A stretch of 64,000 nucleotides of DNA from Bacteroidota bacterium. GTDB taxonomy: Bacteria > Bacteroidota > Ignavibacteria > Ignavibacteriales > Ignavibacteriaceae. Every line of letters begins with the position of its first letter. The first letter of the stretch is position 1. The position numbers and the translations under genes are program-made. The notes beneath the pieces were generated by a model. That model made no database searches, had not been told where the DNA came from, and was given only the letters and a program-made list of their open reading frames with translations. The stretch is from positions 496,001 through 560,000 of the forward strand of contig JAIUOE010000001.1 of assembly GCA_020161395.1 (NCBI GenBank). Reading direction: 5' to 3'. Below, piece by piece: positions 1 to 64,000 of this stretch.

Positions 1-2706
1 GACATGATATTCGTAACCGCTTAGTGTCATGCCAAAACCGTCATCGTCGATTTCCCTGCCCGACTTGATGTATTCAAGGCCCGTTATCATATCCTTAAAG
101 GTGTAGTAATAACCGTCGTATCTTTTCAGTTGAAGTGCAGTTGAAAGAGACTTAAACTCAAGTTCGTTGGGAGAGACTTTCTGATCTTCAACATTTGAGG
201 CTTCCCAGTTGTCTTCGGTTGCGGCGGAATCGAGATATTGTGGTTTTACCCTCTTGCCGGCGGAATTTTTAATCATCCCCGAAGTACGGAAGAATGAATT
301 GTTGAAGAAGACGAGAGTTTTTTCCTCACCGAACCTGTTGGTGAACGCAAGAACATTTTCGTTTACATGGCGATAGTCGTCGTGGAAATCGAAGAGTTCA
401 AAATTCTTTACCTGTGAGAAGAGGTAGCGCTTTTTGAGGAGAGGGAAAATTTCCTTCCGGTGTCTTTCAACGAGGTGGTCGTCAACAAACTCATTGTAAT
501 ATGCCTTCCGGTATTCCATTCCGTATTTTTCGGTAAAGCCTTCTATCTGACCGTGAGCGAACATCGGAAGTCCGGGAAGTGTCGCCATCATGACGCAGAT
601 ACCGAAATATTTGTCCCCTTTTCCAAACTGGTTTATAGCGGTTTCTTCGTCAGGGTTACTCATGAAGTTTACATACCGTTTCAGAATCTCGGGATCGAAT
701 TCAATCGTATTTCTGATGAGATTCCGGTATTTATCGTTTTCTTCCTTCATGAACATGTGCATGAAGGCTGAGTTGTAAACCCTGTGCATACCGAGGCTTC
801 TTACAAAGTAACCCTCCATCAGCCAGAATGCTTCTGCGAGAAGGAGTGTATTTGGCATCTCCTCATTGAATCTGTCCACCACTTCACGCCAGAATTCCTT
901 TGGCATCATTTTGTGGAAAGTCTGTTTCGATATTGCATAATCGGAACGGGAGGGGATAGCTCCACCGGCACCCGGAGCAGGGAACCACAGCCTTTGATAA
1001 TGCTTTTTACTTAAAATCATTGCCGCATCGAAGCGAATAATCGAGAACTTCGATGCCACTTTCTGGATGGTTCTTATAAGTTCCTCACGAACGACGGGAT
1101 CGAGAAGATTAAGCTGGGCGGTATCGTTCCACGGCATGTTTGTGCCGTCGTTTCCGTGATAGATGTAGCGGGTTTTCCCGTTTCTTCTGTCGATATGCTG
1201 GAATACAACTGCCGCATCCTGACGGGTGTAATAACGGTCTTCGATTCTGAGTTCTATGTCGGGATTGTCGGAGAGATTAGGACCCGAAAAAGTGTAGTTG
1301 GGATACGGGGGTTCCTGAGCCTGAATGAAATATTCGGGATGGTCGATTATCCACCTTGAGTAAATTCCTGTGTGGTTTGGCACCATGTCGCTGGCAAGTC
1401 TTATCCCGCGGGCAGCACATCTGTCACGAAGATTTTCGTAAGCCCGTTCGCCTCCGAGTTCGGTGGCGATGTCATAATCATAAAGTGAGTAGGCAGACGA
1501 AGCCGCTTCCGGATTTCCGCAAAACTGTTTTATTTTCGCCGAGGCAGTTGATCTTTCCCACACACCGATGAGCCACAGGGCATTGAAATTCCATTTTTGC
1601 AGTGCGTCGAGTTCCTCGTCCGGAATTTTGTCGAGAGTGTCTATTTTTCTCGCGTATTTTCTCGAAAGCTGATCGAGCCAGACAAGGGTGTTCTTGGCGA
1701 TCATAACAACATTTGGCATCCACTCAATGTCTTCAGTGAACCGCTCTTCCTCGACCATAAAGCTGAGTTCAACATCATCAAAATCGATTGGTGCCGGTTG
1801 CCCTTTTTTGAGCGACTCTTTTAGTTTGGCTGCATATTCCTTGTTGAAATCGTATTTTGGTACCGGTGGGGTTCCTTTTCCGCCTCCGCCACCCTGAAAG
1901 AGTCTTGCGTCTTCCTTAAGGAGATCGGAACCGAGGAGAACGAGGTCTTCCAGGGGGAAATCGAGTCCGAGGGGCCAGAATGCCCTGAAGCTTTTTAACT
2001 GCTCAACTATTTCGTAGGGATTTGAGAGGATTACCGATTCCAGTGCATCTATGAGGGAGATGCCAAAAAACTCTGCCGGCTCCTCTTTTTGGAAAAATGT
2101 CTTCGCTTCTTTGATCAGGACTTTATATTTAGTCCCTTCCTCAAGAGGAGCGCTGTTGAACATTTCCTTAAGGGAGTCAAATGCGGGATTTAGATTTTCG
2201 AGGTGAAGAATGATCAATTCTTCAATTATGATCTCTTTGTTGGCTTTTTCGTCTGTGTAGCCGGCGAGGTATTCCTTTACTGTGGAGGTGCCTTTATAAA
2301 CAGAAAGTGGCGGAAAAACCTCCACATACCTTTCGAGCACTTTTGCGAAGTCGTCGCCACCGAGCATTTCGGAAAGATGATTTACGGTACGGGAAAATAC
2401 GCCCGGATTTTGAACCTGCTCATAGTTTCTGAGCACAAGGTGAATGAGTTCGTGCAACAAACCGAGAGCATTTATCTGCCCGGGTGTTACAAGCTTGTCA
2501 GTGAGTTTCTCCTCCGTTCTTTTACGGTTGATTCTCGCTGCAAGTCTCCTTGATGCTGCAAAATTGGCAACAATGAGAGTGCCTGTCTGTGAAAACAGTT
2601 CCTCTTCGAAAGCGTATTTACCTCTGGCTTCTTTAGAGACATGGAAATAGCGAACGGACTTGTCAAGATCACAACCCGGGTATATCTCCTTTAGCCTTAA
2701 AATCAT
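1..2706 (-). CDS. GH13 alpha-amylase-family protein with HEXXH-bearing N-terminal domain (3' end outside window)
   Basis: This is an alpha-glucan-active enzyme of glycoside hydrolase family 13. The frame is open for 902 codons from an ATG at 2704-2706, with GGAG about 8 nt upstream, to the window edge, so the C-terminus is missing. The (beta/alpha)8 motifs are visible: region I DMVPNHTG, region II IIRFDAAM with nucleophile D560, region III LLAEAFW with acid/base E625, and region IV NFMSNPDEE with D686. The usual NHD of region IV reads NPD here. The first 400 or so residues are not a standard GH13 module; they contain HELIH at 85-89, which looks like a zinc-protease signature but may be accidental. 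A Gly/Pro linker (QGGGGGKGTPPVP) follows. No signal peptide is evident, so it may be cytoplasmic and act on storage glucan. The family call is firm, but the exact substrate is unknown. It could be a hydrolase or a transglycosylase. Confidence 0.85.
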   Translation of the reverse strand, partial: MILRLKEIYPGCDLDKSVRYFHVSKEARGKYAFEEELFSQTGTLIVANFAASRRLAARINRKRTEEKLTDKLVTPGQINALGLLHELIHLVLRNYEQVQNPGVFSRTVNHLSEMLGGDDFAKVLERYVEVFPPLSVYKGTSTVKEYLAGYTDEKANKEIIIEELIILHLENLNPAFDSLKEMFNSAPLEEGTKYKVLIKEAKTFFQKEEPAEFFGISLIDALESVILSNPYEIVEQLKSFRAFWPLGLDFPLEDLVLLGSDLLKEDARLFQGGGGGKGTPPVPKYDFNKEYAAKLKESLKKGQPAPIDFDDVELSFMVEEERFTEDIEWMPNVVMIAKNTLVWLDQLSRKYARKIDTLDKIPDEELDALQKWNFNALWLIGVWERSTASAKIKQFCGNPEAASSAYSLYDYDIATELGGERAYENLRDRCAARGIRLASDMVPNHTGIYSRWIIDHPEYFIQAQEPPYPNYTFSGPNLSDNPDIELRIEDRYYTRQDAAVVFQHIDRRNGKTRYIYHGNDGTNMPWNDTAQLNLLDPVVREELIRTIQKVASKFSIIRFDAAMILSKKHYQRLWFPAPGAGGAIPSRSDYAISKQTFHKMMPKEFWREVVDRFNEEMPNTLLLAEAFWLMEGYFVRSLGMHRVYNSAFMHMFMKEENDKYRNLIRNTIEFDPEILKRYVNFMSNPDEETAINQFGKGDKYFGICVMMATLPGLPMFAHGQIEGFTEKYGMEYRKAYYNEFVDDHLVERHRKEIFPLLKKRYLFSQVKNFELFDFHDDYRHVNENVLAFTNRFGEEKTLVFFNNSFFRTSGMIKNSAGKRVKPQYLDSAATEDNWEASNVEDQKVSPNELEFKSLSTALQLKRYDGYYYTFKDMITGLEYIKSGREIDDDGFGMTLSGYEYHV

Positions 2707-2811
2707 CTTTAAACTCCAAATTTTCAACTTTTCAAAATAGAATGCGACACAGCCCGCAATTCTCCTAATATAGATTAGGACAAGTTGAAAATTAAGAAAT
2801 TTTTCTGAATC

Positions 2812-4116
2812 TTAGTAGATTATTTCCTTAATCAGCTTCAGTTTCTCTGTCTTTTCTTCGCTGAATGAGATGGAGTTCAGTATCCTTTCCTTCACAGCTT
2901 CTATCTTTTCAGGGTCTTCGCCATCAAGATAGCCAATTTCCTGTCCTTTGTAATAATGCTCACCAACTTTTGCCTGAAGATGCAGCCCTGACTTGAAGTC
3001 GATATCATCTTCCTTTGCCATTCTTCCGGCTTTCAGATCGATAAGGGACATGCCAATCTCATAGCCGTTAATGGCTGATACATAACCCGTTGCAGGAGCA
3101 TACAATTTTTCTCTGATGGATGATACGGGATATTTTTCGGGATTTACGACGAAACTGATGTCACCACCCTGAGCCTCCACGATTTCGAGGAATTTGTCGA
3201 ACGCCTTGCCTGTACTTACCATTCTCCTGGATATTTCAATTCCTTCCTCTATTGTCTCCGCTTTTCCGCCAAGCATTATCATGGCACCCGAGAGAGCGAA
3301 TGAGATTTCACACAAATCTTCGACATAAAATCCCTTCAGAACATCGGCGGATTCCTGAATTTCATTCCAGTTTCCTGTTTTGTATCCGAGTGGCTGGCTC
3401 ATCTCGGTGATCATCGCGATACACTTCTTGTTAAAACTCTTCGCCACTCCCTGAAGACCTTCGGCGAGGTTTCTCGATTCTTCAAGGGTTTTCATAAATG
3501 CACCAGAACCCGTCTTTACATCAAGTACGAGACCGTCGGTACCCTCTGCCATTTTTTTGCTCATTATACTTGCGATGATAAGAGGAATTGTAGGCACGGC
3601 ACCGGTGACATCTCTGAGTGCGTACAGCAGCTTGTCCGCAGGGGCAATCTCGGCTGTCTGACCAATGATAAGACCCCCCTGTTTTTTCATAATTTCACGG
3701 TATTGCTTGATGTCAATCCGGGTGTTTAATCCGGGAATTGCCTCCATCTTGTCAAGTGTACCACCTGTGTGGCCAAGACCTCTGCCCGAGATCTGTGGTG
3801 ATTTGATGCCGGCTGCGACAACAATCGGAAGAATGATAAAAGTTGTTTTGTCTCCGACTCCCCCTGTAGAGTGCTTCCCGATTTTTTGACCCGGGATGTC
3901 TGAAAGATCGATTATGGTTCCGCTGTAAAGCATCGTCTTTGTAAGTGTGTTGGTTTCCCTTGCGGAAAATCCCCTGATAAATATTGCCATTAAAAGTGCT
4001 GCAGCCTGATAATCGGGAATTTTTCCCTGTGTATAGGCGTTTATAAAAAATTCAATCTCTTTGTCAGACAGTTCCAGACCGTCTCTTTTCTTTACTATAA
4101 TTTCTACCGGATTCAT
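2812..4116 (-). CDS. deoA: Thymidine / pyrimidine-nucleoside phosphorylase
   Basis: This enzyme carries out phosphorolysis of thymidine (possibly also uridine) to the free base and (deoxy)ribose-1-phosphate, for nucleoside salvage in the cytoplasm. The 434-aa length is standard for the family. The family signature SGRGLGHTGGTLDKMEAIPG is present at about residues 110-130. The phosphate-binding KHSTGGVGDKT stretch and the KTGSGAFM segment are intact. The start ATG at 4114-4116 has AGGAAAAATGG just upstream. It lies downstream of nothing obvious and is divergent from the desaturase gene. Whether it prefers thymidine (DeoA) or is the broader Pdp type cannot be decided by eye. Confidence 0.93.
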   Translation of the reverse strand: MNPVEIIVKKRDGLELSDKEIEFFINAYTQGKIPDYQAAALLMAIFIRGFSARETNTLTKTMLYSGTIIDLSDIPGQKIGKHSTGGVGDKTTFIILPIVVAAGIKSPQISGRGLGHTGGTLDKMEAIPGLNTRIDIKQYREIMKKQGGLIIGQTAEIAPADKLLYALRDVTGAVPTIPLIIASIMSKKMAEGTDGLVLDVKTGSGAFMKTLEESRNLAEGLQGVAKSFNKKCIAMITEMSQPLGYKTGNWNEIQESADVLKGFYVEDLCEISFALSGAMIMLGGKAETIEEGIEISRRMVSTGKAFDKFLEIVEAQGGDISFVVNPEKYPVSSIREKLYAPATGYVSAINGYEIGMSLIDLKAGRMAKEDDIDFKSGLHLQAKVGEHYYKGQEIGYLDGEDPEKIEAVKERILNSISFSEEKTEKLKLIKEIIY

Positions 4117-4314
4117 CCATTTTTCCTAAATTTTAACCTGTAAACTTACTAAAATTTGATGTTAAATTTCATATTTGCAAAGTCTATAAAGGTTTATGCC
4201 CTCATTTAAAGAAAGGCTATGATTATATTAAAGTTTAATTTATCAAAAATTATTGTTTTTATTCTTTTTGAAAATAATTACCAACCGGTATAAATACCCG
4301 AAAGGTTGTAAAAT

Positions 4315-5307
4315 ATGGAAATAATCGTGAACTCCGCACCAAGTCTCGAGTCTGAGAGCAGAAGCAAGGCGGAGGTGTTGCAGACGCTTGAAACCGAAGT
4401 GGCTGCCATGATGGATGAACATCTTCAGAAAAGAAGATTGTGGTTCCCAAGTGATTTTCTTCCTGCTGATGAAAAGATGAGCGACGATGAACTTAAAAAC
4501 ATCCAATTGCTCCGCGAACGGGCAAGAGGAATGGATGATTCTGTAAGGGTGTCTGTGGCACTTGGACTTCTGACAGAAGAGGGTCTGCCCCACTTCCACA
4601 GACTTCTTTCCACCTACCTTGGTGATGAAAGTGTATGGAAGACCTGGAATTCCATCTGGACTGCTGAAGAGGACCGGCACGGTGGAATTCTGAGAGATTA
4701 CGCACGCGACTCACGACTTTTCAATTTCAGGTGTGTCGAAATTATGCAGTACGCTTATCAGGAAGCCGGATTCAGACCAGACTGGGATAAAGACCCCTAT
4801 CGCGTTTTTGCCTACACCTCACTCCAGGAAAGGGCAACTCAGGTAACCCACTCAAACACCGGAAAGGCTGCCGGGAAATATGAGCCAGTGCTGGAAGGAA
4901 TTCTCTCTTCCATTGCTGCCGATGAAGCAAGACATTATGCTTTTTACCGAAAGGTTATGAAGTCTCTCTTTTCGATTGATACCAACAGGGCGCTTGAATC
5001 TGCTCTGAACATCCTGCCTTCAATCGAAATGCCCGGTTTAAGCATGCCCAATTTTAAGGAAATGGCTGATGTGGTAAGGAGATCGGGAATATACGGTCCG
5101 TGGGACTATAAAAAGATAGTTGAAGATGTTTTGAAGTTTTGGGAAGTGGAGGCTCTGACCGGATTGAATGAAGCCGGAAGAATTGCACAGGATAAACTGC
5201 TCGCCATCCCCAAACGGTTAAAACAGGTAGCTGAATATATCGACAGACGAGTGGACACAAAGTCCTTCTCATTTGACTTTATCTATCACAGAGTGTTCGC
5301 AATTTAA
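4315..5307 (+). CDS. Acyl-[acyl-carrier-protein] desaturase (plant-type, di-iron)
   Basis: This is a soluble di-iron enzyme that introduces a cis double bond into acyl-ACP using O2 and reduced ferredoxin. The 330-aa length fits the bacterial FA_desaturase_2 family. Iron ligands are recognisable: a Glu in TEEG (about 88-89), EDRH (E119, H122) and DEARH (E204, H207), the two EXXH motifs of the four-helix bundle. TWNSIWTAEEDRHG is very typical. It is monocistronic, with its start at an ATG behind a weak AAGG. The O2 requirement is notable beside a PFOR-based metabolism and suggests a facultative life style. Confidence 0.9.
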   Translation: MEIIVNSAPSLESESRSKAEVLQTLETEVAAMMDEHLQKRRLWFPSDFLPADEKMSDDELKNIQLLRERARGMDDSVRVSVALGLLTEEGLPHFHRLLSTYLGDESVWKTWNSIWTAEEDRHGGILRDYARDSRLFNFRCVEIMQYAYQEAGFRPDWDKDPYRVFAYTSLQERATQVTHSNTGKAAGKYEPVLEGILSSIAADEARHYAFYRKVMKSLFSIDTNRALESALNILPSIEMPGLSMPNFKEMADVVRRSGIYGPWDYKKIVEDVLKFWEVEALTGLNEAGRIAQDKLLAIPKRLKQVAEYIDRRVDTKSFSFDFIYHRVFAI

Positions 5308-5369
5308 TATTATTTATTTTATATAACTTGCCGCGTTTGGCTTTATTTTTCTTTGCGGTTTTATTTGTT

Positions 5370-5377
5370 TATTTTTG
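5370..5377 (+). promoter_or_regulatory. Bacteroidetes-type -7 element of mnmE
   Basis: TATTTTTG matches the TAnnTTTG -7 consensus. It ends only 6 nt before the mnmE ATG, so a start site 5-7 nt downstream would make the transcript almost leaderless. No clear TTG sits 19-22 nt upstream, so the match is partial. Confidence 0.4.
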
Positions 5378-5383
5378 TAACTT

Positions 5384-6739
5384 ATGAATTTCAAAGAAGA
5401 TACAATCACGGCAATTGTCACTCCTCTTGGAGTCGGCGCCATTTCTGTCATCAGGATCAGCGGTGAAAATGCCATTTCCGCCGCTGACCGGATATTCCAG
5501 GGTAACCAGTCACTCATTAGCGCAGCTTCCCACTCCCTTAAATACGGGAAAATTATCTCTCCCGACGGCGAAATTGTCGATGATGTGGTCGTGTCAATAT
5601 TTAAAGCACCCAATTCCTACACAGGCGAAAACTCAATAGAAATCTCCTGCCACGGGAATCCAACAATTACCAGACGGATAACGGAACTGCTGTACGATCT
5701 TGGAATCAGAAATGCTGAACCGGGCGAATTCACCAAAAGAGCTTTTCTGAACGGAAGAATCGACCTCTCACAAGCGGAAGCAGTGATGGAACTCATTTCA
5801 GCCCGTTCCGAAGCTTCACTTCGCGGAGCAAGAAATCAACTGGATGGACTCCTCTCTTCCAAAGTAAATGAACTTCGCTCCATGCTTGTTAACACCTCAT
5901 CACTGGTTGAACTGGAACTCGATTTTGCCGAGGAGGATATCGAATTTGTTGACCGGCATGAACTCATAAAAAGAATCTCGAACATCATCTCCGAGATCGA
6001 CCTGCTTCTCTCGTCTTATGCTTTTGGAAGGGTTATTAGAGATGGTGTGAATGTCGCCCTTGTCGGACAACCCAATGTGGGAAAATCCTCACTTTTAAAC
6101 TACCTGCTCAAAGAGTACAGAGCTATCGTAAGCTCCATCCCTGGTACCACCAGAGATATCATTAGAGAGGAAGTGGTGATTGACGGAGTGCTGTATCGCC
6201 TCTTCGACACCGCCGGTATTCGACAGACGGATGATGAAATTGAAATTGAAGGAGTAAAGCGAAGCAGAGAGGCAGTAAAGAATGCAGACCTGGTACTCTT
6301 TATAAACGATGTTGTGCAAAACATCTCAGTTGATCTTTATGATGAAATTAAAGAATTAATAAGCGAAAACAAAATCATCGTAGTACTCAACAAAGTGGAT
6401 ATAAAGCATACCTCTCTCCTGAAAGCCGACATTTCGATATCAGCAAAAACGGGTGAAGGTATTTATGAACTTTTTGATCTCCTGAAAGAGAAAGCTCTCG
6501 GTTCCGAGTCATACAGCGAGAAAGGTGCGGTTGTGTCAAATATGCGACACTACAACTGCCTGAAGCAGGCAAAGCAAAATCTCGAAAATGCCCGGGAATC
6601 GTGTAACCTGAATCTAAGTGGAGAGTTCATATCGGTCGATCTGAGGAATGCCGAAAACTCACTCGCTGAAATTACCGGAGAGATTACAACCGATGATATC
6701 CTGAACAATATTTTTATGCACTTCTGCATCGGAAAATGA
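5384..6739 (+). CDS. mnmE: tRNA uridine-5-carboxymethylaminomethyl(34) synthesis GTPase MnmE
   Basis: MnmE works with MnmG to install the (carboxymethyl)aminomethyl group on U34 of certain tRNAs. The 451-aa product has the N-terminal tetrahydrofolate-binding domain (TAIVTPLGVGAISVIRISG), a central helical domain, and an inserted G domain with the P-loop GQPNVGKS at 228-235, followed by GTTRD and DTAG. The C-terminal tail CIGK contains the conserved Cys. It overlaps the following DUF559 gene by 4 nt (ATGA). mnmG lies about 1.2 kb downstream, beyond the repeat array. No Shine-Dalgarno sequence is visible, consistent with a very short leader. Confidence 0.97.
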   Translation: MNFKEDTITAIVTPLGVGAISVIRISGENAISAADRIFQGNQSLISAASHSLKYGKIISPDGEIVDDVVVSIFKAPNSYTGENSIEISCHGNPTITRRITELLYDLGIRNAEPGEFTKRAFLNGRIDLSQAEAVMELISARSEASLRGARNQLDGLLSSKVNELRSMLVNTSSLVELELDFAEEDIEFVDRHELIKRISNIISEIDLLLSSYAFGRVIRDGVNVALVGQPNVGKSSLLNYLLKEYRAIVSSIPGTTRDIIREEVVIDGVLYRLFDTAGIRQTDDEIEIEGVKRSREAVKNADLVLFINDVVQNISVDLYDEIKELISENKIIVVLNKVDIKHTSLLKADISISAKTGEGIYELFDLLKEKALGSESYSEKGAVVSNMRHYNCLKQAKQNLENARESCNLNLSGEFISVDLRNAENSLAEITGEITTDDILNNIFMHFCIGK

Positions 6740-7095
6740 CAAATCTTTATAACAGAAATTATCTTAAAGACAGAAGAAAAAACCTCCGGAACAACGCAAC
6801 TTCCGCTGAACAAAAGTTGTGGGACGAACTAAAACACAAAAAGACCGGTTACAAATTCCGAAGACAATACAGCGTCAGCAACTACATTCTTGATTTTTAT
6901 TGTGTTGAACTAAAACTCTGCATTGAACTTGACGGTGATTCCCACAACGGCGTAGACGCTGTTGACCACGACCTAGCCCGTGATAAATATCTAGAAAGTG
7001 TCGGAATTGAAACTTTAAGATTCTTTAACGAAGAAGTCTTTAATGATATTAACAAAGTTTTGGAGAGAGTAAGGATTTATTTTCCTCCTGGTTAG
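6736..7095 (+). CDS. DUF559 endonuclease-like protein
   Basis: This is a 119-aa protein of the DUF559 family, which has the fold of very-short-patch-repair (Vsr-like, PD-(D/E)XK) endonucleases. Visible family features are NNATSAEQKLWDELKHK near residues 19-34, GYKFRRQYSVSNYILDFYC with the catalytic-type Asp, and LCIELDGDSH, followed by the terminal GIETLRFFNEEVFND. Its ATG overlaps the mnmE stop (ATGA), so the two are translationally coupled, but the functions are unrelated. This looks like a mobile or accessory gene inserted behind mnmE. A cluster of GC-rich palindromes begins 30 nt after its stop. DUF559 genes are, from general recollection, often found next to such repeats. The biochemical role of the family is not established. 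Confidence 0.88.
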   Translation: MTNLYNRNYLKDRRKNLRNNATSAEQKLWDELKHKKTGYKFRRQYSVSNYILDFYCVELKLCIELDGDSHNGVDAVDHDLARDKYLESVGIETLRFFNEEVFNDINKVLERVRIYFPPG

Positions 7096-7124
7096 TTTCT
7101 GATATTGTGATTTTAGAAGGTTCC

Positions 7125-7465
7125 GACCGCCCCCCTGCCCCCCCTCCTTGTAAAGGTGGGGGGGAGCGTAGATTTTATTTTGGGGTGGTGGTCTGGGTTT
7201 TTCGGGCGATTTAGCTTTCTTTGATCGAAGTTTTAGGGGCCGAAACTTCACTTTTCCATCGACAAGTTTTGTGCACCTCTCCCCCCACCTTTATAAGGAG
7301 GGGGGAGCGTAGATTTTATTTGTCGATGGGGGTTTGGGTTTTTCGGTTGATTTAGGTTTTTGTTTTGATATTTATATCAGTCGAAACCTTACTTCTCCAC
7401 CTACAAGTTTTATAGATCCCTCCCCCCACCTTTCTAAGGAGGGGGGTTGGGGGGGGCGGTACAGA
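7125..7465. repeat. GC-rich palindromic mosaic element 1 (copies R1, R2, R3)
   Basis: The core is a palindrome of the form CCCCCC-TCCTTGTAAAGGTG-GGGGG. R1 (7125-7164) is in forward orientation, R2 (about 7278-7305) is reversed, and R3 (about 7420-7463) is reversed with a long GC tail ending GGCGGTAC. R1 and R3 therefore act as long terminal inverted repeats, beginning (G)ACCGCC and ending GGCGGTA. Two 141-bp spacers follow each other between them. The layout resembles the paired REP sequences (BIMEs) of other bacteria. No protein-coding signal is seen inside. Confidence 0.8.
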
Positions 7466-7560
7466 GGGGTAATTTCCCTAAAGTTCTGTCGATTTTAATG
7501 ATCTTTTTTCGAGCTTTTTTGGTTCTTTTTGGATTTGTTTTTTCGGTGGTGGTGAATGAC

Positions 7561-7765
7561 TACCGCCCCCCCCTGCCCCCCTCCTTGTAAAGGTGGGGGG
7601 AGTGTTGCTTGAGGTTTGGTGACGGGGTGTTTAATTGTCGATTCGCCTTGGGTTTTGGAATTTTTGTTTTAGAAGTTTTTAGCTCCCGAAAGTCCAATTT
7701 TCCATCGACAAGTTCTAGCTACCTCTCCCCCCACCTTTATAAGGAGGGGGGTTGGGGGGCGGTAC
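7561..7765. repeat. GC-rich palindromic mosaic element 2 (copies R4, R5)
   Basis: This is a second pair of inverted palindromes. R4 (7561-7600) starts TACCGCC and reads like R1. R5 (about 7725-7765) is the reverse form ending GGCGGTAC. A 151-bp spacer between them shares CCATCGACAAGTT with the spacers of element 1. Decayed GGCGGTAC ends also occur alone at 7795-7802 and 7806-7813. The remaining sequence between elements 1 and 2 (7466-7560) shows no feature I recognise. Confidence 0.75.
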
Positions 7766-7816
7766 TGGAGCATTTAACTTGTTTTTTTGGGTTAGGCGGT
7801 ACGGGGGCGGTACAAA

Positions 7817-7832
7817 TGTTTCACATGAAACA
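7817..7832. promoter_or_regulatory. parS-like ParB-binding site 1
   Basis: TGTTTCACATGAAACA differs from the classical parS palindrome TGTTTCACGTGAAACA at one central base. It lies upstream of mnmG-rsmG, which is where parS sites and parAB commonly sit near oriC. parA and parB themselves are not in the window. Confidence 0.65.
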
Positions 7833-7883
7833 AATTACACTTTTCATTTTTTAACATAATTGACAACAACACAACTATTAAAA

Positions 7884-7899
7884 TGTTTCACATGAAACA
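7884..7899. promoter_or_regulatory. parS-like ParB-binding site 2
   Basis: This is an exact second copy of the 16-mer TGTTTCACATGAAACA, 67 bp after the first and 15 bp before the mnmG ATG. Two identical near-parS sequences so close together make chance unlikely. A role in mnmG expression is also possible. Confidence 0.65.
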
Positions 7900-7913
7900 A
7901 AACAAAAGATTAA

Positions 7914-9791
7914 ATGCGTAAATATGATGTAATAGTAATTGGTGGCGGACATGCCGGAATAGAGGCATCTGTCGCTGCTGCAAGAATGGGATGTAAAACA
8001 GCCCTCGTTTCGATGGATAAGTATGCAACTGGAAGATTATCATGTAACCCCGCAGTAGGCGGAACGGCAAAGGGTCATCTGGTGCGTGAAATTGATGCTC
8101 TGGGTGGTGTTATGGGTGAGATTGCAGATCGTTCCGGGATACAGTTTAGAATGCTGAACAGAAGCAAAGGTCCCGCTGTCTGGTCACCAAGAAGCCAGAA
8201 TGACAGAGATATTTATTCCCAAATTGCCCTTGAAGTTGTGGAACGGACACCGAACCTTGAAATAATCTCTGAATCCATTGTTGAGATTCTTATTGAAGGT
8301 GGTAAGGTTACGGGTGTGAAAACAGCTCATGGTGAGGAAATAGATGCCAGGGCAGTTGTTCTTTCCTCCGGTACCTTCCTGAATGGATTAATGCACACGG
8401 GATTACAGGCAACCCCTGGTGGAAGATTTGGAGAAAAACCTGCAACAGGAATCACCGAATCTTTGATAAAAGCAGGATTTGAAACAGGAAGACTAAAAAC
8501 CGGAACTCCTCCAAGACTTCATAAAGATTCGATCGACTGGAGTGTTCTTGAGGAACAACCGGGCGATGAGTCTCCCCAGCCATTTTCTCACAGAACTGAC
8601 AAATCGCTGTTCCCGTTTTTACCTCAGGTTTCTTGTCACCTCACTTATACCGATGACAGAGTGCATAAAATACTCGAGAAGGGGTTTTCCAGTTCACCAA
8701 TGTTTACGGGAATCATACAGGGGACAGGTCCACGGTACTGCCCTTCGATTGAAGATAAAATCGTAAGGTTTTCTGATAAACCACGCCATCAGTTGTTTCT
8801 CGAGCCGGAAGGATTGAACTCTGAACTAATCTATGTGAATGGGTTTTCCACTTCGCTTCCTGCAGAGATTCAGCTTGAGGCTTTGAAACTGATAAAGGGA
8901 CTCGAGAATATTGTCATGGTTCGTCCCGGCTACGCGGTTGAATACGATTTCTTCCCTCCCCATCAAATAGACCTGACAATGGAAACCAAACTGGTTAAGG
9001 GATTGTATTTTGCCGGTCAGATAAACGGTACTTCAGGATATGAGGAAGCTGCAGCACAGGGTCTTATGGCGGGTATCAATGCTGCGCTTAAGCTCAGGAA
9101 TGAAAAGGAACTGGTTCTGAAAAGAAGTGAAGCTTACATTGGGGTTTTGGTTGATGATCTTGTAGGGAAATCAACCACAGAACCATACAGAATGTTTACT
9201 TCAAGAGCTGAACATCGGCTCCTTCTAAGACAGGATAATGCCGATACAAGGCTTTCTCATTACGGACACAGAATTGGAATGATCGATGATAATGAATTAA
9301 ACAGCGTTCGCGAAAAGGAAAACAATATCTTCCGCGGCATTGAGCTTTCAAAATCTGTTAAAATCACCCCCGATATTCTGAATCCTTTCCTTCAGGAATT
9401 CTCCTCCTCGGAGGTACAATTCTCCGAAACGGTCGAGAAAATTATCAAGCGACCTGAGATTGACGCATATAAGCTGGGAAGCCTGCTTAATGGAACTGAT
9501 TCATCTGAACTCAAGACAATCTTAAGCGACAAAGAGACTGCATTTCAGATAGAACTGACCCTGAAATATGAAGGCTACATAACCAGACAGCAGGACACTA
9601 TCAACAAACTCGAAAAATATGAAGACCGCTCAATTCCCATAGACCTTGATTATAAACAGGTTCAATCGCTTTCCGCTGAAGGAAGAGAGAAACTTTCAAG
9701 AGTAAAACCACGAAATATCGGACAGGCTTCCCGCATTTCAGGTGTTACTCCTTCAGATATTTCTATCTTAATGGTATATTTGAATAAGTGA
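7914..9791 (+). CDS. mnmG: tRNA uridine-5-carboxymethylaminomethyl(34) synthesis enzyme MnmG
   Basis: MnmG is the FAD-dependent partner of MnmE in U34 tRNA modification. The 625-aa product has the N-terminal dinucleotide-binding motif GGGHAG (residues 10-15), the [13 protein letters not shown] signature and [11 protein letters not shown], followed by [10 protein letters not shown] and the C-terminal helical domain ending [18 protein letters not shown]. The length is normal. It is the first gene of a compact plus-strand run with rsmG 23 nt downstream, and follows the repeat array and the two parS-like sites. No strong ribosome-binding site is visible before the ATG. Confidence 0.98.
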
Positions 9792-9814
9792 TTTAAGATA
9801 TTTCGGAGAAATTA

Positions 9815-10495
9815 TTGATATCTGTTGATACTTATTTAAGACAACTAACCCACTTTTTTTGGGAAAACAACCAGAACCCTGACGAAAACACGCTGGGAAG
9901 ACTTGCGTTTTTTGCCGGACTTCTTGCAGAAAAGAACGAAGTAATCAATCTTGTTTCGCGCAAGGATATAGCAAATGTTGTTGAAAATCATGTTTTCATT
10001 TCGGCATATATCTCCAAATTTTTACCTGAACGGGCGACCACATTCCTTGACATCGGCTCGGGTGGCGGGCTGCCGGGCATACCATTCGCAATCATGAGAC
10101 CCGATCTTCAGGGTGTACTTGTCGATTCCATAACGAAAAAGACAAGCGCTGTCTCGGAGTTTGTGGATAAACTTATGCTAAGAAATGTGATTGTCGAAAA
10201 TACAAGGGTGGAGGGTGTCGAGTTTGTTAAAAAATATGCGGGAAAATTCGACATAATCATCAGCAGAGCAACAGTTGATCTTTTATCTCTCGTCCAGTTC
10301 TCAGTCCCCCTGATAAAAGACAAGGCAGCAATGCTCATAATCAAGGGAGGCGATATCACCGCCGAGTTTGAGGAGGCGAAAGCCAAATATGGCTATATGT
10401 TCAAAAGATCAACGATCTATGAATTAAGATATAAACCAACAAATACCAAGAATGAAAAAGGTAAAAAACTTGTTTACCTGGAGTTATACAAATGA
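9815..10495 (+). CDS. rsmG: 16S rRNA (guanine(527)-N7)-methyltransferase RsmG
   Basis: RsmG is a SAM-dependent methylase acting on G527 of 16S rRNA. The 226-aa product has the glycine-rich SAM site FLDIGSGGGLPGIPFAI at about residues 74-90. Further family landmarks are KKTSAVSEFV and IISRATVDL. The chosen start is TTG at 9815, supported by GGAGA 6 nt upstream; no in-frame ATG precedes the conserved N-terminus. It follows mnmG by 23 nt, the standard gidA-gidB order, and overlaps murQ by 4 nt. Confidence 0.95.
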   Translation: MISVDTYLRQLTHFFWENNQNPDENTLGRLAFFAGLLAEKNEVINLVSRKDIANVVENHVFISAYISKFLPERATTFLDIGSGGGLPGIPFAIMRPDLQGVLVDSITKKTSAVSEFVDKLMLRNVIVENTRVEGVEFVKKYAGKFDIIISRATVDLLSLVQFSVPLIKDKAAMLIIKGGDITAEFEEAKAKYGYMFKRSTIYELRYKPTNTKNEKGKKLVYLELYK

Positions 10496-11427
10496 TCCTG
10501 AACGGTACCGACCAGTCCCTTTTTAATGAAATTGCCAACCTGTCGACAGAACAGAGAAATCCCCGCTCAATGGAAATAGATGCTGCCTCCGTGGATGAAA
10601 TTCTCCACATTATGAATGAGGAGGACAAGACCGTTCCGTTTGCCGTTGAGAAAGAGATTCCATATATCTCTAAAGCTGTTGATGCAATCGTAAAGGCACT
10701 TAAAAACGGAGGGAGACTGCTTTACTTCGGAGCCGGCACTTCAGGCAGACTGGGTGTAGTGGATGCCTCTGAATGCCCCCCTACATTTGGAACCCCTTTC
10801 GGCATGATCGAAGGATATATTGCAGGCGGAAAAGAGGCAATGTTCAGAGCACAGGAAGGTGCCGAAGACCACGAAATAAATGGTGAAAGGGATGTAATTG
10901 CCGCCGGTGTTACTGCAAACGATGTTGTGTGCGGAATCGCCGCAAGCAGAAGAACCCCTTATGTAATCGGTGCTGTAAAAAAAGCAAAGGAAATCGGGGC
11001 AACTACTGTTTATATAACCTGTACTCCAAGAGAAGCATTTAACATTGAATCGGTGGATATTCCAATCTGCCCCTATGTTGGACCGGAGGTGGTAATGGGC
11101 TCAACGAGAATGAAAAGCGGTACTGCACAGAAACTGGTTTTAAACATGCTTACCACCTGCTCCATGATCAGAATGGGCAAGGTTTATGAAAACATGATGA
11201 TCGATCTCCAGATGACAAACAAGAAACTTGTGGAGAGAGCAAAAAGAGTTGTAATGACCATAACCGGTCTTGGCTATGATGAAGCCACAGAATATCTCAC
11301 TGATGCAGGTGGACATGTGAAAACCGCACTCGTGATGATAAAGGCAAATGTCTCTGCTGAGGAAGCAAAAAGAAGACTCGATTTAACTGACGGCTTTGTA
11401 AGAAAAGCCATAGAATTTGTTGATTAA
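10492..11427 (+). CDS. murQ: N-acetylmuramic acid 6-phosphate etherase
   Basis: MurQ cleaves the lactyl ether of MurNAc-6-phosphate to give GlcNAc-6-phosphate and D-lactate, for recycling of cell-wall sugars. The 311-aa product contains the SIS-domain signature LYFGAGTSGRLGVVDASECP. The GSTRMKSGTAQKLVLNML motif is also complete, as is LTDAGGHVKTALVM. It overlaps rsmG by 4 nt and the next gene by 11 nt, so it is inside an operon. No MurNAc transporter or kinase is nearby. Confidence 0.95.
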   Translation: MILNGTDQSLFNEIANLSTEQRNPRSMEIDAASVDEILHIMNEEDKTVPFAVEKEIPYISKAVDAIVKALKNGGRLLYFGAGTSGRLGVVDASECPPTFGTPFGMIEGYIAGGKEAMFRAQEGAEDHEINGERDVIAAGVTANDVVCGIAASRRTPYVIGAVKKAKEIGATTVYITCTPREAFNIESVDIPICPYVGPEVVMGSTRMKSGTAQKLVLNMLTTCSMIRMGKVYENMMIDLQMTNKKLVERAKRVVMTITGLGYDEATEYLTDAGGHVKTALVMIKANVSAEEAKRRLDLTDGFVRKAIEFVD

Positions 11428-12175
11428 CAATAGATTAAAACATACATTTATATTATTTGTTTTATTATTTTCTTCTGTAATTTCTCAGTCGTCAGACCTC
11501 GAGAAATTTGGAGATTACGGGGAGAGTATTTTAAAAACCTCTACCCGGTTCAATAATAACGATCTGCTCAACTACGGAATTACTGCCGGAAGCACTTTGC
11601 TGGCATATAATTTCGATGAAGATGTGAACAACTTCTTCAAAAAAAACAAAACTCCCCTTCTTAATCCACTTCGGGAATTCAATAAATATTCGGTTTATGC
11701 AGTCTTCGCATCAGCAGGCGCTCTTTATCTTCAGGGAAGTATTTACGATAACGCCAAAAATAAAGACCTGGGATTAAAGCTGGGCTCAGCCCTGATTTAT
11801 TCCACTCTCGTCAATCAGGCTCTTAAGATGCTGACAGGCAGAGAGAGACCAACCATTTCAGATGACAATTCCAACTTCCACTTTTTCAGGACCTCCTGGG
11901 ATGAAACTTCCTTCCCCTCGGGCCACTCGACTGCCGGATTTGCATTTGCCTCTGTGATGGCACTTTCCACCGATAATGATCTGGAAAAGGTTGTTTACTG
12001 GTCGATTGCCGGTTTGATGGCGTTTGAGCGGCTCTACAACCACCACCACTGGCTTTCTGATGTAGTGTTGGGTTCTGCCATTGGTTATTTCACAGGAAGC
12101 CTTATTGGCAGCAAAAACAGCAACAATCCGGCAACCATCACTGTTCCGGTATTCGTTATAAACTACCGGTTTTGA
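11417..12175 (+). CDS. PAP2-superfamily membrane phosphatase
   Basis: This is a phosphatidic-acid-phosphatase type 2 protein, 252 aa as read from a TTG that overlaps the end of murQ. The N-terminus (HTFILFVLLFSSVISQS) is a probable signal peptide. The three catalytic motifs are present: KMLTGRERP (motif 1), SFPSGHST (motif 2) and ERLYNHHHWLSD (motif 3, with Asp). A likely substrate is an isoprenoid or lipid phosphate at the cell envelope, but which one cannot be told. It sits between murQ and mfd with a 4-nt gap to mfd, so it is probably co-transcribed. The TTG start is uncertain by a few codons. Confidence 0.88.
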   Translation: MLINNRLKHTFILFVLLFSSVISQSSDLEKFGDYGESILKTSTRFNNNDLLNYGITAGSTLLAYNFDEDVNNFFKKNKTPLLNPLREFNKYSVYAVFASAGALYLQGSIYDNAKNKDLGLKLGSALIYSTLVNQALKMLTGRERPTISDDNSNFHFFRTSWDETSFPSGHSTAGFAFASVMALSTDNDLEKVVYWSIAGLMAFERLYNHHHWLSDVVLGSAIGYFTGSLIGSKNSNNPATITVPVFVINYRF

Positions 12176-12179
12176 TTGA

Positions 12180-15100
12180 ATGGAAAATTTTGAGTTGATC
12201 TCCCTCTTTGGGAATTATAAGGAAATCCGAAATATTGTCAAAGCTGTCTCAGCGGAAAAAGGAAAACTTCACACTCTTTCCTACCTTCCTGGCAGTTCGA
12301 AAACCCTGATTGCTCTTCAGTTAAAGCTGAAGTTCGACAGAATAATGCTGCTCGTTCCTTCCGTGAAGGATGTTCTGGAAACTTCCACTGAAATCAAGCT
12401 AATGGGTGTAAAGTCTCCTGTAATTTCCATTTCTGAATTCAACTCAAAAAAGATTCAGGAGACGCTCAACAATCTTTCCTCTCTGAACGGCTACTTCCTG
12501 ATCTCCACTTATGATATCCTTCTCGTAAAACTACCTTCCAAAAGGGATTTTTCGGAGAGCCTCTACAAATTTTCTACAGGTGATTCGATATCATACGACA
12601 AGTTTGTGGCGCTCCTTGCCGGATACAATTACAAGCGCGAGAAATATGTGGAGGAGAGCGGATTCTTCGCTCAAAGGGGAGCGATAATTGATTTTTGGTC
12701 TCACAGTGAATCGATGCCTGTCCGCGTTGAGTTCGATGGTGATTTCATCGAGTCAATAAGGTTTTTCGATCCGGAGAACCAAAGATCGGTACAGATGGTC
12801 GATTCGGCTACAATTTCCCCTGAACTGGAAGAGCTCTCGACTAACGATGAGAACACATTTGAGGATGACATTTTCGACTATGTCACTGATTCACTGATAA
12901 TTGCGGACGATTACTATCTTCGAGAAGCTTCCTACAAGGAAGTGAAGATTTCTGCCCCCGATGATGAAGTAGAGATTGACTCTGTCAGCGAACCCGTCTA
13001 CAACGAGGATGCATTCCTTGATGAGTTTCCGGAAGATGTTGAAGAGATTGATGAGACAAAAAAGTCTGCTAAAATCGCATTTTCTGAAATTATGAAAAAA
13101 GGGGGGAACACCTGGCTCGTCGAATCAGGACTTTCGATTGATAACTCGCTCAGTCTGGATATTGCCGCTGCTCCTTCAATAAACTCCAATTATGCACTTT
13201 TGTTCAAGACCCTAACTCAGTTTTCGGAAAACGGGTACAGCATTAATATTGCTGTAGAGAATGATATTCAATTCGACAGACTGAAGGATCTCATCTACAA
13301 TGCAAAAGATGAATTCGGGTTGATGATCGAAGACGGTACCATCAAATTTACGATGCTTCCCCTGAAGGAGGGGTTCTTCCTTAAGTCCGAGAAAGTTCTG
13401 ATTCTCTCCGACTATCAGATTTTCGGAAAACCTTTCAGAACAAAAATCGTCAACTACAAAAGAGCTGTCAAGTCGAGAAGAAACGAACTGGCATCGATTA
13501 AGCCCGGTGATTTTGTCGTCCACGAAGAGTATGGAATCGGTAGATACGCAGGTCTTCATTCAGTTAAAATCGGTGACATCGAACAGGAATCGATGAAGCT
13601 CCTGTTTGGCGAGGGTGGAGTGGTTTTTGTGAATCTTAACTACCTGCATCTCGTAAAAAAATATTCCTCAAAAGAGGGGGTCGAGCCACGCATCTCAATT
13701 CTGGGTACCAATACCTGGGAAAATGCAAAGACCAAGGCGAAGAAAAAAATCCGTGAAATTGCAAGGGATTTGATTGAATTGTATGCGCGAAGAAAATCGA
13801 CAAAGGGGTTTTCGTTCGCCGGCGATACTGTCTGGCAAAAGGAACTTGAAGCCTCGTTTATTTATGAGGACACCCCCGATCAGATAAAAGTGACAAATGA
13901 AATAAAAGAGGATATGGAGAGCGTCAGCCCCATGGACAGACTGGTCTGCGGGGATGTTGGCTTCGGAAAAACAGAAGTGGCGGTCAGAGCGGCTTTTAAG
14001 GCTGTGCAGGACAACAAACAGGTTAGTGTCCTTGTTCCTACAACAATTCTCGCTGAACAGCACTACAACACCTTCCGCGACCGGTTGAATCAGTTCCCCG
14101 TCCGGGTGGAAGTGATGTCAAGATTCCAGTCGAAAGCACGCCAAAAAGAGATTGTGGAAAAACTGAAACAGGGAGAAGTGGATATTGTAATCGGTACCCA
14201 CCGCCTCATTTCAAAAGATATCGAATTCAAAGATCTGGGCTTACTTATAATCGACGAGGAACACAGGTTTGGTGTGAAGGCGAAGGAGAAGCTCCGTTCG
14301 ATGAGAGTTAATGTCGATACTCTTACCCTGACAGCGACACCAATACCAAGAACTCTCAATTTCTCACTTCACGGTGCACGCGACCTTTCCATAATGGCAA
14401 CACCCCCCGCTAACAGACAGCCCGTTTATACAAAAGTCGATCTTTTCGACATCAGGAAAATTCGGGAGTGGCTGCTTTCCGAGTTTGCCCGAAACGGACA
14501 GGTTTATATTGTTCACGACAGAATAATGTCGATCCACAAACTTGGTGATTACATAAAACGGTTTGTACCCGAAGCAATAATCGGGGTCGCTCATGGAAGA
14601 ATGACCCCTGACCAGCTCGAAGATGTGATCCACGGCTTTCTGCAAAGAAAATTTAATGTTCTTCTTTCCACAAAAATTATCGAGTCGGGTATCGATATTC
14701 CGAATGTAAACACAATTATCGTAAACAGAGCCGACCGTTTTGGCCTTGCCGAACTTCATCAGTTGAGAGGAAGAGTGGGACGGTCTGACAGACAGGCTTA
14801 TGCTTTTTTCCTTGTCCCTTCCCTCACCGCACTAAAGAAGCAGACCTTGAAGCGTTTAAGGGCGATTGAGGAGTTTAACGAACTTGGTGCTGGATTTAAT
14901 CTCGCCATGAGAGACCTTGAAATCCGTGGTGCAGGTAACCTCCTCGGCACGGAACAAAGCGGTTTTATAACAGATGTGGGTTTTGACATGTATATGAAAC
15001 TTGTGGGCGAAGCCGTGGAGGAACTGAAGCATACCGAGTTTAAGGAAGTGTTCAAGCATCTCGGCAAATCCACTCAGAGAACTGATCCAAAAATCGATAC

Positions 15101-15575
15101 ATTCTTTGAAATAGGAATACCCGAACAGTTTATGCCGGATCAGACTGACAGGTTAAACTTCTACACCTCTCTCATCTCCGCCGGCACTCTGAAAGAAATT
15201 GATGATATAAAAGAGGAACTTGGTGACAGGTTCGGACTTCTGCCGGTAACAGCCAAAAGGCTCGTCCTGACAGCCCGGATGCGGTACTATGCATCATGGG
15301 CGATGTTCGACAGAGTAATCATTCAACGGAACCGCATAATGCTGGTGCTCCCCCACAAAGACAGGGAAGAGTTCTACGAATACAACTTTAAAGTCCTGCT
15401 GCATCTCGTAATGACAAAGTACAGGGATTCAATCAAATTTGATCAGCAGCGCGATTCCATGAAATTGATAATTGAGAAAACTTTCGAAACCCCGGAAAAA
15501 GTTATCGATTATCTTATGGATTTGTTTCAGCAGATTATGAGTCTTTATGGTGTGAAAAAAGAAGAAACAGAATAA
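12180..15575 (+). CDS. mfd: Transcription-repair coupling factor Mfd
   Basis: Mfd is a DNA translocase that removes RNA polymerase stalled at lesions and recruits UvrA. The 1131-aa product has the UvrB-homology region at the N-terminus, the RNA-polymerase-interacting segment (GDFVVHEEYGIGRYAGL, about 440-460), Walker A GDVGFGKT at 591-598 and DEEH at 692-695. The TRG region QLRGRVGRSDRQAYAFF and the C-terminal TRCF domain follow. An acidic, probably disordered stretch lies at about 215-300, rich in D/E (for example DEFPEDVEEIDETKK). The start is ATG 4 nt after the PAP2 stop. The next gene is convergent. Confidence 0.97.
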   Translation: MENFELISLFGNYKEIRNIVKAVSAEKGKLHTLSYLPGSSKTLIALQLKLKFDRIMLLVPSVKDVLETSTEIKLMGVKSPVISISEFNSKKIQETLNNLSSLNGYFLISTYDILLVKLPSKRDFSESLYKFSTGDSISYDKFVALLAGYNYKREKYVEESGFFAQRGAIIDFWSHSESMPVRVEFDGDFIESIRFFDPENQRSVQMVDSATISPELEELSTNDENTFEDDIFDYVTDSLIIADDYYLREASYKEVKISAPDDEVEIDSVSEPVYNEDAFLDEFPEDVEEIDETKKSAKIAFSEIMKKGGNTWLVESGLSIDNSLSLDIAAAPSINSNYALLFKTLTQFSENGYSINIAVENDIQFDRLKDLIYNAKDEFGLMIEDGTIKFTMLPLKEGFFLKSEKVLILSDYQIFGKPFRTKIVNYKRAVKSRRNELASIKPGDFVVHEEYGIGRYAGLHSVKIGDIEQESMKLLFGEGGVVFVNLNYLHLVKKYSSKEGVEPRISILGTNTWENAKTKAKKKIREIARDLIELYARRKSTKGFSFAGDTVWQKELEASFIYEDTPDQIKVTNEIKEDMESVSPMDRLVCGDVGFGKTEVAVRAAFKAVQDNKQVSVLVPTTILAEQHYNTFRDRLNQFPVRVEVMSRFQSKARQKEIVEKLKQGEVDIVIGTHRLISKDIEFKDLGLLIIDEEHRFGVKAKEKLRSMRVNVDTLTLTATPIPRTLNFSLHGARDLSIMATPPANRQPVYTKVDLFDIRKIREWLLSEFARNGQVYIVHDRIMSIHKLGDYIKRFVPEAIIGVAHGRMTPDQLEDVIHGFLQRKFNVLLSTKIIESGIDIPNVNTIIVNRADRFGLAELHQLRGRVGRSDRQAYAFFLVPSLTALKKQTLKRLRAIEEFNELGAGFNLAMRDLEIRGAGNLLGTEQSGFITDVGFDMYMKLVGEAVEELKHTEFKEVFKHLGKSTQRTDPKIDTFFEIGIPEQFMPDQTDRLNFYTSLISAGTLKEIDDIKEELGDRFGLLPVTAKRLVLTARMRYYASWAMFDRVIIQRNRIMLVLPHKDREEFYEYNFKVLLHLVMTKYRDSIKFDQQRDSMKLIIEKTFETPEKVIDYLMDLFQQIMSLYGVKKEETE

Positions 15576-15583
15576 GCCGGGTA

Positions 15584-15808
15584 CTAATCCTGAGTTGTAT
15601 CCTTTTCTGTCTTCTCTTTTTTAAATGAAAATGTCATCACAAAACCTGTGAATGCTCCGTACAGGGTGGTGTAGAGTGCGTTGCTCTGAATCGGACAACC
15701 GTTTTTGCACCCGATAAAGTAATAATATCCGTATCCTGCCAGTCCGCCAAGTAAAATCCCGGCGGTCATGATGATTATTTTTTTTCTGTTCATAATTCTC
15801 CATTTCAT
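15584..15808 (-). CDS. DUF6132-type small membrane protein
   Basis: This is a 74-aa protein with two membrane segments around a conserved Cys-containing turn, FIGCKNGCPIQSNALYTTLYG, resembling the DUF6132 family of Bacteroidetes and relatives. The function is unknown. The more likely start is the second Met (MNRKKIII), because MKWRI is not conserved-looking and the hydrophobic segment follows at once. It is convergent with mfd (8-nt gap) and divergent from mscL. The two Cys could bind metal or form a disulphide, but this is speculative. Confidence 0.7.
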   Translation of the reverse strand: MKWRIMNRKKIIIMTAGILLGGLAGYGYYYFIGCKNGCPIQSNALYTTLYGAFTGFVMTFSFKKEKTEKDTTQD

Positions 15809-15908
15809 TTTTCTGTTGGATGCTTTAAATTCGTTAAGGTTTCAAAAGCGAAGAAATCACAAAAAAGTTTATTTTTACTCGTTAATTATTTAAAATAAGG
15901 AAAGCAGT

Positions 15909-16322
15909 ATGAAAAATTTCATGTCGGAATTCAAAACTTTTGCCATGCGCGGCAATGTAATTGACCTGGCCGTCGGTGTGATCATCGGTGGAGCATTTGG
16001 TAAAATCGTTGCATCTTTTATTAATGATGTAGTGATGCCCCCGATAGGCTTGATCCTTGGTGGTGTCGACTTCAAAAATCTGAAAGTGTTGCTTAAGGCA
16101 GGATCGAAAGACGGCGACAAGGTAATCGACCCTGTTTATATCAGCTATGGTGCTTTTATAAATACAGCAATCGAATTTTTGATAATAGCTTTTGTAATCT
16201 TTCTGGCTGTAAAAGGTATTAACGCATTGAAGAAGAAGGAAGAAACCGCTCCCGCTGCTCCAAAACCGCCGGCAGAGGATATTGTTCTCCTTACTGAAAT
16301 CAGAGATCTGCTAAAAAAGTAA
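15909..16322 (+). CDS. mscL: Large-conductance mechanosensitive channel
   Basis: MscL is a pentameric inner-membrane pore that opens under hypo-osmotic shock. The 137-aa length is standard. The N-terminal helix [20 protein letters not shown] contains the gate. The second membrane segment ([18 protein letters not shown]) and a C-terminal charged helix ending [10 protein letters not shown] are present. A ribosome-binding AAGGAAAG lies 6 nt before the ATG. It is monocistronic and ends at a shared bidirectional terminator. Confidence 0.97.
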
Positions 16323-16339
16323 AGTTTTAAAATGAAAAA

Positions 16340-16367
16340 GCGACCGGGGAAACCGGTCGCTTTTTTT
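16340..16367. terminator. Bidirectional terminator between mscL and hslU
   Basis: A perfect 8-bp stem GCGACCGG / CCGGTCGC with loop GGAAA is followed by seven T on the plus strand and preceded by an A tract on the other side. It ends mscL, and reads into the hslU stop from the opposite strand. Confidence 0.9.
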
Positions 16368-17733
16368 ATAATATGTATTTACTAAGATCGCGATCCGTGA
16401 CTATTTTTTCAAGTTTTTGTCTCACCATCTCACCCGTAATCTCTATTAAATGATCCGGCATTATGTCGGGTACATTAAACAAAATCTCATCGAGAAGGGT
16501 TGTGAGAATTGTGTGAAGTCTTCTCGCTCCAATATTCTCAACCTGTTCGTTTGCCTTTTGTGCGAGTCGTGCAGTTTCTCTAATGCCATCCTCTTTGAAC
16601 TCAACCCTGACTCCTTCCACTTCGAGAAGAGCTGCATACTGTTTCAACAGGGCATTTTGAGGAATGGTCAGAATTTTAATAAAATCATCTTCGGTCAGAC
16701 TCTTAAGCTCAACCCTGATAGGAAAACGACCCTGCAATTCCGGAATTAAATCGGATGGTTTCGAAACATGAAAGGCACCTGATGCGATAAAGAGGACATG
16801 GTCGGTTTTAACAACTCCGTACTTTGTGTTCACATTGGAGCCCTCAACTATCGGAAGAAGATCTCTCTGCACTCCCTCTCTTGATACATCCGGTCCGTTC
16901 CCTTTGCCACCACCAGCTATCTTGTCAATCTCGTCGATGAATACTATCCCCGTGTTTTCCGCACGCATGATAGCTTCTTTATAAACGGAATCGAGATCAA
17001 TCAGTTTTTGAGCTTCCTCCTCCGTCATCAAATCGCGGGCTTCTCTTATCGATGTTTTTCTTTTCTTCTTCTTCTTTGGCATCATGGATGACATGATTTC
17101 CTGAATATTGATTCCGAGATCATCGCCACCAAATGGACCCATAACCTGCATCCCCACTGCAGCCTGTTGAATGTCGTACTCAACCATTTTTTCATCGAGC
17201 TCGCCATTTCTGAGTTTTTCCCTCATCCACTCGCGGGTCTTCTGATTCTGATATGCATCACTCCCCTGCTCTTCTTCAGGATCACCCTGGAAGTTTTTCC
17301 TCACCGGTGGAATAAGGATATCAAGTATCCGTTCTTCTGCGAGAGCGACTGCTTTTGTTCTCACTTCGGCGGTCTTTTCCGATTTTACCATATTTACCGA
17401 AAACTCGACAAGGTCTCTAACAATAGACTCCACATCTCTGCCAACATATCCGACTTCTGTAAATTTGGAAGCTTCCACTTTCACAAAAGGAGCGTCAACC
17501 AGCTTTGCGAGTCTTCTGGCAATCTCTGTTTTACCAACGCCGGTAGGACCGATAAGAATGATGTTGTTTGGCATAATCTCATCTCTTATGGCTCCCTGGA
17601 TTTGCTGCCGTCTCCATCTGTTTCTTAGTGCAATAGCCACAGCTCTTTTTGCATCATCCTGTCCGATGATGTATTTATTCAACTCCCCAACTATTTTTGT
17701 TGGTGTCAAGTCATTGTTACTATAGGGGTTCAA
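16366..17733 (-). CDS. hslU: ATP-dependent protease ATPase subunit HslU
   Basis: HslU is a AAA+ unfoldase hexamer feeding the HslV peptidase. The 455-aa product has Walker A GPTGVGKT at 62-69 and the [15 protein letters not shown] motif. Walker B is [10 protein letters not shown], and [12 protein letters not shown] belongs to sensor 1/arginine-finger region. An I-domain insertion with a basic run ([12 protein letters not shown]) lies around 220-235. The C-terminal DRDLSKYIL is the tail that docks into HslV. It overlaps hslV by 4 nt, so they are translationally coupled. Confidence 0.97.
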
Positions 17734-18287
17734 TGCGTCTCCTCTTGGTTTTCTATCGTTTCGACGACAATATTTTTGTTTGTATAGATACAGATTTCCG
17801 AAGCTGTTTCCAGACTCTCTTTTACAATTTCCTTCGCAGTGAGTGTGCTGAATTTCTTGAGCATTTTAGCAGCAGCAAGAGCAAAGTTTCCACCCGAGCC
17901 AATGGCTACTATTTTATCCTGAGGCTCTATTACATCACCGTTTCCAGAGATTATAAGGGCTGTGTCGGCTGATACAACGGCAAGCAGAGCTTCAAGTTTG
18001 CGGAGGTATCTGTCAGTCCTCCACTCTTTGGCAAGCTCCACAGCGGCACGGTTTACATTACCCCTGTATTGCTCCAGTTTGTCTTCAAACCGTTCCATCA
18101 GGGTGAAGGCATCTGCTGATGCACCTGCAAACCCGCATAAAACTTTACCGCCCGATATCTTTCTGATTTTCATTGCATTGTGTTTCATGATAGTATTGCC
18201 AAGAGTGACCTGACCATCACCACCAATTGCTGCAACGCCGTTATGAATTATCCCGATAATCGTGGTAGATCTGATTTTAGCTTCCAT
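17730..18287 (-). CDS. hslV: ATP-dependent protease peptidase subunit HslV
   Basis: HslV is a threonine peptidase of the proteasome type that forms a dodecamer with HslU. The 185-aa protein has the catalytic TTI (residues 8-10) preceded by a short propeptide MEAKIRS that must be removed, as in other Bacteroidetes relatives, whereas E. coli HslV starts [14 protein letters not shown] and [13 protein letters not shown] are diagnostic. It is the first gene of the hslV-hslU pair. Confidence 0.97.
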
Positions 18288-18398
18288 CTTATTCCTGTTT
18301 CTGACTTTATGTCCAATTAAAAAATAATTAAAACCCGGATTTAATTTATGGATTCTGATCCTGTTTTTTTGTGACGCAATCTTTGCCCTTATCCAGGG

Positions 18399-21131
18399 TC
18401 AATAGTAGAACCCGATAGAGAAGTAGAAAACAACAGGTCCCCAGGATATTGGATTCAGACCTTCTGTTATGTTTTTCACAAAAAGAAAAGTTCTTCCTAT
18501 GGCAAAATCCGCCGGACCAACCGGTGTATCGAAAGACAGTCCGATACCCAGAGCATGCCTTAAATCCCCAAGTTTAATTTTTTCTTCCTCTTCCCAGATG
18601 GATCCTATGTTATAACCTGCACTGACATAGGTGTCAAAAAAGATTTTAAATGGGAGTTTATATCTGTAATCAACTCCAAGTTTGAAGAGTTGCCGTCCCC
18701 TGAACTCATCCTGATACATACCGTAGAAAGACCGTAATCCACCCAGTGAAAACTGCTGCGAAAGGGGTAATGTTTTGTCAGCAAATGCTATTTCTGCGGA
18801 AGTCGAGAGAGTACTTCGTTCCGTTATTCCCAGATAGCCTTCGAACTTTGCTCCAAAGGATGTGTAGCCCGTGGTGGCTTTAATGAAATTAAAAGCTGTT
18901 TCATAGTATCCGTTAAACAATATTCCGTCTGTCGGGTACGGGTATTTATTCTTTGTATCTATCGTAGTCGAGAAGTTGAGGCTGAATACCGGGCTGTCGA
19001 AAACAAGCGGTTCGCTGGCAGTAATGTTTTCGATTCTGTTCAGCTCATATTTGGCTTTACCGATAAAATTTCCAAATCTTCCAACCTGCGTTCCCAGCCA
19101 AAGGGATACGCCGGCAAGAGATTGCCTGTACTCTCCGAACTGTGACCTTGTGTAGAATGAGGATGAACCTGCCGGATCGTCACGATAGGTAAAGATATCT
19201 CTTTGTGAGTAATGGAAACCAAGTTTATATGTCAGGTAGGTATCGAACAAGCGGTTGGCTCTTGATTCGAGTTCCGCAGAAAATTTCCTTGGACTGATGA
19301 AGAATATCAGACCAAGCTCTCCTCCTGTGGAAAAGATATTGGCATCCCGGATATCGATGTTTAATTGGGGAGCATTTTCATTGTCAACTTTAAACCCGAA
19401 ACGGGCAATCTGTGATATCTTTTCATTAACCTGAATTTGAAGGATGTTTTTACCTTCTCTTTTAACGACATTCACAGTAAAATTTTCAAAGAGGTCGGTT
19501 GAATAGAGATTTTCCAACCCTCTTTTCAGTTTTTCCACATTAAGAAAGTCACCCGGTTCGATCGGTATCTCTCTCAGAATAACGGTGGGATTGGTGTTGA
19601 TGTGTCCGTTTAATTCAACTTTAGCAATTCTTCCTCCGTCAAATCGAAGACTTAATTCACCTGTTTCATTGTTAAATTCAGCTCTGACAAGAGAAAACAA
19701 GGCATTCCCCTGATTTCTAAATCTTTTGATTATTTCCTTGATATAAGAAATTGTTTCAAGGGGCGAGAAATGCTTGCCGGCAAAAAGAGTGGAAGATGAG
19801 TCTGACAGCACAGAATCCTGGCCGTCTATCATAATACTGATTTTGGATATTTCAGGATAAAGAAATGGCTCTATTCTAAGGATGTTTTTTCCATCAGCGG
19901 TTCTGAATATGGATGCTTTCGTTTCTTCAAAGCCCGATCTCTTCTCTAAAAAAATGAGTTCCCGATAGATATCAGACAGTTTTGTTTTACCGTTTTTGGT
20001 CGCCCTCGAAATCAAACCCTCTGCATACCTGCATTCAGGATGGGGATATAAATTATCGAAGATTAAATCGTTGTTGGTAAAAGATGTATAGATTACAGAG
20101 TCAATTTTTTGTTGCAGTTGCTCAGCCGCAGTTATACCCGCTGCATATCCTGCTTTTATAAGCGAGTCAAACCCTGAAAAGTCGCCTGAATTTTTATCTC
20201 CTATCTCAGGAGTAACCAAAACATCTGCAAGGCGCAGCTCCTTTTCATTCAGTTTTTTCATGGGAATGCTCAAAAACTGATCAGCCAGTACCAGCGGGTT
20301 TTTAAGCCTGTCTTTAGGATTGAGAGGGCTTGTGGAGTTGACCGCAAGTATCAATCCGTTTGACATTCCTTTGGCAATGGAGACGGGAATATTGGCAACA
20401 AGTCCGCCATCAGCCAGAAGTACTGTATCGTATTCAACCGGGGACAGAAAAAATGAGACACTGGAACTCGCTCTTATGGCTTTCGATATCGATCCTGACT
20501 TTATAACATACGGGCTTCCCGATTCGAGGTCGGTGCAGACCGCTCTAAACTTGTACTCAAGGTCGTCGAAATTGTATCTGACCCCAATGGGTGATTGAAA
20601 CGAGAGGAGGTTCAACTGGTTGAGAAGTTTCTGGCCGTCGTTGATAGAGTTCGGAATAAGGGGAGTAAGACCGTCGAGACGAAGGGAAAACACCGCTTTG
20701 TCCTCGGTAATTTTCTGATCAACAAAAAGATTGTTTCTGTTTTCCCGGTAGTTGAGTGATATGATTGAGTTCCAGTCAATGGTGCCGGCGAGAGAATCAA
20801 GATCATCCACCGAGTAACCGAGAGAATATAAACCTCCGACAATACTTCCTATGCTTGTGGCAACTACGGAGTTGGGATAGATTCCTTTTTCTTCAAGAGC
20901 CTTCAGCACACCAATCTGGGCAATGCCCCGGGCACCACCTCCGCTTAAGACATATGTAATCGGGGGGTAAAGAACAGGCTCCTTGTATTCAATTCCGAAC
21001 GGGTGGGTAACTTTGCGGTAATCCAGTTTAAGCTTAAGTGTGTCACTATACTGTGAGTATAACGACACACTTAAAAGTAAAATAAAAAAGACTGTTTTTA
21101 CCCTCAACGAGGGTATTCGAACGGATTTCAT
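18399..21131 (-). CDS. Patatin-like phospholipase fused to Omp85/BamA-type barrel
   Basis: This is a 910-aa outer-membrane protein. A signal peptide (VFFILLLSVSLYSQ) is followed by a patatin domain: oxyanion loop GGGARG at 64-69, nucleophile S93 in ATSIGS (the usual first Gly of GXSXG is Ala) and the D241 dyad partner in ADGGLVANIP. POTRA-like repeats follow (about 400-590), then a C-terminal 16-strand surface-antigen barrel ending in an aromatic residue (FYFSIGFYY). The architecture matches the type Vd autotransporter/PlpD group, widespread in Bacteroidetes. It may secrete or display its own lipase. yidC lies upstream on the same strand with 28 nt between them, so co-transcription is possible. 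Confidence 0.88.
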   Translation of the reverse strand: MKSVRIPSLRVKTVFFILLLSVSLYSQYSDTLKLKLDYRKVTHPFGIEYKEPVLYPPITYVLSGGGARGIAQIGVLKALEEKGIYPNSVVATSIGSIVGGLYSLGYSVDDLDSLAGTIDWNSIISLNYRENRNNLFVDQKITEDKAVFSLRLDGLTPLIPNSINDGQKLLNQLNLLSFQSPIGVRYNFDDLEYKFRAVCTDLESGSPYVIKSGSISKAIRASSSVSFFLSPVEYDTVLLADGGLVANIPVSIAKGMSNGLILAVNSTSPLNPKDRLKNPLVLADQFLSIPMKKLNEKELRLADVLVTPEIGDKNSGDFSGFDSLIKAGYAAGITAAEQLQQKIDSVIYTSFTNNDLIFDNLYPHPECRYAEGLISRATKNGKTKLSDIYRELIFLEKRSGFEETKASIFRTADGKNILRIEPFLYPEISKISIMIDGQDSVLSDSSSTLFAGKHFSPLETISYIKEIIKRFRNQGNALFSLVRAEFNNETGELSLRFDGGRIAKVELNGHINTNPTVILREIPIEPGDFLNVEKLKRGLENLYSTDLFENFTVNVVKREGKNILQIQVNEKISQIARFGFKVDNENAPQLNIDIRDANIFSTGGELGLIFFISPRKFSAELESRANRLFDTYLTYKLGFHYSQRDIFTYRDDPAGSSSFYTRSQFGEYRQSLAGVSLWLGTQVGRFGNFIGKAKYELNRIENITASEPLVFDSPVFSLNFSTTIDTKNKYPYPTDGILFNGYYETAFNFIKATTGYTSFGAKFEGYLGITERSTLSTSAEIAFADKTLPLSQQFSLGGLRSFYGMYQDEFRGRQLFKLGVDYRYKLPFKIFFDTYVSAGYNIGSIWEEEEKIKLGDLRHALGIGLSFDTPVGPADFAIGRTFLFVKNITEGLNPISWGPVVFYFSIGFYY

Positions 21132-21159
21132 TAAAATGCATCTTTATGCTTGATGACCG

Positions 21160-23022
21160 TTATTTTTTCTTCTTTTTTTGTTGCTGTTGTGACTGGGCGC
21201 TCTTTTCAGCAGCTTCGGTTAATTTTGCCATGAAACCTTTTTTTCTCTTCTCAGCAGGTATGGGAACGAGTTCCTCATCTTTTCCATATTTGTTTATATA
21301 CTGCTGTTGGAGGATGGAGAAAAGGTTAAACATAAAATAATAAAGGTTCAGACCTGACGGAAATGTCATAAACAGGATGGTCAGAACCACGGGCATAATG
21401 TAAACCAGCGCTTTCTGAGAGGGATCTTTCGTGGTCATCTTCTGTTGTATGAATGTTGTCACACCCATAAGAAGAGCCAGTCCGGAAATTTCCTGTACAC
21501 CAAAAATTGGAATTGTAAAGGGAAGGCTAAAAAGAACATCTGGTCGTGAAAGATCGTGTATCCAAAAGATAAATCCTTCTCCCCTCAACTGAATGGCTGT
21601 CTGGAAAGTACCGAAAAGAGCAATGAATATAGGCATCTGGAGAATCATCGGGAGACAGCCACCGGCAGGATTTATGCCATATGTGGAATACAGTGCCATC
21701 GTTTCTTTTTGAACCTTTGTCGGATCGTCCTTGTATTTCTCTTTGATTTCAGCAATCTTTGGTTGAAGCATCTGCATCTTTTTCATCGACTGGAAAGTAT
21801 TCTTTGTCAGAGGATAAAGGATGATTTTTATGATCAACGAGAAAATTATTATTACTATTCCGTAGTTGGGAATAAACGAATAGAGGAATATAAACAAAGG
21901 CAGCAGGAAATATTCTGCTATCGGTCTTACAAGAAATTTGATTCCAAAGAAACTTCCAAACTCAACTATCTCTGTGAGATTGTTTCCGTATCCCTTCAGG
22001 ATATTATAATCTGCAGGACCCACATACAAAAGGAAGTTGTTGAGGGTATCTTTTTCCTTATATTCGAATCTTACTGTGGCATCATAAACTTTCCAGATGT
22101 GGTCGGGTTTCACCGGATAGTTTTTTGCGGACAATTCATAGCCCTGGGTAGCCTCATTTAAGGGAACGATAGTCGAAGTGAAATATTTGTTTTTAACAGA
22201 TATCCATTTTACAATTCCTGATGATTTTTCTTCTTTCCCGCTTTCTGATGAAAATGTAACATGCTCATCACCATAGAAAACAGACGCGTTTGAGTAATTA
22301 AGCTCATCTTTGATGTATTGTTCCACATGGTTGAGACCGTTTCTCCACGATACCTGATACTGATTTCTTGAGATTACTTTGGAAAGATTATTCAGTCTAA
22401 TGGCAAATCCAAGTCCGTAATCGTCACCTTTAATCACATAACGGAATCCAAAACCTGCACCGGTTGAATCCTTCTTTGACGAGAATTCCACAACGAGGGA
22501 ATCTTTTCCCTTGAGAACGATTGAGTCTTTATCGAGATTAACTGAAAAATTGACTGTTCTTGAATCGACCCACTTGCCGGTGTTGTCCATGAACTCAAGA
22601 CTTAATCCACTACCCCTCTCATAATCCATTATCTGAACAGATTTTTGTTTCAGGGATGCATTTGCAGGAAGTGTATCGTTAAACCAGTTTTTGTAATTCT
22701 TGAAGTAAATCTTTTTTAATGTGCCGCCTTTGGAAGAGAACTCCATAATGCCATGATCATTTTCAATGGTTATGGTTCTCGCTGCAACCGAATCGACCGA
22801 GAAATGCAGGGAAGAGGAACTCTCTTTCGTGGCTTTTGCGGTGGAATCCTTTTTGACAACAGCAAGGGAATCCACTTTTAATGCTTTTACAGAGTCAATT
22901 ACCTTAACACTGTCTTTTTTATTTGTTTTGTTGTCTTTTGGTGCTTCCGGAGTACTCCAGTATAACCAAACCATCAATATCAAGCCAATCAAAATAAAGC
23001 CGATTGTTGCTTGTCTATCCAT
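21160..23022 (-). CDS. yidC: Membrane protein insertase YidC
   Basis: YidC inserts and folds inner-membrane proteins with or without SecYEG. The 620-aa product is of the Gram-negative type: an N-terminal membrane anchor (IGFILIGLILMVWLYW), a large periplasmic P1 beta domain (about 60-340), and then the conserved five-helix core with YPLTKNTFQSMKKMQMLQPK and GGCLPMILQMPIFIALF. The C-terminus is rich in Gln and Lys (QQQQKKKKK), which may contact the ribosome. It follows rnpA with a 69-nt gap, too short for a yidD gene, which is absent here. Confidence 0.96.
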   Translation of the reverse strand: MDRQATIGFILIGLILMVWLYWSTPEAPKDNKTNKKDSVKVIDSVKALKVDSLAVVKKDSTAKATKESSSSLHFSVDSVAARTITIENDHGIMEFSSKGGTLKKIYFKNYKNWFNDTLPANASLKQKSVQIMDYERGSGLSLEFMDNTGKWVDSRTVNFSVNLDKDSIVLKGKDSLVVEFSSKKDSTGAGFGFRYVIKGDDYGLGFAIRLNNLSKVISRNQYQVSWRNGLNHVEQYIKDELNYSNASVFYGDEHVTFSSESGKEEKSSGIVKWISVKNKYFTSTIVPLNEATQGYELSAKNYPVKPDHIWKVYDATVRFEYKEKDTLNNFLLYVGPADYNILKGYGNNLTEIVEFGSFFGIKFLVRPIAEYFLLPLFIFLYSFIPNYGIVIIIFSLIIKIILYPLTKNTFQSMKKMQMLQPKIAEIKEKYKDDPTKVQKETMALYSTYGINPAGGCLPMILQMPIFIALFGTFQTAIQLRGEGFIFWIHDLSRPDVLFSLPFTIPIFGVQEISGLALLMGVTTFIQQKMTTKDPSQKALVYIMPVVLTILFMTFPSGLNLYYFMFNLFSILQQQYINKYGKDEELVPIPAEKRKKGFMAKLTEAAEKSAQSQQQQKKKKK

Positions 23023-23091
23023 TAAATTTCCTGATTCTTGTTATTGTGTAAAAAGCAAAGGGTGTTCGGGGGGTAAATGTCCTGATGCGGG

Positions 23092-23508
23092 CTACTGAAG
23101 ACCCGGATTGTTTCTATTAACGCTGTAGCTGATCTTGTTAAGAATTTCAACAATACTGTCTGTAAAATATGCGAGCCTGTATCTTTTGTTTTTATCAAGA
23201 AAAGAGTAGGGAGAGAGCAATATATAAAGTCTTATTCTCTGATCTATCCGACCATTAATTTCAAACTTGTTAAGCCTGTAGGATTCCCTGAGCAATCTTT
23301 TTATCCTGTTTCGGAACCAGGCTTTTCCGGCTTTTTTCGAAACAGCCACAGCGATTTTTATCTGTGGCTTTTCTTCAGATTCAATAACTTTATATATCGC
23401 CCGTACTCTCTTGTCGGAAGATATTAACTTTGTGCCCGATGTGTAGATTTCTTCAAAGGATGTTTTTCCTTTTATTCTTTCTCTTTTATTTAGAGAAAGT
23501 TTACTCAA
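23092..23508 (-). CDS. rnpA: Ribonuclease P protein component
   Basis: RnpA is the protein subunit of RNase P, assisting RNA-catalysed 5' processing of pre-tRNA. The 138-aa product has the RNR motif region [16 protein letters not shown] at about 66-81 and the N-terminal [17 protein letters not shown]. The start is TTG at 23506-23508, overlapping the rpmH stop by two bases, which couples translation of the two genes. Expression is therefore tied to ribosomal protein L34. Confidence 0.95.
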
Positions 23509-23657
23509 AATCTTGACTCGTCACTTACTGTAAGTTTGTGTCTTCCTTTTTTGCGGCGGTTAGCCAATACTTTTCTACCACCAACACTGCTCATTCTTTC
23601 TCTAAAGCCGTGTTTGTTTCTTCTCTTTCTGTTGCTTGGCTGGAAAGTTCTTTTCAT
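23505..23657 (-). CDS. rpmH: 50S ribosomal protein L34
   Basis: L34 is a small basic protein of the large ribosomal subunit. Reading the minus strand from the ATG at 23655-23657 gives 50 residues beginning [18 protein letters not shown] and ending TVSDESRF, which is unmistakably L34. AGGAGT lies 6-8 nt upstream. It is the first gene of the rpmH-rnpA(-yidC) operon, divergent from dnaA across the probable origin. Confidence 0.97.
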
Positions 23658-24054
23658 TCCAAAAACTCCTTTTCATTAAAGACTGCAAATTTACGACTTT
23701 TTAAAGAATTACACAACTTTTTATTTTATTGAAAAACTCTTTTTTTATAAAAAATCACTTGCTTGATATTATCATAACCTGATAAATTTCCATTGCAAAT
23801 TATTGAAAACAAAATGTGGATAACTTGTTGATAAGTTTTGGGCGTGAAAAAGTTTCACGCAGGTTTCACACCGTTTCACAATTTAAGCACACAGCCAATT
23901 GTTCAAGTGTGTAAGAAGAGTCACCCTAACAAGTTTATTTTATTACACTTACCCGATTTTACACATTGTTGATAACTTGTTAACATTTTAAAAATTTAAT
24001 TAACCAAATTTAGTAACTCACTAAAAAATCAGCACTTATATTTGTGGATAACTT
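23658..24054. other. Probable oriC, left part (rpmH-dnaA intergenic region)
   Basis: About 400 bp of AT-rich, non-coding DNA carries DnaA boxes: perfect TGTGGATAA at 23815-23823 and 24043-24051, and one-mismatch TGTTGATAA at 23826-23834 and 23967-23975. It also holds a perfect hairpin GCGTGAAA-AAG-TTTCACGC (23842-23860) and three GTTTCAC repeats (23852, 23863, 23873). The rpmH/dnaA position is a classical origin site. The last DnaA box overlaps the presumed dnaA promoter, suggesting autoregulation. Confidence 0.75.
24037..24051 (+). promoter_or_regulatory. dnaA -7 element overlapping a DnaA box
   Basis: TATATTTG at 24037-24044 fits the TAnnTTTG consensus and shares its last bases with the perfect DnaA box at 24043-24051. 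The dnaA ATG follows 3 nt later without a Shine-Dalgarno sequence. Binding of DnaA here would block its own transcription. Confidence 0.5.
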
Positions 24055-25464
24055 ATGCTAAATTCTCAAACTTCTGCACACAGCACCCCCCGGGATGCAG
24101 ATTCTGTATGGAGAGAATGTCTTGATCAGATAAAACCCCTTGTTCCGGCAATGACCTTTAATACCTGGTTCCTGCCGATCAAGCCAATCGCCTTAAAAGG
24201 TGATTCTTTAACTATACAATTACCCAATAATTTTTTCTACGACTGGATAGCCGAACGCTACAACTCTCACATTAACAAAAGTGTGAAGGATGTGCTGGGA
24301 GAGAACGGGTTGATTGATTATGTTATTGTAAACGAAGAGACCAAAGAACCCTTTATGCACACTCAGCAACCGGCGCAAAGAATCATGGTTGACCCCTCCT
24401 CACTTGTTCAGGAAGAGGATGACGAGTATTTTGAGTCGAATATTAACAACAAATATACTTTTGATAACTTCATCAAAGGTGAATCGAACCAGCTCGCCCG
24501 GGCTGCTGCATATGCAATTGGTGAAAACCCGGGTGGCACATCCTTTAATCCACTTTTTATTTATGGCGGTGTGGGTCTTGGTAAAACACACCTGATTCAC
24601 GCCATTGGCAATGCTGTCATGCAAAAAGACAGATCGAAGAGAGTACACTATATTTCCGCTGACCGTTTCACGGTGAAATTTGTTGAAGCAATACAGGAAA
24701 ACAAGAAACAGCAGTTTACAGGACAGTTTCAAAAACTTGATGTTTTAATAATCGACGATATTCAGTTCCTTGCCGGTAAGGAAAAAACCCTCGATGAGTT
24801 TTTCCTTATTTTTAATACTCTTCACCAGTCAGGAAAACAAATTGTACTTACGAGCGACAGACCCCCCAAAGATCTGATCGGAATAAACGACAGACTTATC
24901 TCAAGATTTAACTGGGGACTGACCACCGATGTTCAGCCGCCTGATTTTGAAACAAGACTTGCGATTCTTAATAAAAAAGCTGACAGCTATAATATCCGGC
25001 TTACAGGCGATATGCTTGATTACATTGCCACTCACATTACATCGAATATTCGTGAACTCGAAGGTGTGCTGCTGAAACTGCTGGCAAAAATCTCCTTCGG
25101 ATATTCAGATATCAATTTTGATCTGGTTAAAAAAGTTGTGAGAGAAATTTCCACCACAAAAAAGGTAAACATCGGAATTGATGTAATTACCAAAGTGGTT
25201 TGCGAACATCTTAAAGTTGATGAAAAGAAAATAAGGGATAAAACAAGAAAACAGGAGATAGTTGAAGCCCGTCAAATTGCGATGTACCTGTCGAAAATGA
25301 TGACTAATTCAACCTTGAAAATGATTGGCCTTCACTTCGGAGGAAGGGACCACTCAACGGTGATTCATGCTGTTACTGAAATAGAAAACCAGGTGAACAC
25401 CAGCGCCCGCTCTAAAGAGATGATTGAAGAAATTAAAAACAAGATTGAGTTGCTGTGTTCATAA
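24055..25464 (+). CDS. dnaA: Chromosomal replication initiator DnaA
   Basis: DnaA is the AAA+ initiator that binds DnaA boxes and opens oriC. The 469-aa product has domain I (VWRECLDQIKPLVPAMTFNTW), a short linker, Walker A GGVGLGKTH, Walker B LIIDDIQFLAGKEKT and the C-terminal DNA-binding signature FGGRDHSTVIHA. DnaA boxes occur on both flanks. dnaN does not follow; a terminator hairpin and then a phosphate-transport pair come next. This separation of dnaA from dnaN is unlike Gram-positive origins but is common in this part of the tree. Confidence 0.98.
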   Translation: MLNSQTSAHSTPRDADSVWRECLDQIKPLVPAMTFNTWFLPIKPIALKGDSLTIQLPNNFFYDWIAERYNSHINKSVKDVLGENGLIDYVIVNEETKEPFMHTQQPAQRIMVDPSSLVQEEDDEYFESNINNKYTFDNFIKGESNQLARAAAYAIGENPGGTSFNPLFIYGGVGLGKTHLIHAIGNAVMQKDRSKRVHYISADRFTVKFVEAIQENKKQQFTGQFQKLDVLIIDDIQFLAGKEKTLDEFFLIFNTLHQSGKQIVLTSDRPPKDLIGINDRLISRFNWGLTTDVQPPDFETRLAILNKKADSYNIRLTGDMLDYIATHITSNIRELEGVLLKLLAKISFGYSDINFDLVKKVVREISTTKKVNIGIDVITKVVCEHLKVDEKKIRDKTRKQEIVEARQIAMYLSKMMTNSTLKMIGLHFGGRDHSTVIHAVTEIENQVNTSARSKEMIEEIKNKIELLCS

Positions 25465-25784
25465 CTTGTTATTTAAGTGTTGATAAGCATGATTTATCTT
25501 GTTAATAAGTCATGCTTGTCAACACAGTGTTGGCAACCTTTTTTTATCAAATCTTTTATCCACCCGGAATCACCTTTAACTTGCTTTCCAACTTCTTTTT
25601 TTTCAACATGTTAACACAGATATCAACATATCAACACGACTATATATACATAATAGATTTAAAATAAAGTAATATTTATATATTTATCCGGGGTGTTAAT
25701 TGAAGGGCAGAAAAGTATTTTATCGATTCGATTGTAAAAATATCACATTTTTACATCTATAATTTTTAATTTTCCGGAAAGAAT
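25465..25784. other. dnaA downstream region, possible right part of oriC
   Basis: About 320 bp without a gene. DnaA-box-like sequences are TGTTGATAA (25478-25486) and TTATCCACC (25556-25564). An inverted repeat AAGCATGA / TCATGCTT spans 25485-25517. After the terminator at 25516-25545 come repeats of ATATCAACA and a strongly A/T run around 25640-25690 that could serve as a DNA unwinding element. Confidence 0.5.
25516..25545 (+). terminator. dnaA terminator
   Basis: The 9-bp stem TTGTCAACA / TGTTGGCAA (one wobble) with loop CAG is followed by CC and seven T. Confidence 0.75.
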
Positions 25785-26411
25785 ATGTTTAAGAAGTTTT
25801 TACCAAAAGAAGAATTATATTTTTCCAATTTCATTTCCATGATAGACATCGTTGCCGACATGGGAAAAATATCTGCCAACTTCTTCTCTTCTGAAGAGTA
25901 TGACACTGATATGTTTACTCAATTGAAACCATTGGAAAAACAGTGTGATGAAATTGCTACAAAAACCATTAAAAAGCTTGATGAAACATTTATAACTCCA
26001 TTCGATCGCGAAGATATTTTTGCTCTCGTGAAGAAAATAGAGGATATAAGCGAAATTCTCCTTTCTGTAACAATTCGGGTAAATACCTATAATGTTAAGA
26101 AAAAAGTAGCAGGAGCCGGTGAGATCGCAGATATTATCTATAAGCAGGTACTGCTGTTGCAACAGGTATTGAACAAACTTGAAAAAAATGAGCATGATCA
26201 CTCGCAGTTGGAAGAGATAAGGAGTCTTGAATCGGAGGCTGATAAAATATACAGAGATTCGCTGAAGGCGATGTTTTATGACGAAAATGCAAATGCAAAT
26301 GCGATAGAAATAATAAAGAGCAAAGCAGTACTCGATCAACTGGAAAAAGCTGCGGATAAATGTCAGGCATGCGTAAATGTAATCAGATCCATACTGATCA
26401 AGAATTCATAA
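25785..26411 (+). CDS. DUF47 / PhoU-like phosphate transport accessory protein
   Basis: This is a 208-aa all-helical cytoplasmic protein of the DUF47 family (YkaA, PhoU-like). MFKKFLPKEELYFSNFISM at the N-terminus is typical, as is the pattern of paired charged helices such as FDREDIFALVKKIEDISEI and IIKSKAVLDQLEKAADKCQ. Members are usually encoded beside Pit phosphate transporters and are thought to regulate them. The Pit gene follows 31 nt downstream, so they form an operon. Confidence 0.9.
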   Translation: MFKKFLPKEELYFSNFISMIDIVADMGKISANFFSSEEYDTDMFTQLKPLEKQCDEIATKTIKKLDETFITPFDREDIFALVKKIEDISEILLSVTIRVNTYNVKKKVAGAGEIADIIYKQVLLLQQVLNKLEKNEHDHSQLEEIRSLESEADKIYRDSLKAMFYDENANANAIEIIKSKAVLDQLEKAADKCQACVNVIRSILIKNS

Positions 26412-26442
26412 TAACTTTAATCTGTTTATAAGGAAAAGATTT

Positions 26443-27435
26443 GTGGATATCCCTTTTTCACTGATATTTATAGTTTTTTTGGCTTTGGCATTTGATTTCA
26501 TAAACGGATTTCATGATGCCGCCAATTCCATAGCAACAGTGGTTTCCACCAGAGTTCTCTCCCCCAGATATGCTGTTATGTGGGCAGCTTTCTTTAATTT
26601 TATTGCATTTCTCATCCTCGGACTACATGTTGCAAACACCATAGGCAAAGGAATTATAGAGCATGATGTTGTAGATCTCACCGTCATCGGAAGTGGTCTG
26701 ACAGCGGCAATCATCTGGAATCTGCTTACATGGTGGCTGGGAATTCCCTCAAGTTCATCACATACCATGATCGGCGGACTGGTCGGGGCTGCAATTGTCA
26801 AAGGAGGATTTGCTGCCATCTTTGGATCCGAAGTACTGAAAATCATAGTTTTTATTTTTGTGGCACCCATGATTGGAATTTTCACAGCCTATTTCTTTTC
26901 TCTCCTGGTCCTGTATCTTTGCAGAAACATTTCACCGAGAAAAGTGGATAAACTTTTCAGAAAACTGCAGTTGCTTTCATCAGCGGCATACAGTCTTGGT
27001 CATGGTTCTAACGACGCACAGAAGATGATGGGTGTTATTTTTATGGCACTTGTAACAACTGGATATCTGGGGTCCAAAGATGAAATACCTCTCTGGGTTG
27101 TTTTGGCATGCCACGCAGCAATTGCCCTGGGAACCTTGTCCGGTGGTTGGAGAATTGTAAAAACCATGGGACAAAAAATAACAAAATTAAGACCCTTTGA
27201 AGGCTTTACTGCAGAAACTGCAGGTGCTATGACCCTGTTTGGCACGGCACTGTTTGGTATTCCTGTCAGTACCACACACACTATTACAGGAAGTATCATC
27301 GGTTCAGGAATAACGAAAAGACTAAGTGCCGTAAAATGGCAGGTTACTTACGAGTTGCTTTGGGCGTGGGTTCTGACCATCCCTGTAACCGCATTATTTG
27401 CAATGATCATTTATCTGGTATTCAGAATGTTTTAA
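26443..27435 (+). CDS. pit: Inorganic phosphate transporter, Pit family
   Basis: This is a low-affinity, cation-coupled phosphate (metal-phosphate) transporter of the inner membrane. The 330-aa length with about ten hydrophobic segments is typical of the short Pit type. The duplicated signatures NGFHDAANSIATVVSTRVL (N-terminal half) and GHGSNDAQKMMGVI (C-terminal half) are clear, as are the paired SSSHT and VSTTHT loops. The start is GTG at 26443 behind AAGGAAAAG. It is coupled to the DUF47 gene upstream. Confidence 0.93.
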   Translation: MDIPFSLIFIVFLALAFDFINGFHDAANSIATVVSTRVLSPRYAVMWAAFFNFIAFLILGLHVANTIGKGIIEHDVVDLTVIGSGLTAAIIWNLLTWWLGIPSSSSHTMIGGLVGAAIVKGGFAAIFGSEVLKIIVFIFVAPMIGIFTAYFFSLLVLYLCRNISPRKVDKLFRKLQLLSSAAYSLGHGSNDAQKMMGVIFMALVTTGYLGSKDEIPLWVVLACHAAIALGTLSGGWRIVKTMGQKITKLRPFEGFTAETAGAMTLFGTALFGIPVSTTHTITGSIIGSGITKRLSAVKWQVTYELLWAWVLTIPVTALFAMIIYLVFRMF

Positions 27436-27438
27436 ATG

Positions 27439-27481
27439 AAAAAAGGGTCTCACCCGGATTAATTCAGATGAGACCCTTTTT
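27439..27481. terminator. Bidirectional terminator between pit and the SppA fusion
   Basis: AAAAGGGTCTCA and TGAGACCCTTTT pair over 12 bp around a 16-nt loop. The A and T tracts on either side let it work on both strands, for the two convergent genes. Confidence 0.88.
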
Positions 27482-27496
27482 AAGTTAAACTATAAA

Positions 27497-29902
27497 CTAA
27501 GGTTCAGTTATCTCACGGAATTCATCAGGAATAAGAAACAATGGAACTCCATTATTCTTTAATCTGAATTTCAGGTCTTTTATCATTTCCGAACTCTCAA
27601 ATGAGGGAATTGAAGGTAGCCCGAGTAATTTCCCAAGATCGAACCACGGTTGATTTGGATATTCCACTATCTCATATTCATCGAGACCGGCTTTTGAAGC
27701 TGCAATTCTGATCGCATCGTCGAGACCGCCAAGAACATCCACCAGCCCGTTTTTAGATCCGTCAATTCCTGACCAGACTCTTCCCTGAGCAAGTTTCTCG
27801 ACTTCATCAACGCTCATTTTTCTACCCGTTGCAACTTTTTTCTTGAACATCTCATAGTTGCTCATAAAGTATTCCTTAACCTTCTCCTTCTCTTCAGCAG
27901 TAAGGTTTCTGGAGGGTATTGTTATTCCGAGCAAAGGAACAGTCACACCGGAAAACAAATCTGCTCTTTCCCCTTTTTGAACCTGATCGCTCGTTAAACC
28001 GGTAAGGTCCGAGAATCCTTTGTTGTAATACCATCCGCCAATCACTCCTATAGAGCCAGTAATAGTGTTTGGAGCGGCGATAATAGTGTCAGCATACATT
28101 GAGAGCCAGTAACCACCCGAAGCAGCCACAGAGCCCTGAGAAACTATCACTGGCTTATGCGATGCATACTTCTTCAATCCTTCAGCAATATAGTCTGAAG
28201 CTTTTCCGTCACCACCAGGGGAATCCACTCTAAGCACTATTGCCTTCACATCCCTGTTGGCAGCAGCAGCTCTTACATCATTTATCAGACTTCTGGCATT
28301 GATGCCTTCATCCATTGCACAGGCACCGAGGGCGTAGATAATTGCTATTTTGCTTTTCTTTCCCCAATATCTGTCATCGTAGATTTTATTGTTTCCCGCG
28401 GCGGAAATGTTTGTAACACTTATACCTGACTGAATCATCGACTCAAATATTTTAGGCAAATCGTCGTAACGGGCAATTGTATCCACGAGTCCGGCAGCCA
28501 CAGCTCCTTCAGAATCGATCAACACCTTTTTATTCACAATATCATCGAATGAAGAGGCAAGCACGGGTCGGGATGTTATTATATCCTGTTTTGCAAGTTC
28601 ATAGAAATCATCAATCAGAGCCTGTCTCTGCTCCTTGTCTGCATCGCTTGCCTTGTCGCGTGCTACAGTCTCGTATGCAGATTTATATTTAAAAAACCTC
28701 CATTCATCAACTCCGATACCAAGCTTGTCGAGAGTACCTTTCATGTAGGTTTTACTGATTGAGTATCCCGGCAGAGAAATAAGTGAAACGGGGTCAATCA
28801 CTATTTTATCTGCGACAGACGCAAAATGGTAGAGATCGAAACCTCCTCCATCAAGATAAATCAGCACCTTTTTTCCCTGATTTTTCAGATCCTTGAGGCG
28901 TTCCCGAAGTTCCCAAAGCATCTCCTTGTTTATGTTTGCTCCCGACATGTTAAGAATAATTCCCTTGTATGCGGGATTGTCCTTAACATTTTCTATATCC
29001 TGAAGTGCGTTCAACAATGTATTTGATCCATCGAAAAGCTTGTACTTCTGATATTTCAACCCGCCAAACATGTTTGAGTATGCAACCATGTTTTTCTTTG
29101 TAATGTCGATGAGGTTTCTGTCATATGAACCAAATCGGATACCGTAAGTCTGATAACCGACTCCACTTCCTTCAGCGAGATGACTCTGACTGAAGATGGA
29201 AATATTGCCGAGACCAACCTGAAGACCAACAGTCATGCTTTTGTTTTCAAAATATCTGAACACAGCCCTGAGACCCGGAACAGGTTCAACAGCTACTCCG
29301 GCAGCCCACCTGTTTTTCAAGGGGTTGTCCTCTTTTTGAACTATATAATCAAAGAAGCCCGAAACCAGTTCGTTACCCGTCGGACGGATCGCCAAGGAAA
29401 AAACCCATTCATTCAGATCGCTGTTCTCGGGATAAACACCCAGAGCCGAGAGGGAAATCTGTCTGAGGGGTCTGTAGAACGCACCAGTCTGCCAGAAATT
29501 TTGTCTTCCGAAAAACGATTTTTCACCGTTGGACCATCCGTATCCGGCACCAATGCCGAATCTTTCATCACCAACAGAGAAATTTAATCCGTAGTCGTTT
29601 ATTTTTCTGTCATTTTTTTTCTCTTCGTTAAAGTAAAAACTGAAATTGGGAGAAGCCGAAACAAATCCCCATCTGGAAAAACCCGCATCCTTTACAGGGG
29701 CAGCTCCGAACAGAGTGAGATCATTTCCCCTGTAAGCTGACAAAAATGCCGGATTATCATAACCATAAAGGCTGTACCCCATGGCGCCGGGAGATGTGAA
29801 TGATATGTTATTCCTGGAGAAAAAGGAAAGGTTGTCGGTCTGTGCAAAAATCTGTGTGCACGATAATAAAAGGACTGCAGACAAGAGAATTGATTTCTTC
29901 AT
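27497..29902 (-). CDS. SppA-type (S49) signal peptide peptidase with N-terminal outer-membrane-like domain
   Basis: This is an 801-aa protein. A signal peptide ending CTQIFAQ is followed by about 250 residues rich in alternating aromatic/polar strands (GFVSASPNFSFYF, FGIGAGYGW, LRAVFRYFENKSMTVGLQVG) that look like an outer-membrane barrel or PorV-like fold. Two S49 peptidase halves follow, as in 67-kDa SppA, with K407 (FKYKSAYE) as general base and nucleophile S595 (AASGGYW). Standard SppA is anchored by one N-terminal helix and has about 600 residues, so the front domain is an addition. It may be a peptidase exposed in the periplasm or at the outer membrane. Substrates are unknown. Confidence 0.88.
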   Translation of the reverse strand: MKKSILLSAVLLLSCTQIFAQTDNLSFFSRNNISFTSPGAMGYSLYGYDNPAFLSAYRGNDLTLFGAAPVKDAGFSRWGFVSASPNFSFYFNEEKKNDRKINDYGLNFSVGDERFGIGAGYGWSNGEKSFFGRQNFWQTGAFYRPLRQISLSALGVYPENSDLNEWVFSLAIRPTGNELVSGFFDYIVQKEDNPLKNRWAAGVAVEPVPGLRAVFRYFENKSMTVGLQVGLGNISIFSQSHLAEGSGVGYQTYGIRFGSYDRNLIDITKKNMVAYSNMFGGLKYQKYKLFDGSNTLLNALQDIENVKDNPAYKGIILNMSGANINKEMLWELRERLKDLKNQGKKVLIYLDGGGFDLYHFASVADKIVIDPVSLISLPGYSISKTYMKGTLDKLGIGVDEWRFFKYKSAYETVARDKASDADKEQRQALIDDFYELAKQDIITSRPVLASSFDDIVNKKVLIDSEGAVAAGLVDTIARYDDLPKIFESMIQSGISVTNISAAGNNKIYDDRYWGKKSKIAIIYALGACAMDEGINARSLINDVRAAAANRDVKAIVLRVDSPGGDGKASDYIAEGLKKYASHKPVIVSQGSVAASGGYWLSMYADTIIAAPNTITGSIGVIGGWYYNKGFSDLTGLTSDQVQKGERADLFSGVTVPLLGITIPSRNLTAEEKEKVKEYFMSNYEMFKKKVATGRKMSVDEVEKLAQGRVWSGIDGSKNGLVDVLGGLDDAIRIAASKAGLDEYEIVEYPNQPWFDLGKLLGLPSIPSFESSEMIKDLKFRLKNNGVPLFLIPDEFREITEP

Positions 29903-30044
29903 TTTGATGCCCGGAATGAGTGATTAAATAAAGCACAAAGTTACGAAAAAAGGATTGTTAAGCAGGAAAAGACGGGTCAAACGGTAAAAATATCTGTTAA
30001 ATGTACAGATAGATGCCGGAAGCGGAAAACGGCTAAAGTTGAAA

Positions 30045-30608
30045 TCAGTTGGTTCTTACGGTAAAGAAGAGTACAACAGCCAGCACAGTAGCGCCGGCGG
30101 CAATGGCAATGTTGGTAATACTGCCCCAAAAGGGTTCTTTGGGTATATCGGACATTGTGAAAGGAAGACCCCTGTTTTCAAGTTCTTTTACATCAGAAAG
30201 TTTAACCGTATCAACGGCTTCAAAACGAAATTTTGTTTCGGAAGAACCCATGTCACCCGAAATAAAGGCTGTTCGCTCTGTAAAATAGTCTCCAAGAAAA
30301 TTTTTAGTAAACGGAGCGCTGTAGGTTACTGCAGCATTTTTTAAGGTGATGACAGCAGCTGCGTTCTCTGATACAAGAGTGATACCGTTATCAGTCAGAT
30401 TTTTACGGAATGCAGCACTCAGTACTTTATAATCACCCGGAAGTTCAAGAGATACAGATGGAATACGGTCGCCCTGGAAGAAGTTGGCGGATATAAATGT
30501 GGAAGCAACACCGGTAAGGCTCTCAAAAACATGCAGATTAACGGGTGTTTGCCCGTTAATCTGAGTAACAAAAAGTAACGAAAAAACTACAAAAATTGAT
30601 TTTTTCAT
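30045..30608 (-). CDS. Secreted/membrane-anchored protein of unknown function
   Basis: I do not recognise this protein. Starting at the Met of MKKSIFVVFSLLFVTQINGQ (30606-30608) it has a signal peptide, a mixed alpha/beta periplasmic part of about 135 residues, and a C-terminal membrane segment (ITNIAIAAGATVLAVVLFF) ending in TVRTN. The upstream in-frame ATG at 30632 would overlap htpX and place eight polar residues before the signal peptide, so the internal Met is preferred. It follows htpX by 4 nt and is probably in its operon. A role in envelope stress or quality control would be guesswork. Confidence 0.6.
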   Translation of the reverse strand: MKKSIFVVFSLLFVTQINGQTPVNLHVFESLTGVASTFISANFFQGDRIPSVSLELPGDYKVLSAAFRKNLTDNGITLVSENAAAVITLKNAAVTYSAPFTKNFLGDYFTERTAFISGDMGSSETKFRFEAVDTVKLSDVKELENRGLPFTMSDIPKEPFWGSITNIAIAAGATVLAVVLFFTVRTN

Positions 30609-30612
30609 CTGA

Positions 30613-31458
30613 TTAAGCTCTGCCGGCAGCAATTTCCTGCAATTTTTTTACTCTTTCCTCGATTGGAGGATGTGTCGAGAAAAGTTTTGTTATTCCACCA
30701 TTCCGAAGAGGATTCACAATAAACATGTGAGCTGTGGCAGGACCTGCGGCATCGACTGATTTTTGTGAATTGTATCCCGAAAGCTTCTGAAGAGCCGAAG
30801 CAAGTCCGAGGGGATTCCCTGAGATTTTAGCTCCCGAAGCGTCCGCAATATATTCTCTGGATCTTGAGATTGCAAGCTGCAACATTGTGGCTGCGATAGG
30901 AGCCACTATTATCAGTACCAGGGAACCGATGAGGCTGTTGTCCTCATCATCCCTGCCGCCAAAGATCATAGCCCATTGCGCCATGTTTGCGAGCATCGTT
31001 ATCGCTCCTGCAAAGGTTGACGCAACAGCACCAATCAGTATATCACGGTTTTTGATGTGTGCCAGTTCGTGGGCTATTACACCCTCGAGCTCACTGTTGC
31101 TAAGCAGTCCTGTAATTCCGGATGTTACTGCCACCGCAGCATGATTCGGATTTCTACCAGTAGCGAAAGCGTTTGGGGTAGCATCGTTAATAACATACAA
31201 TTTTGGCATTGGTATCTGAGCTTTTTGAGCAAGTCTTTCAACCATGTCAAACAGGAACGGTGACTGACTGCGGTCTATTTCAATCGCACCGTACATTTTA
31301 AGCACTATTTTATCTGAGAACCAGTAACTTCCGAAGTTCATTACAACGGCAAAGAGAAAAGCGAAAAACATTCCTGTTTGTCCGCCAATCAGATTACCTG
31401 CAAGTACCACTAAAACGGTGAGTACCGACATAAAGATTACTGTTTTAATCGTGTTCAT
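30613..31458 (-). CDS. htpX: Membrane zinc metalloprotease HtpX
   Basis: HtpX is an M48-family protease of the inner membrane that degrades damaged membrane proteins. The 281-aa length is standard. Two N-terminal membrane segments, the zinc motif [10 protein letters not shown], further membrane segments ([31 protein letters not shown]) and the third-ligand region [15 protein letters not shown] are visible. The C-terminal [15 protein letters not shown] is diagnostic. It is followed within 4 nt by a secreted protein of unknown function. Confidence 0.95.
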
Positions 31459-31532
31459 ACATTACCTCTAATAATGATAAAATCTCTTTGAGATTATTTT
31501 AAAATACACCAAAACAGACAAAAAAGTTCATT

Positions 31533-33524
31533 TTACTTCAAAAGCAGCATTTTTTGCCTGAGTGTTTTTCCTCCGGAATTCAGAACGGCGAAATAAACAC
31601 CGCTCGGAAGATTCCCGGCTTGAAAACTTAGTTCGTGGCTACCAGTAAAATAATTCCCTTTTGCCAATACCGCCACCTCTTCACCATTTGTATTGAAAAC
31701 AGACAGGGTTATGTAGCCAGCTTCGGGCATGGAAAATCTGATTTTTGTTTCCGGATTAAAGGGATTAGGATAGTTTGCATGTAAAACCATCTCCGCCGGA
31801 ATTGCATCCTCATTTTCCACAGAAACCACAGTCGAGGCAACTTTTAGAACAATCTCATTATTCGGATCAAACATAAGCGAAACAGGCTGTTTTGTAAAGT
31901 TGAATGAAAACAACTGGTTGTTCTCATCATTGAACACCCGGACTGTTGTATCTCCACCATCTGCAAATGAAATTTTAAGCTCGATTGGCATTTTGAAGAA
32001 CACTGTGTTTGTCTGGGTCTGCCTTGCCGTGAAGTTTACAACCCAGGAGCCATGTGCAGGCGAATAAATGGAATAAGTGTTGGCGTAAATCGCGTGATTT
32101 GGATTGTAGAGCCACTGTTCAAAGAACCATGACAAATCCTGACCGTATGAATCGCTCATTTTCTGAATAAACTCCGGAATGCTGCAACTTCTGTAGCGGT
32201 AGCGGGGATCTGAAGCATATGACTTGACAGCAGAGAAGAAACTCTCCGAACCCATCACATATCTTGCCATCGCAAGGACACAAGAACCTTTGGAGTATGT
32301 GATTGCTGTGTTAAAAAGTGTGTTTACATCGGGAGTAACCACTGCCCAGGAGGGATTATAGATGGGCCATCCGGGATTTGAGTTTTTATATTGATTTGCA
32401 TCGTTTAAGATCATGTTTTTATAGGCAGCGTAACTTCCTCCGGGCTTCACTTCTTCCCAGACAGATTCCGAGAAAGTTGCAAACCCTTCGTTCAGGAAAA
32501 TATCCGCCCAGGTTGAGGGGCTGATCATATCGCCAAACCACTGGTGCGCAAATTCGTGAGCAATCAGATTTTCAGACCAGCAACCGGAGCAGAGCGATGT
32601 AAGAGTCTGATTTTCCATGCCGCCCCAGGTGAATTGCGAATTCAGGGTTGCATACCCGTTCTTTTCGAAAGGATAAGGACCATAACTTCCGGTAAAACCG
32701 TCAAACTGATTTACTATGGCATTTCTGATGTTTGATGAGACCGTCTCACCGGGATTTGCATAAAGCAGGACGGGAATGGTATCACCCGATACAGGATCGA
32801 CCCATGTTAAAATTATCAACTGATAATTCACTCTTCCGGAGAGCACCACAAGATATGTGGCAACCGGGTCTCTGCTTACCCAGCGGTAATAAATTTCGTT
32901 ACCGGTATTTACAGAATCCTTTAACAGACCGTTGGAACCAAGTTTTACATTTACAGGCACCCTGGTGGTTATGTCGACAGTTGCCTTGTCAGAGGGTTTG
33001 TCGTAGCAGGGAAACCATTTCCTTGCACCTTCGGGTTCAGCATCGGTAAAGACGGTTCCACCACTCGCATAAAAAGCTCCGTCAGAAACATTTTTGTGTT
33101 TGTAATATATTTTAACTTCTGTCGTGTCACCGGGTTGATAAGTTCTGTCGAGTGTGATGTTCAATAAGTTGGAAGCATGAGTAAAAGCAGTACCGGCCAA
33201 AGAAACCGAATCAACCTGAATGGATGTGTTAACTGCATTCAGAGTGATGTTGTTCAATGTGGAATCAACAGCAAATTTTACAACGACACTTCCCGTATAC
33301 GCTTTTGAATATGGGGATATGAAACAGTTGTAAATATCAAGATTGAGAGTGTAGTTCAACACATCGAATGAGTGCTTTATCTCCGATACAGAGGCATATT
33401 TGAGGAGTGATTGAGAATTGCTGCTATGTCTTTTTTCAGCACAATATTCATATCCTCTTTTTTCCTGGGCGAAAATGGATGCGGTAATAAGTACTAATGC
33501 TACCAGTCTGGTTGCAAGATTCAT
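31533..33524 (-). CDS. Secreted M1-family aminopeptidase with type IX sorting domain
   Basis: This is a zinc aminopeptidase of the gluzincin M1 family, 663 aa. A signal peptide (LVALVLITASIFAQ) precedes the beta-sandwich domain, then the exopeptidase motif GGMENQT and the zinc site HEFAH (323-327) with third ligand E346 in NEGFA. The last 80 or so residues form a Por secretion tail (NYPNPFNPETKIRFSMPEAG ... KMLLLK), so the enzyme should pass the outer membrane by the type IX system and be anchored or released outside. The C-terminal helical domain of larger M1 enzymes is absent. It likely feeds on extracellular peptides. Confidence 0.93.
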   Translation of the reverse strand: MNLATRLVALVLITASIFAQEKRGYEYCAEKRHSSNSQSLLKYASVSEIKHSFDVLNYTLNLDIYNCFISPYSKAYTGSVVVKFAVDSTLNNITLNAVNTSIQVDSVSLAGTAFTHASNLLNITLDRTYQPGDTTEVKIYYKHKNVSDGAFYASGGTVFTDAEPEGARKWFPCYDKPSDKATVDITTRVPVNVKLGSNGLLKDSVNTGNEIYYRWVSRDPVATYLVVLSGRVNYQLIILTWVDPVSGDTIPVLLYANPGETVSSNIRNAIVNQFDGFTGSYGPYPFEKNGYATLNSQFTWGGMENQTLTSLCSGCWSENLIAHEFAHQWFGDMISPSTWADIFLNEGFATFSESVWEEVKPGGSYAAYKNMILNDANQYKNSNPGWPIYNPSWAVVTPDVNTLFNTAITYSKGSCVLAMARYVMGSESFFSAVKSYASDPRYRYRSCSIPEFIQKMSDSYGQDLSWFFEQWLYNPNHAIYANTYSIYSPAHGSWVVNFTARQTQTNTVFFKMPIELKISFADGGDTTVRVFNDENNQLFSFNFTKQPVSLMFDPNNEIVLKVASTVVSVENEDAIPAEMVLHANYPNPFNPETKIRFSMPEAGYITLSVFNTNGEEVAVLAKGNYFTGSHELSFQAGNLPSGVYFAVLNSGGKTLRQKMLLLK

Positions 33525-33633
33525 GAGAGGGTCCGGTAATTTAAGTGACGGATAAATATATTTATTAATCCTTAAATTACGGATATAATCACATCATAAC
33601 AATGTTTTTAATAAGGTATTAAATGGTGCTGTA

Positions 33634-35125
33634 TTAGCCGGTTTTCTCCCTGTCTGAAAGAATAAATGACAGGATTTTCCTTCCATTGTCGGAAGCAACA
33701 CAAATTTTTTCTGGATCGATGTAAATATTGTTGAGATACTGAAGTTTAAGTATGTCTCCATTTCTGAATTCAGGAATCACACCGCCGAAAAAGAAACCTG
33801 TTTCTCTAAATTTGGGCACAAGGAACATTGTATTGGGATCCGAGAGAGGAAGTTCGAGGTAAATCGTATCAACCTTTTTCATGCACAGTTCCTTTACACT
33901 GTTCTGAACGAGAGGGACAATATCCTCGCCATACTTCTCAATGCTTATGATTGCAGAATTCAAATCGGGTTTGAAAACAGTTTCGCTTATGGTGATTCCG
34001 GAGAGTTCTGAAATGTTTTTGTATCTGTTAAAATAATTCAGTTTTCTGCTCAGCCCGAGATCATCATAGATAGAGGTAATCATCTCTTTGTATGGTTCAG
34101 GGATGAATACTTCCCGTTGCGGTTCTTCATTTATTTTCAGATAATAGAGCATAACCGCCTGCCTTTGGGAGAGCCCTTCATCGTTTATCTTCTTGAAAGA
34201 GATGTGCTCACCCGTAAATGCTATAAGCGAACCGATTTCCTTTGCGCCGAGCGTTATGTTTCCTTTTTGAGTGTAAGGGTGTATGGTCACGCTTTCACTG
34301 TACAGTCCGTACATTCCGGTTTCCCTGCCATGTTCAACCGCTTTAGCCTTCATTCTTTTGAAGAGATTATGACCCCTGTACCGGGGATCAACAATCGCCA
34401 TGCCCGAATCGGCAACTTTTGAACCGGGTTTGTCGAAAAAGAGACCCAGATTAGCGATCATTTCATTCTTTGAATTGTGCACAACAACAGCCTTCATGTA
34501 ACCGTAGTCGAGTAATTCCTTCAGTTTTTCAGGAAAATATGCGATACCCATATAGGTGTATCCATAAGCTCTGTAAGTGAGTCGCGTCAAATCGAGTACA
34601 TCAGCGGGCTCTATCATTCTAAAGTGAAGTTCTTCATCAAGCGGAGCGGGTTCGGCTTTCTGTGCAGCTTCCTTCTCAAGAATTCCATTGATATCGCCTT
34701 CGGGGATATTAATTACTATCTCGAGCCGTTTTCCGTCCTTTCCAAGATTCACAAACTTGAATTCATCGGCGAGGTGTTTGATTATCAGGATTCCAAGCGC
34801 TGAATGTTCCTGTTTTTCCAGCATTGAAACATCTACAGGCAAACCCTTGTCCTCGAAGGACAATATCAGTTTTCCCGGTTTGAACCTGACGAAAAACCTG
34901 ATTTCACCAAATTCCTCGGGATCGAAAGAGTTTTCCACAATGCTTACAAAAGACTCCTCAACAATCAGTTCCAGATTGTTGAAGTGATCCTCATCGAAGC
35001 CGAGCCATTTTGCTATGGTGGTTGAGATGTTCTGAAGTATTGGAAGGTAGGAAATGTTGGCAGGAACCTTAAGTTCCGCTAGCAATCCGTTAAGAAGAAT
35101 TTTTTTATCAATTTTTTTATTCACA
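33634..35125 (-). CDS. RsbW-like HATPase fused to GNAT acetyltransferase
   Basis: The N-terminal 150 residues resemble the anti-sigma/serine kinase HATPase_c_2 fold: LELIVEESFVSIVENSF (N box) and LILSFEDKGLPVD (G1 box), then HSALGILIIKHLADEF (G2). A GNAT domain follows, with FRMIEPADVLDLTRLTYRAY, GMAIVDPRYRGHNLFKRMKA (acetyl-CoA loop RYRGHN) and further C-terminal sequence of about 170 residues that may be a second degenerate GNAT. The longest frame begins at 35217, but its first 30 residues are unrelated hydrophobic sequence. A GTG start at 35123-35125 behind GGAG gives a conventional N-terminus. It probably couples a switch protein to acetylation of an unknown target. Confidence 0.75.
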
Positions 35126-35227
35126 GTCTTACCGGCTCCATCAAAATTTGGTTCAACAAGTAAACAAGATAAGAAAAAAAAGATGAAAACTCGAATATCG
35201 GCAGGAAGGTCCCGCAAGGAGGGATTT

Positions 35228-35449
35228 CTAATGTCCTGTCATATGATCGAATTTGCGGGATGCATGCAAATCTTCATATTTATTCTTTGCATCCAGTTCT
35301 TTTTCAAACTTCATTATATTTCTTTTGTAGCAATATTTCATGAAATAAAAAGATTCGATCACCCCAAACTCCCCGTTGTCGTATTTGACTATTTTCAATG
35401 AATACTTGGGGAACCGGATTCCTTTTACCACTTCAAACTGTTCGGACAT
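35228..35449 (-). CDS. Hypothetical protein
   Basis: This is a short protein I do not recognise. From Met at 35447-35449 it has 73 residues starting MSEQFEVVKGIRFPKYSLKI, with a charged C-terminus (FEKELDAKNKYEDLHASRKF). The frame extends upstream to 35575, but that part lacks a good start site. It lies upstream of the HATPase-GNAT gene on the same strand with about 100 nt between, so it could be co-transcribed. Coding status is moderate. Confidence 0.45.
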   Translation of the reverse strand: MSEQFEVVKGIRFPKYSLKIVKYDNGEFGVIESFYFMKYCYKRNIMKFEKELDAKNKYEDLHASRKFDHMTGH

Positions 35450-35599
35450 TTTGGCTGGACTTCTTAAAAATTGTGCGATTATAAATGCAAAATAAACATT
35501 TTTCATCTGATTTGGTAATAAACTTTTTGTTAACCCGGTGAGGGTTTTTTTTACACGAAGAGGTCTATTCGACATACATCACATGACTGAAGGGAGTAA

Positions 35600-35839
35600 T
35601 TGGTTATATTTGCATTGAAAAAAGCAAAAAATTCTGAAACAATCGAAGAATTAATGAAAAAAGACATGTACGGCTGGCACATCAAGCAAGGTGATTACCG
35701 GCAAAATGATGAATATGATAAACTCTATTTGCGAAGCCGTAAAATAGAAAAAACAAAAAAGAGTGCTCTCTGGATCACAGCCGGAGTTGCCCTTACGGTG
35801 GCGATGTACTTTATTTTGATGGCAGTCGCCAAAATCTGA
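35600..35839 (+). CDS. Small single-span membrane protein, YGWxIxxGD family
   Basis: A 79-aa product read from a TTG at 35600 just after GAAGGGAG; an alternative TTG is at 35615. A soluble head contains YGWHIKQGDYRQNDEYDKLY and a basic patch (RSRKIEKTKK), followed by one C-terminal membrane helix (ALWITAGVALTVAMYFILM). A paralogue with the same head and helix, but frameshifted, lies 1 kb downstream (36646-36836). The function is unknown. The topology suggests a cytoplasmic head anchored in the inner membrane. Confidence 0.65.
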   Translation: MVIFALKKAKNSETIEELMKKDMYGWHIKQGDYRQNDEYDKLYLRSRKIEKTKKSALWITAGVALTVAMYFILMAVAKI

Positions 35840-36016
35840 TAAACCCGCTCGAATTCCCCCTTATTCAATTCTGAAATCCTTTTAAAATTTAATCAACTTC
35901 AGCAATCAGCTTCGCTGAAAACGCCTGTTTTAATATAATATACAGTATGTTAAAACAAAAACGAAAGATAGTTGACAAAAAAAACCAACTTATTTAAACT
36001 TTTTTAACTTATTTAC

Positions 36017-36047
36017 TTGACTTTAAAATATATTATGATTAACTTTG
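36017..36047 (+). promoter_or_regulatory. Bacteroidetes-type promoter (TTG-20-TAACTTTG)
   Basis: TTG at 36017-36019 and TAACTTTG at 36040-36047 are separated by 20 bp. This fits the -33 TTG / -7 TAnnTTTG consensus of Bacteroidetes primary sigma factors better than any other site I found. Transcription would start near 36053 and enter the small-ORF cluster. Confidence 0.65.
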
Positions 36048-36070
36048 TGCAGGTTTAAGGTGAGGTTTAA

Positions 36071-36133
36071 ATGACCATTGGTTTTTCACAAAAAATGGAG
36101 GCTTTTTCTTTTAGATTTTTATTGTTATTGTAG
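36071..36133 (+). CDS. Possible 20-codon leader or small peptide
   Basis: ATG at 36071 with GGTGAGG 6 nt upstream opens a 20-residue frame beginning MTIGFSQKMEAFSF and ending in a hydrophobic LLLL run. It lies about 18 nt after the predicted start site of the promoter at 36017-36047. It may be a leader peptide or a real microprotein, and could equally be chance. Confidence 0.3.
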   Translation: MTIGFSQKMEAFSFRFLLLL

Positions 36134-36452
36134 AGGCGGGATGTAGTCAATAAACTGTGTTTGGTGTGGTGAGGGAAAAGGCATACTATCGCCGGTTTAT
36201 AAGTTTCTAATATTGCAGCAAGCTGCATCCCCTTTTACAATGAACCCCTCAAGCTTATTCTTATCTAAAGAACCGCAATTTTTTCTTCTCAAGTTGAAAA
36301 TCATCGAATTTTTATGCCCTGTACCATGTGTATGACCAGTCATCACCCGTAGCCGGTTGATGGTTTCACCACCATCCCTGAACTATGCCGTTACAGGATT
36401 TAAATAAATATAACATAAATAACAATAATTCAGTTACTTTATTGGAGGAAGT
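36134..36452. other. Gene-free stretch with two small hairpins
   Basis: I see no gene of usual size here. Two short inverted repeats occur: TGCAGC-AA-GCTGCA at 36214-36227 and GATGGT-TTCACC-ACCATC at 36359-36376. It may be the untranslated leader of the 36453 gene. The part at 35840-36016 also holds no feature I recognise. Confidence 0.4.
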
Positions 36453-36614
36453 ATGTTCAAGGACAATCAACCTGGTAATTTCGGTCAGGAAAAGATTACC
36501 ATTGTCAGATTGATGCTCCTTGTTGCAGTTTATACTCCTGTGGTTTGCCTGATCATTTTGTTTTCTCCATTTCATGTAGTCAGACTGATGGTTGAAAAAT
36601 TTATGATCAAATAA
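36453..36614 (+). CDS. Small membrane protein (53 aa)
   Basis: ATG at 36453 stands behind a strong GGAGGAAGT. The product begins MFKDNQPGNFGQEKITIVRL and has one membrane helix (LLVAVYTPVVCLIILFSPF) with a short tail ending KFMIK. It is followed 31 nt later by the frameshifted YGWxIxxGD paralogue, itself with a good ribosome-binding site, so the two probably share a transcript. No family is recognised. The excellent Shine-Dalgarno sequence and membrane helix support real coding. Confidence 0.6.
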   Translation: MFKDNQPGNFGQEKITIVRLMLLVAVYTPVVCLIILFSPFHVVRLMVEKFMIK

Positions 36615-36645
36615 CCTGTCTATAAACATGGAATTGAGGATTAAA

Positions 36646-36836
36646 ATGCAACAGGAAACCACCCGGTACGGGTGGAGCATTGAAAAGGGAGACTTCCGCA
36701 GTACCGGCGAGTACGACAGTCTCTATTATAAAAGGAAAAACAGGAAAAACTTTTTCGTAATGTCATCTGGTTAGGTGTGGCGATTGTTGTGTCACAAATC
36801 TTTTTGAAGATTCTCGCATACACATCGCAAATGTGA
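36646..36836 (+). pseudogene. Frameshifted paralogue of the 35600 small membrane protein
   Basis: From ATG 36646 (GAGGA 6 nt upstream; an in-frame ATG at 36628 is also possible) the head reads TRYGWSIEKGDFRSTGEYDS and LYYKRKNRK, matching the paralogue at 35600. The zero frame then stops at 36772-36774 after 42 codons (KNFFVMSSG). In the -1 frame from the AAAAAC run near 36746-36751 a membrane helix continues (NVIWLGVAIVVSQIFLKIL) to a TGA at 36834-36836, again as in the paralogue. One missing A in the run would explain it. It could be a true mutation, a sequencing error or -1 ribosomal frameshifting. The slippery sequence is not the ideal heptamer, so the last is less likely. Confidence 0.65.
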
Positions 36837-36906
36837 AATCCCCCGAGGTGAGGATAGAGTTTCGATTTCTCTAAAAGAATGTGAATCCCTCACCTAACTA
36901 AACCTT

Positions 36907-36942
36907 GCCCGTTTATCTTTCGAGATGGCGGGCACTTTTTTT
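36907..36942 (+). terminator. Terminator with TTCG tetraloop
   Basis: GCCCG...ATCT-TTCG-AGAT...CGGGC forms an 11-12-bp stem with two wobble pairs, followed by ACTTTTTTT. It ends the small-membrane-protein cluster upstream of acs. Another inverted repeat AGGTGAGG / CCTCACCT (36846-36895) precedes it. Confidence 0.85.
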
Positions 36943-37123
36943 GCCATCCCTTACTTCGAATTTTTAATTAATATACCCGCAATAGAATAAACCCCGTTTT
37001 TTGATCCAAAAATAATTTGCATTAAAAATTCAACATTCTTAACTTGAGAATTCGTTATTAATATTTATCCATAGCCTCGTAAACAAACATTTCCAGATAA
37101 AATTATCCACAGGAGCATCAAAA

Positions 37124-39031
37124 ATGAGTGATGAAACAGGCATTAAACAGTCTGAAGGAGAAATTTTCCACCCCTCGCAGTCAGTTATTGATAAAGCTCT
37201 CTGCAAAGACTACGATTCGATGTATAAGAAATCGATAGAAAACCCGGAGAATTTCTGGGGAGAAATCGCAGAAGAGTTTGTATGGTCTCAAAAATGGGAG
37301 AAAGTTTACGATGATTCGAACCCGCCGTTTTTTAAATGGTTTACGGGTGGTAAAACCAATATTGTTACCAATGCCATCGACAGACATTTAAAAACTTTCC
37401 GGAAGAACAAAATTGCCCTGATTTGGGAGAGTGAAGCCGGTGATGATGTAAGAACCTATTCCTATTTCGCCCTGAATCGCGAAATTGTAAAATTTGCCAA
37501 CATTCTAAAGAGCATGGGCGTGCAGAAAGGTGATATTGTTACTATCTATATGCCCCGTGTTCCCGAACTGATGTTTGCAATGCTTGCCTGTGCCAAAATA
37601 GGAGCAGCTCACTCAGTGGTTTATGGTGGATTCAGTGTAGAGGCTCTTGCGGAAAGAATAGAAGATGCTCAAAGTAAAGTGCTTATTACTGCCGATGGTG
37701 GTTTCATGCGCGGTAAAATTGTAAACCTTAAAGAAATTGCAGATGAAGCACTCGCCAGACAGGGTACAATTGAACATTGCGTGGTTGTCAGGCGTACGGG
37801 ACATGAAGTGTATATGGAGCCCGGAAGAGACTACTGGTACCACGACCTTCTAAGCGTGCCCGTGGTAAACCAGCCATGCGAAACCGAACAGGTGGACGCA
37901 GAAACGATGCTTTTTATCCTCTATACTTCAGGAACAACCGGCAGACCAAAAGGAGTAATCCACACTCACGGTGGTTACATGGTTTATACCGCCACCTCAT
38001 TCAAGTATGTTTTTGACATCAACGACGAAGACCGTTACTGGTGTGCTGCTGATCCGGGGTGGATAACAGGACACAGTTACATTGTTTACGCGCCACTTCT
38101 TAACGGCGCCACAAGTTTCATGTACGAGGGTGCTCCAAACTTCCCGTATCCCAACAGGTGGTGGAAGATGATCGAGAAATACGGGATTACAATTCTATAC
38201 ACCGCTCCCACAGCAATCAGAGGTTTAATGCGGTTTGGAAATGCATGGCCCAACAGACACGACCTCTCTTCACTTAGAATCCTTGGAAGTGTCGGCGAAC
38301 CGATAAATCCGGAAGCCTGGAAGTGGTATTACGAGGTAATCGGAAAATCAAAATGTCCGATCATGGATACCTGGTGGCAAACAGAAACGGGAGGTTTTAT
38401 GATCACACCTCTCCCCGTCACCCCGTTGAAACCGGGAAGTGCAACAAAACCATTCTTTGGTATTGAAGTGGATGTTATCGACTCCGAAGGCAACAGCGCT
38501 GCTCCCGGTGAAGAAGGCATTCTGGTGATCAAAAAGCCCTGGCCCTCAATTATGCGGGGGATCCTGCACGATCCCGAACGGTATAAACAGCAATACTGGA
38601 GCAAATACACAACCATGTACGAAGCAGGCGACTCCGCCAGAAAAGACAAGGATGGTTATGTGTGGGTAATCGGAAGACTGGATGATGTAATTAAAGTGAG
38701 CGGTTATCGCCTCGGTACGGCAGAAATAGAATCCGCCCTTGTTTCACATTCTGCTGTCGCTGAAGCCGCAGCCATAGGTTTGCCGCACGAAGTAAAAGGA
38801 AATGTAATTCATGCCTATGTGGTTCTCAGAGCCGGATATGTAGCCTCGGAATCGCTCACGGAGGAACTGAAAAAACATGTCGGGCACGAGATTGGACCGA
38901 TCGCAAAACCGGAAAAAATCAACTTCATGGATGCTCTTCCCAAAACAAGATCAGGCAAGATTATGAGAAGACTTCTCCGTGCCAGAGCTCTCGGTCTCCC
39001 CGAAGGTGACAAGAGTACGCTGGAAGAGTAA
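37124..39031 (+). CDS. acs: Acetyl-CoA synthetase (AMP-forming)
   Basis: This enzyme activates acetate with ATP and CoA via acetyl-AMP. The 635-aa product has the P-loop-like YTSGTTGRPKG motif, MDTWWQTETGGFMI, the hinge GYRLGTAEIESALVSH and the acetylatable lysine K612 in PKTRSGKIMRR. The length is standard. It is monocistronic, behind AGGAGCATC and ahead of a long hairpin. Activity is probably controlled by lysine acetylation as in the family. With PFOR 4 kb downstream it sits on the acetyl-CoA node. Confidence 0.97.
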   Translation: MSDETGIKQSEGEIFHPSQSVIDKALCKDYDSMYKKSIENPENFWGEIAEEFVWSQKWEKVYDDSNPPFFKWFTGGKTNIVTNAIDRHLKTFRKNKIALIWESEAGDDVRTYSYFALNREIVKFANILKSMGVQKGDIVTIYMPRVPELMFAMLACAKIGAAHSVVYGGFSVEALAERIEDAQSKVLITADGGFMRGKIVNLKEIADEALARQGTIEHCVVVRRTGHEVYMEPGRDYWYHDLLSVPVVNQPCETEQVDAETMLFILYTSGTTGRPKGVIHTHGGYMVYTATSFKYVFDINDEDRYWCAADPGWITGHSYIVYAPLLNGATSFMYEGAPNFPYPNRWWKMIEKYGITILYTAPTAIRGLMRFGNAWPNRHDLSSLRILGSVGEPINPEAWKWYYEVIGKSKCPIMDTWWQTETGGFMITPLPVTPLKPGSATKPFFGIEVDVIDSEGNSAAPGEEGILVIKKPWPSIMRGILHDPERYKQQYWSKYTTMYEAGDSARKDKDGYVWVIGRLDDVIKVSGYRLGTAEIESALVSHSAVAEAAAIGLPHEVKGNVIHAYVVLRAGYVASESLTEELKKHVGHEIGPIAKPEKINFMDALPKTRSGKIMRRLLRARALGLPEGDKSTLEE

Positions 39032-39068
39032 AAGAATAAAAAATAAAGAGGTTTCACACCGTTTTTTT

Positions 39069-39115
39069 ATCGTTTGCCGATGGGTTTATCCCCGTCGGCA
39101 ACGATTTATAAATGT
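39069..39115 (+). terminator. Hairpin after acs
   Basis: ATCGTT-T-GCCGA and TCGGC-AACGAT pair with one bulge around a G/C-rich loop. The downstream T run is weak (TTTATAAA), but the upstream T7 would serve the opposite strand. It is probably the acs terminator. Confidence 0.5.
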
Positions 39116-39119
39116 TGAA

Positions 39120-39140
39120 TTTTGAGACAATTTCTCAAAA
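39120..39140. repeat. Perfect inverted repeat upstream of the thioester-domain gene
   Basis: TTTTGAGA-CAATT-TCTCAAAA, 8-bp arms. It lies about 100 nt before the surface-protein ATG and could be an operator. Confidence 0.4.
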
Positions 39141-39244
39141 TAAAACAGATGTTTTAATCAAGTAGCCGTAGAAACAATCGTTTTTACGATATATTGAATT
39201 GGTATAATTTTTGACGGTGTAAATTGTTAAATCAGGAGAAAAAG

Positions 39245-42200
39245 ATGCAAAAACATTTTACTATTCTTAATAAAGTTCTCTTTGCCTTTATTTGGGTTAT
39301 CTCGACAGCGGTCGTATTTCCGATCGACACATTATCGGTCTCAGGAACCGAAAGCAATACAAAATTTCCGGCTGAATTTTTTGTTTCCCGGGATGGGATA
39401 ACAAGCAGTATTGCGAAGGTTTTGGCAGTTGATAAAGGGACAAGCGGGATAAAATTTACCGATCCCTATAATCCCACAAAAATATTTAACGCCTGGGCGG
39501 GCACTTTTAAGGGTGAAATAAACAGTCAAACCGAAAACTTCTATTGCATAGACATAGCCCATACGCTTGCTTTTTACACAACATCGCAACCACATCTCTA
39601 TATCGATTCGGGTGCAACCCCGTCACAAATAACCTATATATTGATGAATTACTATCCATACAAAACCTACCCTTATACCGGTGCTATGTCCACGGTTCAG
39701 AAGGAAGCCGCGGCAATACAACTCGCAATCTGGCATTTTGCTGATGGTGTTAATCCGAACACCATACAAACTGCTGATATTAAGGCAAGAACAATCGAAA
39801 TTATTAATGATGCAAATGCAAATTCCAATGGATTTGTGCCGGTAAAAACCTTGATAATTCTTCCGTCAGCAAACCAGTATTTTACGGGAACAGATGCTCA
39901 GTTCAGAATTAAAGTGTTTGATGAACTTGCACGACCTGTTGCAAACAGACAAGTTACGCTTTCTGTTTCTGCAGGGTCACTTAGTCAAACGGTTGTTACA
40001 ACCGATGCAACGGGCACGACCCCGTCTGTGACACTAAATCCCGGCTCTGCGAAGAATGTGACTCTGACTGCAACTGCCGTCATAACAATTCCCCAAGGAA
40101 CGAGGTACATACATCAGGTACAACCAAACTCATTCCAAAAAATTGTACTCGCCACACCAGCCACAGCTCAAAAGAATACAACGATAAACCTTGAGTGGAC
40201 GGAAAGAGTCGATATCAGTCTGACAAAAACAGTAAGCAATGCAAATCCTGTTAATGGCGAAAATGTTACATTCACAGTTTCTGTTGCTAACGCAGGTCCT
40301 TCACCCGCCTCAGGTGTGGTTGCAAAGGATTTTCTACCAGGTGGTCTTTCTTATATCAGTTCAAGTGCCTCCCAAGGCAGCTTCAACTCCGTAAACGGTG
40401 AATGGACAATCGGTAACCTTTCCAATGGTGCCAATGCTTCGCTAACCATAACAGTGAAAGTTGATGTCGCCGCAAATTATCTTTTCAGTCTCGGTGCCGC
40501 AGAGGGATACAATGTATTTACCCTCCAGGACATGAATCAGCCAACCGCTGATGTGGAAGGGAAAGTGGCAGTCGGAAGAGATGGATTTTTCTCAAACTTC
40601 AGCGCCGGTGACCTCCTTCCGGCGTCCGGAGGAACGGTCGATGTGCTGGTGGTTGGAAGACATCTCACATTTGCTTCGGGAAATGTAACAGGGGGCAATG
40701 TGGTTTACGGTACTTCGGGAACGGTCTCTCAACAGGTTGGTATAGTTGATGGAACTCTAAGGCAGGGAAATCCGGTCGATTTCAACGCTGCAGGTGCGTA
40801 CCTGACCGCCCTTTCAACACAACTGGCCGGTTACACAACAAACGGTTCTACAACCATGTCTGGAGTTACCCTGACACTCAATGGTGCTGATCCGTTTTTA
40901 AACACATTCTCGGTTACTGCCGCACAGATGACCCAGACTCAGGAGGTATATGTAAATGTACCCAATGGTTCAGTTGCACTTATCAATGTGGCGGGCGACA
41001 GCATCGACTGGGGCGGAAACCTCGTCGTCTCAGGTACACCTATCACAAACTGCATGTTTAATTTTCATGATGCGAAAAAAATAACCATCCAGTCGATTGA
41101 TGTAACCGGTTCTGTTCTTGCACCTTTAGCGGATGTAAACTTTATCAGCGGCGTTCAACACGGACAGATGATCTGCAAGTCTCTCTCTGGCGGAGCTCAG
41201 TACAATCTTGCAAATTTCATCGGAAACATTCCTCTTGACACAACAATCACAAATATTGCAGAAATTATCAGTTGCGACCAGCTCGATGTGGATTCAAACC
41301 CCGGATCGGGAGGGGCGAACGAGGATGATTATTCCGCAGCAAGCATTCATGTCAGGGGAACACATACCGGTGGTGGCGGATCCATAAACACAGGAAACTG
41401 GCAATATGTTGGATCAGTAAGCCAGGATTATTTTATCTGGACCTTCATGCGGGCGCAGGACGGTTCCATGATTGCAGGTACCTGGGGAGGAAAAATTCTG
41501 AGATCAACTGATCAGGGACTTACATTCTCTGTTATAAACAACGGAATGAATGTCGCATACATCTGGAGTCTCATTCAAACACCAGCCGGTGATTTCTATG
41601 CCGCAACCGAAAGAGGCGTTTTTCGTTCAAGCGACAATGGAGTTAACTGGAATTCCACTTCACTTCCACAGTACGATGTCCGTTCCCTTTTATACCATGG
41701 TAATTCCCTTTATGCCGGTCTGTGGGGACAGGGAGTTTACAAATCGACTGATAATGGCGCAAGCTGGGCGGATGCGAGCAGCGGTATGATTATCAAATCG
41801 GTTCAGGCTCTCACGAAAGATAACAGCGGCAATATTTACGCCGGAACATTCGGAGGCGGGGTTTACAAAAGTGTTGACGGAGGAGTGAACTGGAACTCAA
41901 CAGCAATGAACTATCCGCATGTCTGGTCACTTGGCACCACTTCCACAGGCATAATCGTTGCGGGGACCTACGGGAATGGTCTCTATCTCTCTGCCGATGG
42001 TGGAAACTCGTGGCAACCACAAACCTCCGGAATAACAGCGACACACATCTACTCGGTATCTGTTGATAACGGAGACAATGTTTTTGTCAGCTCCTGGAAC
42101 AACGGTGTTTATTTTGCACATATCACCTCAACCGATGCCCCTGCTTCTGCCTGGAATTATATCGGATTGAAGGGTGTGAAGGTAAGTGCAATCAGTTTCG

Positions 42201-42565
42201 ATCAATCAAACGGAAGGTTGTTTGCTGCCACATCAGATGGCGGAATTCTTAGAAACGACTCTCCAACTTCGGTTAAAGAGATTGAAACAGCATCGAGTCC
42301 TGCCGGTTTCTCCCTGTCAGACAACTACCCGAATCCGTTTAATCCGGAGACAGTGATCGAATTCTCTGTTCCCTTAAAAGAGAATGTTGATCTTTCGGTT
42401 TACAATGTTTTGGGTGAATTGGTCAGCACACTTGCGACCGGTGAGTTGGAGGCAGGAAGATACTCCGTAAAATTTGATGCACAACAGCTTCCGAGCGGAA
42501 TATATATCTACAGACTTTCATCAGGAACCAATGTCATTTCCAAAAAAATGATTTTAATGAAATAG
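39245..42565 (+). CDS. Large surface protein: thioester, DUF11, choice-of-anchor A, photosystem/BNR-type repeats, type IX tail
   Basis: This is a 1106-aa secreted protein. The start is the ATG at 39245 behind AGGAG, not the TTG at 39224. After the signal peptide comes a domain like the Cys-Gln thioester domains of Gram-positive adhesins: C101 in NFYCIDIAHT and Q159 in AAAIQLAIWHFADG could form an internal thioester. Next are an Ig-like domain, a DUF11 repeat (VDISLTKTVSNANPVNGENV), a choice-of-anchor A domain (AAEGYNVFTLQDMNQPTADV), five or six beta-propeller repeats of the type VYKSTDNGASW, and a Por tail (NYPNPFNPETVIEFS ... KMILMK). It is a likely adhesin exported by type IX secretion. Target surface unknown. 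Confidence 0.85.
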   Translation: MQKHFTILNKVLFAFIWVISTAVVFPIDTLSVSGTESNTKFPAEFFVSRDGITSSIAKVLAVDKGTSGIKFTDPYNPTKIFNAWAGTFKGEINSQTENFYCIDIAHTLAFYTTSQPHLYIDSGATPSQITYILMNYYPYKTYPYTGAMSTVQKEAAAIQLAIWHFADGVNPNTIQTADIKARTIEIINDANANSNGFVPVKTLIILPSANQYFTGTDAQFRIKVFDELARPVANRQVTLSVSAGSLSQTVVTTDATGTTPSVTLNPGSAKNVTLTATAVITIPQGTRYIHQVQPNSFQKIVLATPATAQKNTTINLEWTERVDISLTKTVSNANPVNGENVTFTVSVANAGPSPASGVVAKDFLPGGLSYISSSASQGSFNSVNGEWTIGNLSNGANASLTITVKVDVAANYLFSLGAAEGYNVFTLQDMNQPTADVEGKVAVGRDGFFSNFSAGDLLPASGGTVDVLVVGRHLTFASGNVTGGNVVYGTSGTVSQQVGIVDGTLRQGNPVDFNAAGAYLTALSTQLAGYTTNGSTTMSGVTLTLNGADPFLNTFSVTAAQMTQTQEVYVNVPNGSVALINVAGDSIDWGGNLVVSGTPITNCMFNFHDAKKITIQSIDVTGSVLAPLADVNFISGVQHGQMICKSLSGGAQYNLANFIGNIPLDTTITNIAEIISCDQLDVDSNPGSGGANEDDYSAASIHVRGTHTGGGGSINTGNWQYVGSVSQDYFIWTFMRAQDGSMIAGTWGGKILRSTDQGLTFSVINNGMNVAYIWSLIQTPAGDFYAATERGVFRSSDNGVNWNSTSLPQYDVRSLLYHGNSLYAGLWGQGVYKSTDNGASWADASSGMIIKSVQALTKDNSGNIYAGTFGGGVYKSVDGGVNWNSTAMNYPHVWSLGTTSTGIIVAGTYGNGLYLSADGGNSWQPQTSGITATHIYSVSVDNGDNVFVSSWNNGVYFAHITSTDAPASAWNYIGLKGVKVSAISFDQSNGRLFAATSDGGILRNDSPTSVKEIETASSPAGFSLSDNYPNPFNPETVIEFSVPLKENVDLSVYNVLGELVSTLATGELEAGRYSVKFDAQQLPSGIYIYRLSSGTNVISKKMILMK

Positions 42566-42597
42566 TTAGTTAAAACCAGGTTTCTGCGTTATTGTGA

Positions 42598-42627
42598 GCC
42601 TCCGGAGGAAATGCCGGGGGCTTTTTT
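42598..42627 (+). terminator. Terminator of the surface-protein gene
   Basis: GCCTCCGG / CCGGGGGC, one wobble, loop AGGAAATG, followed by six T. Confidence 0.85.
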
Positions 42628-43120
42628 ATTTGCCCGATTTTATGAAATATCCGATCATCTGAATGAAGGTTATGACAATGAATGTTATTATCACCGCAAA
42701 GAAAACTTCGTCGCTGATGTAAGCCGGGAAAATGGTTTTGGCGATGATAAACGAAAATAAACACACAAGCATCATTTTTAGCCAGCGGATCATTCTGACA
42801 GCGGTTGTGTATTGTCGCAGGGCATTTTCGCGGGTGATTTCTGTCAGATAGTTAAACGAATGCGGGAATCTTTGTGCGATTGTCATACCGGTGTACAGTA
42901 AAATTAGTATTCCAAAAAGAAAAAACAATTCTGCTTTGTCTCCCATACGGTCAACATTTCCTGAGAAGTCATAATGCATCGGCAATCTTTCATCAACAGA
43001 AGGGTACTGAAACAGAAATAGTACACTTATTGTCAAAAGTACAGTGGCAGATACAACCTCGACAATTTTGTCTGCAACAGAACTTTCAAGTTCTATCCGG
43101 GGCCTGTTTTTTGTTTCCAA
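42626..43120 (-). CDS. DUF1648-type membrane protein
   Basis: This 164-aa protein has four hydrophobic segments. Between the first and second lies the DUF1648 signature LPMHYDFSGNVDRMGDKAE, seen in SdpI-like and other membrane proteins. The remaining segments (FLFGILILLYTGMTIA; MLVCLFSFIIAKTIF; FFAVIITFIVITFIQMI) form a small bundle. SdpI proteins give immunity to a killing factor in Bacillus, but nothing here suggests that role. It is convergent with the surface-protein gene and divergent from PFOR. Confidence 0.75.
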   Translation of the reverse strand: METKNRPRIELESSVADKIVEVVSATVLLTISVLFLFQYPSVDERLPMHYDFSGNVDRMGDKAELFFLFGILILLYTGMTIAQRFPHSFNYLTEITRENALRQYTTAVRMIRWLKMMLVCLFSFIIAKTIFPAYISDEVFFAVIITFIVITFIQMIGYFIKSGK

Positions 43121-43349
43121 ATTTGGTTGTCTGATTTAAAGTGAATAAATGAAAATTTAATTATCAGCGATCAAAAAAACAATTCAAATTTTCCGTTTTA
43201 CGCCTGCGTCAAAACCTGAAAAGGGATTTTATTGGCACTTCGAATACAATCTTCTTCTAAAATTTAAGAATATCTTAACAAATCCGGCAAACATTTTTTC
43301 ATTATTGGCAAAAAATGACTAAAAACCTTGAAAAAGAGCCTTTATTGTT

Positions 43350-43366
43350 TTGGCACAATATTTGCA
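43350..43366 (+). promoter_or_regulatory. Sigma-54 promoter of PFOR
   Basis: TTGGCAC-AATAT-TTGCA matches the -24/-12 consensus, with GG and GC separated by exactly 10 bp. Start would be near 43377, 36 nt before the PFOR ATG. The enhancer-binding site is not identified. Confidence 0.75.
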
Positions 43367-43412
43367 TCATTGAATTGATTTTTATTCACGAAAAATAACC
43401 GATGGTAAGAAA

Positions 43413-46400
43413 ATGGAAAGAAAAAAAGTAACTATTGACGGAAACGAGGCGGCGGGATATGTAGCCTATCACACTAACGAAGTGATAGCAATATACCCTA
43501 TTACTCCTTCGTCTAACATGGCAGAATGGTGCGATGCTTGGGCATCGGAAGGAAGAAAAAACATCTGGGGAATAACACCATCTGTCTCTGAACTACAAAG
43601 TGAGGGCGGAGCCTCCGGCAGTGTGCACGGCGCACTTCAAACCGGTTCACTTACAACCACCTTCACAGCATCACAGGGTCTTCTATTGATGATTCCTAAC
43701 ATGTTTAAAATTGCCGGTGAACTGACCTCCACAGTATTTCATGTGTCAGCCCGTTCCATCGCTGCTTCAGCACTATCAATTTTTGGCGATCACAGTGATG
43801 TTATGTCAACCCGTTCAACAGGTTGGGCACTCCTCTCATCAAATTCCGTTCAGGAAGTAATGGACTTTGCCCTTATCGCTCAGGCTGCAACTCTGGAAGC
43901 AAGAGTGCCTTTTATCCACTTCTTCGACGGCTTCAGAACATCACACGAAGTTGCTAAAATTGAGCAGCTTACTCCCGATGATATGAAACATATGATCGAT
44001 CAGAGACTTGTGTTCGAACACAGAAAAAGAGGTCTGAATCCTGACGCTCCTGTACTTCGCGGAACAGCTCAAAACCCTGATGTTTACTTCCAGGGAAGAG
44101 AGACAGTAAATCCGTTCTATAATGCATGTCCTGATATCGTTCAAAAATACATGGACAAGTTTGCGAAACTTACAGGCAGACAGTATAACCTTTACGATTA
44201 TTACGGTGCACCGGATGCAGAAAAAGTAATTATCATTATGGGTTCAGGTGCAGAAGCGGTTGAAGAGACCGTTGAACACCTTACCGCAGCCGGGGAAAAA
44301 GTCGGTGTCTTAAAAGTAAGACTCTACAGACCTTTCTCAATGAAACACTTTATTGCTGCAATACCAAAAACCGTAAAAGTTATTGGTGTACTTGACAGGA
44401 CAAAAGAGCCGGGAGCATCGGGAGAACCTCTCTACTTGGATGTTGTTAGCGCAATAGCCGAAACCTTTAACGAAGGAAACCTGCCTTTCGCATTCCCCAA
44501 AATAGTCGGCGGAAGATATGGTCTCTCTTCGAAAGAGTTCACACCTGCAATGATTAAATCAGTGTATGACGAACTCGGAAAAGAAAAACCTAAAAACCAT
44601 TTCACAGTGGGAATTATCGAAGATGTAACCAATACAAGTCTCGAATTCGATCCTTCATTCTCAGTGGAAAACGAAGATACATTCAAAGGCAAGTTCTACG
44701 GACTTGGTGCTGACGGAACAGTTGGAGCAAACAAAAACTCCATCAAGATTATCGGTGAAGGCACCGACTTCTACGCACAGGGTTACTTCGTTTACGATTC
44801 GAAAAAATCGGGTTCGATGACCACATCCCACCTGAGGTTTGGACCAAAGAAAATCAAATCAAGCTACCTCATCAACCGTGCAAATTTCGTTGCATGCCAT
44901 CAGACGGTCTTTCTCGAGACCACTGACATGCTTCGCGATGCAGTTGAAGGTGCCTCATTCCTGTTGAATACCCCGGCTTCAAAAGAAGAGGTTTGGGATA
45001 CACTTCCTGAGAATGTTCAGAAAACCCTCATCGAAAAGAAGATGAAATTCTACATTATCGATGCTTACAAAGTTGCCAACGAAACAGGCATGGGCGGTAG
45101 AATCAACTCCATCATGCAAACCTGCTTCTTTGCGATTTCAAAAATCCTTCCAAAGGACAAAGCAATCGAAATGATCAAATATGCCATCAAGAAAACCTAT
45201 GGTTCGAAAGGCGAAAAGATCGTTCAGATGAATTTTGACTCGGTTGACAGAACACTCGATAACCTTTTTGAGGTGGAAGTACCGGCTGTAATTACATCAA
45301 AATTCAATATCCGTGACGCTGTTCCTGCAAATTCACCCGAATTTGTCAAGAATGTAACCGGAAAGATTATCGCCGGTTTTGGTGATGACCTTCCTGTAAG
45401 CCTTATGCCGGTGGATGGTACATTCCCGACCGGAACAACCAAATACGAAAAAAGAAACATAGCACTTGAAGTTCCCGTTTGGGATGCTGATGTTTGTATT
45501 CAGTGTAACAAATGTGCGCTCATCTGCCCTCATGCTTCAATCAGAGCAAAAATTTATTCAAAAGATCAGCTTGACAAAGCTCCTGAAACCTTCAAAGCAG
45601 TTCCTTTCAAAGCGAAAGAACATGGTGAGGGCTTGTACTACACAATTCAGGTTGCAGTTGAAGATTGTACAGGTTGCGGTCTTTGCGTCGAATTCTGTCC
45701 TGCCAAAAACAAGAGAGAAGTCAGATTCAAAGCCATCAACATGCAACCACAGCTTCCGCTTCGTGAAACCGAACGCGCCAACTGGGATTTCTTCCTCGAT
45801 ATTCCTGAATGGGACAGAACTGATCTTAAGCTGAACACAGTAAAAGATTCGCAGTTCCTCGAGCCATTGTTTGAGTTCTCGGGTGCATGCTCGGGTTGCG
45901 GTGAAACTCCTTATGTTAAACTTGTCAGCCAGTTATACGGTGACAGGGCAGTGGTTGCCAACGCGACCGGTTGCTCCTCGATCTATGGCGGTAACCTGCC
46001 AACAACACCATGGAGCAAAAACAAAGACGGACGCGGACCAGCATGGTCAAACTCCCTCTTCGAGGACAACGCTGAATTTGGATACGGTTTCAAACTTTCG
46101 ATCGACCAGTTTAACGAGCAGGCAAGAATTCTTCTCGTAAAACTCGGCGAAAAAATCGGTGACAGACTCGTTTTCGACCTCCTTAATGCAGATCAGAAAA
46201 CTGAAGCAGGCATCAGAGACCAGAGAGAAAGAGTTGAAGAGCTGAAAACAAAGCTTACAGAGATCGAAAATTCAACATCTGATGAAGACCTTAAATTCGA
46301 CGCAATCAACCTCAAGAGCCTTGCTGACTATCTCGTGAAGAAATCAGTCTGGATCATGGGCGGTGACGGATGGGCTTACGATATCGGCTATGGCGGTCTC

Positions 46401-47000
46401 GATCATGTGCTCGCATCGGGCAAAAATGTTAATGTTCTCGTTCTCGATACCGAAGTTTATTCAAACACAGGTGGTCAGATGTCTAAATCGACACCAAGAG
46501 CCGCAGTTGCAAAATTTGCTTCAGGCGGTAAACTTGCTGCGAAAAAAGATCTTGCGCTGATGGCTATGAGCTACGGTAATGTTTATGTTGCCAAAGTTGC
46601 GATGGGTGCAAATGACGCTCACACAGTGAAGGCGTTCATCGAAGCCGAAGCATATGACGGACCATCCTTGATCATTGCCTACAGCCACTGCATCGCTCAT
46701 GGTATCGACATGTCAACCGCTACCAGAAACCAGAAAGCAGCAGTTGATTCAGGTCACTGGCAGCTCTTCAGGTACAATCCTGATCTCGTTGCAGAAGGAA
46801 AGAATCCTTTCAGCCTCGACTCAAAGGGCATGAAGATTCCTTTCAAAGATTACGCATATCTCGAAACCAGATATAAAATGTTGACAAAATCGCATCCCGA
46901 AGCTGCTGCCAGATTAATGGACGAAGCTCAGGAAGATGTTTCCAAGCGTTGGAAAATGTATGAAAACATGGCGAACCAAAATCCTAATGTTAACAATTAA
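43413..47000 (+). CDS. nifJ: Pyruvate:ferredoxin (flavodoxin) oxidoreductase, single-chain
   Basis: This enzyme decarboxylates pyruvate to acetyl-CoA and CO2 and reduces ferredoxin, or runs in reverse. The 1195-aa chain holds all domains in order: the pyruvate-binding domain (IAIYPITPSSNMAEWCDAW), domain II/III, a CoA-binding region, a two-cluster ferredoxin domain (CIQCNKCALICPH near 695 and CTGCGLCVEFCP near 750) and the TPP domain with CSGCGE and GGDGWAYDIGYGGLDH (near 983). It is preceded by a good sigma-54 promoter and followed by a DHOD-like gene, 44 nt downstream. Oxygen sensitive as a rule. Confidence 0.97.
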   Translation: MERKKVTIDGNEAAGYVAYHTNEVIAIYPITPSSNMAEWCDAWASEGRKNIWGITPSVSELQSEGGASGSVHGALQTGSLTTTFTASQGLLLMIPNMFKIAGELTSTVFHVSARSIAASALSIFGDHSDVMSTRSTGWALLSSNSVQEVMDFALIAQAATLEARVPFIHFFDGFRTSHEVAKIEQLTPDDMKHMIDQRLVFEHRKRGLNPDAPVLRGTAQNPDVYFQGRETVNPFYNACPDIVQKYMDKFAKLTGRQYNLYDYYGAPDAEKVIIIMGSGAEAVEETVEHLTAAGEKVGVLKVRLYRPFSMKHFIAAIPKTVKVIGVLDRTKEPGASGEPLYLDVVSAIAETFNEGNLPFAFPKIVGGRYGLSSKEFTPAMIKSVYDELGKEKPKNHFTVGIIEDVTNTSLEFDPSFSVENEDTFKGKFYGLGADGTVGANKNSIKIIGEGTDFYAQGYFVYDSKKSGSMTTSHLRFGPKKIKSSYLINRANFVACHQTVFLETTDMLRDAVEGASFLLNTPASKEEVWDTLPENVQKTLIEKKMKFYIIDAYKVANETGMGGRINSIMQTCFFAISKILPKDKAIEMIKYAIKKTYGSKGEKIVQMNFDSVDRTLDNLFEVEVPAVITSKFNIRDAVPANSPEFVKNVTGKIIAGFGDDLPVSLMPVDGTFPTGTTKYEKRNIALEVPVWDADVCIQCNKCALICPHASIRAKIYSKDQLDKAPETFKAVPFKAKEHGEGLYYTIQVAVEDCTGCGLCVEFCPAKNKREVRFKAINMQPQLPLRETERANWDFFLDIPEWDRTDLKLNTVKDSQFLEPLFEFSGACSGCGETPYVKLVSQLYGDRAVVANATGCSSIYGGNLPTTPWSKNKDGRGPAWSNSLFEDNAEFGYGFKLSIDQFNEQARILLVKLGEKIGDRLVFDLLNADQKTEAGIRDQRERVEELKTKLTEIENSTSDEDLKFDAINLKSLADYLVKKSVWIMGGDGWAYDIGYGGLDHVLASGKNVNVLVLDTEVYSNTGGQMSKSTPRAAVAKFASGGKLAAKKDLALMAMSYGNVYVAKVAMGANDAHTVKAFIEAEAYDGPSLIIAYSHCIAHGIDMSTATRNQKAAVDSGHWQLFRYNPDLVAEGKNPFSLDSKGMKIPFKDYAYLETRYKMLTKSHPEAAARLMDEAQEDVSKRWKMYENMANQNPNVNN

Positions 47001-47044
47001 TTACGGTTTCAAGAAACGATTAACCTGATTTTAAGGAAAATAAA

Positions 47045-48037
47045 ATGGATCTGACAACAACATATCTTGGCATGAAACTTAAAAACCCTGTGGTTCCATC
47101 CGCGGGTCCAATTTCTCAGGAGATTTCATCAATTAAAGCTCTCGAAGATGCAGGTGCTGCTGCTGTGGTGCTCTACTCACTCTTCGAGGAGCAGATTGAA
47201 AAAGAATCCCTTGCCAATCATTATTATACAACAGCGCATAACGAAAGTTATGCAGAAGCCACGACTTACTTCCCCGACCATATAGAGTATAAAGCCGGTC
47301 CCGAAGAGTATCTCGACCTTATTCGCAAAGCAAAGGAAGCTACCGATATCCCGGTTATTGCCAGCCTGAACGGCAAATCTTTGGGCGGATGGGTAAAATA
47401 TGCTCACAACATGGAAGAAGCCGGTGCCGATGCACTCGAGTTGAACATCTATAAACTTGCCACCGATTTCAATACTGACGGCAGAGAGATTGAACAGATC
47501 TACATCGACATAATAAAAGAAGTTAAAAGAAATGTGAAAATCCCCGTAGCAGTAAAGCTGAGCCCTTTCTTCAGTTCAACTGCATGGATGGCTGACCAGC
47601 TTGACAAAGCAGGTGCAGACGGTCTCGTACTCTTCAACAGATTCTACCAGCCCGATATCGATCTGGAGAATCTCGAAGTGGTGCCCAATGTCCTTCTGAG
47701 CACCCCGATGGCGATGAGACTCCCTCTCCGCTGGATTGGTGTTCTCTACGGCAGACTCGACTGCGACCTCGCTGCCACGAGCGGTATCTACAGTGAAAAA
47801 GATGTCATAAAAATGATCATGGTAGGTGCCAAGGTCACACAAATGATGTCAAGTATCCTGAAATTCGGACCAAACCACATTTCTGATGTACTTGCAAAAA
47901 TGAAATTCTGGATGGAAGCCAACGAGTATAACTCGGTGGAAGACATGCGTGGTTCAATGAGCTACATGAATGTTGGCGACCCCTCTCAATATGAAAGAGC
48001 CAACTATATGAAAGTAATCAGCTCGGTCAAATTATAG
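47045..48037 (+). CDS. Dihydroorotate dehydrogenase-like protein
   Basis: This is a 330-aa TIM-barrel FMN protein of the DHOD family but of the branch usually found next to PFOR rather than in pyrimidine operons. N-terminal MDLTTTYLGMKLKNPVVPSA and the phosphate-binding ATSGIYSEKDVIKMIMVGA are visible. The true PyrD active-site region is not an obvious match, so dihydroorotate may not be the substrate. The 44-nt gap to PFOR with a shared terminator suggests a two-gene operon under sigma-54. The reaction is unknown. Confidence 0.85.
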   Translation: MDLTTTYLGMKLKNPVVPSAGPISQEISSIKALEDAGAAAVVLYSLFEEQIEKESLANHYYTTAHNESYAEATTYFPDHIEYKAGPEEYLDLIRKAKEATDIPVIASLNGKSLGGWVKYAHNMEEAGADALELNIYKLATDFNTDGREIEQIYIDIIKEVKRNVKIPVAVKLSPFFSSTAWMADQLDKAGADGLVLFNRFYQPDIDLENLEVVPNVLLSTPMAMRLPLRWIGVLYGRLDCDLAATSGIYSEKDVIKMIMVGAKVTQMMSSILKFGPNHISDVLAKMKFWMEANEYNSVEDMRGSMSYMNVGDPSQYERANYMKVISSVKL

Positions 48038-48087
48038 TGCTATCATCGTCCGCTTTGTAAGAAGGCGGTAGTTGTTTGTTTCTTACC

Positions 48088-48129
48088 ACCGGCTGTTTCA
48101 TTTATTTGAGGCGGCCGGTCTTTTTTTTT
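48088..48129 (+). terminator. Terminator of the PFOR operon
   Basis: ACCGGC / GCCGGT with a 20-nt loop, followed by C and a nine-T run. The stem is modest, the T run strong. Confidence 0.6.
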
Positions 48130-48168
48130 AATGCAGTAATGCAGTAATCCAATAATGCAGTAATTTTG
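48129..48168. repeat. Tandem octamers TAATGCAG/TAATCCAA
   Basis: Five consecutive 8-mers: TAATGCAG, TAATGCAG, TAATCCAA, TAATGCAG, TAATTTTG. They begin at the last T of the PFOR terminator. The same octamers occur after another terminator at 60754-60785. Confidence 0.8.
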
Positions 48169-48239
48169 TTATTGGGGATTTGTTACATTTCAAATTCTGT
48201 TATTCGATAACTATTCTAAATACCAATTACGGAGATCAA

Positions 48240-50222
48240 ATGAGCGGACATTCTTCCGGGGAAGTCAAAGGACTTCCAAAAAATGCTTATTCCGAGTTGA
48301 AGCCGGGTGAAAAATACCAGCCTATTATGTCGCCACTCGCCATCGTGCCCGAGGTTAATGTTTACACAATAACATTGGGATTAATAATGGCAGTGCTCTT
48401 TTCAGCAGCGGCAGCCTATCTTGGTCTTAAGATCGGACAGGTTTTCGAGGCGGCAATTCCGATTGCAATTATTGCGGTTGGTCTGTCGACACTTCTGAAA
48501 AGAAAAAACGCTCTGGGTGAGAATGTGATCATCCAGTCGGTAGGTGCCACTTCAGGTGCTGTGGTTGCGGGTGCCATTTTTACGATACCTGCCCTATACA
48601 TCCTCGATCTGGAAGCCACTTTCCTTCAGGTTTTCCTCTCTTCACTTCTTGGCGGATTTCTCGGGATATTGTTCCTCATTCCCTTTAGAAAATATTTCGT
48701 CGCTGATATGCATGGTAAATTTCCCTTCCCCGAGGCAACAGCCACTACAGAAGTGCTTGTAGCAGGTGAAAAAGGGGGTTCACAGGCACTGGTTCTGGTT
48801 TCTTCGGGACTTGTCGGTGGTGTTTACGACTTTATTATCGCCACTTTTGGATGGTGGAGCGAAACATTTTCCACAAAAGTGTTGCCGATCGGCGATATGC
48901 TCTATGATAAATACAAACTTGTTTTCAATATAAATATCGGTGCTGCCGTTACAGGACTCGGTTTTATTGTTGGTCTTAAATATGCCGCTATCATTGCCGC
49001 AGGCTCATTTGTTTCCTGGTACCTCCTTATCCCTGTTGTTTATTACATCGGTCAGGGACTTGTTGCCCCGTTCGGTGCCAATGTAACAGTATTAATAAAG
49101 GATATGTCGGCTGAACAGATTTTCAGAAATTATGTTCGTCACATCGGTATCGGTGGCATTGCCATGGCAGGAATTATCGGTATAGTCCGTTCCTCAGGAA
49201 TCATTGCGGGAGCATTTAAACTTGCTGCCAAAGAGATTGGTGGTGGAAGGGCTGCAGCATCCGGTGCACTTCGTACTGAAAAAGACCTTCCGATGTTTGT
49301 AATTGTTTCAGGTATCCTTGCAGTTGGTCTGGCTCTTCTTCTTTTCTTCAACTTTGGAGTTACCGGAAGCTGGGGAGATGCTCTGATCGGACTTCTCATT
49401 GTAATGATCATTTCATTCCTTTTCACAACAGTTGCTGCTAATGCTATTGCAATCGTGGGTACAAACCCTGTTTCGGGTATGACACTCATGACCCTGATTC
49501 TTTCCTCAATTATTCTGATTTCATTCGGAATCAAAGGAAAAGAAGGAATGGTAACCGCCCTCTTGATTGGTGGAGCTGTTTGCACCGCACTTTCTTGTGC
49601 CGGTGCGTTCATTACCGATCTTAAGATTGGTTACTGGCTGGGAAGCTCACCCTACAAACAGCAAACCTGGAAATTTGTCGGAACCGCCGCATCAGCAGCA
49701 GTTGTGGGACTTATCATCATGGTTCTTAATGAAGCATACGGATTCAAAGGTGACAATGCACTTCAGGCTCCTCAGGCAAATGCAATGGCTGCAGTTATCG
49801 AGCCGTTGATGTCAGGGAAAGATGCCCCATGGATGCTCTACATTGCAGGTGCTGCCATGGCTCTGATCCTCACCATGATCAAAGTTCCGGCTCTTGCCTT
49901 CGCACTTGGAATGTATATCCCGCTCGAACTTAACACCCCGATTCTCATCGGCGGTATCCTTGCACACATCGTTTCAACCCGCAGCAAAGATGAAGAGCTT
50001 AACAACGCCCGCAGAGAACGCGGAACTCTTATCGCTTCAGGTTTCATCGCAGGCGGTGCCCTCATGGGTGTAATAAGTGCAGTAATGAAATACTTCGATG
50101 TGGATCTAATGGCAACACACTGGGTGGAATCCAACGGTGCCATGTTCGTTGGTCTCTTAATGTTTGCACTCCTCTGCGGATATGTAATCTGGGATGCAAT
50201 GAGAGCCAAAAAAGAGAATTAA
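48240..50222 (+). CDS. OPT-family oligopeptide transporter
   Basis: This is an inner-membrane transporter of the OPT superfamily, with about 14-16 hydrophobic segments. From ATG 48240 (CGGAGATC upstream) the protein has 660 residues and begins MSGHSSGEVKGLPKNAYSEL. The family signature near the first helix VNVYTITLGLIMAVLFSAAA and the FPFPEATATTEVLVAGE stretch are present, plus IVGTNPVSGMTLMTL. The longer frame from 48180 lacks a plausible start. Substrates in this subgroup are peptides or metal chelates; the cargo cannot be told. It ends at a clear terminator. Confidence 0.92.
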   Translation: MSGHSSGEVKGLPKNAYSELKPGEKYQPIMSPLAIVPEVNVYTITLGLIMAVLFSAAAAYLGLKIGQVFEAAIPIAIIAVGLSTLLKRKNALGENVIIQSVGATSGAVVAGAIFTIPALYILDLEATFLQVFLSSLLGGFLGILFLIPFRKYFVADMHGKFPFPEATATTEVLVAGEKGGSQALVLVSSGLVGGVYDFIIATFGWWSETFSTKVLPIGDMLYDKYKLVFNINIGAAVTGLGFIVGLKYAAIIAAGSFVSWYLLIPVVYYIGQGLVAPFGANVTVLIKDMSAEQIFRNYVRHIGIGGIAMAGIIGIVRSSGIIAGAFKLAAKEIGGGRAAASGALRTEKDLPMFVIVSGILAVGLALLLFFNFGVTGSWGDALIGLLIVMIISFLFTTVAANAIAIVGTNPVSGMTLMTLILSSIILISFGIKGKEGMVTALLIGGAVCTALSCAGAFITDLKIGYWLGSSPYKQQTWKFVGTAASAAVVGLIIMVLNEAYGFKGDNALQAPQANAMAAVIEPLMSGKDAPWMLYIAGAAMALILTMIKVPALAFALGMYIPLELNTPILIGGILAHIVSTRSKDEELNNARRERGTLIASGFIAGGALMGVISAVMKYFDVDLMATHWVESNGAMFVGLLMFALLCGYVIWDAMRAKKEN

Positions 50223-50255
50223 TTATTCCGGCTTAAATGCCTTGTGATCTTTTTG

Positions 50256-50287
50256 CTGCCTCCGGAGAAATCTTCGGGGGCAGTTTT
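50256..50287 (+). terminator. Terminator of the OPT transporter gene
   Basis: CTGCCTCCG / CGGGGGCAG (one wobble) around GAGAAATCTT, followed by TTTTATTTT. Confidence 0.85.
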
Positions 50288-50290
50288 ATT

Positions 50291-50323
50291 TTGTGCTTAT
50301 TCACAATTTACTTCTTAATTTTG
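50291..50323 (+). promoter_or_regulatory. Candidate promoter of the toxin-antitoxin pair
   Basis: TTG at 50291-50293 and TAATTTTG at 50316-50323, 22 bp apart, resemble the Bacteroidetes consensus. Start would be about 50 nt before the hepT ATG. Confidence 0.4.
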
Positions 50324-50380
50324 TAATGAGATTGATTATTTACATAATAATGTTTTCAGCACCAAAAACCCGGATAAAAC

Positions 50381-50803
50381 ATGAGTTTGGATATTACTCC
50401 TCTCGAAAAAGCAGCCAGATCGCTTCAAAGATCATTGAGTGTTACTGAATTAAACGAAAATTTCCACCAGCTTTCATTGGAAGAGCAGGAAACTCTGCAG
50501 GCAGGAGTAATACAAAATTTTGAAGTGGCGTTTGAACTTTCCTGGAAATTTGCCAAAAGATGGATCGAAACCAATATTGGAAAAGAGGTCGTCGACGGTG
50601 TCTCCAGAAGAGAACTCTTCAGGATCGCATATGAAGTTCGCCTCATCGACGATGTTGAAATATGGATAGATTTCCACTACACCCGTAACTCAACTTCTCA
50701 TACTTATGATGAAGAAGTCGCAGACAATGCATATGAAATAGCAGTAAAATTTTATCCAGAAGTGTTGAAACTTATTGAGAAGTTGACGAATAATAATGAT
50801 TGA
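50381..50803 (+). CDS. hepT: HEPN toxin, HepT-like (HI0074 family)
   Basis: This 140-aa all-helical protein was long annotated as a nucleotidyltransferase substrate-binding protein of the HI0074 type. The HEPN RNase motif RX4HXY is present as RNSTSHTY at residues 102-109. In studied HepT/MntA systems the Tyr is AMPylated by the partner, which silences the RNase. The N-terminal half (LSLEEQETLQAGVIQNFEVA FELSWK split over about 31-56) is typical. It overlaps the MntA gene by 8 nt. The order toxin-antitoxin matches known operons. Confidence 0.9.
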   Translation: MSLDITPLEKAARSLQRSLSVTELNENFHQLSLEEQETLQAGVIQNFEVAFELSWKFAKRWIETNIGKEVVDGVSRRELFRIAYEVRLIDDVEIWIDFHYTRNSTSHTYDEEVADNAYEIAVKFYPEVLKLIEKLTNNND

Positions 50804-51095
50804 TGTCACAGAAAAAGAACTGCAGATCGTAAAATCAATACTGATATCATTTGTACCAAAAGCTAAAGTGCGTGTTTTTGGAAGTCGCGTGAATGGTACA
50901 AAGAGAGATATCTCTGATCTCGATCTTGCAATCGACTGCGGACAAAAAATGACTCTTTCCGAAATAGGCAGGATAAAGGAGGCCTTCCAGGAGAGCGATC
51001 TCCTCTTTCGTGTGGATGTAATTGACTGGAACCGTACATCAGAGATTTTTAGGAATATCATCTCTCAAAATTTTGAGGAACTGGTGCTGGAGTAG
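50796..51095 (+). CDS. mntA: Minimal nucleotidyltransferase antitoxin, MntA-like
   Basis: This 99-aa MNT-fold nucleotidyltransferase has the catalytic GSX10DXD exactly: G29-S30, ten residues, D41-L-D43. Its predicted activity is transfer of AMP from ATP to the Tyr of the HEPN partner. It overlaps hepT by 8 nt, so the two are made together. The C-terminus (VDVIDWNRTSEIFRNIISQN) is typical of the family. The AAA/DUF4143 ATPase starts 65 nt downstream but has its own palindromic promoter, so may be independent. Confidence 0.92.
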   Translation: MIDVTEKELQIVKSILISFVPKAKVRVFGSRVNGTKRDISDLDLAIDCGQKMTLSEIGRIKEAFQESDLLFRVDVIDWNRTSEIFRNIISQNFEELVLE

Positions 51096-51114
51096 ATAGA
51101 TTTACTAAAATTTG

Positions 51115-51145
51115 TGTATATTTGCAGTCAGACTGCAAATATACA
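51115..51145. promoter_or_regulatory. Perfect 31-bp palindrome over the AAA/DUF4143 promoter
   Basis: TGTATATTTGCAGTC, a single A, then its exact reverse complement. The left arm contains TATATTTG, a good -7 element, so a dimeric regulator bound here would cover the promoter. It ends 14 nt before the ATPase ATG. Confidence 0.85.
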
Positions 51146-51159
51146 AGGTTTTTCCCTTC

Positions 51160-52341
51160 ATGAGCAACTATATTACCAGAACTGCAGAACGAACTCTGCT
51201 CAAATATCTTTCAGCATTTCCTGTTGCGGGTGTTACAGGACCCCGTCAGTCAGGTAAATCAACAATGCTTAAAACTCTCCTCAAAGATAAATACAAATAT
51301 GTGACATTTGATGACCCGGTGACAGTTGCAGAATTCAGGGATGATCCTGAAAGGTTTATGAGAATCTACAGTGACAAAGTTATCTTTGATGAGGCACAGA
51401 AGGCACCCGAAATTTTCTCTTATGTGAAAATCGCCGTTGACAATGACCGCGATAACTACGGCAAGTTCATTCTCTCCGGTTCCTCTCAGTTCACTTTGAT
51501 GAAAAATATATCTGAATCGCTCGCCGGAAGAATAGGACTGCTATCACTCCTTCCATTGCAGTTTAAAGAAATTCCTGACAAACTTCATGAAGAATCGATA
51601 TTTAAGGGCGGATACCCGGAACTGGTGAAGAGAGAATATCAGTTCGGAAACGATTGGTTTCAGGCGTATATCAATACCTATCTGGAGAAGGATTTAAGAT
51701 CGGTCAGTGACATTGGGAATATTCGGGATTTCTTTCGTTTAATCAGATTTCTGGCTGCAAGGTGTTCTCAGATGATTAATCTGTCCGAGCTTGCCAGCGA
51801 GCTGGGAGTCACTGTAAATACTGTAAAACACTGGTTGTCGGTACTTGAGGCATCTTACATTATCTGGTTTCTGCCTCCGTTTTATGAAAATCTTGGTAAA
51901 AGAATAATAAAATCGCCAAAACTCTATTTTTATGATACCGGTCTTGTCTCTTTCCTCACCGGAATAGAATCACAAAAACAGTTCGAAAACAGCATCCTCG
52001 CAGGTACGCTGTTCGAGAATTATATCGTTTCCGAAATTAAAAAGATTCTTGAGCACAATAAATTGTTTTGGAATCTCTACTATTTCAGGACTTCATCCGG
52101 ATTGGAAACAGATCTTGTCATTGATAAAAACTCGACCAGAGAATGGATCGAAATAAAAACAAGCGAAACCTTTCAAAAAAAATTCATCACGGCAATCGAG
52201 AAAACAAAACGGCACGAAGAAAAAGGATTTCTGATTTACAAGGGGATATCCAAACCCGGAACAGATGGCACAGAAATAAAAAACTACAAAGACTTCCTTA
52301 ACGAATTTCATGACACAACAGGAGCAGCTCATAGTTCATAG
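51160..52341 (+). CDS. AAA (AAA_14) ATPase with DUF4143 domain
   Basis: This is a 393-aa protein from the ATG at 51160, which follows the palindrome; the longer frame would run through the palindrome and is rejected. Walker A is GPRQSGKST (27-35), Walker B KVIFDEAQK, and the STAND-like LSGSSQF motif follows. The DUF4143 part comes after a winged-helix-like region (NLSELASELGVTVNTVKHWL) and ends in a PD-(D/E)XK-like segment: GLETDLVID with EWIEIKTSET. Such proteins are common accessory genes in Bacteroidetes, often duplicated; their role is unknown. Possible defence or mobile function is inference only. Confidence 0.9.
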   Translation: MSNYITRTAERTLLKYLSAFPVAGVTGPRQSGKSTMLKTLLKDKYKYVTFDDPVTVAEFRDDPERFMRIYSDKVIFDEAQKAPEIFSYVKIAVDNDRDNYGKFILSGSSQFTLMKNISESLAGRIGLLSLLPLQFKEIPDKLHEESIFKGGYPELVKREYQFGNDWFQAYINTYLEKDLRSVSDIGNIRDFFRLIRFLAARCSQMINLSELASELGVTVNTVKHWLSVLEASYIIWFLPPFYENLGKRIIKSPKLYFYDTGLVSFLTGIESQKQFENSILAGTLFENYIVSEIKKILEHNKLFWNLYYFRTSSGLETDLVIDKNSTREWIEIKTSETFQKKFITAIEKTKRHEEKGFLIYKGISKPGTDGTEIKNYKDFLNEFHDTTGAAHSS

Positions 52342-52365
52342 CTAATAGATCATACCTAATTTTAC

Positions 52366-52373
52366 TATCTTTG
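52366..52373 (+). promoter_or_regulatory. -7 element of proS
   Basis: TATCTTTG, followed by TAATTC. No clear TTG lies at the right distance upstream. Start would be near 52379, leaving a leader of about 27 nt. Confidence 0.4.
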
Positions 52374-52405
52374 TAATTCAGTTTTTCAAAAAATTCAAAG
52401 ACAAA

Positions 52406-54100
52406 ATGCGACAAAGCAAATCATTTATACCGACACTTAAAGAAGTACCAAACGACGCGGTCGTGCCGAGTCATGTTCTCATGTTGAGGGGTGGCTATGT
52501 CAGGGCACTTGCAGCCGGAATCTATTCATTTCTCCCGCTCGGTTACCGGGTGGTAAAAAAAGTCTGTGAAATCATCCGTCAGGAGATGGATGCGATCGGC
52601 GGACAGGAATTTCACCTTCCTGCACTTAACCCAAGGGAAATCTGGGAAGAAACAGGCAGAGTTGAGGCTTTTGGCGATACCATGTATCACCTCAAAAACA
52701 GGGATTATGTCCTCGCTCCTACCCATGAAGAAATTATAACTTTCCATGCCCGTAAAGTGGTTAAATCGTACAAGGACATGCCACAGACCTGGTATCAGAT
52801 TCAGACAAAGTTCAGAAATGAAGCCAGACCAAGAAGCGGTGTGATTCGCGGTAGACAGTTCCTGATGAAAGATTCCTACTCACTGGACATCGACACAGAC
52901 GGTCTCGACAAATCGTATGAACTTCATGATCAGGCATACAGAAAAATATTTTCCAGAGCCGGTTTGAAGTTTTTCGTCGTGGGTGCCTCAAGTGGTGCGA
53001 TGGGTGGAAGTGGAAGTGAAGAATTCATGGTTGGTTCTGATGCCGGCGAAGATACCGTTGCTCATTGTGAAGCCTGCGGATATGCAGCCAATGTTGAAGT
53101 GGCTTCATCTGTCATCACTCCGGTTCAAAGAGATGATGAATCAAAAGAAATTTTCGAAATCAGCACACCGAATGTGAAATCGATCGATGAACTTTGCGCC
53201 TTCCTCAAGATAAACGAGAGACAGACAGCAAAATCGAGGGTTTATATCGCTGACGGCAAGGCTGTTCTCATTCTGATCTCCGGAAATGAAGAAGTGAATG
53301 AAACGAAGCTTGAAAAAGCACTCGGAAGTGGTGTCAGACCAGCACATCCCGAAGAACTCAAAGAGATTACGGGCGCCGATGCCGGTTCCATTGGTCCAAT
53401 CGGTTTCCCCGGGAGAATAATTGCCGATTTCAGAATTCGTGACTGCAACAATCTCTTCTCCGGTGCGAACAAAAACGATTACCACATCGGTGGCATCGAC
53501 TTCAAGAGAGATGTTCCGACAATCGAATACGCCGATCTTCGTACCGTCACCTCAGGAGAAGGTTGCCCAAAATGTGGAAAGCCCCTCGGTGTATTTACTG
53601 CGATAGAACTTGGACACATTTTCAAACTCGGGACAAGATATTCCGCTGCCATGGGTGCAACATATCTTACAGAAGCGGGTGATGAAAAGCCGATTGTAAT
53701 GGGCAGTTACGGAATTGGTGTCGAAAGAGTTGTCGCCTGCTCCATCGAACAAAGTCACGATGAAGCGGGTATAATCTGGAACAAGGCAATCGCTCCATTC
53801 CATGTCCACCTTCTTGGTTTGAACATGAAAAAGGAACCGGTTGCGGAAGCATCCGAAAAAATCTATTCTGAATTGCTGGCAGCGGGCATCGAAGTGCTTT
53901 TTGACGACAGAGCTGATGCACAGGCAGGTTTCAAATTCAAGGATGCTGACCTTCTCGGCATGCCTTTGCAGGTGATTGTCGGCGAGAAAAAACTCGCTGA
54001 AAACAAAGTGGAGATAAAAGTCAGAAAAACGGGTGAAAGACTCGAAGCTCCTCTCGATAACCTCGCTTCGACTCTCAAAGACCTGCTCGAAAAACTTTGA
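52406..54100 (+). CDS. proS: Prolyl-tRNA synthetase, bacterial type
   Basis: This class II synthetase charges tRNA-Pro. The 564-aa product has motif 1-2 residues (TQTKFRNEARPRSGVIRGRQF split over the region about 130-150), an editing YbaK-like insertion between about 225 and 385 (SIGPIGFPGRIIADF), and motif 3 (MGSYGIGVERVVACSIEQSH). The C-terminal anticodon-binding domain ends SLAS-like LDNLASTLKDLLEKL. The length fits the bacterial ProS type with editing insert. It is followed by a 13-bp hairpin. Confidence 0.97.
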   Translation: MRQSKSFIPTLKEVPNDAVVPSHVLMLRGGYVRALAAGIYSFLPLGYRVVKKVCEIIRQEMDAIGGQEFHLPALNPREIWEETGRVEAFGDTMYHLKNRDYVLAPTHEEIITFHARKVVKSYKDMPQTWYQIQTKFRNEARPRSGVIRGRQFLMKDSYSLDIDTDGLDKSYELHDQAYRKIFSRAGLKFFVVGASSGAMGGSGSEEFMVGSDAGEDTVAHCEACGYAANVEVASSVITPVQRDDESKEIFEISTPNVKSIDELCAFLKINERQTAKSRVYIADGKAVLILISGNEEVNETKLEKALGSGVRPAHPEELKEITGADAGSIGPIGFPGRIIADFRIRDCNNLFSGANKNDYHIGGIDFKRDVPTIEYADLRTVTSGEGCPKCGKPLGVFTAIELGHIFKLGTRYSAAMGATYLTEAGDEKPIVMGSYGIGVERVVACSIEQSHDEAGIIWNKAIAPFHVHLLGLNMKKEPVAEASEKIYSELLAAGIEVLFDDRADAQAGFKFKDADLLGMPLQVIVGEKKLAENKVEIKVRKTGERLEAPLDNLASTLKDLLEKL

Positions 54101-54111
54101 TTTTAACCCGT

Positions 54112-54148
54112 AAGGAAGGTTGACCAATAATTCCGGTCACCCTTCCTT
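54112..54148. repeat. Long hairpin after proS
   Basis: AAGGAAGGTTGACC pairs with GGTCACCCTTCCTT over 13 of 14 positions, loop AATAATTCC. No clear T run follows, so it may be an attenuator or RNA-stability hairpin rather than a simple terminator. Confidence 0.55.
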
Positions 54149-54179
54149 TGGGAAAATTTACCTTCCGGAAGTGAATAAT

Positions 54180-56021
54180 ATGATTAGACCAAAGATTTTA
54201 TTAGTAATTCTTTTTATCGCCGCATACTCTGCCGGCGGGCAAAACCTCAAATTTGCATGGCTCACCGATATTCATGTGGGCTATGCCAAATCAGATTCTG
54301 TAATCCTGAAACAAATTGACAGGATAAACTCGCAGAATGATGTTGGATTTGTGGTCGTCACCGGTGATATTTCCGAGACGGGAAAATGGGATGAACTGGA
54401 AAGGGCGCAAAAACTCCTTTCGAAACTGAACAAACGATTTTTGGTAATTCCCGGCAACCACGATACAAAGTGGTCTGATATGGGTGGTATGGAATTTTCC
54501 GCGATCTTTGGCGACAATAAATTCCGGTTCGATACACTCAATTATGTTTTTATCGGATTAAATTCCGGAATTGTGCTTCGCGGTGGCGGTGGTCATGTCG
54601 TTCCCGAAGATATCGACTGGCTTGAAAAACAGCTCAAAAATACTCCGGATAACAAGGAAATTTACTTCTTTATCCACCATCCTCTCGATGGAGATGTTGA
54701 CAACTGGTATAAGGTGACAAATCTGCTTCGCAAAAAGAATCTTAAATCCATTTTCGTTGGTCACGGGCACGCAAACAAGAAGATGGAATTTGATATGCTT
54801 CCGGCTTTTATGGGAGTTGGCTCTACATCAAAAACAAAGCTTTACGGCTTCAACTTCGTAGATCTTACCAAAAAAGAGATGAAGATAACCTCGATTGCCT
54901 CCCTGAGAGGCGACTCATCTTTCGTTGATACCGTTTTTACATGGTATGACGAAGCTAAAGTGCCGGGAATCAATCCCGTGCCAACCGATTCACTCGGCTT
55001 CATCGACTACAAGGAAGTAAAAATAATTAAAAAAATGGACCTTGGCAAAACCATGGTTTCGGCTCCCGTTCCCCACAAAGACGGATTTTTGGTTCCGACG
55101 CTTGAAGGGGCACTTTTCAACTACGACAAAAATCTTACCCTCCTTTGGTGGGTCGATCTTCAGGCACATCTCGTTTCTACCCCCGTTGTCGCGGGAAAAC
55201 AGGTTTTTGCAGGAAATGCAGGTGGCGACCTTTATCAGATAGACCTTGAATCGGGTGAGGTTCTTCAATCGTTGGGTCTGAATGAACCAATCACATCACG
55301 GATCGTTTCCTTTCCTGTGTATTTCAGAGACAGACAAACGACAGCACTTCTTTTTGGGACGGCAAACGGTACTATCTACGCCTATGAAGCGTCGACCCTT
55401 ACACCGATGTGGAAAAACTCCGATGCCAAGGGAAGAATCGAATCGCTGCCCGTGGTGTTAAACGACCGGGTAATCTTCTCTGCATGGGACGGGATGGTTT
55501 ATTGTGTCGACCTCAGAACAGGCAAACTTAACTGGAAATGGTCGGAAAATGTAAACTTTTACTATTCAACCGCGAGTTGCACCCCCGTTACAAACGGAGA
55601 TTACATCTGGTTTGTTTCTCCCGATAAAAGTGTTTCATGTGTAGATGTGCTGCTTGGGAAAACCCAGTGGAGTACCAAGGAATTTAATGCATGGGAGTCT
55701 TTGGGACTCAGTGAAGATGGAAAAACACTTTTTATCAAGTCGATCGAGAACGAATTTCACACTGTAAATGCTCTTACCGGAAAGAAAATTAAGACCCACA
55801 AAGTGAAGTGGGGGCTCGACACAAATCCGGTTCAAATAAAGGAATTCGATAAAAATGCAATTTTCGGACTGAAAAATGGCAATTTTCTCCGTTTTCAAAA
55901 GGACAAATTCACCAACCTGTTCTATCTCGGTCAGGCAAGAGCTTTAACTGTCGAGAAACTGGATGACATTTTTATTGCTTCCAACATGGACGGTACAATC
56001 CTCCTCTTTAAGTTAAAGTAG
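54180..56021 (+). CDS. Secreted metallophosphoesterase with PQQ-like beta-propeller
   Basis: A 613-aa periplasmic protein read from ATG 54180; the longer frame from 54120 crosses the hairpin and lacks a signal. A signal peptide (ILLVILFIAAYSAGG) precedes a calcineurin-like domain with the metal ligands WLTDIHVG, VVTGDISETGKW, IPGNHDTKWSD, FFIHHPLDGD and VGHGHANKK. The C-terminal 330 residues form about seven propeller blades of PQQ type (YQIDLESGEV, YAYEASTLTPMWK, YCVDLRTGKLNWKW, CVDVLLGKTQW). It could act on phospho-esters outside the cytoplasm. The substrate is unknown. It is followed by the HAD gene with 3 nt between. Confidence 0.88.
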   Translation: MIRPKILLVILFIAAYSAGGQNLKFAWLTDIHVGYAKSDSVILKQIDRINSQNDVGFVVVTGDISETGKWDELERAQKLLSKLNKRFLVIPGNHDTKWSDMGGMEFSAIFGDNKFRFDTLNYVFIGLNSGIVLRGGGGHVVPEDIDWLEKQLKNTPDNKEIYFFIHHPLDGDVDNWYKVTNLLRKKNLKSIFVGHGHANKKMEFDMLPAFMGVGSTSKTKLYGFNFVDLTKKEMKITSIASLRGDSSFVDTVFTWYDEAKVPGINPVPTDSLGFIDYKEVKIIKKMDLGKTMVSAPVPHKDGFLVPTLEGALFNYDKNLTLLWWVDLQAHLVSTPVVAGKQVFAGNAGGDLYQIDLESGEVLQSLGLNEPITSRIVSFPVYFRDRQTTALLFGTANGTIYAYEASTLTPMWKNSDAKGRIESLPVVLNDRVIFSAWDGMVYCVDLRTGKLNWKWSENVNFYYSTASCTPVTNGDYIWFVSPDKSVSCVDVLLGKTQWSTKEFNAWESLGLSEDGKTLFIKSIENEFHTVNALTGKKIKTHKVKWGLDTNPVQIKEFDKNAIFGLKNGNFLRFQKDKFTNLFYLGQARALTVEKLDDIFIASNMDGTILLFKLK

Positions 56022-56024
56022 CGG

Positions 56025-56669
56025 ATGATGGCACTGAAATATAAACTCTTTATTTTCGATATCGATTGTACACTAACTTCGACCAATCAGTTGATATTTG
56101 ACTCATTCAACCACATTAACAACAAATATTTTGGGAAAATTCTCTCCCCCGAAGAAGTAATTGCTCTTTTTGGTCCCACAGAAGAGGAAATAATCGTGGA
56201 ATTGTTTGGTGACAACGCTGAAAAAGCAATTGTCGACTATTTTGTCTATTACAAGGAGAACCACAATATTGCATCACTCCATGACGGTATCGAAAATCTG
56301 CTCGATCATATTATCGAAAATGGAGGCAGAATTGCGGCTTTCACCGGAAAAGGGAGAAGATCGGCAGAGATTACCCTGAAAGAACTTGGAGTTTTCGAAA
56401 AGGTTGAATTACTGGTATCGGGCGATGATGTTACCCAAAAGAAACCGTCGGGTGAAGGCATTCTGACAATTCTTAAAAAACTGGGGATTAAACCGGAAGA
56501 AGCAATAATGATCGGCGATTCTTCGGCAGATATAAAGGCTGCAAGGGAAGCCGGTGTAGCTGTTGCCTCTGTGCTTTGGGACTGCTGGACACCGGAACTT
56601 GTGATGAAAATGAACAACGGCATGCTTTTTAATACTGTGGAAGAGCTTCACAGTCACATTTCCGGCTGA
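56025..56669 (+). CDS. HAD-family phosphatase (phosphoglycolate-phosphatase-like)
   Basis: A 214-aa haloacid-dehalogenase hydrolase. Motif I is FDIDCTLTS (nucleophile and acid Asp), motif II AFTGKGRRSAEI, motif III KKPSGEGI and motif IV MIGDSSADIKAA. A C1-type helical cap lies between about residues 20 and 90. Substrate is probably a small phosphate ester, such as phosphoglycolate, pyrophosphate or a nucleotide. It is 3 nt downstream of the metallophosphoesterase, so co-transcribed. Confidence 0.9.
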   Translation: MMALKYKLFIFDIDCTLTSTNQLIFDSFNHINNKYFGKILSPEEVIALFGPTEEEIIVELFGDNAEKAIVDYFVYYKENHNIASLHDGIENLLDHIIENGGRIAAFTGKGRRSAEITLKELGVFEKVELLVSGDDVTQKKPSGEGILTILKKLGIKPEEAIMIGDSSADIKAAREAGVAVASVLWDCWTPELVMKMNNGMLFNTVEELHSHISG

Positions 56670-56757
56670 TATTGTTCTCTTTTCCTCGTTGGAGGAGTTG
56701 TTTCTTGTTTATCATTGGTTATTTTCACTATCCTGATATTTAATTTTATTTAATGCC

Positions 56758-57309
56758 ATGTCACAACACGAGATACCCGAACCAAGAGCCCAAATAGATT
56801 CATTGCTCGCACAAACCAGGCAAAATCTCCTGAGATTAACCCAGGCAGCGGACACCAAGGCTCACATCCTCATAGTCATTTCAGCATTCACACTGAATAT
56901 TACACTTTCGCACCTGGATCATCCGGTCCTTCGGTATGCAGCTCTCACAATGCTGGTTCAGGCATTCGTTACAGTAATTTTTTCATCGCTCAGTATAATG
57001 CCGAAACTGATTCAGGGTAAAAGTAAAAAATCGGATGTTACCGATGAGACCACACTTGAATCGATCTTCGCAGGATACTACATCAACTATGACTACAAAA
57101 CATTTGAAAAACTGATGGCGAATACCTTAAGTGATCCGAAAAAGACATATCAGGTGCAGTTCAGGGAGATTTACGATTCCGGTCTTATTCTGATTCAAAA
57201 GAAGATGAGATATTTAAGGTATGCCTTCATTTCCCTTTTGATAGGTACGGGCTTCGCAATTTGTGTCACGGTATTTTCATTACTTCTGCTGAAGGGGAGT
57301 CCGTTTTAA
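56758..57309 (+). CDS. DUF5706 / PycTM-like two-helix membrane protein
   Basis: This 183-aa protein resembles the DUF5706 domain, the transmembrane effector type (PycTM) of the Pycsar anti-phage systems. Features: the N-terminal helix with QAADTKAHILIVISAFTLNI, a second membrane segment (AALTMLVQAFVTVIFSSLSI), a cytoplasmic loop with FAGYYINYDYKTFEKLMANT, a third long helix and a C-terminal membrane segment (FISLLIGTGFAICVTVFSLL). No nucleotide cyclase is adjacent; ppc follows by 66 nt. It may be an orphan effector or a housekeeping relative. Confidence 0.72.
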   Translation: MSQHEIPEPRAQIDSLLAQTRQNLLRLTQAADTKAHILIVISAFTLNITLSHLDHPVLRYAALTMLVQAFVTVIFSSLSIMPKLIQGKSKKSDVTDETTLESIFAGYYINYDYKTFEKLMANTLSDPKKTYQVQFREIYDSGLILIQKKMRYLRYAFISLLIGTGFAICVTVFSLLLLKGSPF

Positions 57310-57374
57310 CTCAAAATGCCCGAAGTTGCTTACTGAATTCCCCCTGTACCAATTGCTTCCATAAAGGATATTAA

Positions 57375-60137
57375 ATGTTCAAACCAACCCTTTCAGAAAT
57401 TGAGAATTACGCAAAAGATTCCTCCCTGAGTTCGACAATCCGCGACCTTGGCATCCTTCTTGGAGAAGTGATCAAGGAACAGGAGGGGGAAAAGGTTTTT
57501 GAAAGTGTTGAGGAGCTCCGAACCCTCACGAAACAACTCAGAAACTCGTACAACGGGGAAACGGTCGAAAAAATAAAGGAAATCATCGCTGCCCTCTCCA
57601 TCGATGAAGCCATAAGGGTGGTGAAAGCCTTCTCCATCTACTTTATTTTGGTGAATGCTGCGGATGAAATCTACACCCTGAGAAAAAACAGGGAGAGGCA
57701 GGGTGCCCACAGGGCAGAGGAACCGGGTACTTTCGACCACACGCTTGCAACCTTAAAAAATAACGGCTTGGATGAAAAAGAACTTTCCCTGCTTTTAAGG
57801 AAAATTGAAATTACTCCCGTATTTACAGCACACCCCACAGAGGCTTCCCGTCAGACTGTAATGCGTAAAATTCTAAAAATTTGCAATCTTCTCATTCTCA
57901 GAGATGAGAAAAACTACAGACACTTCGGAATTATTCAAAAACTGAAGGCGGAAATTACACTTCTCTGGCAGACCAATGATGTAAGAACCCACAAGGTTTC
58001 TGTGAGTGATGAGGTTCAGAGGGGTCTCTTTTTCCTTAAAGATGTGCTCTACGACCGGGTTGAAGAGTTTTACCACCTTTTCAATTATGCACTCCACTCC
58101 TCCGGTTTTCAGCTCTCTGCGGCTGGCCCTGTTGTAAGGTTTGGTTCCTGGATCGGCGGTGACCGCGACGGGCATCCTTTTGTTACCCCGGCACTTACCC
58201 GCGAAACCCTTCTTCAGCATAAGGAAGAGATTATCAGACTCTACCGGCAGGATCTCGACAGACTTTACACGAATCTCAGCAACTCAGTGAACCATGTTCC
58301 TGTCTCAAAAGCCCTCAATTCATCGATCAACAGTGATGTGAAATTGCTTAATTCGGGCGATCACCCCTGGTACAGAGACTCCTCGGAACTGTACCGTAAA
58401 AAACTTCTTCTCATTTATGAGAAACTCGGAAGAACACTCTCCGGAAGTGAAGGCGGTTACCTCGACGCCTCTGATTTAGTGGATGACCTTTCTTTTATGG
58501 CAGAGAGCCTTCGGGAAAACAAAGGTGAACTTATAGCGGATACAATCCTTCAGCCGTTCATTTATAAAGTGAAAACCTTTGGATTTCATTTTGTGAAGAT
58601 CGATATCAGACAAAATTCAGCTCTTGTCAGGGAAGCAGTTGAAGAGATTTTGTTTCTTACCGCAGCATCACCAAATTTCAGAAATCTGCCTGAGGAGCAA
58701 AAAATAAAAGTTTTGAGGGATGAAATACTGTCTCCAAGGCCATTGATCAACTCTTTTTCCACTCTTTCAGAGAGGACAGCTCAGGTGCTCGAGGAGATAT
58801 CCCTGATCAAATGGGCAATGGAAAATATTTCGAAGAATGCAGGAAAAGACTATATTATCAGCAACTGTTCCAGGGTCAGTGATGTTCTCTCCGTTCTTCT
58901 CCTTGCCAGAGAGTCAGGACTGGTAAAAGTCGAAGAGGAAAGAATAGTTGCATCGGATATCGATATACTTCCGCTTTTTGAGACAATAAACGATTTACAG
59001 GAATCAACCTCAATTCTAAAAGAACTCTTTGATCTGAGAGTTTATCGCCGGCATCTAAGGTTAAGGGGCAGGGTACAAAAAGTAATGATTGGTTACTCCG
59101 ACAGCAACAAGGATGGCGGAATTGTTACTTCAAATTTCGAACTTTTCAAAGCTCAGAGCGGTATTTCACAACTTTGCAGCGAATATAAGATAGAACCTGT
59201 AATTTTTCACGGCAGGGGAGGAAGCATCTCCCGTGGTGGCGGTCCCGTTTATGATTCCATCATGGCAAATCCACAGGGAACTCTTAAGGGGAAGATTAAA
59301 ATCACCGAACAGGGTGAAATGATCTCCGCAAAATATCTTATTCCCGAAACCGCCCTTAAATCACTCGAAATTACAACTTCAGCGGTCATTCTAAAAACCG
59401 CGGAGCCCGCTCCCGACCCGCAGCAAGAGCTTCTGAGGGATCAGAATATCACCCTTTTTGATAAAATATCAGCCTCGGCTTATAAAAAATATCGCTCCCT
59501 GGTCGAGCATCCCGGTTTTACGGAATATTTTCGCTCTGCAACCCCTATTGATGTTATTGAACAGCTTGAGATCGGTTCCCGCCCGGGGTCCAGAAGGGTT
59601 ACCGGCGATCTTTCGGCTCTAAGGGCAATTCCATGGGTTTTTGCATGGACACAAAACAGGAACACAATATCAGGCTGGTTTGGATATGGTTCGGCGATTG
59701 AAGATGCCATTATAAACGAGGACGCCTCCGAAGCAGAACTGGTGAAGCTCTACAACAACTGGGACTTTTTCAAGGTACTAACCGAAAATGTGGAAATGGT
59801 GCTCTTTAAGACTGACATGATGATCGGGAGGGAATATTCCCTGCTTGCTAAAAGCCCCGCAGCACCGGAAATATTCAGGATGATTAAGGATGAATACGAC
59901 AGGTCGGTCAGTGCGGTTCTTCTTCTCACAGGTGAGAAATACCTTCTCGGCAACAATAAAAACCTTCAAAGAAGGCTTCAACTTCGGAATCCTTACATTG
60001 ATCCCGTAAGTTTTATTCAGTTAAGGTTTATCCGTGAATGGCGAAAAGGGAACGATCACGCTGAAAATGACGACCTGACGACACTTCTTCGTTCGACTGT
60101 GAACGGCATTGCAGCAGGAATCAAAAATACCGGCTGA
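57375..60137 (+). CDS. ppc: Phosphoenolpyruvate carboxylase
   Basis: This enzyme fixes bicarbonate onto PEP to give oxaloacetate. The 920-aa length is standard for the bacterial type. Active-site segments are VFTAHPTEASRQT (catalytic His), GSWIGGDRDGHPFVTP, MIGYSDSNKDGGIV and FHGRGGSISRGGGP, and the C-terminus ends in the conserved NTG. It anaplerotically balances the PFOR/acs branch. ATG follows AAAGGATATTAA. The gene is convergent with the dCMP-deaminase gene, with no intergenic bases. Confidence 0.96.
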   Translation: MFKPTLSEIENYAKDSSLSSTIRDLGILLGEVIKEQEGEKVFESVEELRTLTKQLRNSYNGETVEKIKEIIAALSIDEAIRVVKAFSIYFILVNAADEIYTLRKNRERQGAHRAEEPGTFDHTLATLKNNGLDEKELSLLLRKIEITPVFTAHPTEASRQTVMRKILKICNLLILRDEKNYRHFGIIQKLKAEITLLWQTNDVRTHKVSVSDEVQRGLFFLKDVLYDRVEEFYHLFNYALHSSGFQLSAAGPVVRFGSWIGGDRDGHPFVTPALTRETLLQHKEEIIRLYRQDLDRLYTNLSNSVNHVPVSKALNSSINSDVKLLNSGDHPWYRDSSELYRKKLLLIYEKLGRTLSGSEGGYLDASDLVDDLSFMAESLRENKGELIADTILQPFIYKVKTFGFHFVKIDIRQNSALVREAVEEILFLTAASPNFRNLPEEQKIKVLRDEILSPRPLINSFSTLSERTAQVLEEISLIKWAMENISKNAGKDYIISNCSRVSDVLSVLLLARESGLVKVEEERIVASDIDILPLFETINDLQESTSILKELFDLRVYRRHLRLRGRVQKVMIGYSDSNKDGGIVTSNFELFKAQSGISQLCSEYKIEPVIFHGRGGSISRGGGPVYDSIMANPQGTLKGKIKITEQGEMISAKYLIPETALKSLEITTSAVILKTAEPAPDPQQELLRDQNITLFDKISASAYKKYRSLVEHPGFTEYFRSATPIDVIEQLEIGSRPGSRRVTGDLSALRAIPWVFAWTQNRNTISGWFGYGSAIEDAIINEDASEAELVKLYNNWDFFKVLTENVEMVLFKTDMMIGREYSLLAKSPAAPEIFRMIKDEYDRSVSAVLLLTGEKYLLGNNKNLQRRLQLRNPYIDPVSFIQLRFIREWRKGNDHAENDDLTTLLRSTVNGIAAGIKNTG

Positions 60138-60626
60138 TTACCGGTCACCTTTTTCGGAGAGATTCAGTTCGAATTCGGGAATATACTGCTCATACTCCAC
60201 CCCTGCCAGACCAAGCAGTTTTCTTGATGCCACCCATATCGGCTCATCGTGATATTTATCCGAAGCGTAGATTACTTTCTTTATCCCGTTCTGAATAATT
60301 GTCTTTGTACATTCATTACAGGGAAAAAGTGTGCAATATAAAACACAATCATGAACGGATTTATTGGCGTTGTATATCGCATTTTCTTCGGCATGTACCA
60401 CAAACGCATACTTCGATTCCGTAAAGCCACCACTTCTTGACCATGGAAGTTTCCCCTCGTCGATCCCTCTCGGGAAACCGTTGTATCCCAAACCCACAAT
60501 TACCTTGTTCTGATCAACAATCACGGCGCCTGCCTGCGTGTTCGGGTCTTTCGATCTCATCGCCATCAGGTATGCCATCTGCATAAAACATTCATTCCAC
60601 GATATAGGGTCACGGGGTTTTGTCAT
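60138..60626 (-). CDS. dCMP deaminase family protein (ComEB-like)
   Basis: A 162-aa zinc-dependent cytidine/deoxycytidylate deaminase fold. The catalytic site is H78-A-E80 (VVHAEENAIYNA) and zinc cysteines C103 and C106 (FPCNECTK). GYNGFPRGI and a substrate loop are as in dCMP deaminases and ComEB. It probably makes dUMP for thymidylate synthesis. Monocistronic on the minus strand; convergent with ppc. Confidence 0.9.
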   Translation of the reverse strand: MTKPRDPISWNECFMQMAYLMAMRSKDPNTQAGAVIVDQNKVIVGLGYNGFPRGIDEGKLPWSRSGGFTESKYAFVVHAEENAIYNANKSVHDCVLYCTLFPCNECTKTIIQNGIKKVIYASDKYHDEPIWVASRKLLGLAGVEYEQYIPEFELNLSEKGDR

Positions 60627-60753
60627 CTGTAACTTCCATTTTTTAATTACTAAATTTAACTGTTATACGATCAACAGCAAAGGGAGAAACCCAAACTGAG
60701 CGTTCAGAGATATCAAAGCGGGATCATAATAAAGCAAAGCGTTTACTAAACTA

Positions 60754-60785
60754 CTGCATTACTGCATTATTGGATTATTGGATTA
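60754..60785. repeat. Tandem octamers (reverse strand TAATCCAA/TAATGCAG)
   Basis: Read on the minus strand: TAATCCAA, TAATCCAA, TAATGCAG, TAATGCAG, perfect 8-bp units directly after the T run of the cytochrome terminator. A degenerate fifth unit follows at 60746-60753. Confidence 0.8.
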
Positions 60786-60820
60786 AAAAAAAAGCTGCCC
60801 CCTTATCAGAGAGCAGCTTT
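60785..60820 (-). terminator. Terminator of the nine-haem cytochrome gene
   Basis: On the minus strand AAAGCTGC / GCAGCTTT, 8 bp, with a 14-nt loop, followed by nine T. Between it and the gene stop (60821-60890) short ACTCATAA repeats occur. Confidence 0.85.
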
Positions 60821-60890
60821 ACAATTGTTTTTATGACAGTTGACTCAATTATGAAAATTCAATTCATAACTCATAAGTCAAAACTCATAA

Positions 60891-63239
60891 TTATTTCATT
60901 ACCACCATTTTGCGGGTGATAACCTGGTTGCCGAACTGTAAGCGATAGAAATAAACGCCTGATGAAAGACTTGTTGCATCAAAAGCGATGTCATATCTTC
61001 CGAGGTTCATTTGTCTGTTTACAAGAGTAGCAACTTCAACACCGGAAACATTGTAAACTTTCAGGGTGACCATTCCGTTTTCAGGAATTTCGAAAGTTAT
61101 CTTTGTTGAAGGGTTGAACGGGTTAGGATAGTTCTGACCAAGACTTAAAGTATTAGGCAGAGTAATCTCAACTTCGATCTCTTTGGTATAGGTGGTTGTT
61201 CCGTCGAGGTCAACCTGTTTCAGTCTGTAGCTGACTTTTGATGAGTTCAGTTTTACAGCTTCTTTATCGGTATATGAGTAGTTTGTTATTTCGGTCGAGT
61301 TTCCTTTACCGTTAACAAATCCGATGGTTGCCCATTCGCCGTTTTTGGCTTTTCTCTCAACCGAGAATCCCTTGTTGTTGGTTTCGGTTGCGGTAGCCCA
61401 GTTTACTGTTACATTGTTATTAACAACAGCAGCACTGAAGTCTGTAAGTTCTACAGGAACAGGTCCGCCGAGAGCAGCGATTGATCTCTGAAGTACACTG
61501 ATTGCATATTTAGGATTGTGAACGCCTCTTGAGCCATCATAAGCGATAAGCTGGTAGTTCCAGTATGCTTTTCTTTCAGCAAGATTGTTGTTGGCGTTGA
61601 TCATTGTGTAGGAAATTGAATCGAGACCTACAGGTGGTAACCAGATTCTGAGGGTTCTTACGAGACCGTCAAATTCAACCTGGAATGGTTCAACCTGTCC
61701 GTCCATGTCATAATCAACTGAAGCAATAATTTCTTCAAATGAGTTTATGTTGCCATGGCATGATTTACATGCTGTGGTGTTGTCATATCCGTTATCAGGA
61801 TTGTGCATTCTCCATGTGTGGCTTCCAACTTTGTCTTTGTTGGCTGCGGTTGTGTCGGCTGCCATGTGGCAGGTAACGCAAGCACCGGCAATGGATTTGT
61901 GAGCAATACTGGTTGGGTATGCTGATGTATAAACAGAAGCATTCTGACCAAGGAGGTTGTCTGTCTGTGTTGAGTGGTGAGGACCCCAGGTAGAGTTAAC
62001 TGTACCTGCAGGAACATAGGTTTCATTGTTTCTGCGTGCTTTGTGGCAGTTCATACAAAGTTTGCCTTCGCCTGTAACAACAGCGGAGTAGTTGAAACCG
62101 TTACCAAGAGTATCACCAACAGCAGGTGTATATCTTAAGCTGGCAGGGTTTGTTGTTCCGTGAGGATCGTGGCACATTGAGCAGCCAAGATCTGTCTGGT
62201 TTGCTTCAGTCCAACCGGTTGTGTTGGTTGTTCTGCCATATGAGTAGTTGATGTAACCTTTTGCATCGTGGCAACGGATACAGTTACCCAATGAGTTGTT
62301 CTGTGAAGCTGCTGCCTGAGCAAATGAGTTTGACCAAACTGCTACAGAGTGTCTTGTTACAGCAAACTGGTTGTAGGTTCTGTAATAAGGCGGTGAATCA
62401 TGGCATCTCATGCAAGCGCCTGCTTCATAGTTGATGGCAATGTTTGCTGTGCTTGGAGCTGCAGCGTGCTGGCTGCCTGCACCGTGGCACATTTCGCAAC
62501 CAACATTGGCTGTATTAACAAGTACACCACCATTAACTGCTCTAAGGGTATCCCATTTCAATGGATTTGGAGGTCCTGAATAGACATATCCGTTTGCAGC
62601 AGCCAAATCATCAAATCCACCATTTACTGATGCGAGATTATGATCTGTTCCGGTTGTATGGCATTTCAAACATGTTGGTCCAAAATGTGAGTTTGTACCG
62701 GTCATTTCTCTCTTTAAAGCAAGACCGTGTTTCGAGTCTTTCCATCTGTTGAAAATGCCGCTGAAGGTCGGGTTTGAAGTGTGGCAGGTCATACATTTTG
62801 GGAATGTACCGGCAATACCGTCAAATCCACCAACACCAACATAATTACCGGCTACAAATGTCATTGTGGTGTCATGTGTGCCGCCTGTGGTGGTGACTGA
62901 AAGATTAACTACATAGTTACCAACTACATCGGGCTTCAAACCAACCATTGTCGGCAGAAGATTTTCGATTGTAGCTGTGGAACCAGCGGGTTTAGTTGTC
63001 AATGTAAAAGTGAACGCCGTGATCGGTAATGTATTTGCGATATTTCTTGGTGAGAAATAGAAATAAGTACCATTAGCGGTAACTTTGGCTCCGGAAGAAA
63101 CGGAGTTGGTGCTCAAACCTAATGTCGTCAACCTGGCTTCTGACATTGGCTCGGAAAAGATTTTTGCTCTGGGTACTTGCGCGTACACTGCTGCGGTAAA
63201 TGATACAGCTACCAGAATGAAAAGTAGTTTTTTTAGCAT
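60891..63239 (-). CDS. Nine-haem secreted cytochrome c with type IX sorting domain
   Basis: A 782-aa protein with signal peptide (LLFILVAVSFTAAVYAQ), a beta-sandwich N-terminal part, and nine CXXCH haem motifs between residues 149 and 495 (CMTCH, CLKCH, CEMCH, CMRCH, CIRCH, CSMCH, CMNCH, CVTCH, CKSCH). It resembles cytochrome c554/multihaem proteins. The C-terminus has a fibronectin-like segment (VNWATATETNNKGFSVERK) and a Por tail (NYPNPFNPSTKITFEIPENG ... KMVVMK), so it should be exposed outside the cell. A sigma-54 promoter precedes it. It may carry electrons to external acceptors or reduce N/S oxides. Confidence 0.92.
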   Translation of the reverse strand: MLKKLLFILVAVSFTAAVYAQVPRAKIFSEPMSEARLTTLGLSTNSVSSGAKVTANGTYFYFSPRNIANTLPITAFTFTLTTKPAGSTATIENLLPTMVGLKPDVVGNYVVNLSVTTTGGTHDTTMTFVAGNYVGVGGFDGIAGTFPKCMTCHTSNPTFSGIFNRWKDSKHGLALKREMTGTNSHFGPTCLKCHTTGTDHNLASVNGGFDDLAAANGYVYSGPPNPLKWDTLRAVNGGVLVNTANVGCEMCHGAGSQHAAAPSTANIAINYEAGACMRCHDSPPYYRTYNQFAVTRHSVAVWSNSFAQAAASQNNSLGNCIRCHDAKGYINYSYGRTTNTTGWTEANQTDLGCSMCHDPHGTTNPASLRYTPAVGDTLGNGFNYSAVVTGEGKLCMNCHKARRNNETYVPAGTVNSTWGPHHSTQTDNLLGQNASVYTSAYPTSIAHKSIAGACVTCHMAADTTAANKDKVGSHTWRMHNPDNGYDNTTACKSCHGNINSFEEIIASVDYDMDGQVEPFQVEFDGLVRTLRIWLPPVGLDSISYTMINANNNLAERKAYWNYQLIAYDGSRGVHNPKYAISVLQRSIAALGGPVPVELTDFSAAVVNNNVTVNWATATETNNKGFSVERKAKNGEWATIGFVNGKGNSTEITNYSYTDKEAVKLNSSKVSYRLKQVDLDGTTTYTKEIEVEITLPNTLSLGQNYPNPFNPSTKITFEIPENGMVTLKVYNVSGVEVATLVNRQMNLGRYDIAFDATSLSSGVYFYRLQFGNQVITRKMVVMK

Positions 63240-63274
63240 TTTTGCCTCTATAAATTAAAGTGCTGGTGTAATTA

Positions 63275-63291
63275 AGCAATTCTCGTGCCAA
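63275..63291 (-). promoter_or_regulatory. Sigma-54 promoter of the cytochrome gene
   Basis: On the minus strand TTGGCACGAGAATTGCT matches the consensus YTGGCACGRNNNTTGCW at every fixed base. GG and GC are separated by 10 bp. The start would be near 63264, about 25 nt before the ATG. Confidence 0.85.
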
Positions 63292-63511
63292 TGTTGAATT
63301 ATTAAGCATATCCGCTGTAATGGCTTGTTTTGGTGTATAATTTTTTTACAACCCGGGAAAAATTCTAATAATGAAGAAAATTTTTTTCAATAATTGGAAA
63401 TTTTTATCTGATTTGAGAATGTAAGTTGTAACACAGGTTATTTTGTTATGAGGAACATCTTTGCAAGATTTACCTTATGTATATTATGATATTAAAAAAC
63501 AGGAATTTTCC

Positions 63512-63991
63512 ATGACACATACACTACGGATATCACTCTTTTTTTTCATGGTTTATGCTTCGAAAATCCTCGCTCAGGAAACCACACAAATCAAAAACTT
63601 TGGTGAACTTCTCTCCACTCTCGACAAGGGGGCTCAGGTAAGGGTTGTCTTCCACTATGCAAAGTGCCGGCTGGTGATCGATTCCACCGAAGAGAAATCT
63701 CCCGATGTAACCGGGGGAATGGGCATCGACGAATTCGAATACTTCCCCGCGGGTTCAATCAAAAACCCCAAAGGGTATCTCGCATTCAGCAAAGCGGTTC
63801 TCATTTCCCACAGAAAATATGGATATGTCACCAATTATGTGAAGTGTCGCGTATTCGAGGATAACTCGGTGGAAGTAAATGCCCGCTACATCACTCCCGA
63901 TAAATATGAAACTGTAATGAATGAGACATTTTATTGCACCATTGCAAACGGTGAGAACGGTGAAGGGGTGCTCTTCTTTTTGCAGGATTGA
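63512..63991 (+). CDS. VirK-family secreted protein
   Basis: A 159-aa protein from the Met at 63512 (AGGA 7 nt upstream); the longer frame from 63461 adds a polar leader that hides the signal peptide. Signal peptide: LRISLFFFMVYASKILAQ. The mature part matches the VirK family, with LLSTLDKGAQVRVVFHYAKC, then GGMGIDEFEYFPAG and a second Cys (VKCRVFEDNSV). VirK proteins were first described near Agrobacterium virulence genes; their function is unknown. It is divergent from the nine-haem cytochrome gene. Confidence 0.75.
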   Translation: MTHTLRISLFFFMVYASKILAQETTQIKNFGELLSTLDKGAQVRVVFHYAKCRLVIDSTEEKSPDVTGGMGIDEFEYFPAGSIKNPKGYLAFSKAVLISHRKYGYVTNYVKCRVFEDNSVEVNARYITPDKYETVMNETFYCTIANGENGEGVLFFLQD

Positions 63992-64000
63992 ATCCGGGTT

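Follow-up and report, generated by a model that had tools for sequence, protein, structure and literature searches.

A DUF559 nuclease gene beside GC-rich palindromes: candidate parts of a very small hairpin-ended mobile element

The stretch of DNA analysed here, referred to as the window, comprises 64,000 nucleotides of an Ignavibacteriaceae genome of the phylum Bacteroidota and harbors, between the genes mnmE and mnmG, a small nuclease gene followed by a cluster of GC-rich palindromes (Table 1). The encoded protein belongs to Pfam family PF04480 (DUF559; E 2.1e-31) and the first palindrome begins 30 nt past its stop codon, as the first-pass annotation of this DNA had described. The five palindromes listed there are real and have the form CCCCCC(T)CCTTNNNAAGG(T)GGGGGG or its complement (type A); a separate analysis of inverted pairs recovered four of these, with boundaries that deviate slightly. 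Terminal ACCGCC and GGCGGT sequences, which had been ascribed to the long arms, are present in four of the five palindromes and absent from the copy at 7281. The reported “mixed orientations” are correct in that both strands are used, but the arrangement is an ordered one: two inverted pairs with outward-facing ends (7126/7461 and 7561/7763). The copy at 7281 falls within the second of two tandem units that are 72% alike, and the sister species G184 has this 141-nt unit as a single copy. A search with the type-A pattern, allowing up to two mismatches, gave 11 sites in the genome, five of them in the window, and none for the reversed-pattern control; the cluster is therefore not a product of chance. 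Six of the 11 sites are distant from both DUF559 genes of the source genome.

Table 1. Features of the mnmE-mnmG region (positions in the window).
Feature	Position	Strand	Remarks
mnmE, upstream host gene	5384..6739	+	stop TGA overlaps DUF559 start (ATGA)
DUF559 nuclease gene, 119 aa	6736..7095	+	motif D53...E64-x-D66-G-x-x-H70 intact
Palindrome A1, left end of pair 1	7126..7166	+	outer end ACCGCC
141-nt tandem unit	7140..7421	no strand	copies 7140-7280 and 7281-7421
Palindrome A2, internal	7281..7305	-	without outer GGCGGT end
Palindrome A3, right end of pair 1	7420..7461	-	outer end GGCGGT
Palindrome A4, left end of pair 2	7561..7602	+	
Palindrome A5, right end of pair 2	7723..7763	-	
Decayed outer ends, GGCGGTAC twice	7795..7813	no strand	family D5
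mnmG, downstream host gene	7914..9791	+	

Gene and palindromes had also been regarded as one mobile unit inserted after mnmE. Both are found in the mnmE-mnmG gap of the source genome and of G184, with a dN/dS of 0.096 between the two DUF559 genes, and neither is found in a third species of the genus (G320). The gap free of both in G320 speaks for the claim. However, the window gene lies outside its palindrome pairs, with no palindrome upstream, so that the single-unit status of this locus is only partly supported. No DUF559 motif follows mnmE in the 28 other loci examined, and in 13 of these mnmG lies within about 140 nt of mnmE.

Another palindrome (type B) forms four inverted pairs, made up of six perfect and two imperfect hairpins, and one of these pairs encloses the second DUF559 gene of the source genome. 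No perfect type-B hairpin of the 4.07-Mb genome is farther than 4 kb from this gene, all six being within that distance, and the four perfect ones of G184 are all inside the matching 17-kb stretch. Each DUF559 gene of the source genome is accompanied by its own palindrome type, A at gene 1 and B at gene 2. At the two places examined for clean empty sites in G184, the glycosyltransferase and C6 sites, both were occupied.

The association extends to other genomes. DUF559 genes lie between inverted GC-rich palindromes at 26 of 40 loci of the phylum Bacteroidota, compared with 15 of 800 control intervals, and the same flanking test on named loci from several phyla gave 46/75 versus 5/750. The collection scan employed a closer set of six DUF559 sequences. 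At the cut-off used (score 30), 14/40 and 29/75 loci of the two sets remain below it, and only nine of 20 loci with DUF559 in frame within a longer gene reach it. Among 296 genomes, a strong DUF559 match occurs in 48 of 61 palindrome-bearing genomes and in 78 of the 235 that lack the palindrome, which gives an odds ratio of 7.4 in favor of the proposal. The first-pass annotation had named abundant palindromes in genomes without DUF559 as evidence against its proposal, and such evidence exists in part: 13 of the 61, with 79 of 552 palindrome copies, have no strong match, and one of them (G086) contains 32 copies with no DUF559 match at all. MTES_1575 as a substitute nuclease was rejected, exceeding the cut-off in two of these 13 genomes. 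The arms match within one element and differ between elements, the own right arm being the best partner in 51/59 cases, and palindrome similarity follows DUF559 similarity (Mantel r 0.23; none of 2000 permutations as high).

In relatives, the arrangement palindrome-DUF559-palindrome was also detected in frame within protein-coding genes, among them those for LeuS, IleS, MetH, HsdR, IcmF, UvrD/RecB-like proteins and modification enzymes. These inserts split the alignments to solved homologues and are flanked by palindrome-coded residues. The element replaces a short host loop of about 24 nt in LeuS and 30-36 nt in IleS, where uninterrupted genes carry a stretch of 24 nt (15 of 15 LeuS genes examined) or 36 nt (four of four IleS genes), and no target duplication was seen at either insertion. 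Elements occupy sites that are empty in relatives, and the inserts keep the host reading frame open. The LeuS site holds a solo palindrome in G337, the MetH site a palindrome scar in G082, and the MetH insert occurs in two of 38 family genomes searched. LeuS varies in a further region, at about residue 813, but this was rejected as another insertion, being mostly non-palindromic. For a stand-alone element, no pair of close relatives was found in which the DNA site is cleanly empty in one of them, so that the element ends are approximate and the lack of target duplications is provisional.

Synonymous divergence differs sharply between inserts and hosts. In a LeuS pair, synonymous differences are 9/63 in the insert and 186/414 in the host (p 1.8e-6), and in an IleS pair dS is 0.07 for the insert and 1.27 for the host, with the drop located at the insert. 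By this measure, the insert is far younger than its host gene in these two species pairs. The MetH, IcmF and IleS pairs with G343 gave no sign of recent transfer. Two HsdR proteins that are 52% alike carry DUF559 domains 77% alike at different insertion sites.

The nuclease motif D..E-x-D/E-G-x-x-H is intact in 113/115 DUF559 proteins and in all 20 in-frame copies. An AlphaFold2 model of the protein (pLDDT 89.6) was compared by Foldseek and matched 3hrl (5.1e-8), followed by 3r3p (I-Bth0305I; 5.9e-5) and 1vsr (0.043); the nearest studied fold to the predicted structure is that of the homing endonuclease I-Bth0305I. Model, Foldseek matches and motif agree on the fold and catalytic core of EDxHD/Vsr-like homing endonucleases. 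No Rfam intron family was found in 11 loci, and in eight host proteins the sole Pfam families assigned to the insert itself were DUF559 and MTES_1575. A role in defence was considered and rejected, with a single weak PADLOC match for the DUF559 protein of the window (DpdF, E 1.5e-4 over 54 residues) and none for the C6 protein. Pfam assigns no known function to DUF559, and one experimental paper attributes to a DUF559 protein of Caulobacter the DNA damage that arises without a solitary methylase (PMC12907096). Outside subscription papers, titles and opening lines of abstracts of the searched papers that mention DUF559 connect it neither with palindromes nor with mobile elements, and those pairing DUF559 with palindrome, or with transposition and repeat, concern other topics.

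Our preferred reading, to which we assign a probability of roughly 0.7, is a minimal mobile element that ends in hairpins, in which DUF559 would be the mobility nuclease; it would resemble the REP/RAYT system with an unrelated enzyme. The RAYT-like role suggested for DUF559 in the first-pass annotation gains support from the association and from the empty sites, both seen at the level of sequence. A full element of about 0.5-0.6 kb would consist of an outer terminal inverted repeat (such as ACCTCACCCC), a hairpin palindrome, the DUF559 gene, an inverted hairpin palindrome and a second outer repeat. Gene-less palindrome pairs and single palindromes would represent non-autonomous forms moved in trans. 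The window gene lies upstream of two gene-less pairs and would therefore work in trans, unless it is a rearranged copy. DUF559 may cut or nick the palindromic ends, the vacant target or both, whereupon repair would copy the element in, as in homing. Given the replaced host loop and the lack of a visible target duplication, break-and-repair fits better than cut-and-paste.

Four other explanations have to be weighed. DUF559 might be a homing endonuclease gene that settled on pre-existing palindromes, which would spread otherwise and offer a safe landing place, so that only the nuclease homes. The I-Bth0305I-like fold, the same-site transfer in IleS and LeuS, the solo palindrome at the identical LeuS site and the palindromes in genomes without strong DUF559 would all suit this explanation, but it is unlikely in view of the parallel divergence of palindromes and DUF559, the clustering of same-type copies at each gene and the related DUF559s at different HsdR sites. 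It is very improbable that hosts gained the in-frame DUF559 by fusion as a domain of use to them, e.g. for restriction or repair: judged by profile or similarity, restriction-modification genes make up 10 of the 20 long frames, but LeuS, IleS, MetH and IcmF carry the domain too, the MetH insert is present in two of the 38 family genomes, palindrome-coded residues flank the inserts, and the insert is younger than its host in two cases. Least credible is a structural or regulatory function of the palindromes (as terminators or supercoiling sites), with DUF559 nearby for expression control or by chance; hairpin shape and intergenic copies would agree with this, but neither the in-frame copies that replace host loops nor the inverted pairs with terminal repeats do, and two-sided flanking is far above controls.

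Mobilisation in trans by RAYT-type (Y1_Tnp) enzymes, as for REPs, is likewise very improbable. That no RAYT is seen holds for the window, but the genome has three Y1_Tnp genes. The family is present in 210 of the 296 genomes with an odds ratio of 4.7 for palindromes, which would favor such a role; the DUF559 effect has an odds ratio of 6.9 inside Y1_Tnp-bearing genomes and lacks significance where Y1_Tnp is absent (86 genomes, p 0.14). The flanking test was positive for 12 of 22 Y1_Tnp loci, hand-picked from mostly palindrome-bearing genomes in a family that also covers IS200-type transposases. Across these genomes and loci, palindrome-flanked Y1_Tnp genes carry other palindromes, as do both of the two examined in the source genome: the generic DUF559-type palindrome occurs at only one of the 22 loci, and a CCC-rich block in both arms in 2/11 elements versus 51/59 for DUF559. 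Three palindrome genomes positive for DUF559 have no Y1_Tnp match.

If the hairpin-ended element with DUF559 as its mobility nuclease is real, it would explain the patchy spread of DUF559, identify the enzyme responsible for a large set of GC-rich palindromes that so far lack an explanation and provide a testable case of selfish DNA surviving in essential genes via translation. More tentatively, and at slightly less than even odds, such elements form a separate, very widespread class of prokaryotic mobile DNA, in which a PD-(D/E)XK/EDxHD nuclease needs no partner to act on hairpin ends, mobilises palindromes with and without the gene and persists in essential genes as a translated, tolerated, unspliced loop.

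Several known systems are similar in part. REP/REPIN sequences with their RAYT (TnpA-REP, “REPtron”) share the short hairpins, the inverted pairs around one small nuclease gene and the many copies without the gene. They differ in that the REPtron enzyme is an HUH Y1 protein whereas DUF559, carried by both source-genome loci, is a PD-(D/E)XK-type nuclease, and in that DUF559 elements insert in frame with the gene inside. The hairpin-foot tags GTAG and CGTC occur in both arms of just 5/59 and 3/59 DUF559 elements, versus 4/11 and 2/11 of the Y1_Tnp elements that served as yardstick. The source genome houses both Y1_Tnp and DUF559 genes with palindromes. MITEs are comparable as gene-less units bearing terminal inverted repeats; at the DUF559 elements in LeuS and IleS no target duplication was seen, and the spacing of the arms leaves no room for a transposase gene between them. 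The EDxHD/Vsr-like homing endonucleases, represented by I-Bth0305I, have the nearest studied fold and share the insert younger than its host at one site, which in the two species pairs would be a trace of cleavage of the vacant allele, whereas DUF559 elements have hairpin ends, many dispersed end copies and no intron or intein found. The “ShiLan” phage methylase insertion likewise places a homing nuclease gene in a host gene with host-frame read-through and no known splicing element, but its nuclease is of the HNH type and hidden in another frame, and the abstract mentions no palindromes (PMC11855218). By their description, Rickettsia palindromic elements (RPEs) are palindromic and in frame in unrelated protein genes as well; at about 150 bp they are too short for a DUF559 gene, in contrast to DUF559 elements, which can enclose the nuclease gene (PMC10969869). 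DUF559 elements may also supply the missing origin of “protein-coding palindromes”, RPEs among them.

The interval between mnmE and mnmG contained the DUF559 gene and, starting 30 nt behind it, the five palindromes (type A) reported in the first-pass annotation. Their orientation, described there as mixed, does involve both strands and is given more exactly as two outward-ended inverted pairs formed by four of the copies. In the 4.07-Mb genome, a pattern search detected 11 type-A sites and none with the backwards control; the remaining six of the 11 are distant from each of its two DUF559 genes. One of these six is located within a glycosyltransferase gene, the frame of which stays open across its internal palindromes (394 codons), and another just past its end. 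In this gene (locus L011, about 1450-1525), a truncated palindrome is fused to a full one beginning near the loop of the first, and the counterpart in the sister species G184 (L175) has one extra partial palindrome unit. At L009 and L013, single type-A palindromes are embedded in REP-like repeat clusters with CTACGAACAT. Upstream of mnmG, the window harbors two identical AAATGTTTCACATGAAACAAA boxes (7814-7834 and 7881-7901), and many relatives have similar GTTTCACGTGAAAC boxes at the same place, which we take to resemble parS sites.

Features of the mnmE-mnmG interval in window coordinates
Feature	Position	Remark
mnmE	5384-6739	overlaps DUF559 start by ATGA
DUF559 gene (+), 119 residues	6736-7095	directly after mnmE
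Five copies of one GC-rich palindrome	first 30 nt past DUF559 gene, last ending 7763	followed by mnmG
Inverted palindrome pair 1	7126/7461	outer ends ACCGCC and GGCGGT
Inverted palindrome pair 2	7561/7763	outer ends ACCGCC and GGCGGT
Fifth palindrome copy	7281	part of 141-nt unit in tandem repeat

G184, the MnmE of which is 97% identical, harbors the same block with four palindromes, minus one 141-nt unit (dN/dS of DUF559 0.096). The comparison with empty sites proposed in the first-pass annotation found neither palindrome nor DUF559 motif in the mnmE-mnmG gap (~1 kb) of G320, a further species of the genus. The motif was likewise absent from the forward frames of the last 1,500 nt in 28 of 28 other loci read, a stretch which is not the mnmE flank where the contig ends early (e.g. 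L094); 13 of these loci have an mnmG motif at a distance of up to about 140 nt from mnmE. Based on this distribution, acquisition of the block probably took place in an ancestor shared by the source species and G184. The proposal that gene and palindromes form a mobile unit is supported by other loci, where DUF559 is enclosed by palindromes, and only partly by the window locus itself, where, unlike in these full elements, no palindrome was found upstream of the gene.

The second DUF559 gene of the genome (C6:95598) is flanked on both sides by another palindrome, GACCTCACCCC...CCCCTCTCC-loop-GGAGAGGGG (type B), in inverted orientation. The surrounding 19-kb stretch comprises eight type-B palindromes forming four inverted pairs: DUF559 lies within one of them, and the other three are gene-less, with spacers of 31, 127 and 141 nt. 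All six perfect type-B hairpins of the genome occur in this stretch at most 4 kb from the gene, all four of G184 occur in the corresponding stretch, and an imperfect copy on contig C10 is among the matches listed. The chance of such clustering is 1.6e-11 for four independent pair placements and 8e-9 for three founding events, both of which local duplication would weaken. Two gene-less pairs are located inside open frames with downstream parts matching Wzi and an S9 peptidase; as in-frame insertions they are weak cases because the true starts may follow the palindromes.

DUF559 was detected in 170 of the 296 genomes of the phylum sample (E up to 1e-3). For 40 loci among the matches listed, half of which (20) are in frames of more than 1,000 residues, we scored the best inverted repeat shared by the two 400-nt flanks, with 800 random intervals from the same loci as controls. 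A score of at least 30, taken as palindrome-flanked, was reached by 26 of the 40 loci (9/20 long frames, 17/20 others) vs 15 of the 800 controls, and a score of at least 40 by 15/40 vs 1/800. A preliminary look at 32 loci partly overlapping this set, four of them too short for scoring, had pointed to the same flanking. Among named genomes, the best 80 of 577 loci were scanned and five dropped for too little usable flank; 46 of the remaining 75 scored at least 30 vs 5/750 controls. Within these best 80 of 577, with phyla read from record titles and many genomes being MAGs, such scores were found in Bacteroidota (28/50), Cyanobacteria (4/4), Pseudomonadota (4/5), Chloroflexota (4/6), unplaced loci (2/2) and Kiritimatiellota, Planctomycetota, Patescibacteria and a Methanophagales archaeon (1/1 each), and in 0/1 each of Nitrospirota, Desulfuromonadales, Kryptoniota and Victivallaceae.

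The arms of different elements share a common plan and no common sequence: a block of pyrimidines on the outside (TCACCCC or similar), then 2-4 nt, then a hairpin CCCTCTCC-loop-GGAGAGGG, which can also take forms like CCCCCTAAAGGGGG. In 51 of 59 elements (score at least 34), the left arm was matched best by the right arm of the same element. Palindrome similarity grows with DUF559 similarity (Mantel r 0.23, 0/2000 permutations), a correlation which ignores taxonomy and uses arms selected by match. At L071, DUF559 is located between two identical 42-nt palindromes and is read through as the C-terminal part of a GATase_5-domain protein.

The hairpin CCCTCTCCN2-6GGAGAGGG occurred in 552 copies across 61 of the 296 genomes (control 0). 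The first-pass annotation had named two observations that would speak against a link with DUF559. A lack of statistical association was not found: strong DUF559 matches (E up to 1e-15) were present in 48 of the 61 hairpin-bearing genomes vs 78 of the 235 others (odds ratio 7.4), the p of 2e-10 being too good because the genomes are related. Palindromes in genomes without DUF559 were seen in part, since 13 hairpin-bearing genomes with 79 copies lack a strong match. Within the same class, G086 has 32 palindrome copies and no DUF559 or MTES_1575 match, and G275 has 149 copies and one DUF559 match.

Twenty DUF559 domains are located within frames of about 1,120-1,470 residues, most of them bordered by palindrome-encoded residues (SPSPSGRG..., ...LPLGEDLGEG). 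The hosts, by profile or similarity, are MetH (4), HsdR (5), LeuS (2), IcmF (2), UvrD/RecB-like proteins (2) and modification methylases or type IIG/ISP-like enzymes (5). Solved homologues of MetH and LeuS align on either side of the insert and skip it, the MetH insert (residues 738-900) lying opposite 18 residues of 9ssp and the LeuS insert (residues 298-457) between residues 236 and 240 of 1h3n. As a single full-length LeuS was found in genome G053, its interrupted enzyme is presumably functional. With DNA borders set by protein motifs, the LeuS site measures 24 nt in 15/15 uninterrupted genes, carries the element in G053 and G329 and holds one bare palindrome (30 nt) in G337. The IleS site measures 36 nt in 4/4 uninterrupted genes and carries the element in G334, G335, G337 and G343; three of these four retain the first codon, the replaced stretch amounting to 30-36 nt. 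A search of 38 genomes of the family, some of which contained a partial gene only, found the MetH element in two; the site is empty in a same-genus genome with a 90% identical N-terminal part of MetH and shows a palindrome scar in G082. Near residue 813 of LeuS (L114-L131) there is a hypervariable region with unrelated stretches, the lengths of which are very different between species of one genus.

Several inserts are less diverged than their hosts. Between LeuS of G053 and G329, synonymous differences affect 186 of 414 synonymous sites in the host codons compared vs 9 of 63 in the nuclease (p 1.8e-6). For IleS of G334 and G337, dS is 1.27 outside and 0.07 inside the insert, and divergence drops at the insert and, mildly, over the preceding 20-40 codons. 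In HsdR of G013 and G132, the hosts are 52% and the DUF559 domains 77% identical, and the insertion sites differ. No sign of recent transfer was detected in MetH pairs (host 70-73%, DUF559 64-70%), IcmF (87%, 75%), one HsdR pair (87%, 79%) or IleS pairs involving G343. The comparisons suggest that DUF559 inherited along with its host evolves faster than the host, which would make the low-divergence cases in LeuS, IleS and HsdR stronger.

The motif D-x(8-11)-E-x-D/E-G-x-x-H was found in 113 of 115 DUF559 domains and in 20/20 in-frame ones. The modelled window protein (pLDDT 89.6) matched 3hrl first, then the catalytic domain of the homing endonuclease I-Bth0305I, both in agreement with a profile search, and Vsr weakly. 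EDxHD enzymes are treated in PMC3943268.

The association of RAYT with REP is usually regarded as evidence of mobilisation. Y1_Tnp, the profile covering RAYT-type enzymes, was present in 210 of the 296 genomes and is associated with the palindrome (odds ratio 4.7); the DUF559-palindrome association has an odds ratio of 6.9 within the Y1_Tnp-bearing genomes and of 3.7, not significant, in the 86 others. In the flank test, 12 of 22 Y1_Tnp loci scored at least 30, with palindromes different from those of DUF559 and several with GTAG; the rate of DUF559 therefore resembles that of Y1_Tnp genes, with palindromes of its own. The earlier statement that no RAYT is seen holds for the window and not for the source genome, in which Y1_Tnp genes on C10 (L280) and C13 (L281) are flanked by their own GTAG palindromes, so that this genome harbors a REP/RAYT-like system alongside that of DUF559. 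According to PMC8266576 and PMC3733652, the REP signature is a GTAG-tagged palindrome next to a Y1 enzyme; membership of the DUF559 elements in REP/RAYT was rejected on both enzyme and tag.

In our reading, DUF559 and its palindromes constitute mobile elements whose mobility nuclease is DUF559 itself. By analogy, dispersal would work as in REP/RAYT, and in same-site transfer DUF559 would act like a homing endonuclease; cleavage by DUF559, a moving intermediate and a need for the nuclease are putative parts of this scheme. Among papers outside subscription journals that mention DUF559, alone or together with palindromes, transposition or repeats, none was on DUF559-palindrome mobility by title and beginning of the abstract. 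Rfam revealed no introns in 11 loci, Pfam showed no intein signs on the inserts of eight proteins, and REP/RAYT differs in both enzyme and hairpin tag. Nearest in behaviour are the Rickettsia palindromic elements as described in PMC10969869.
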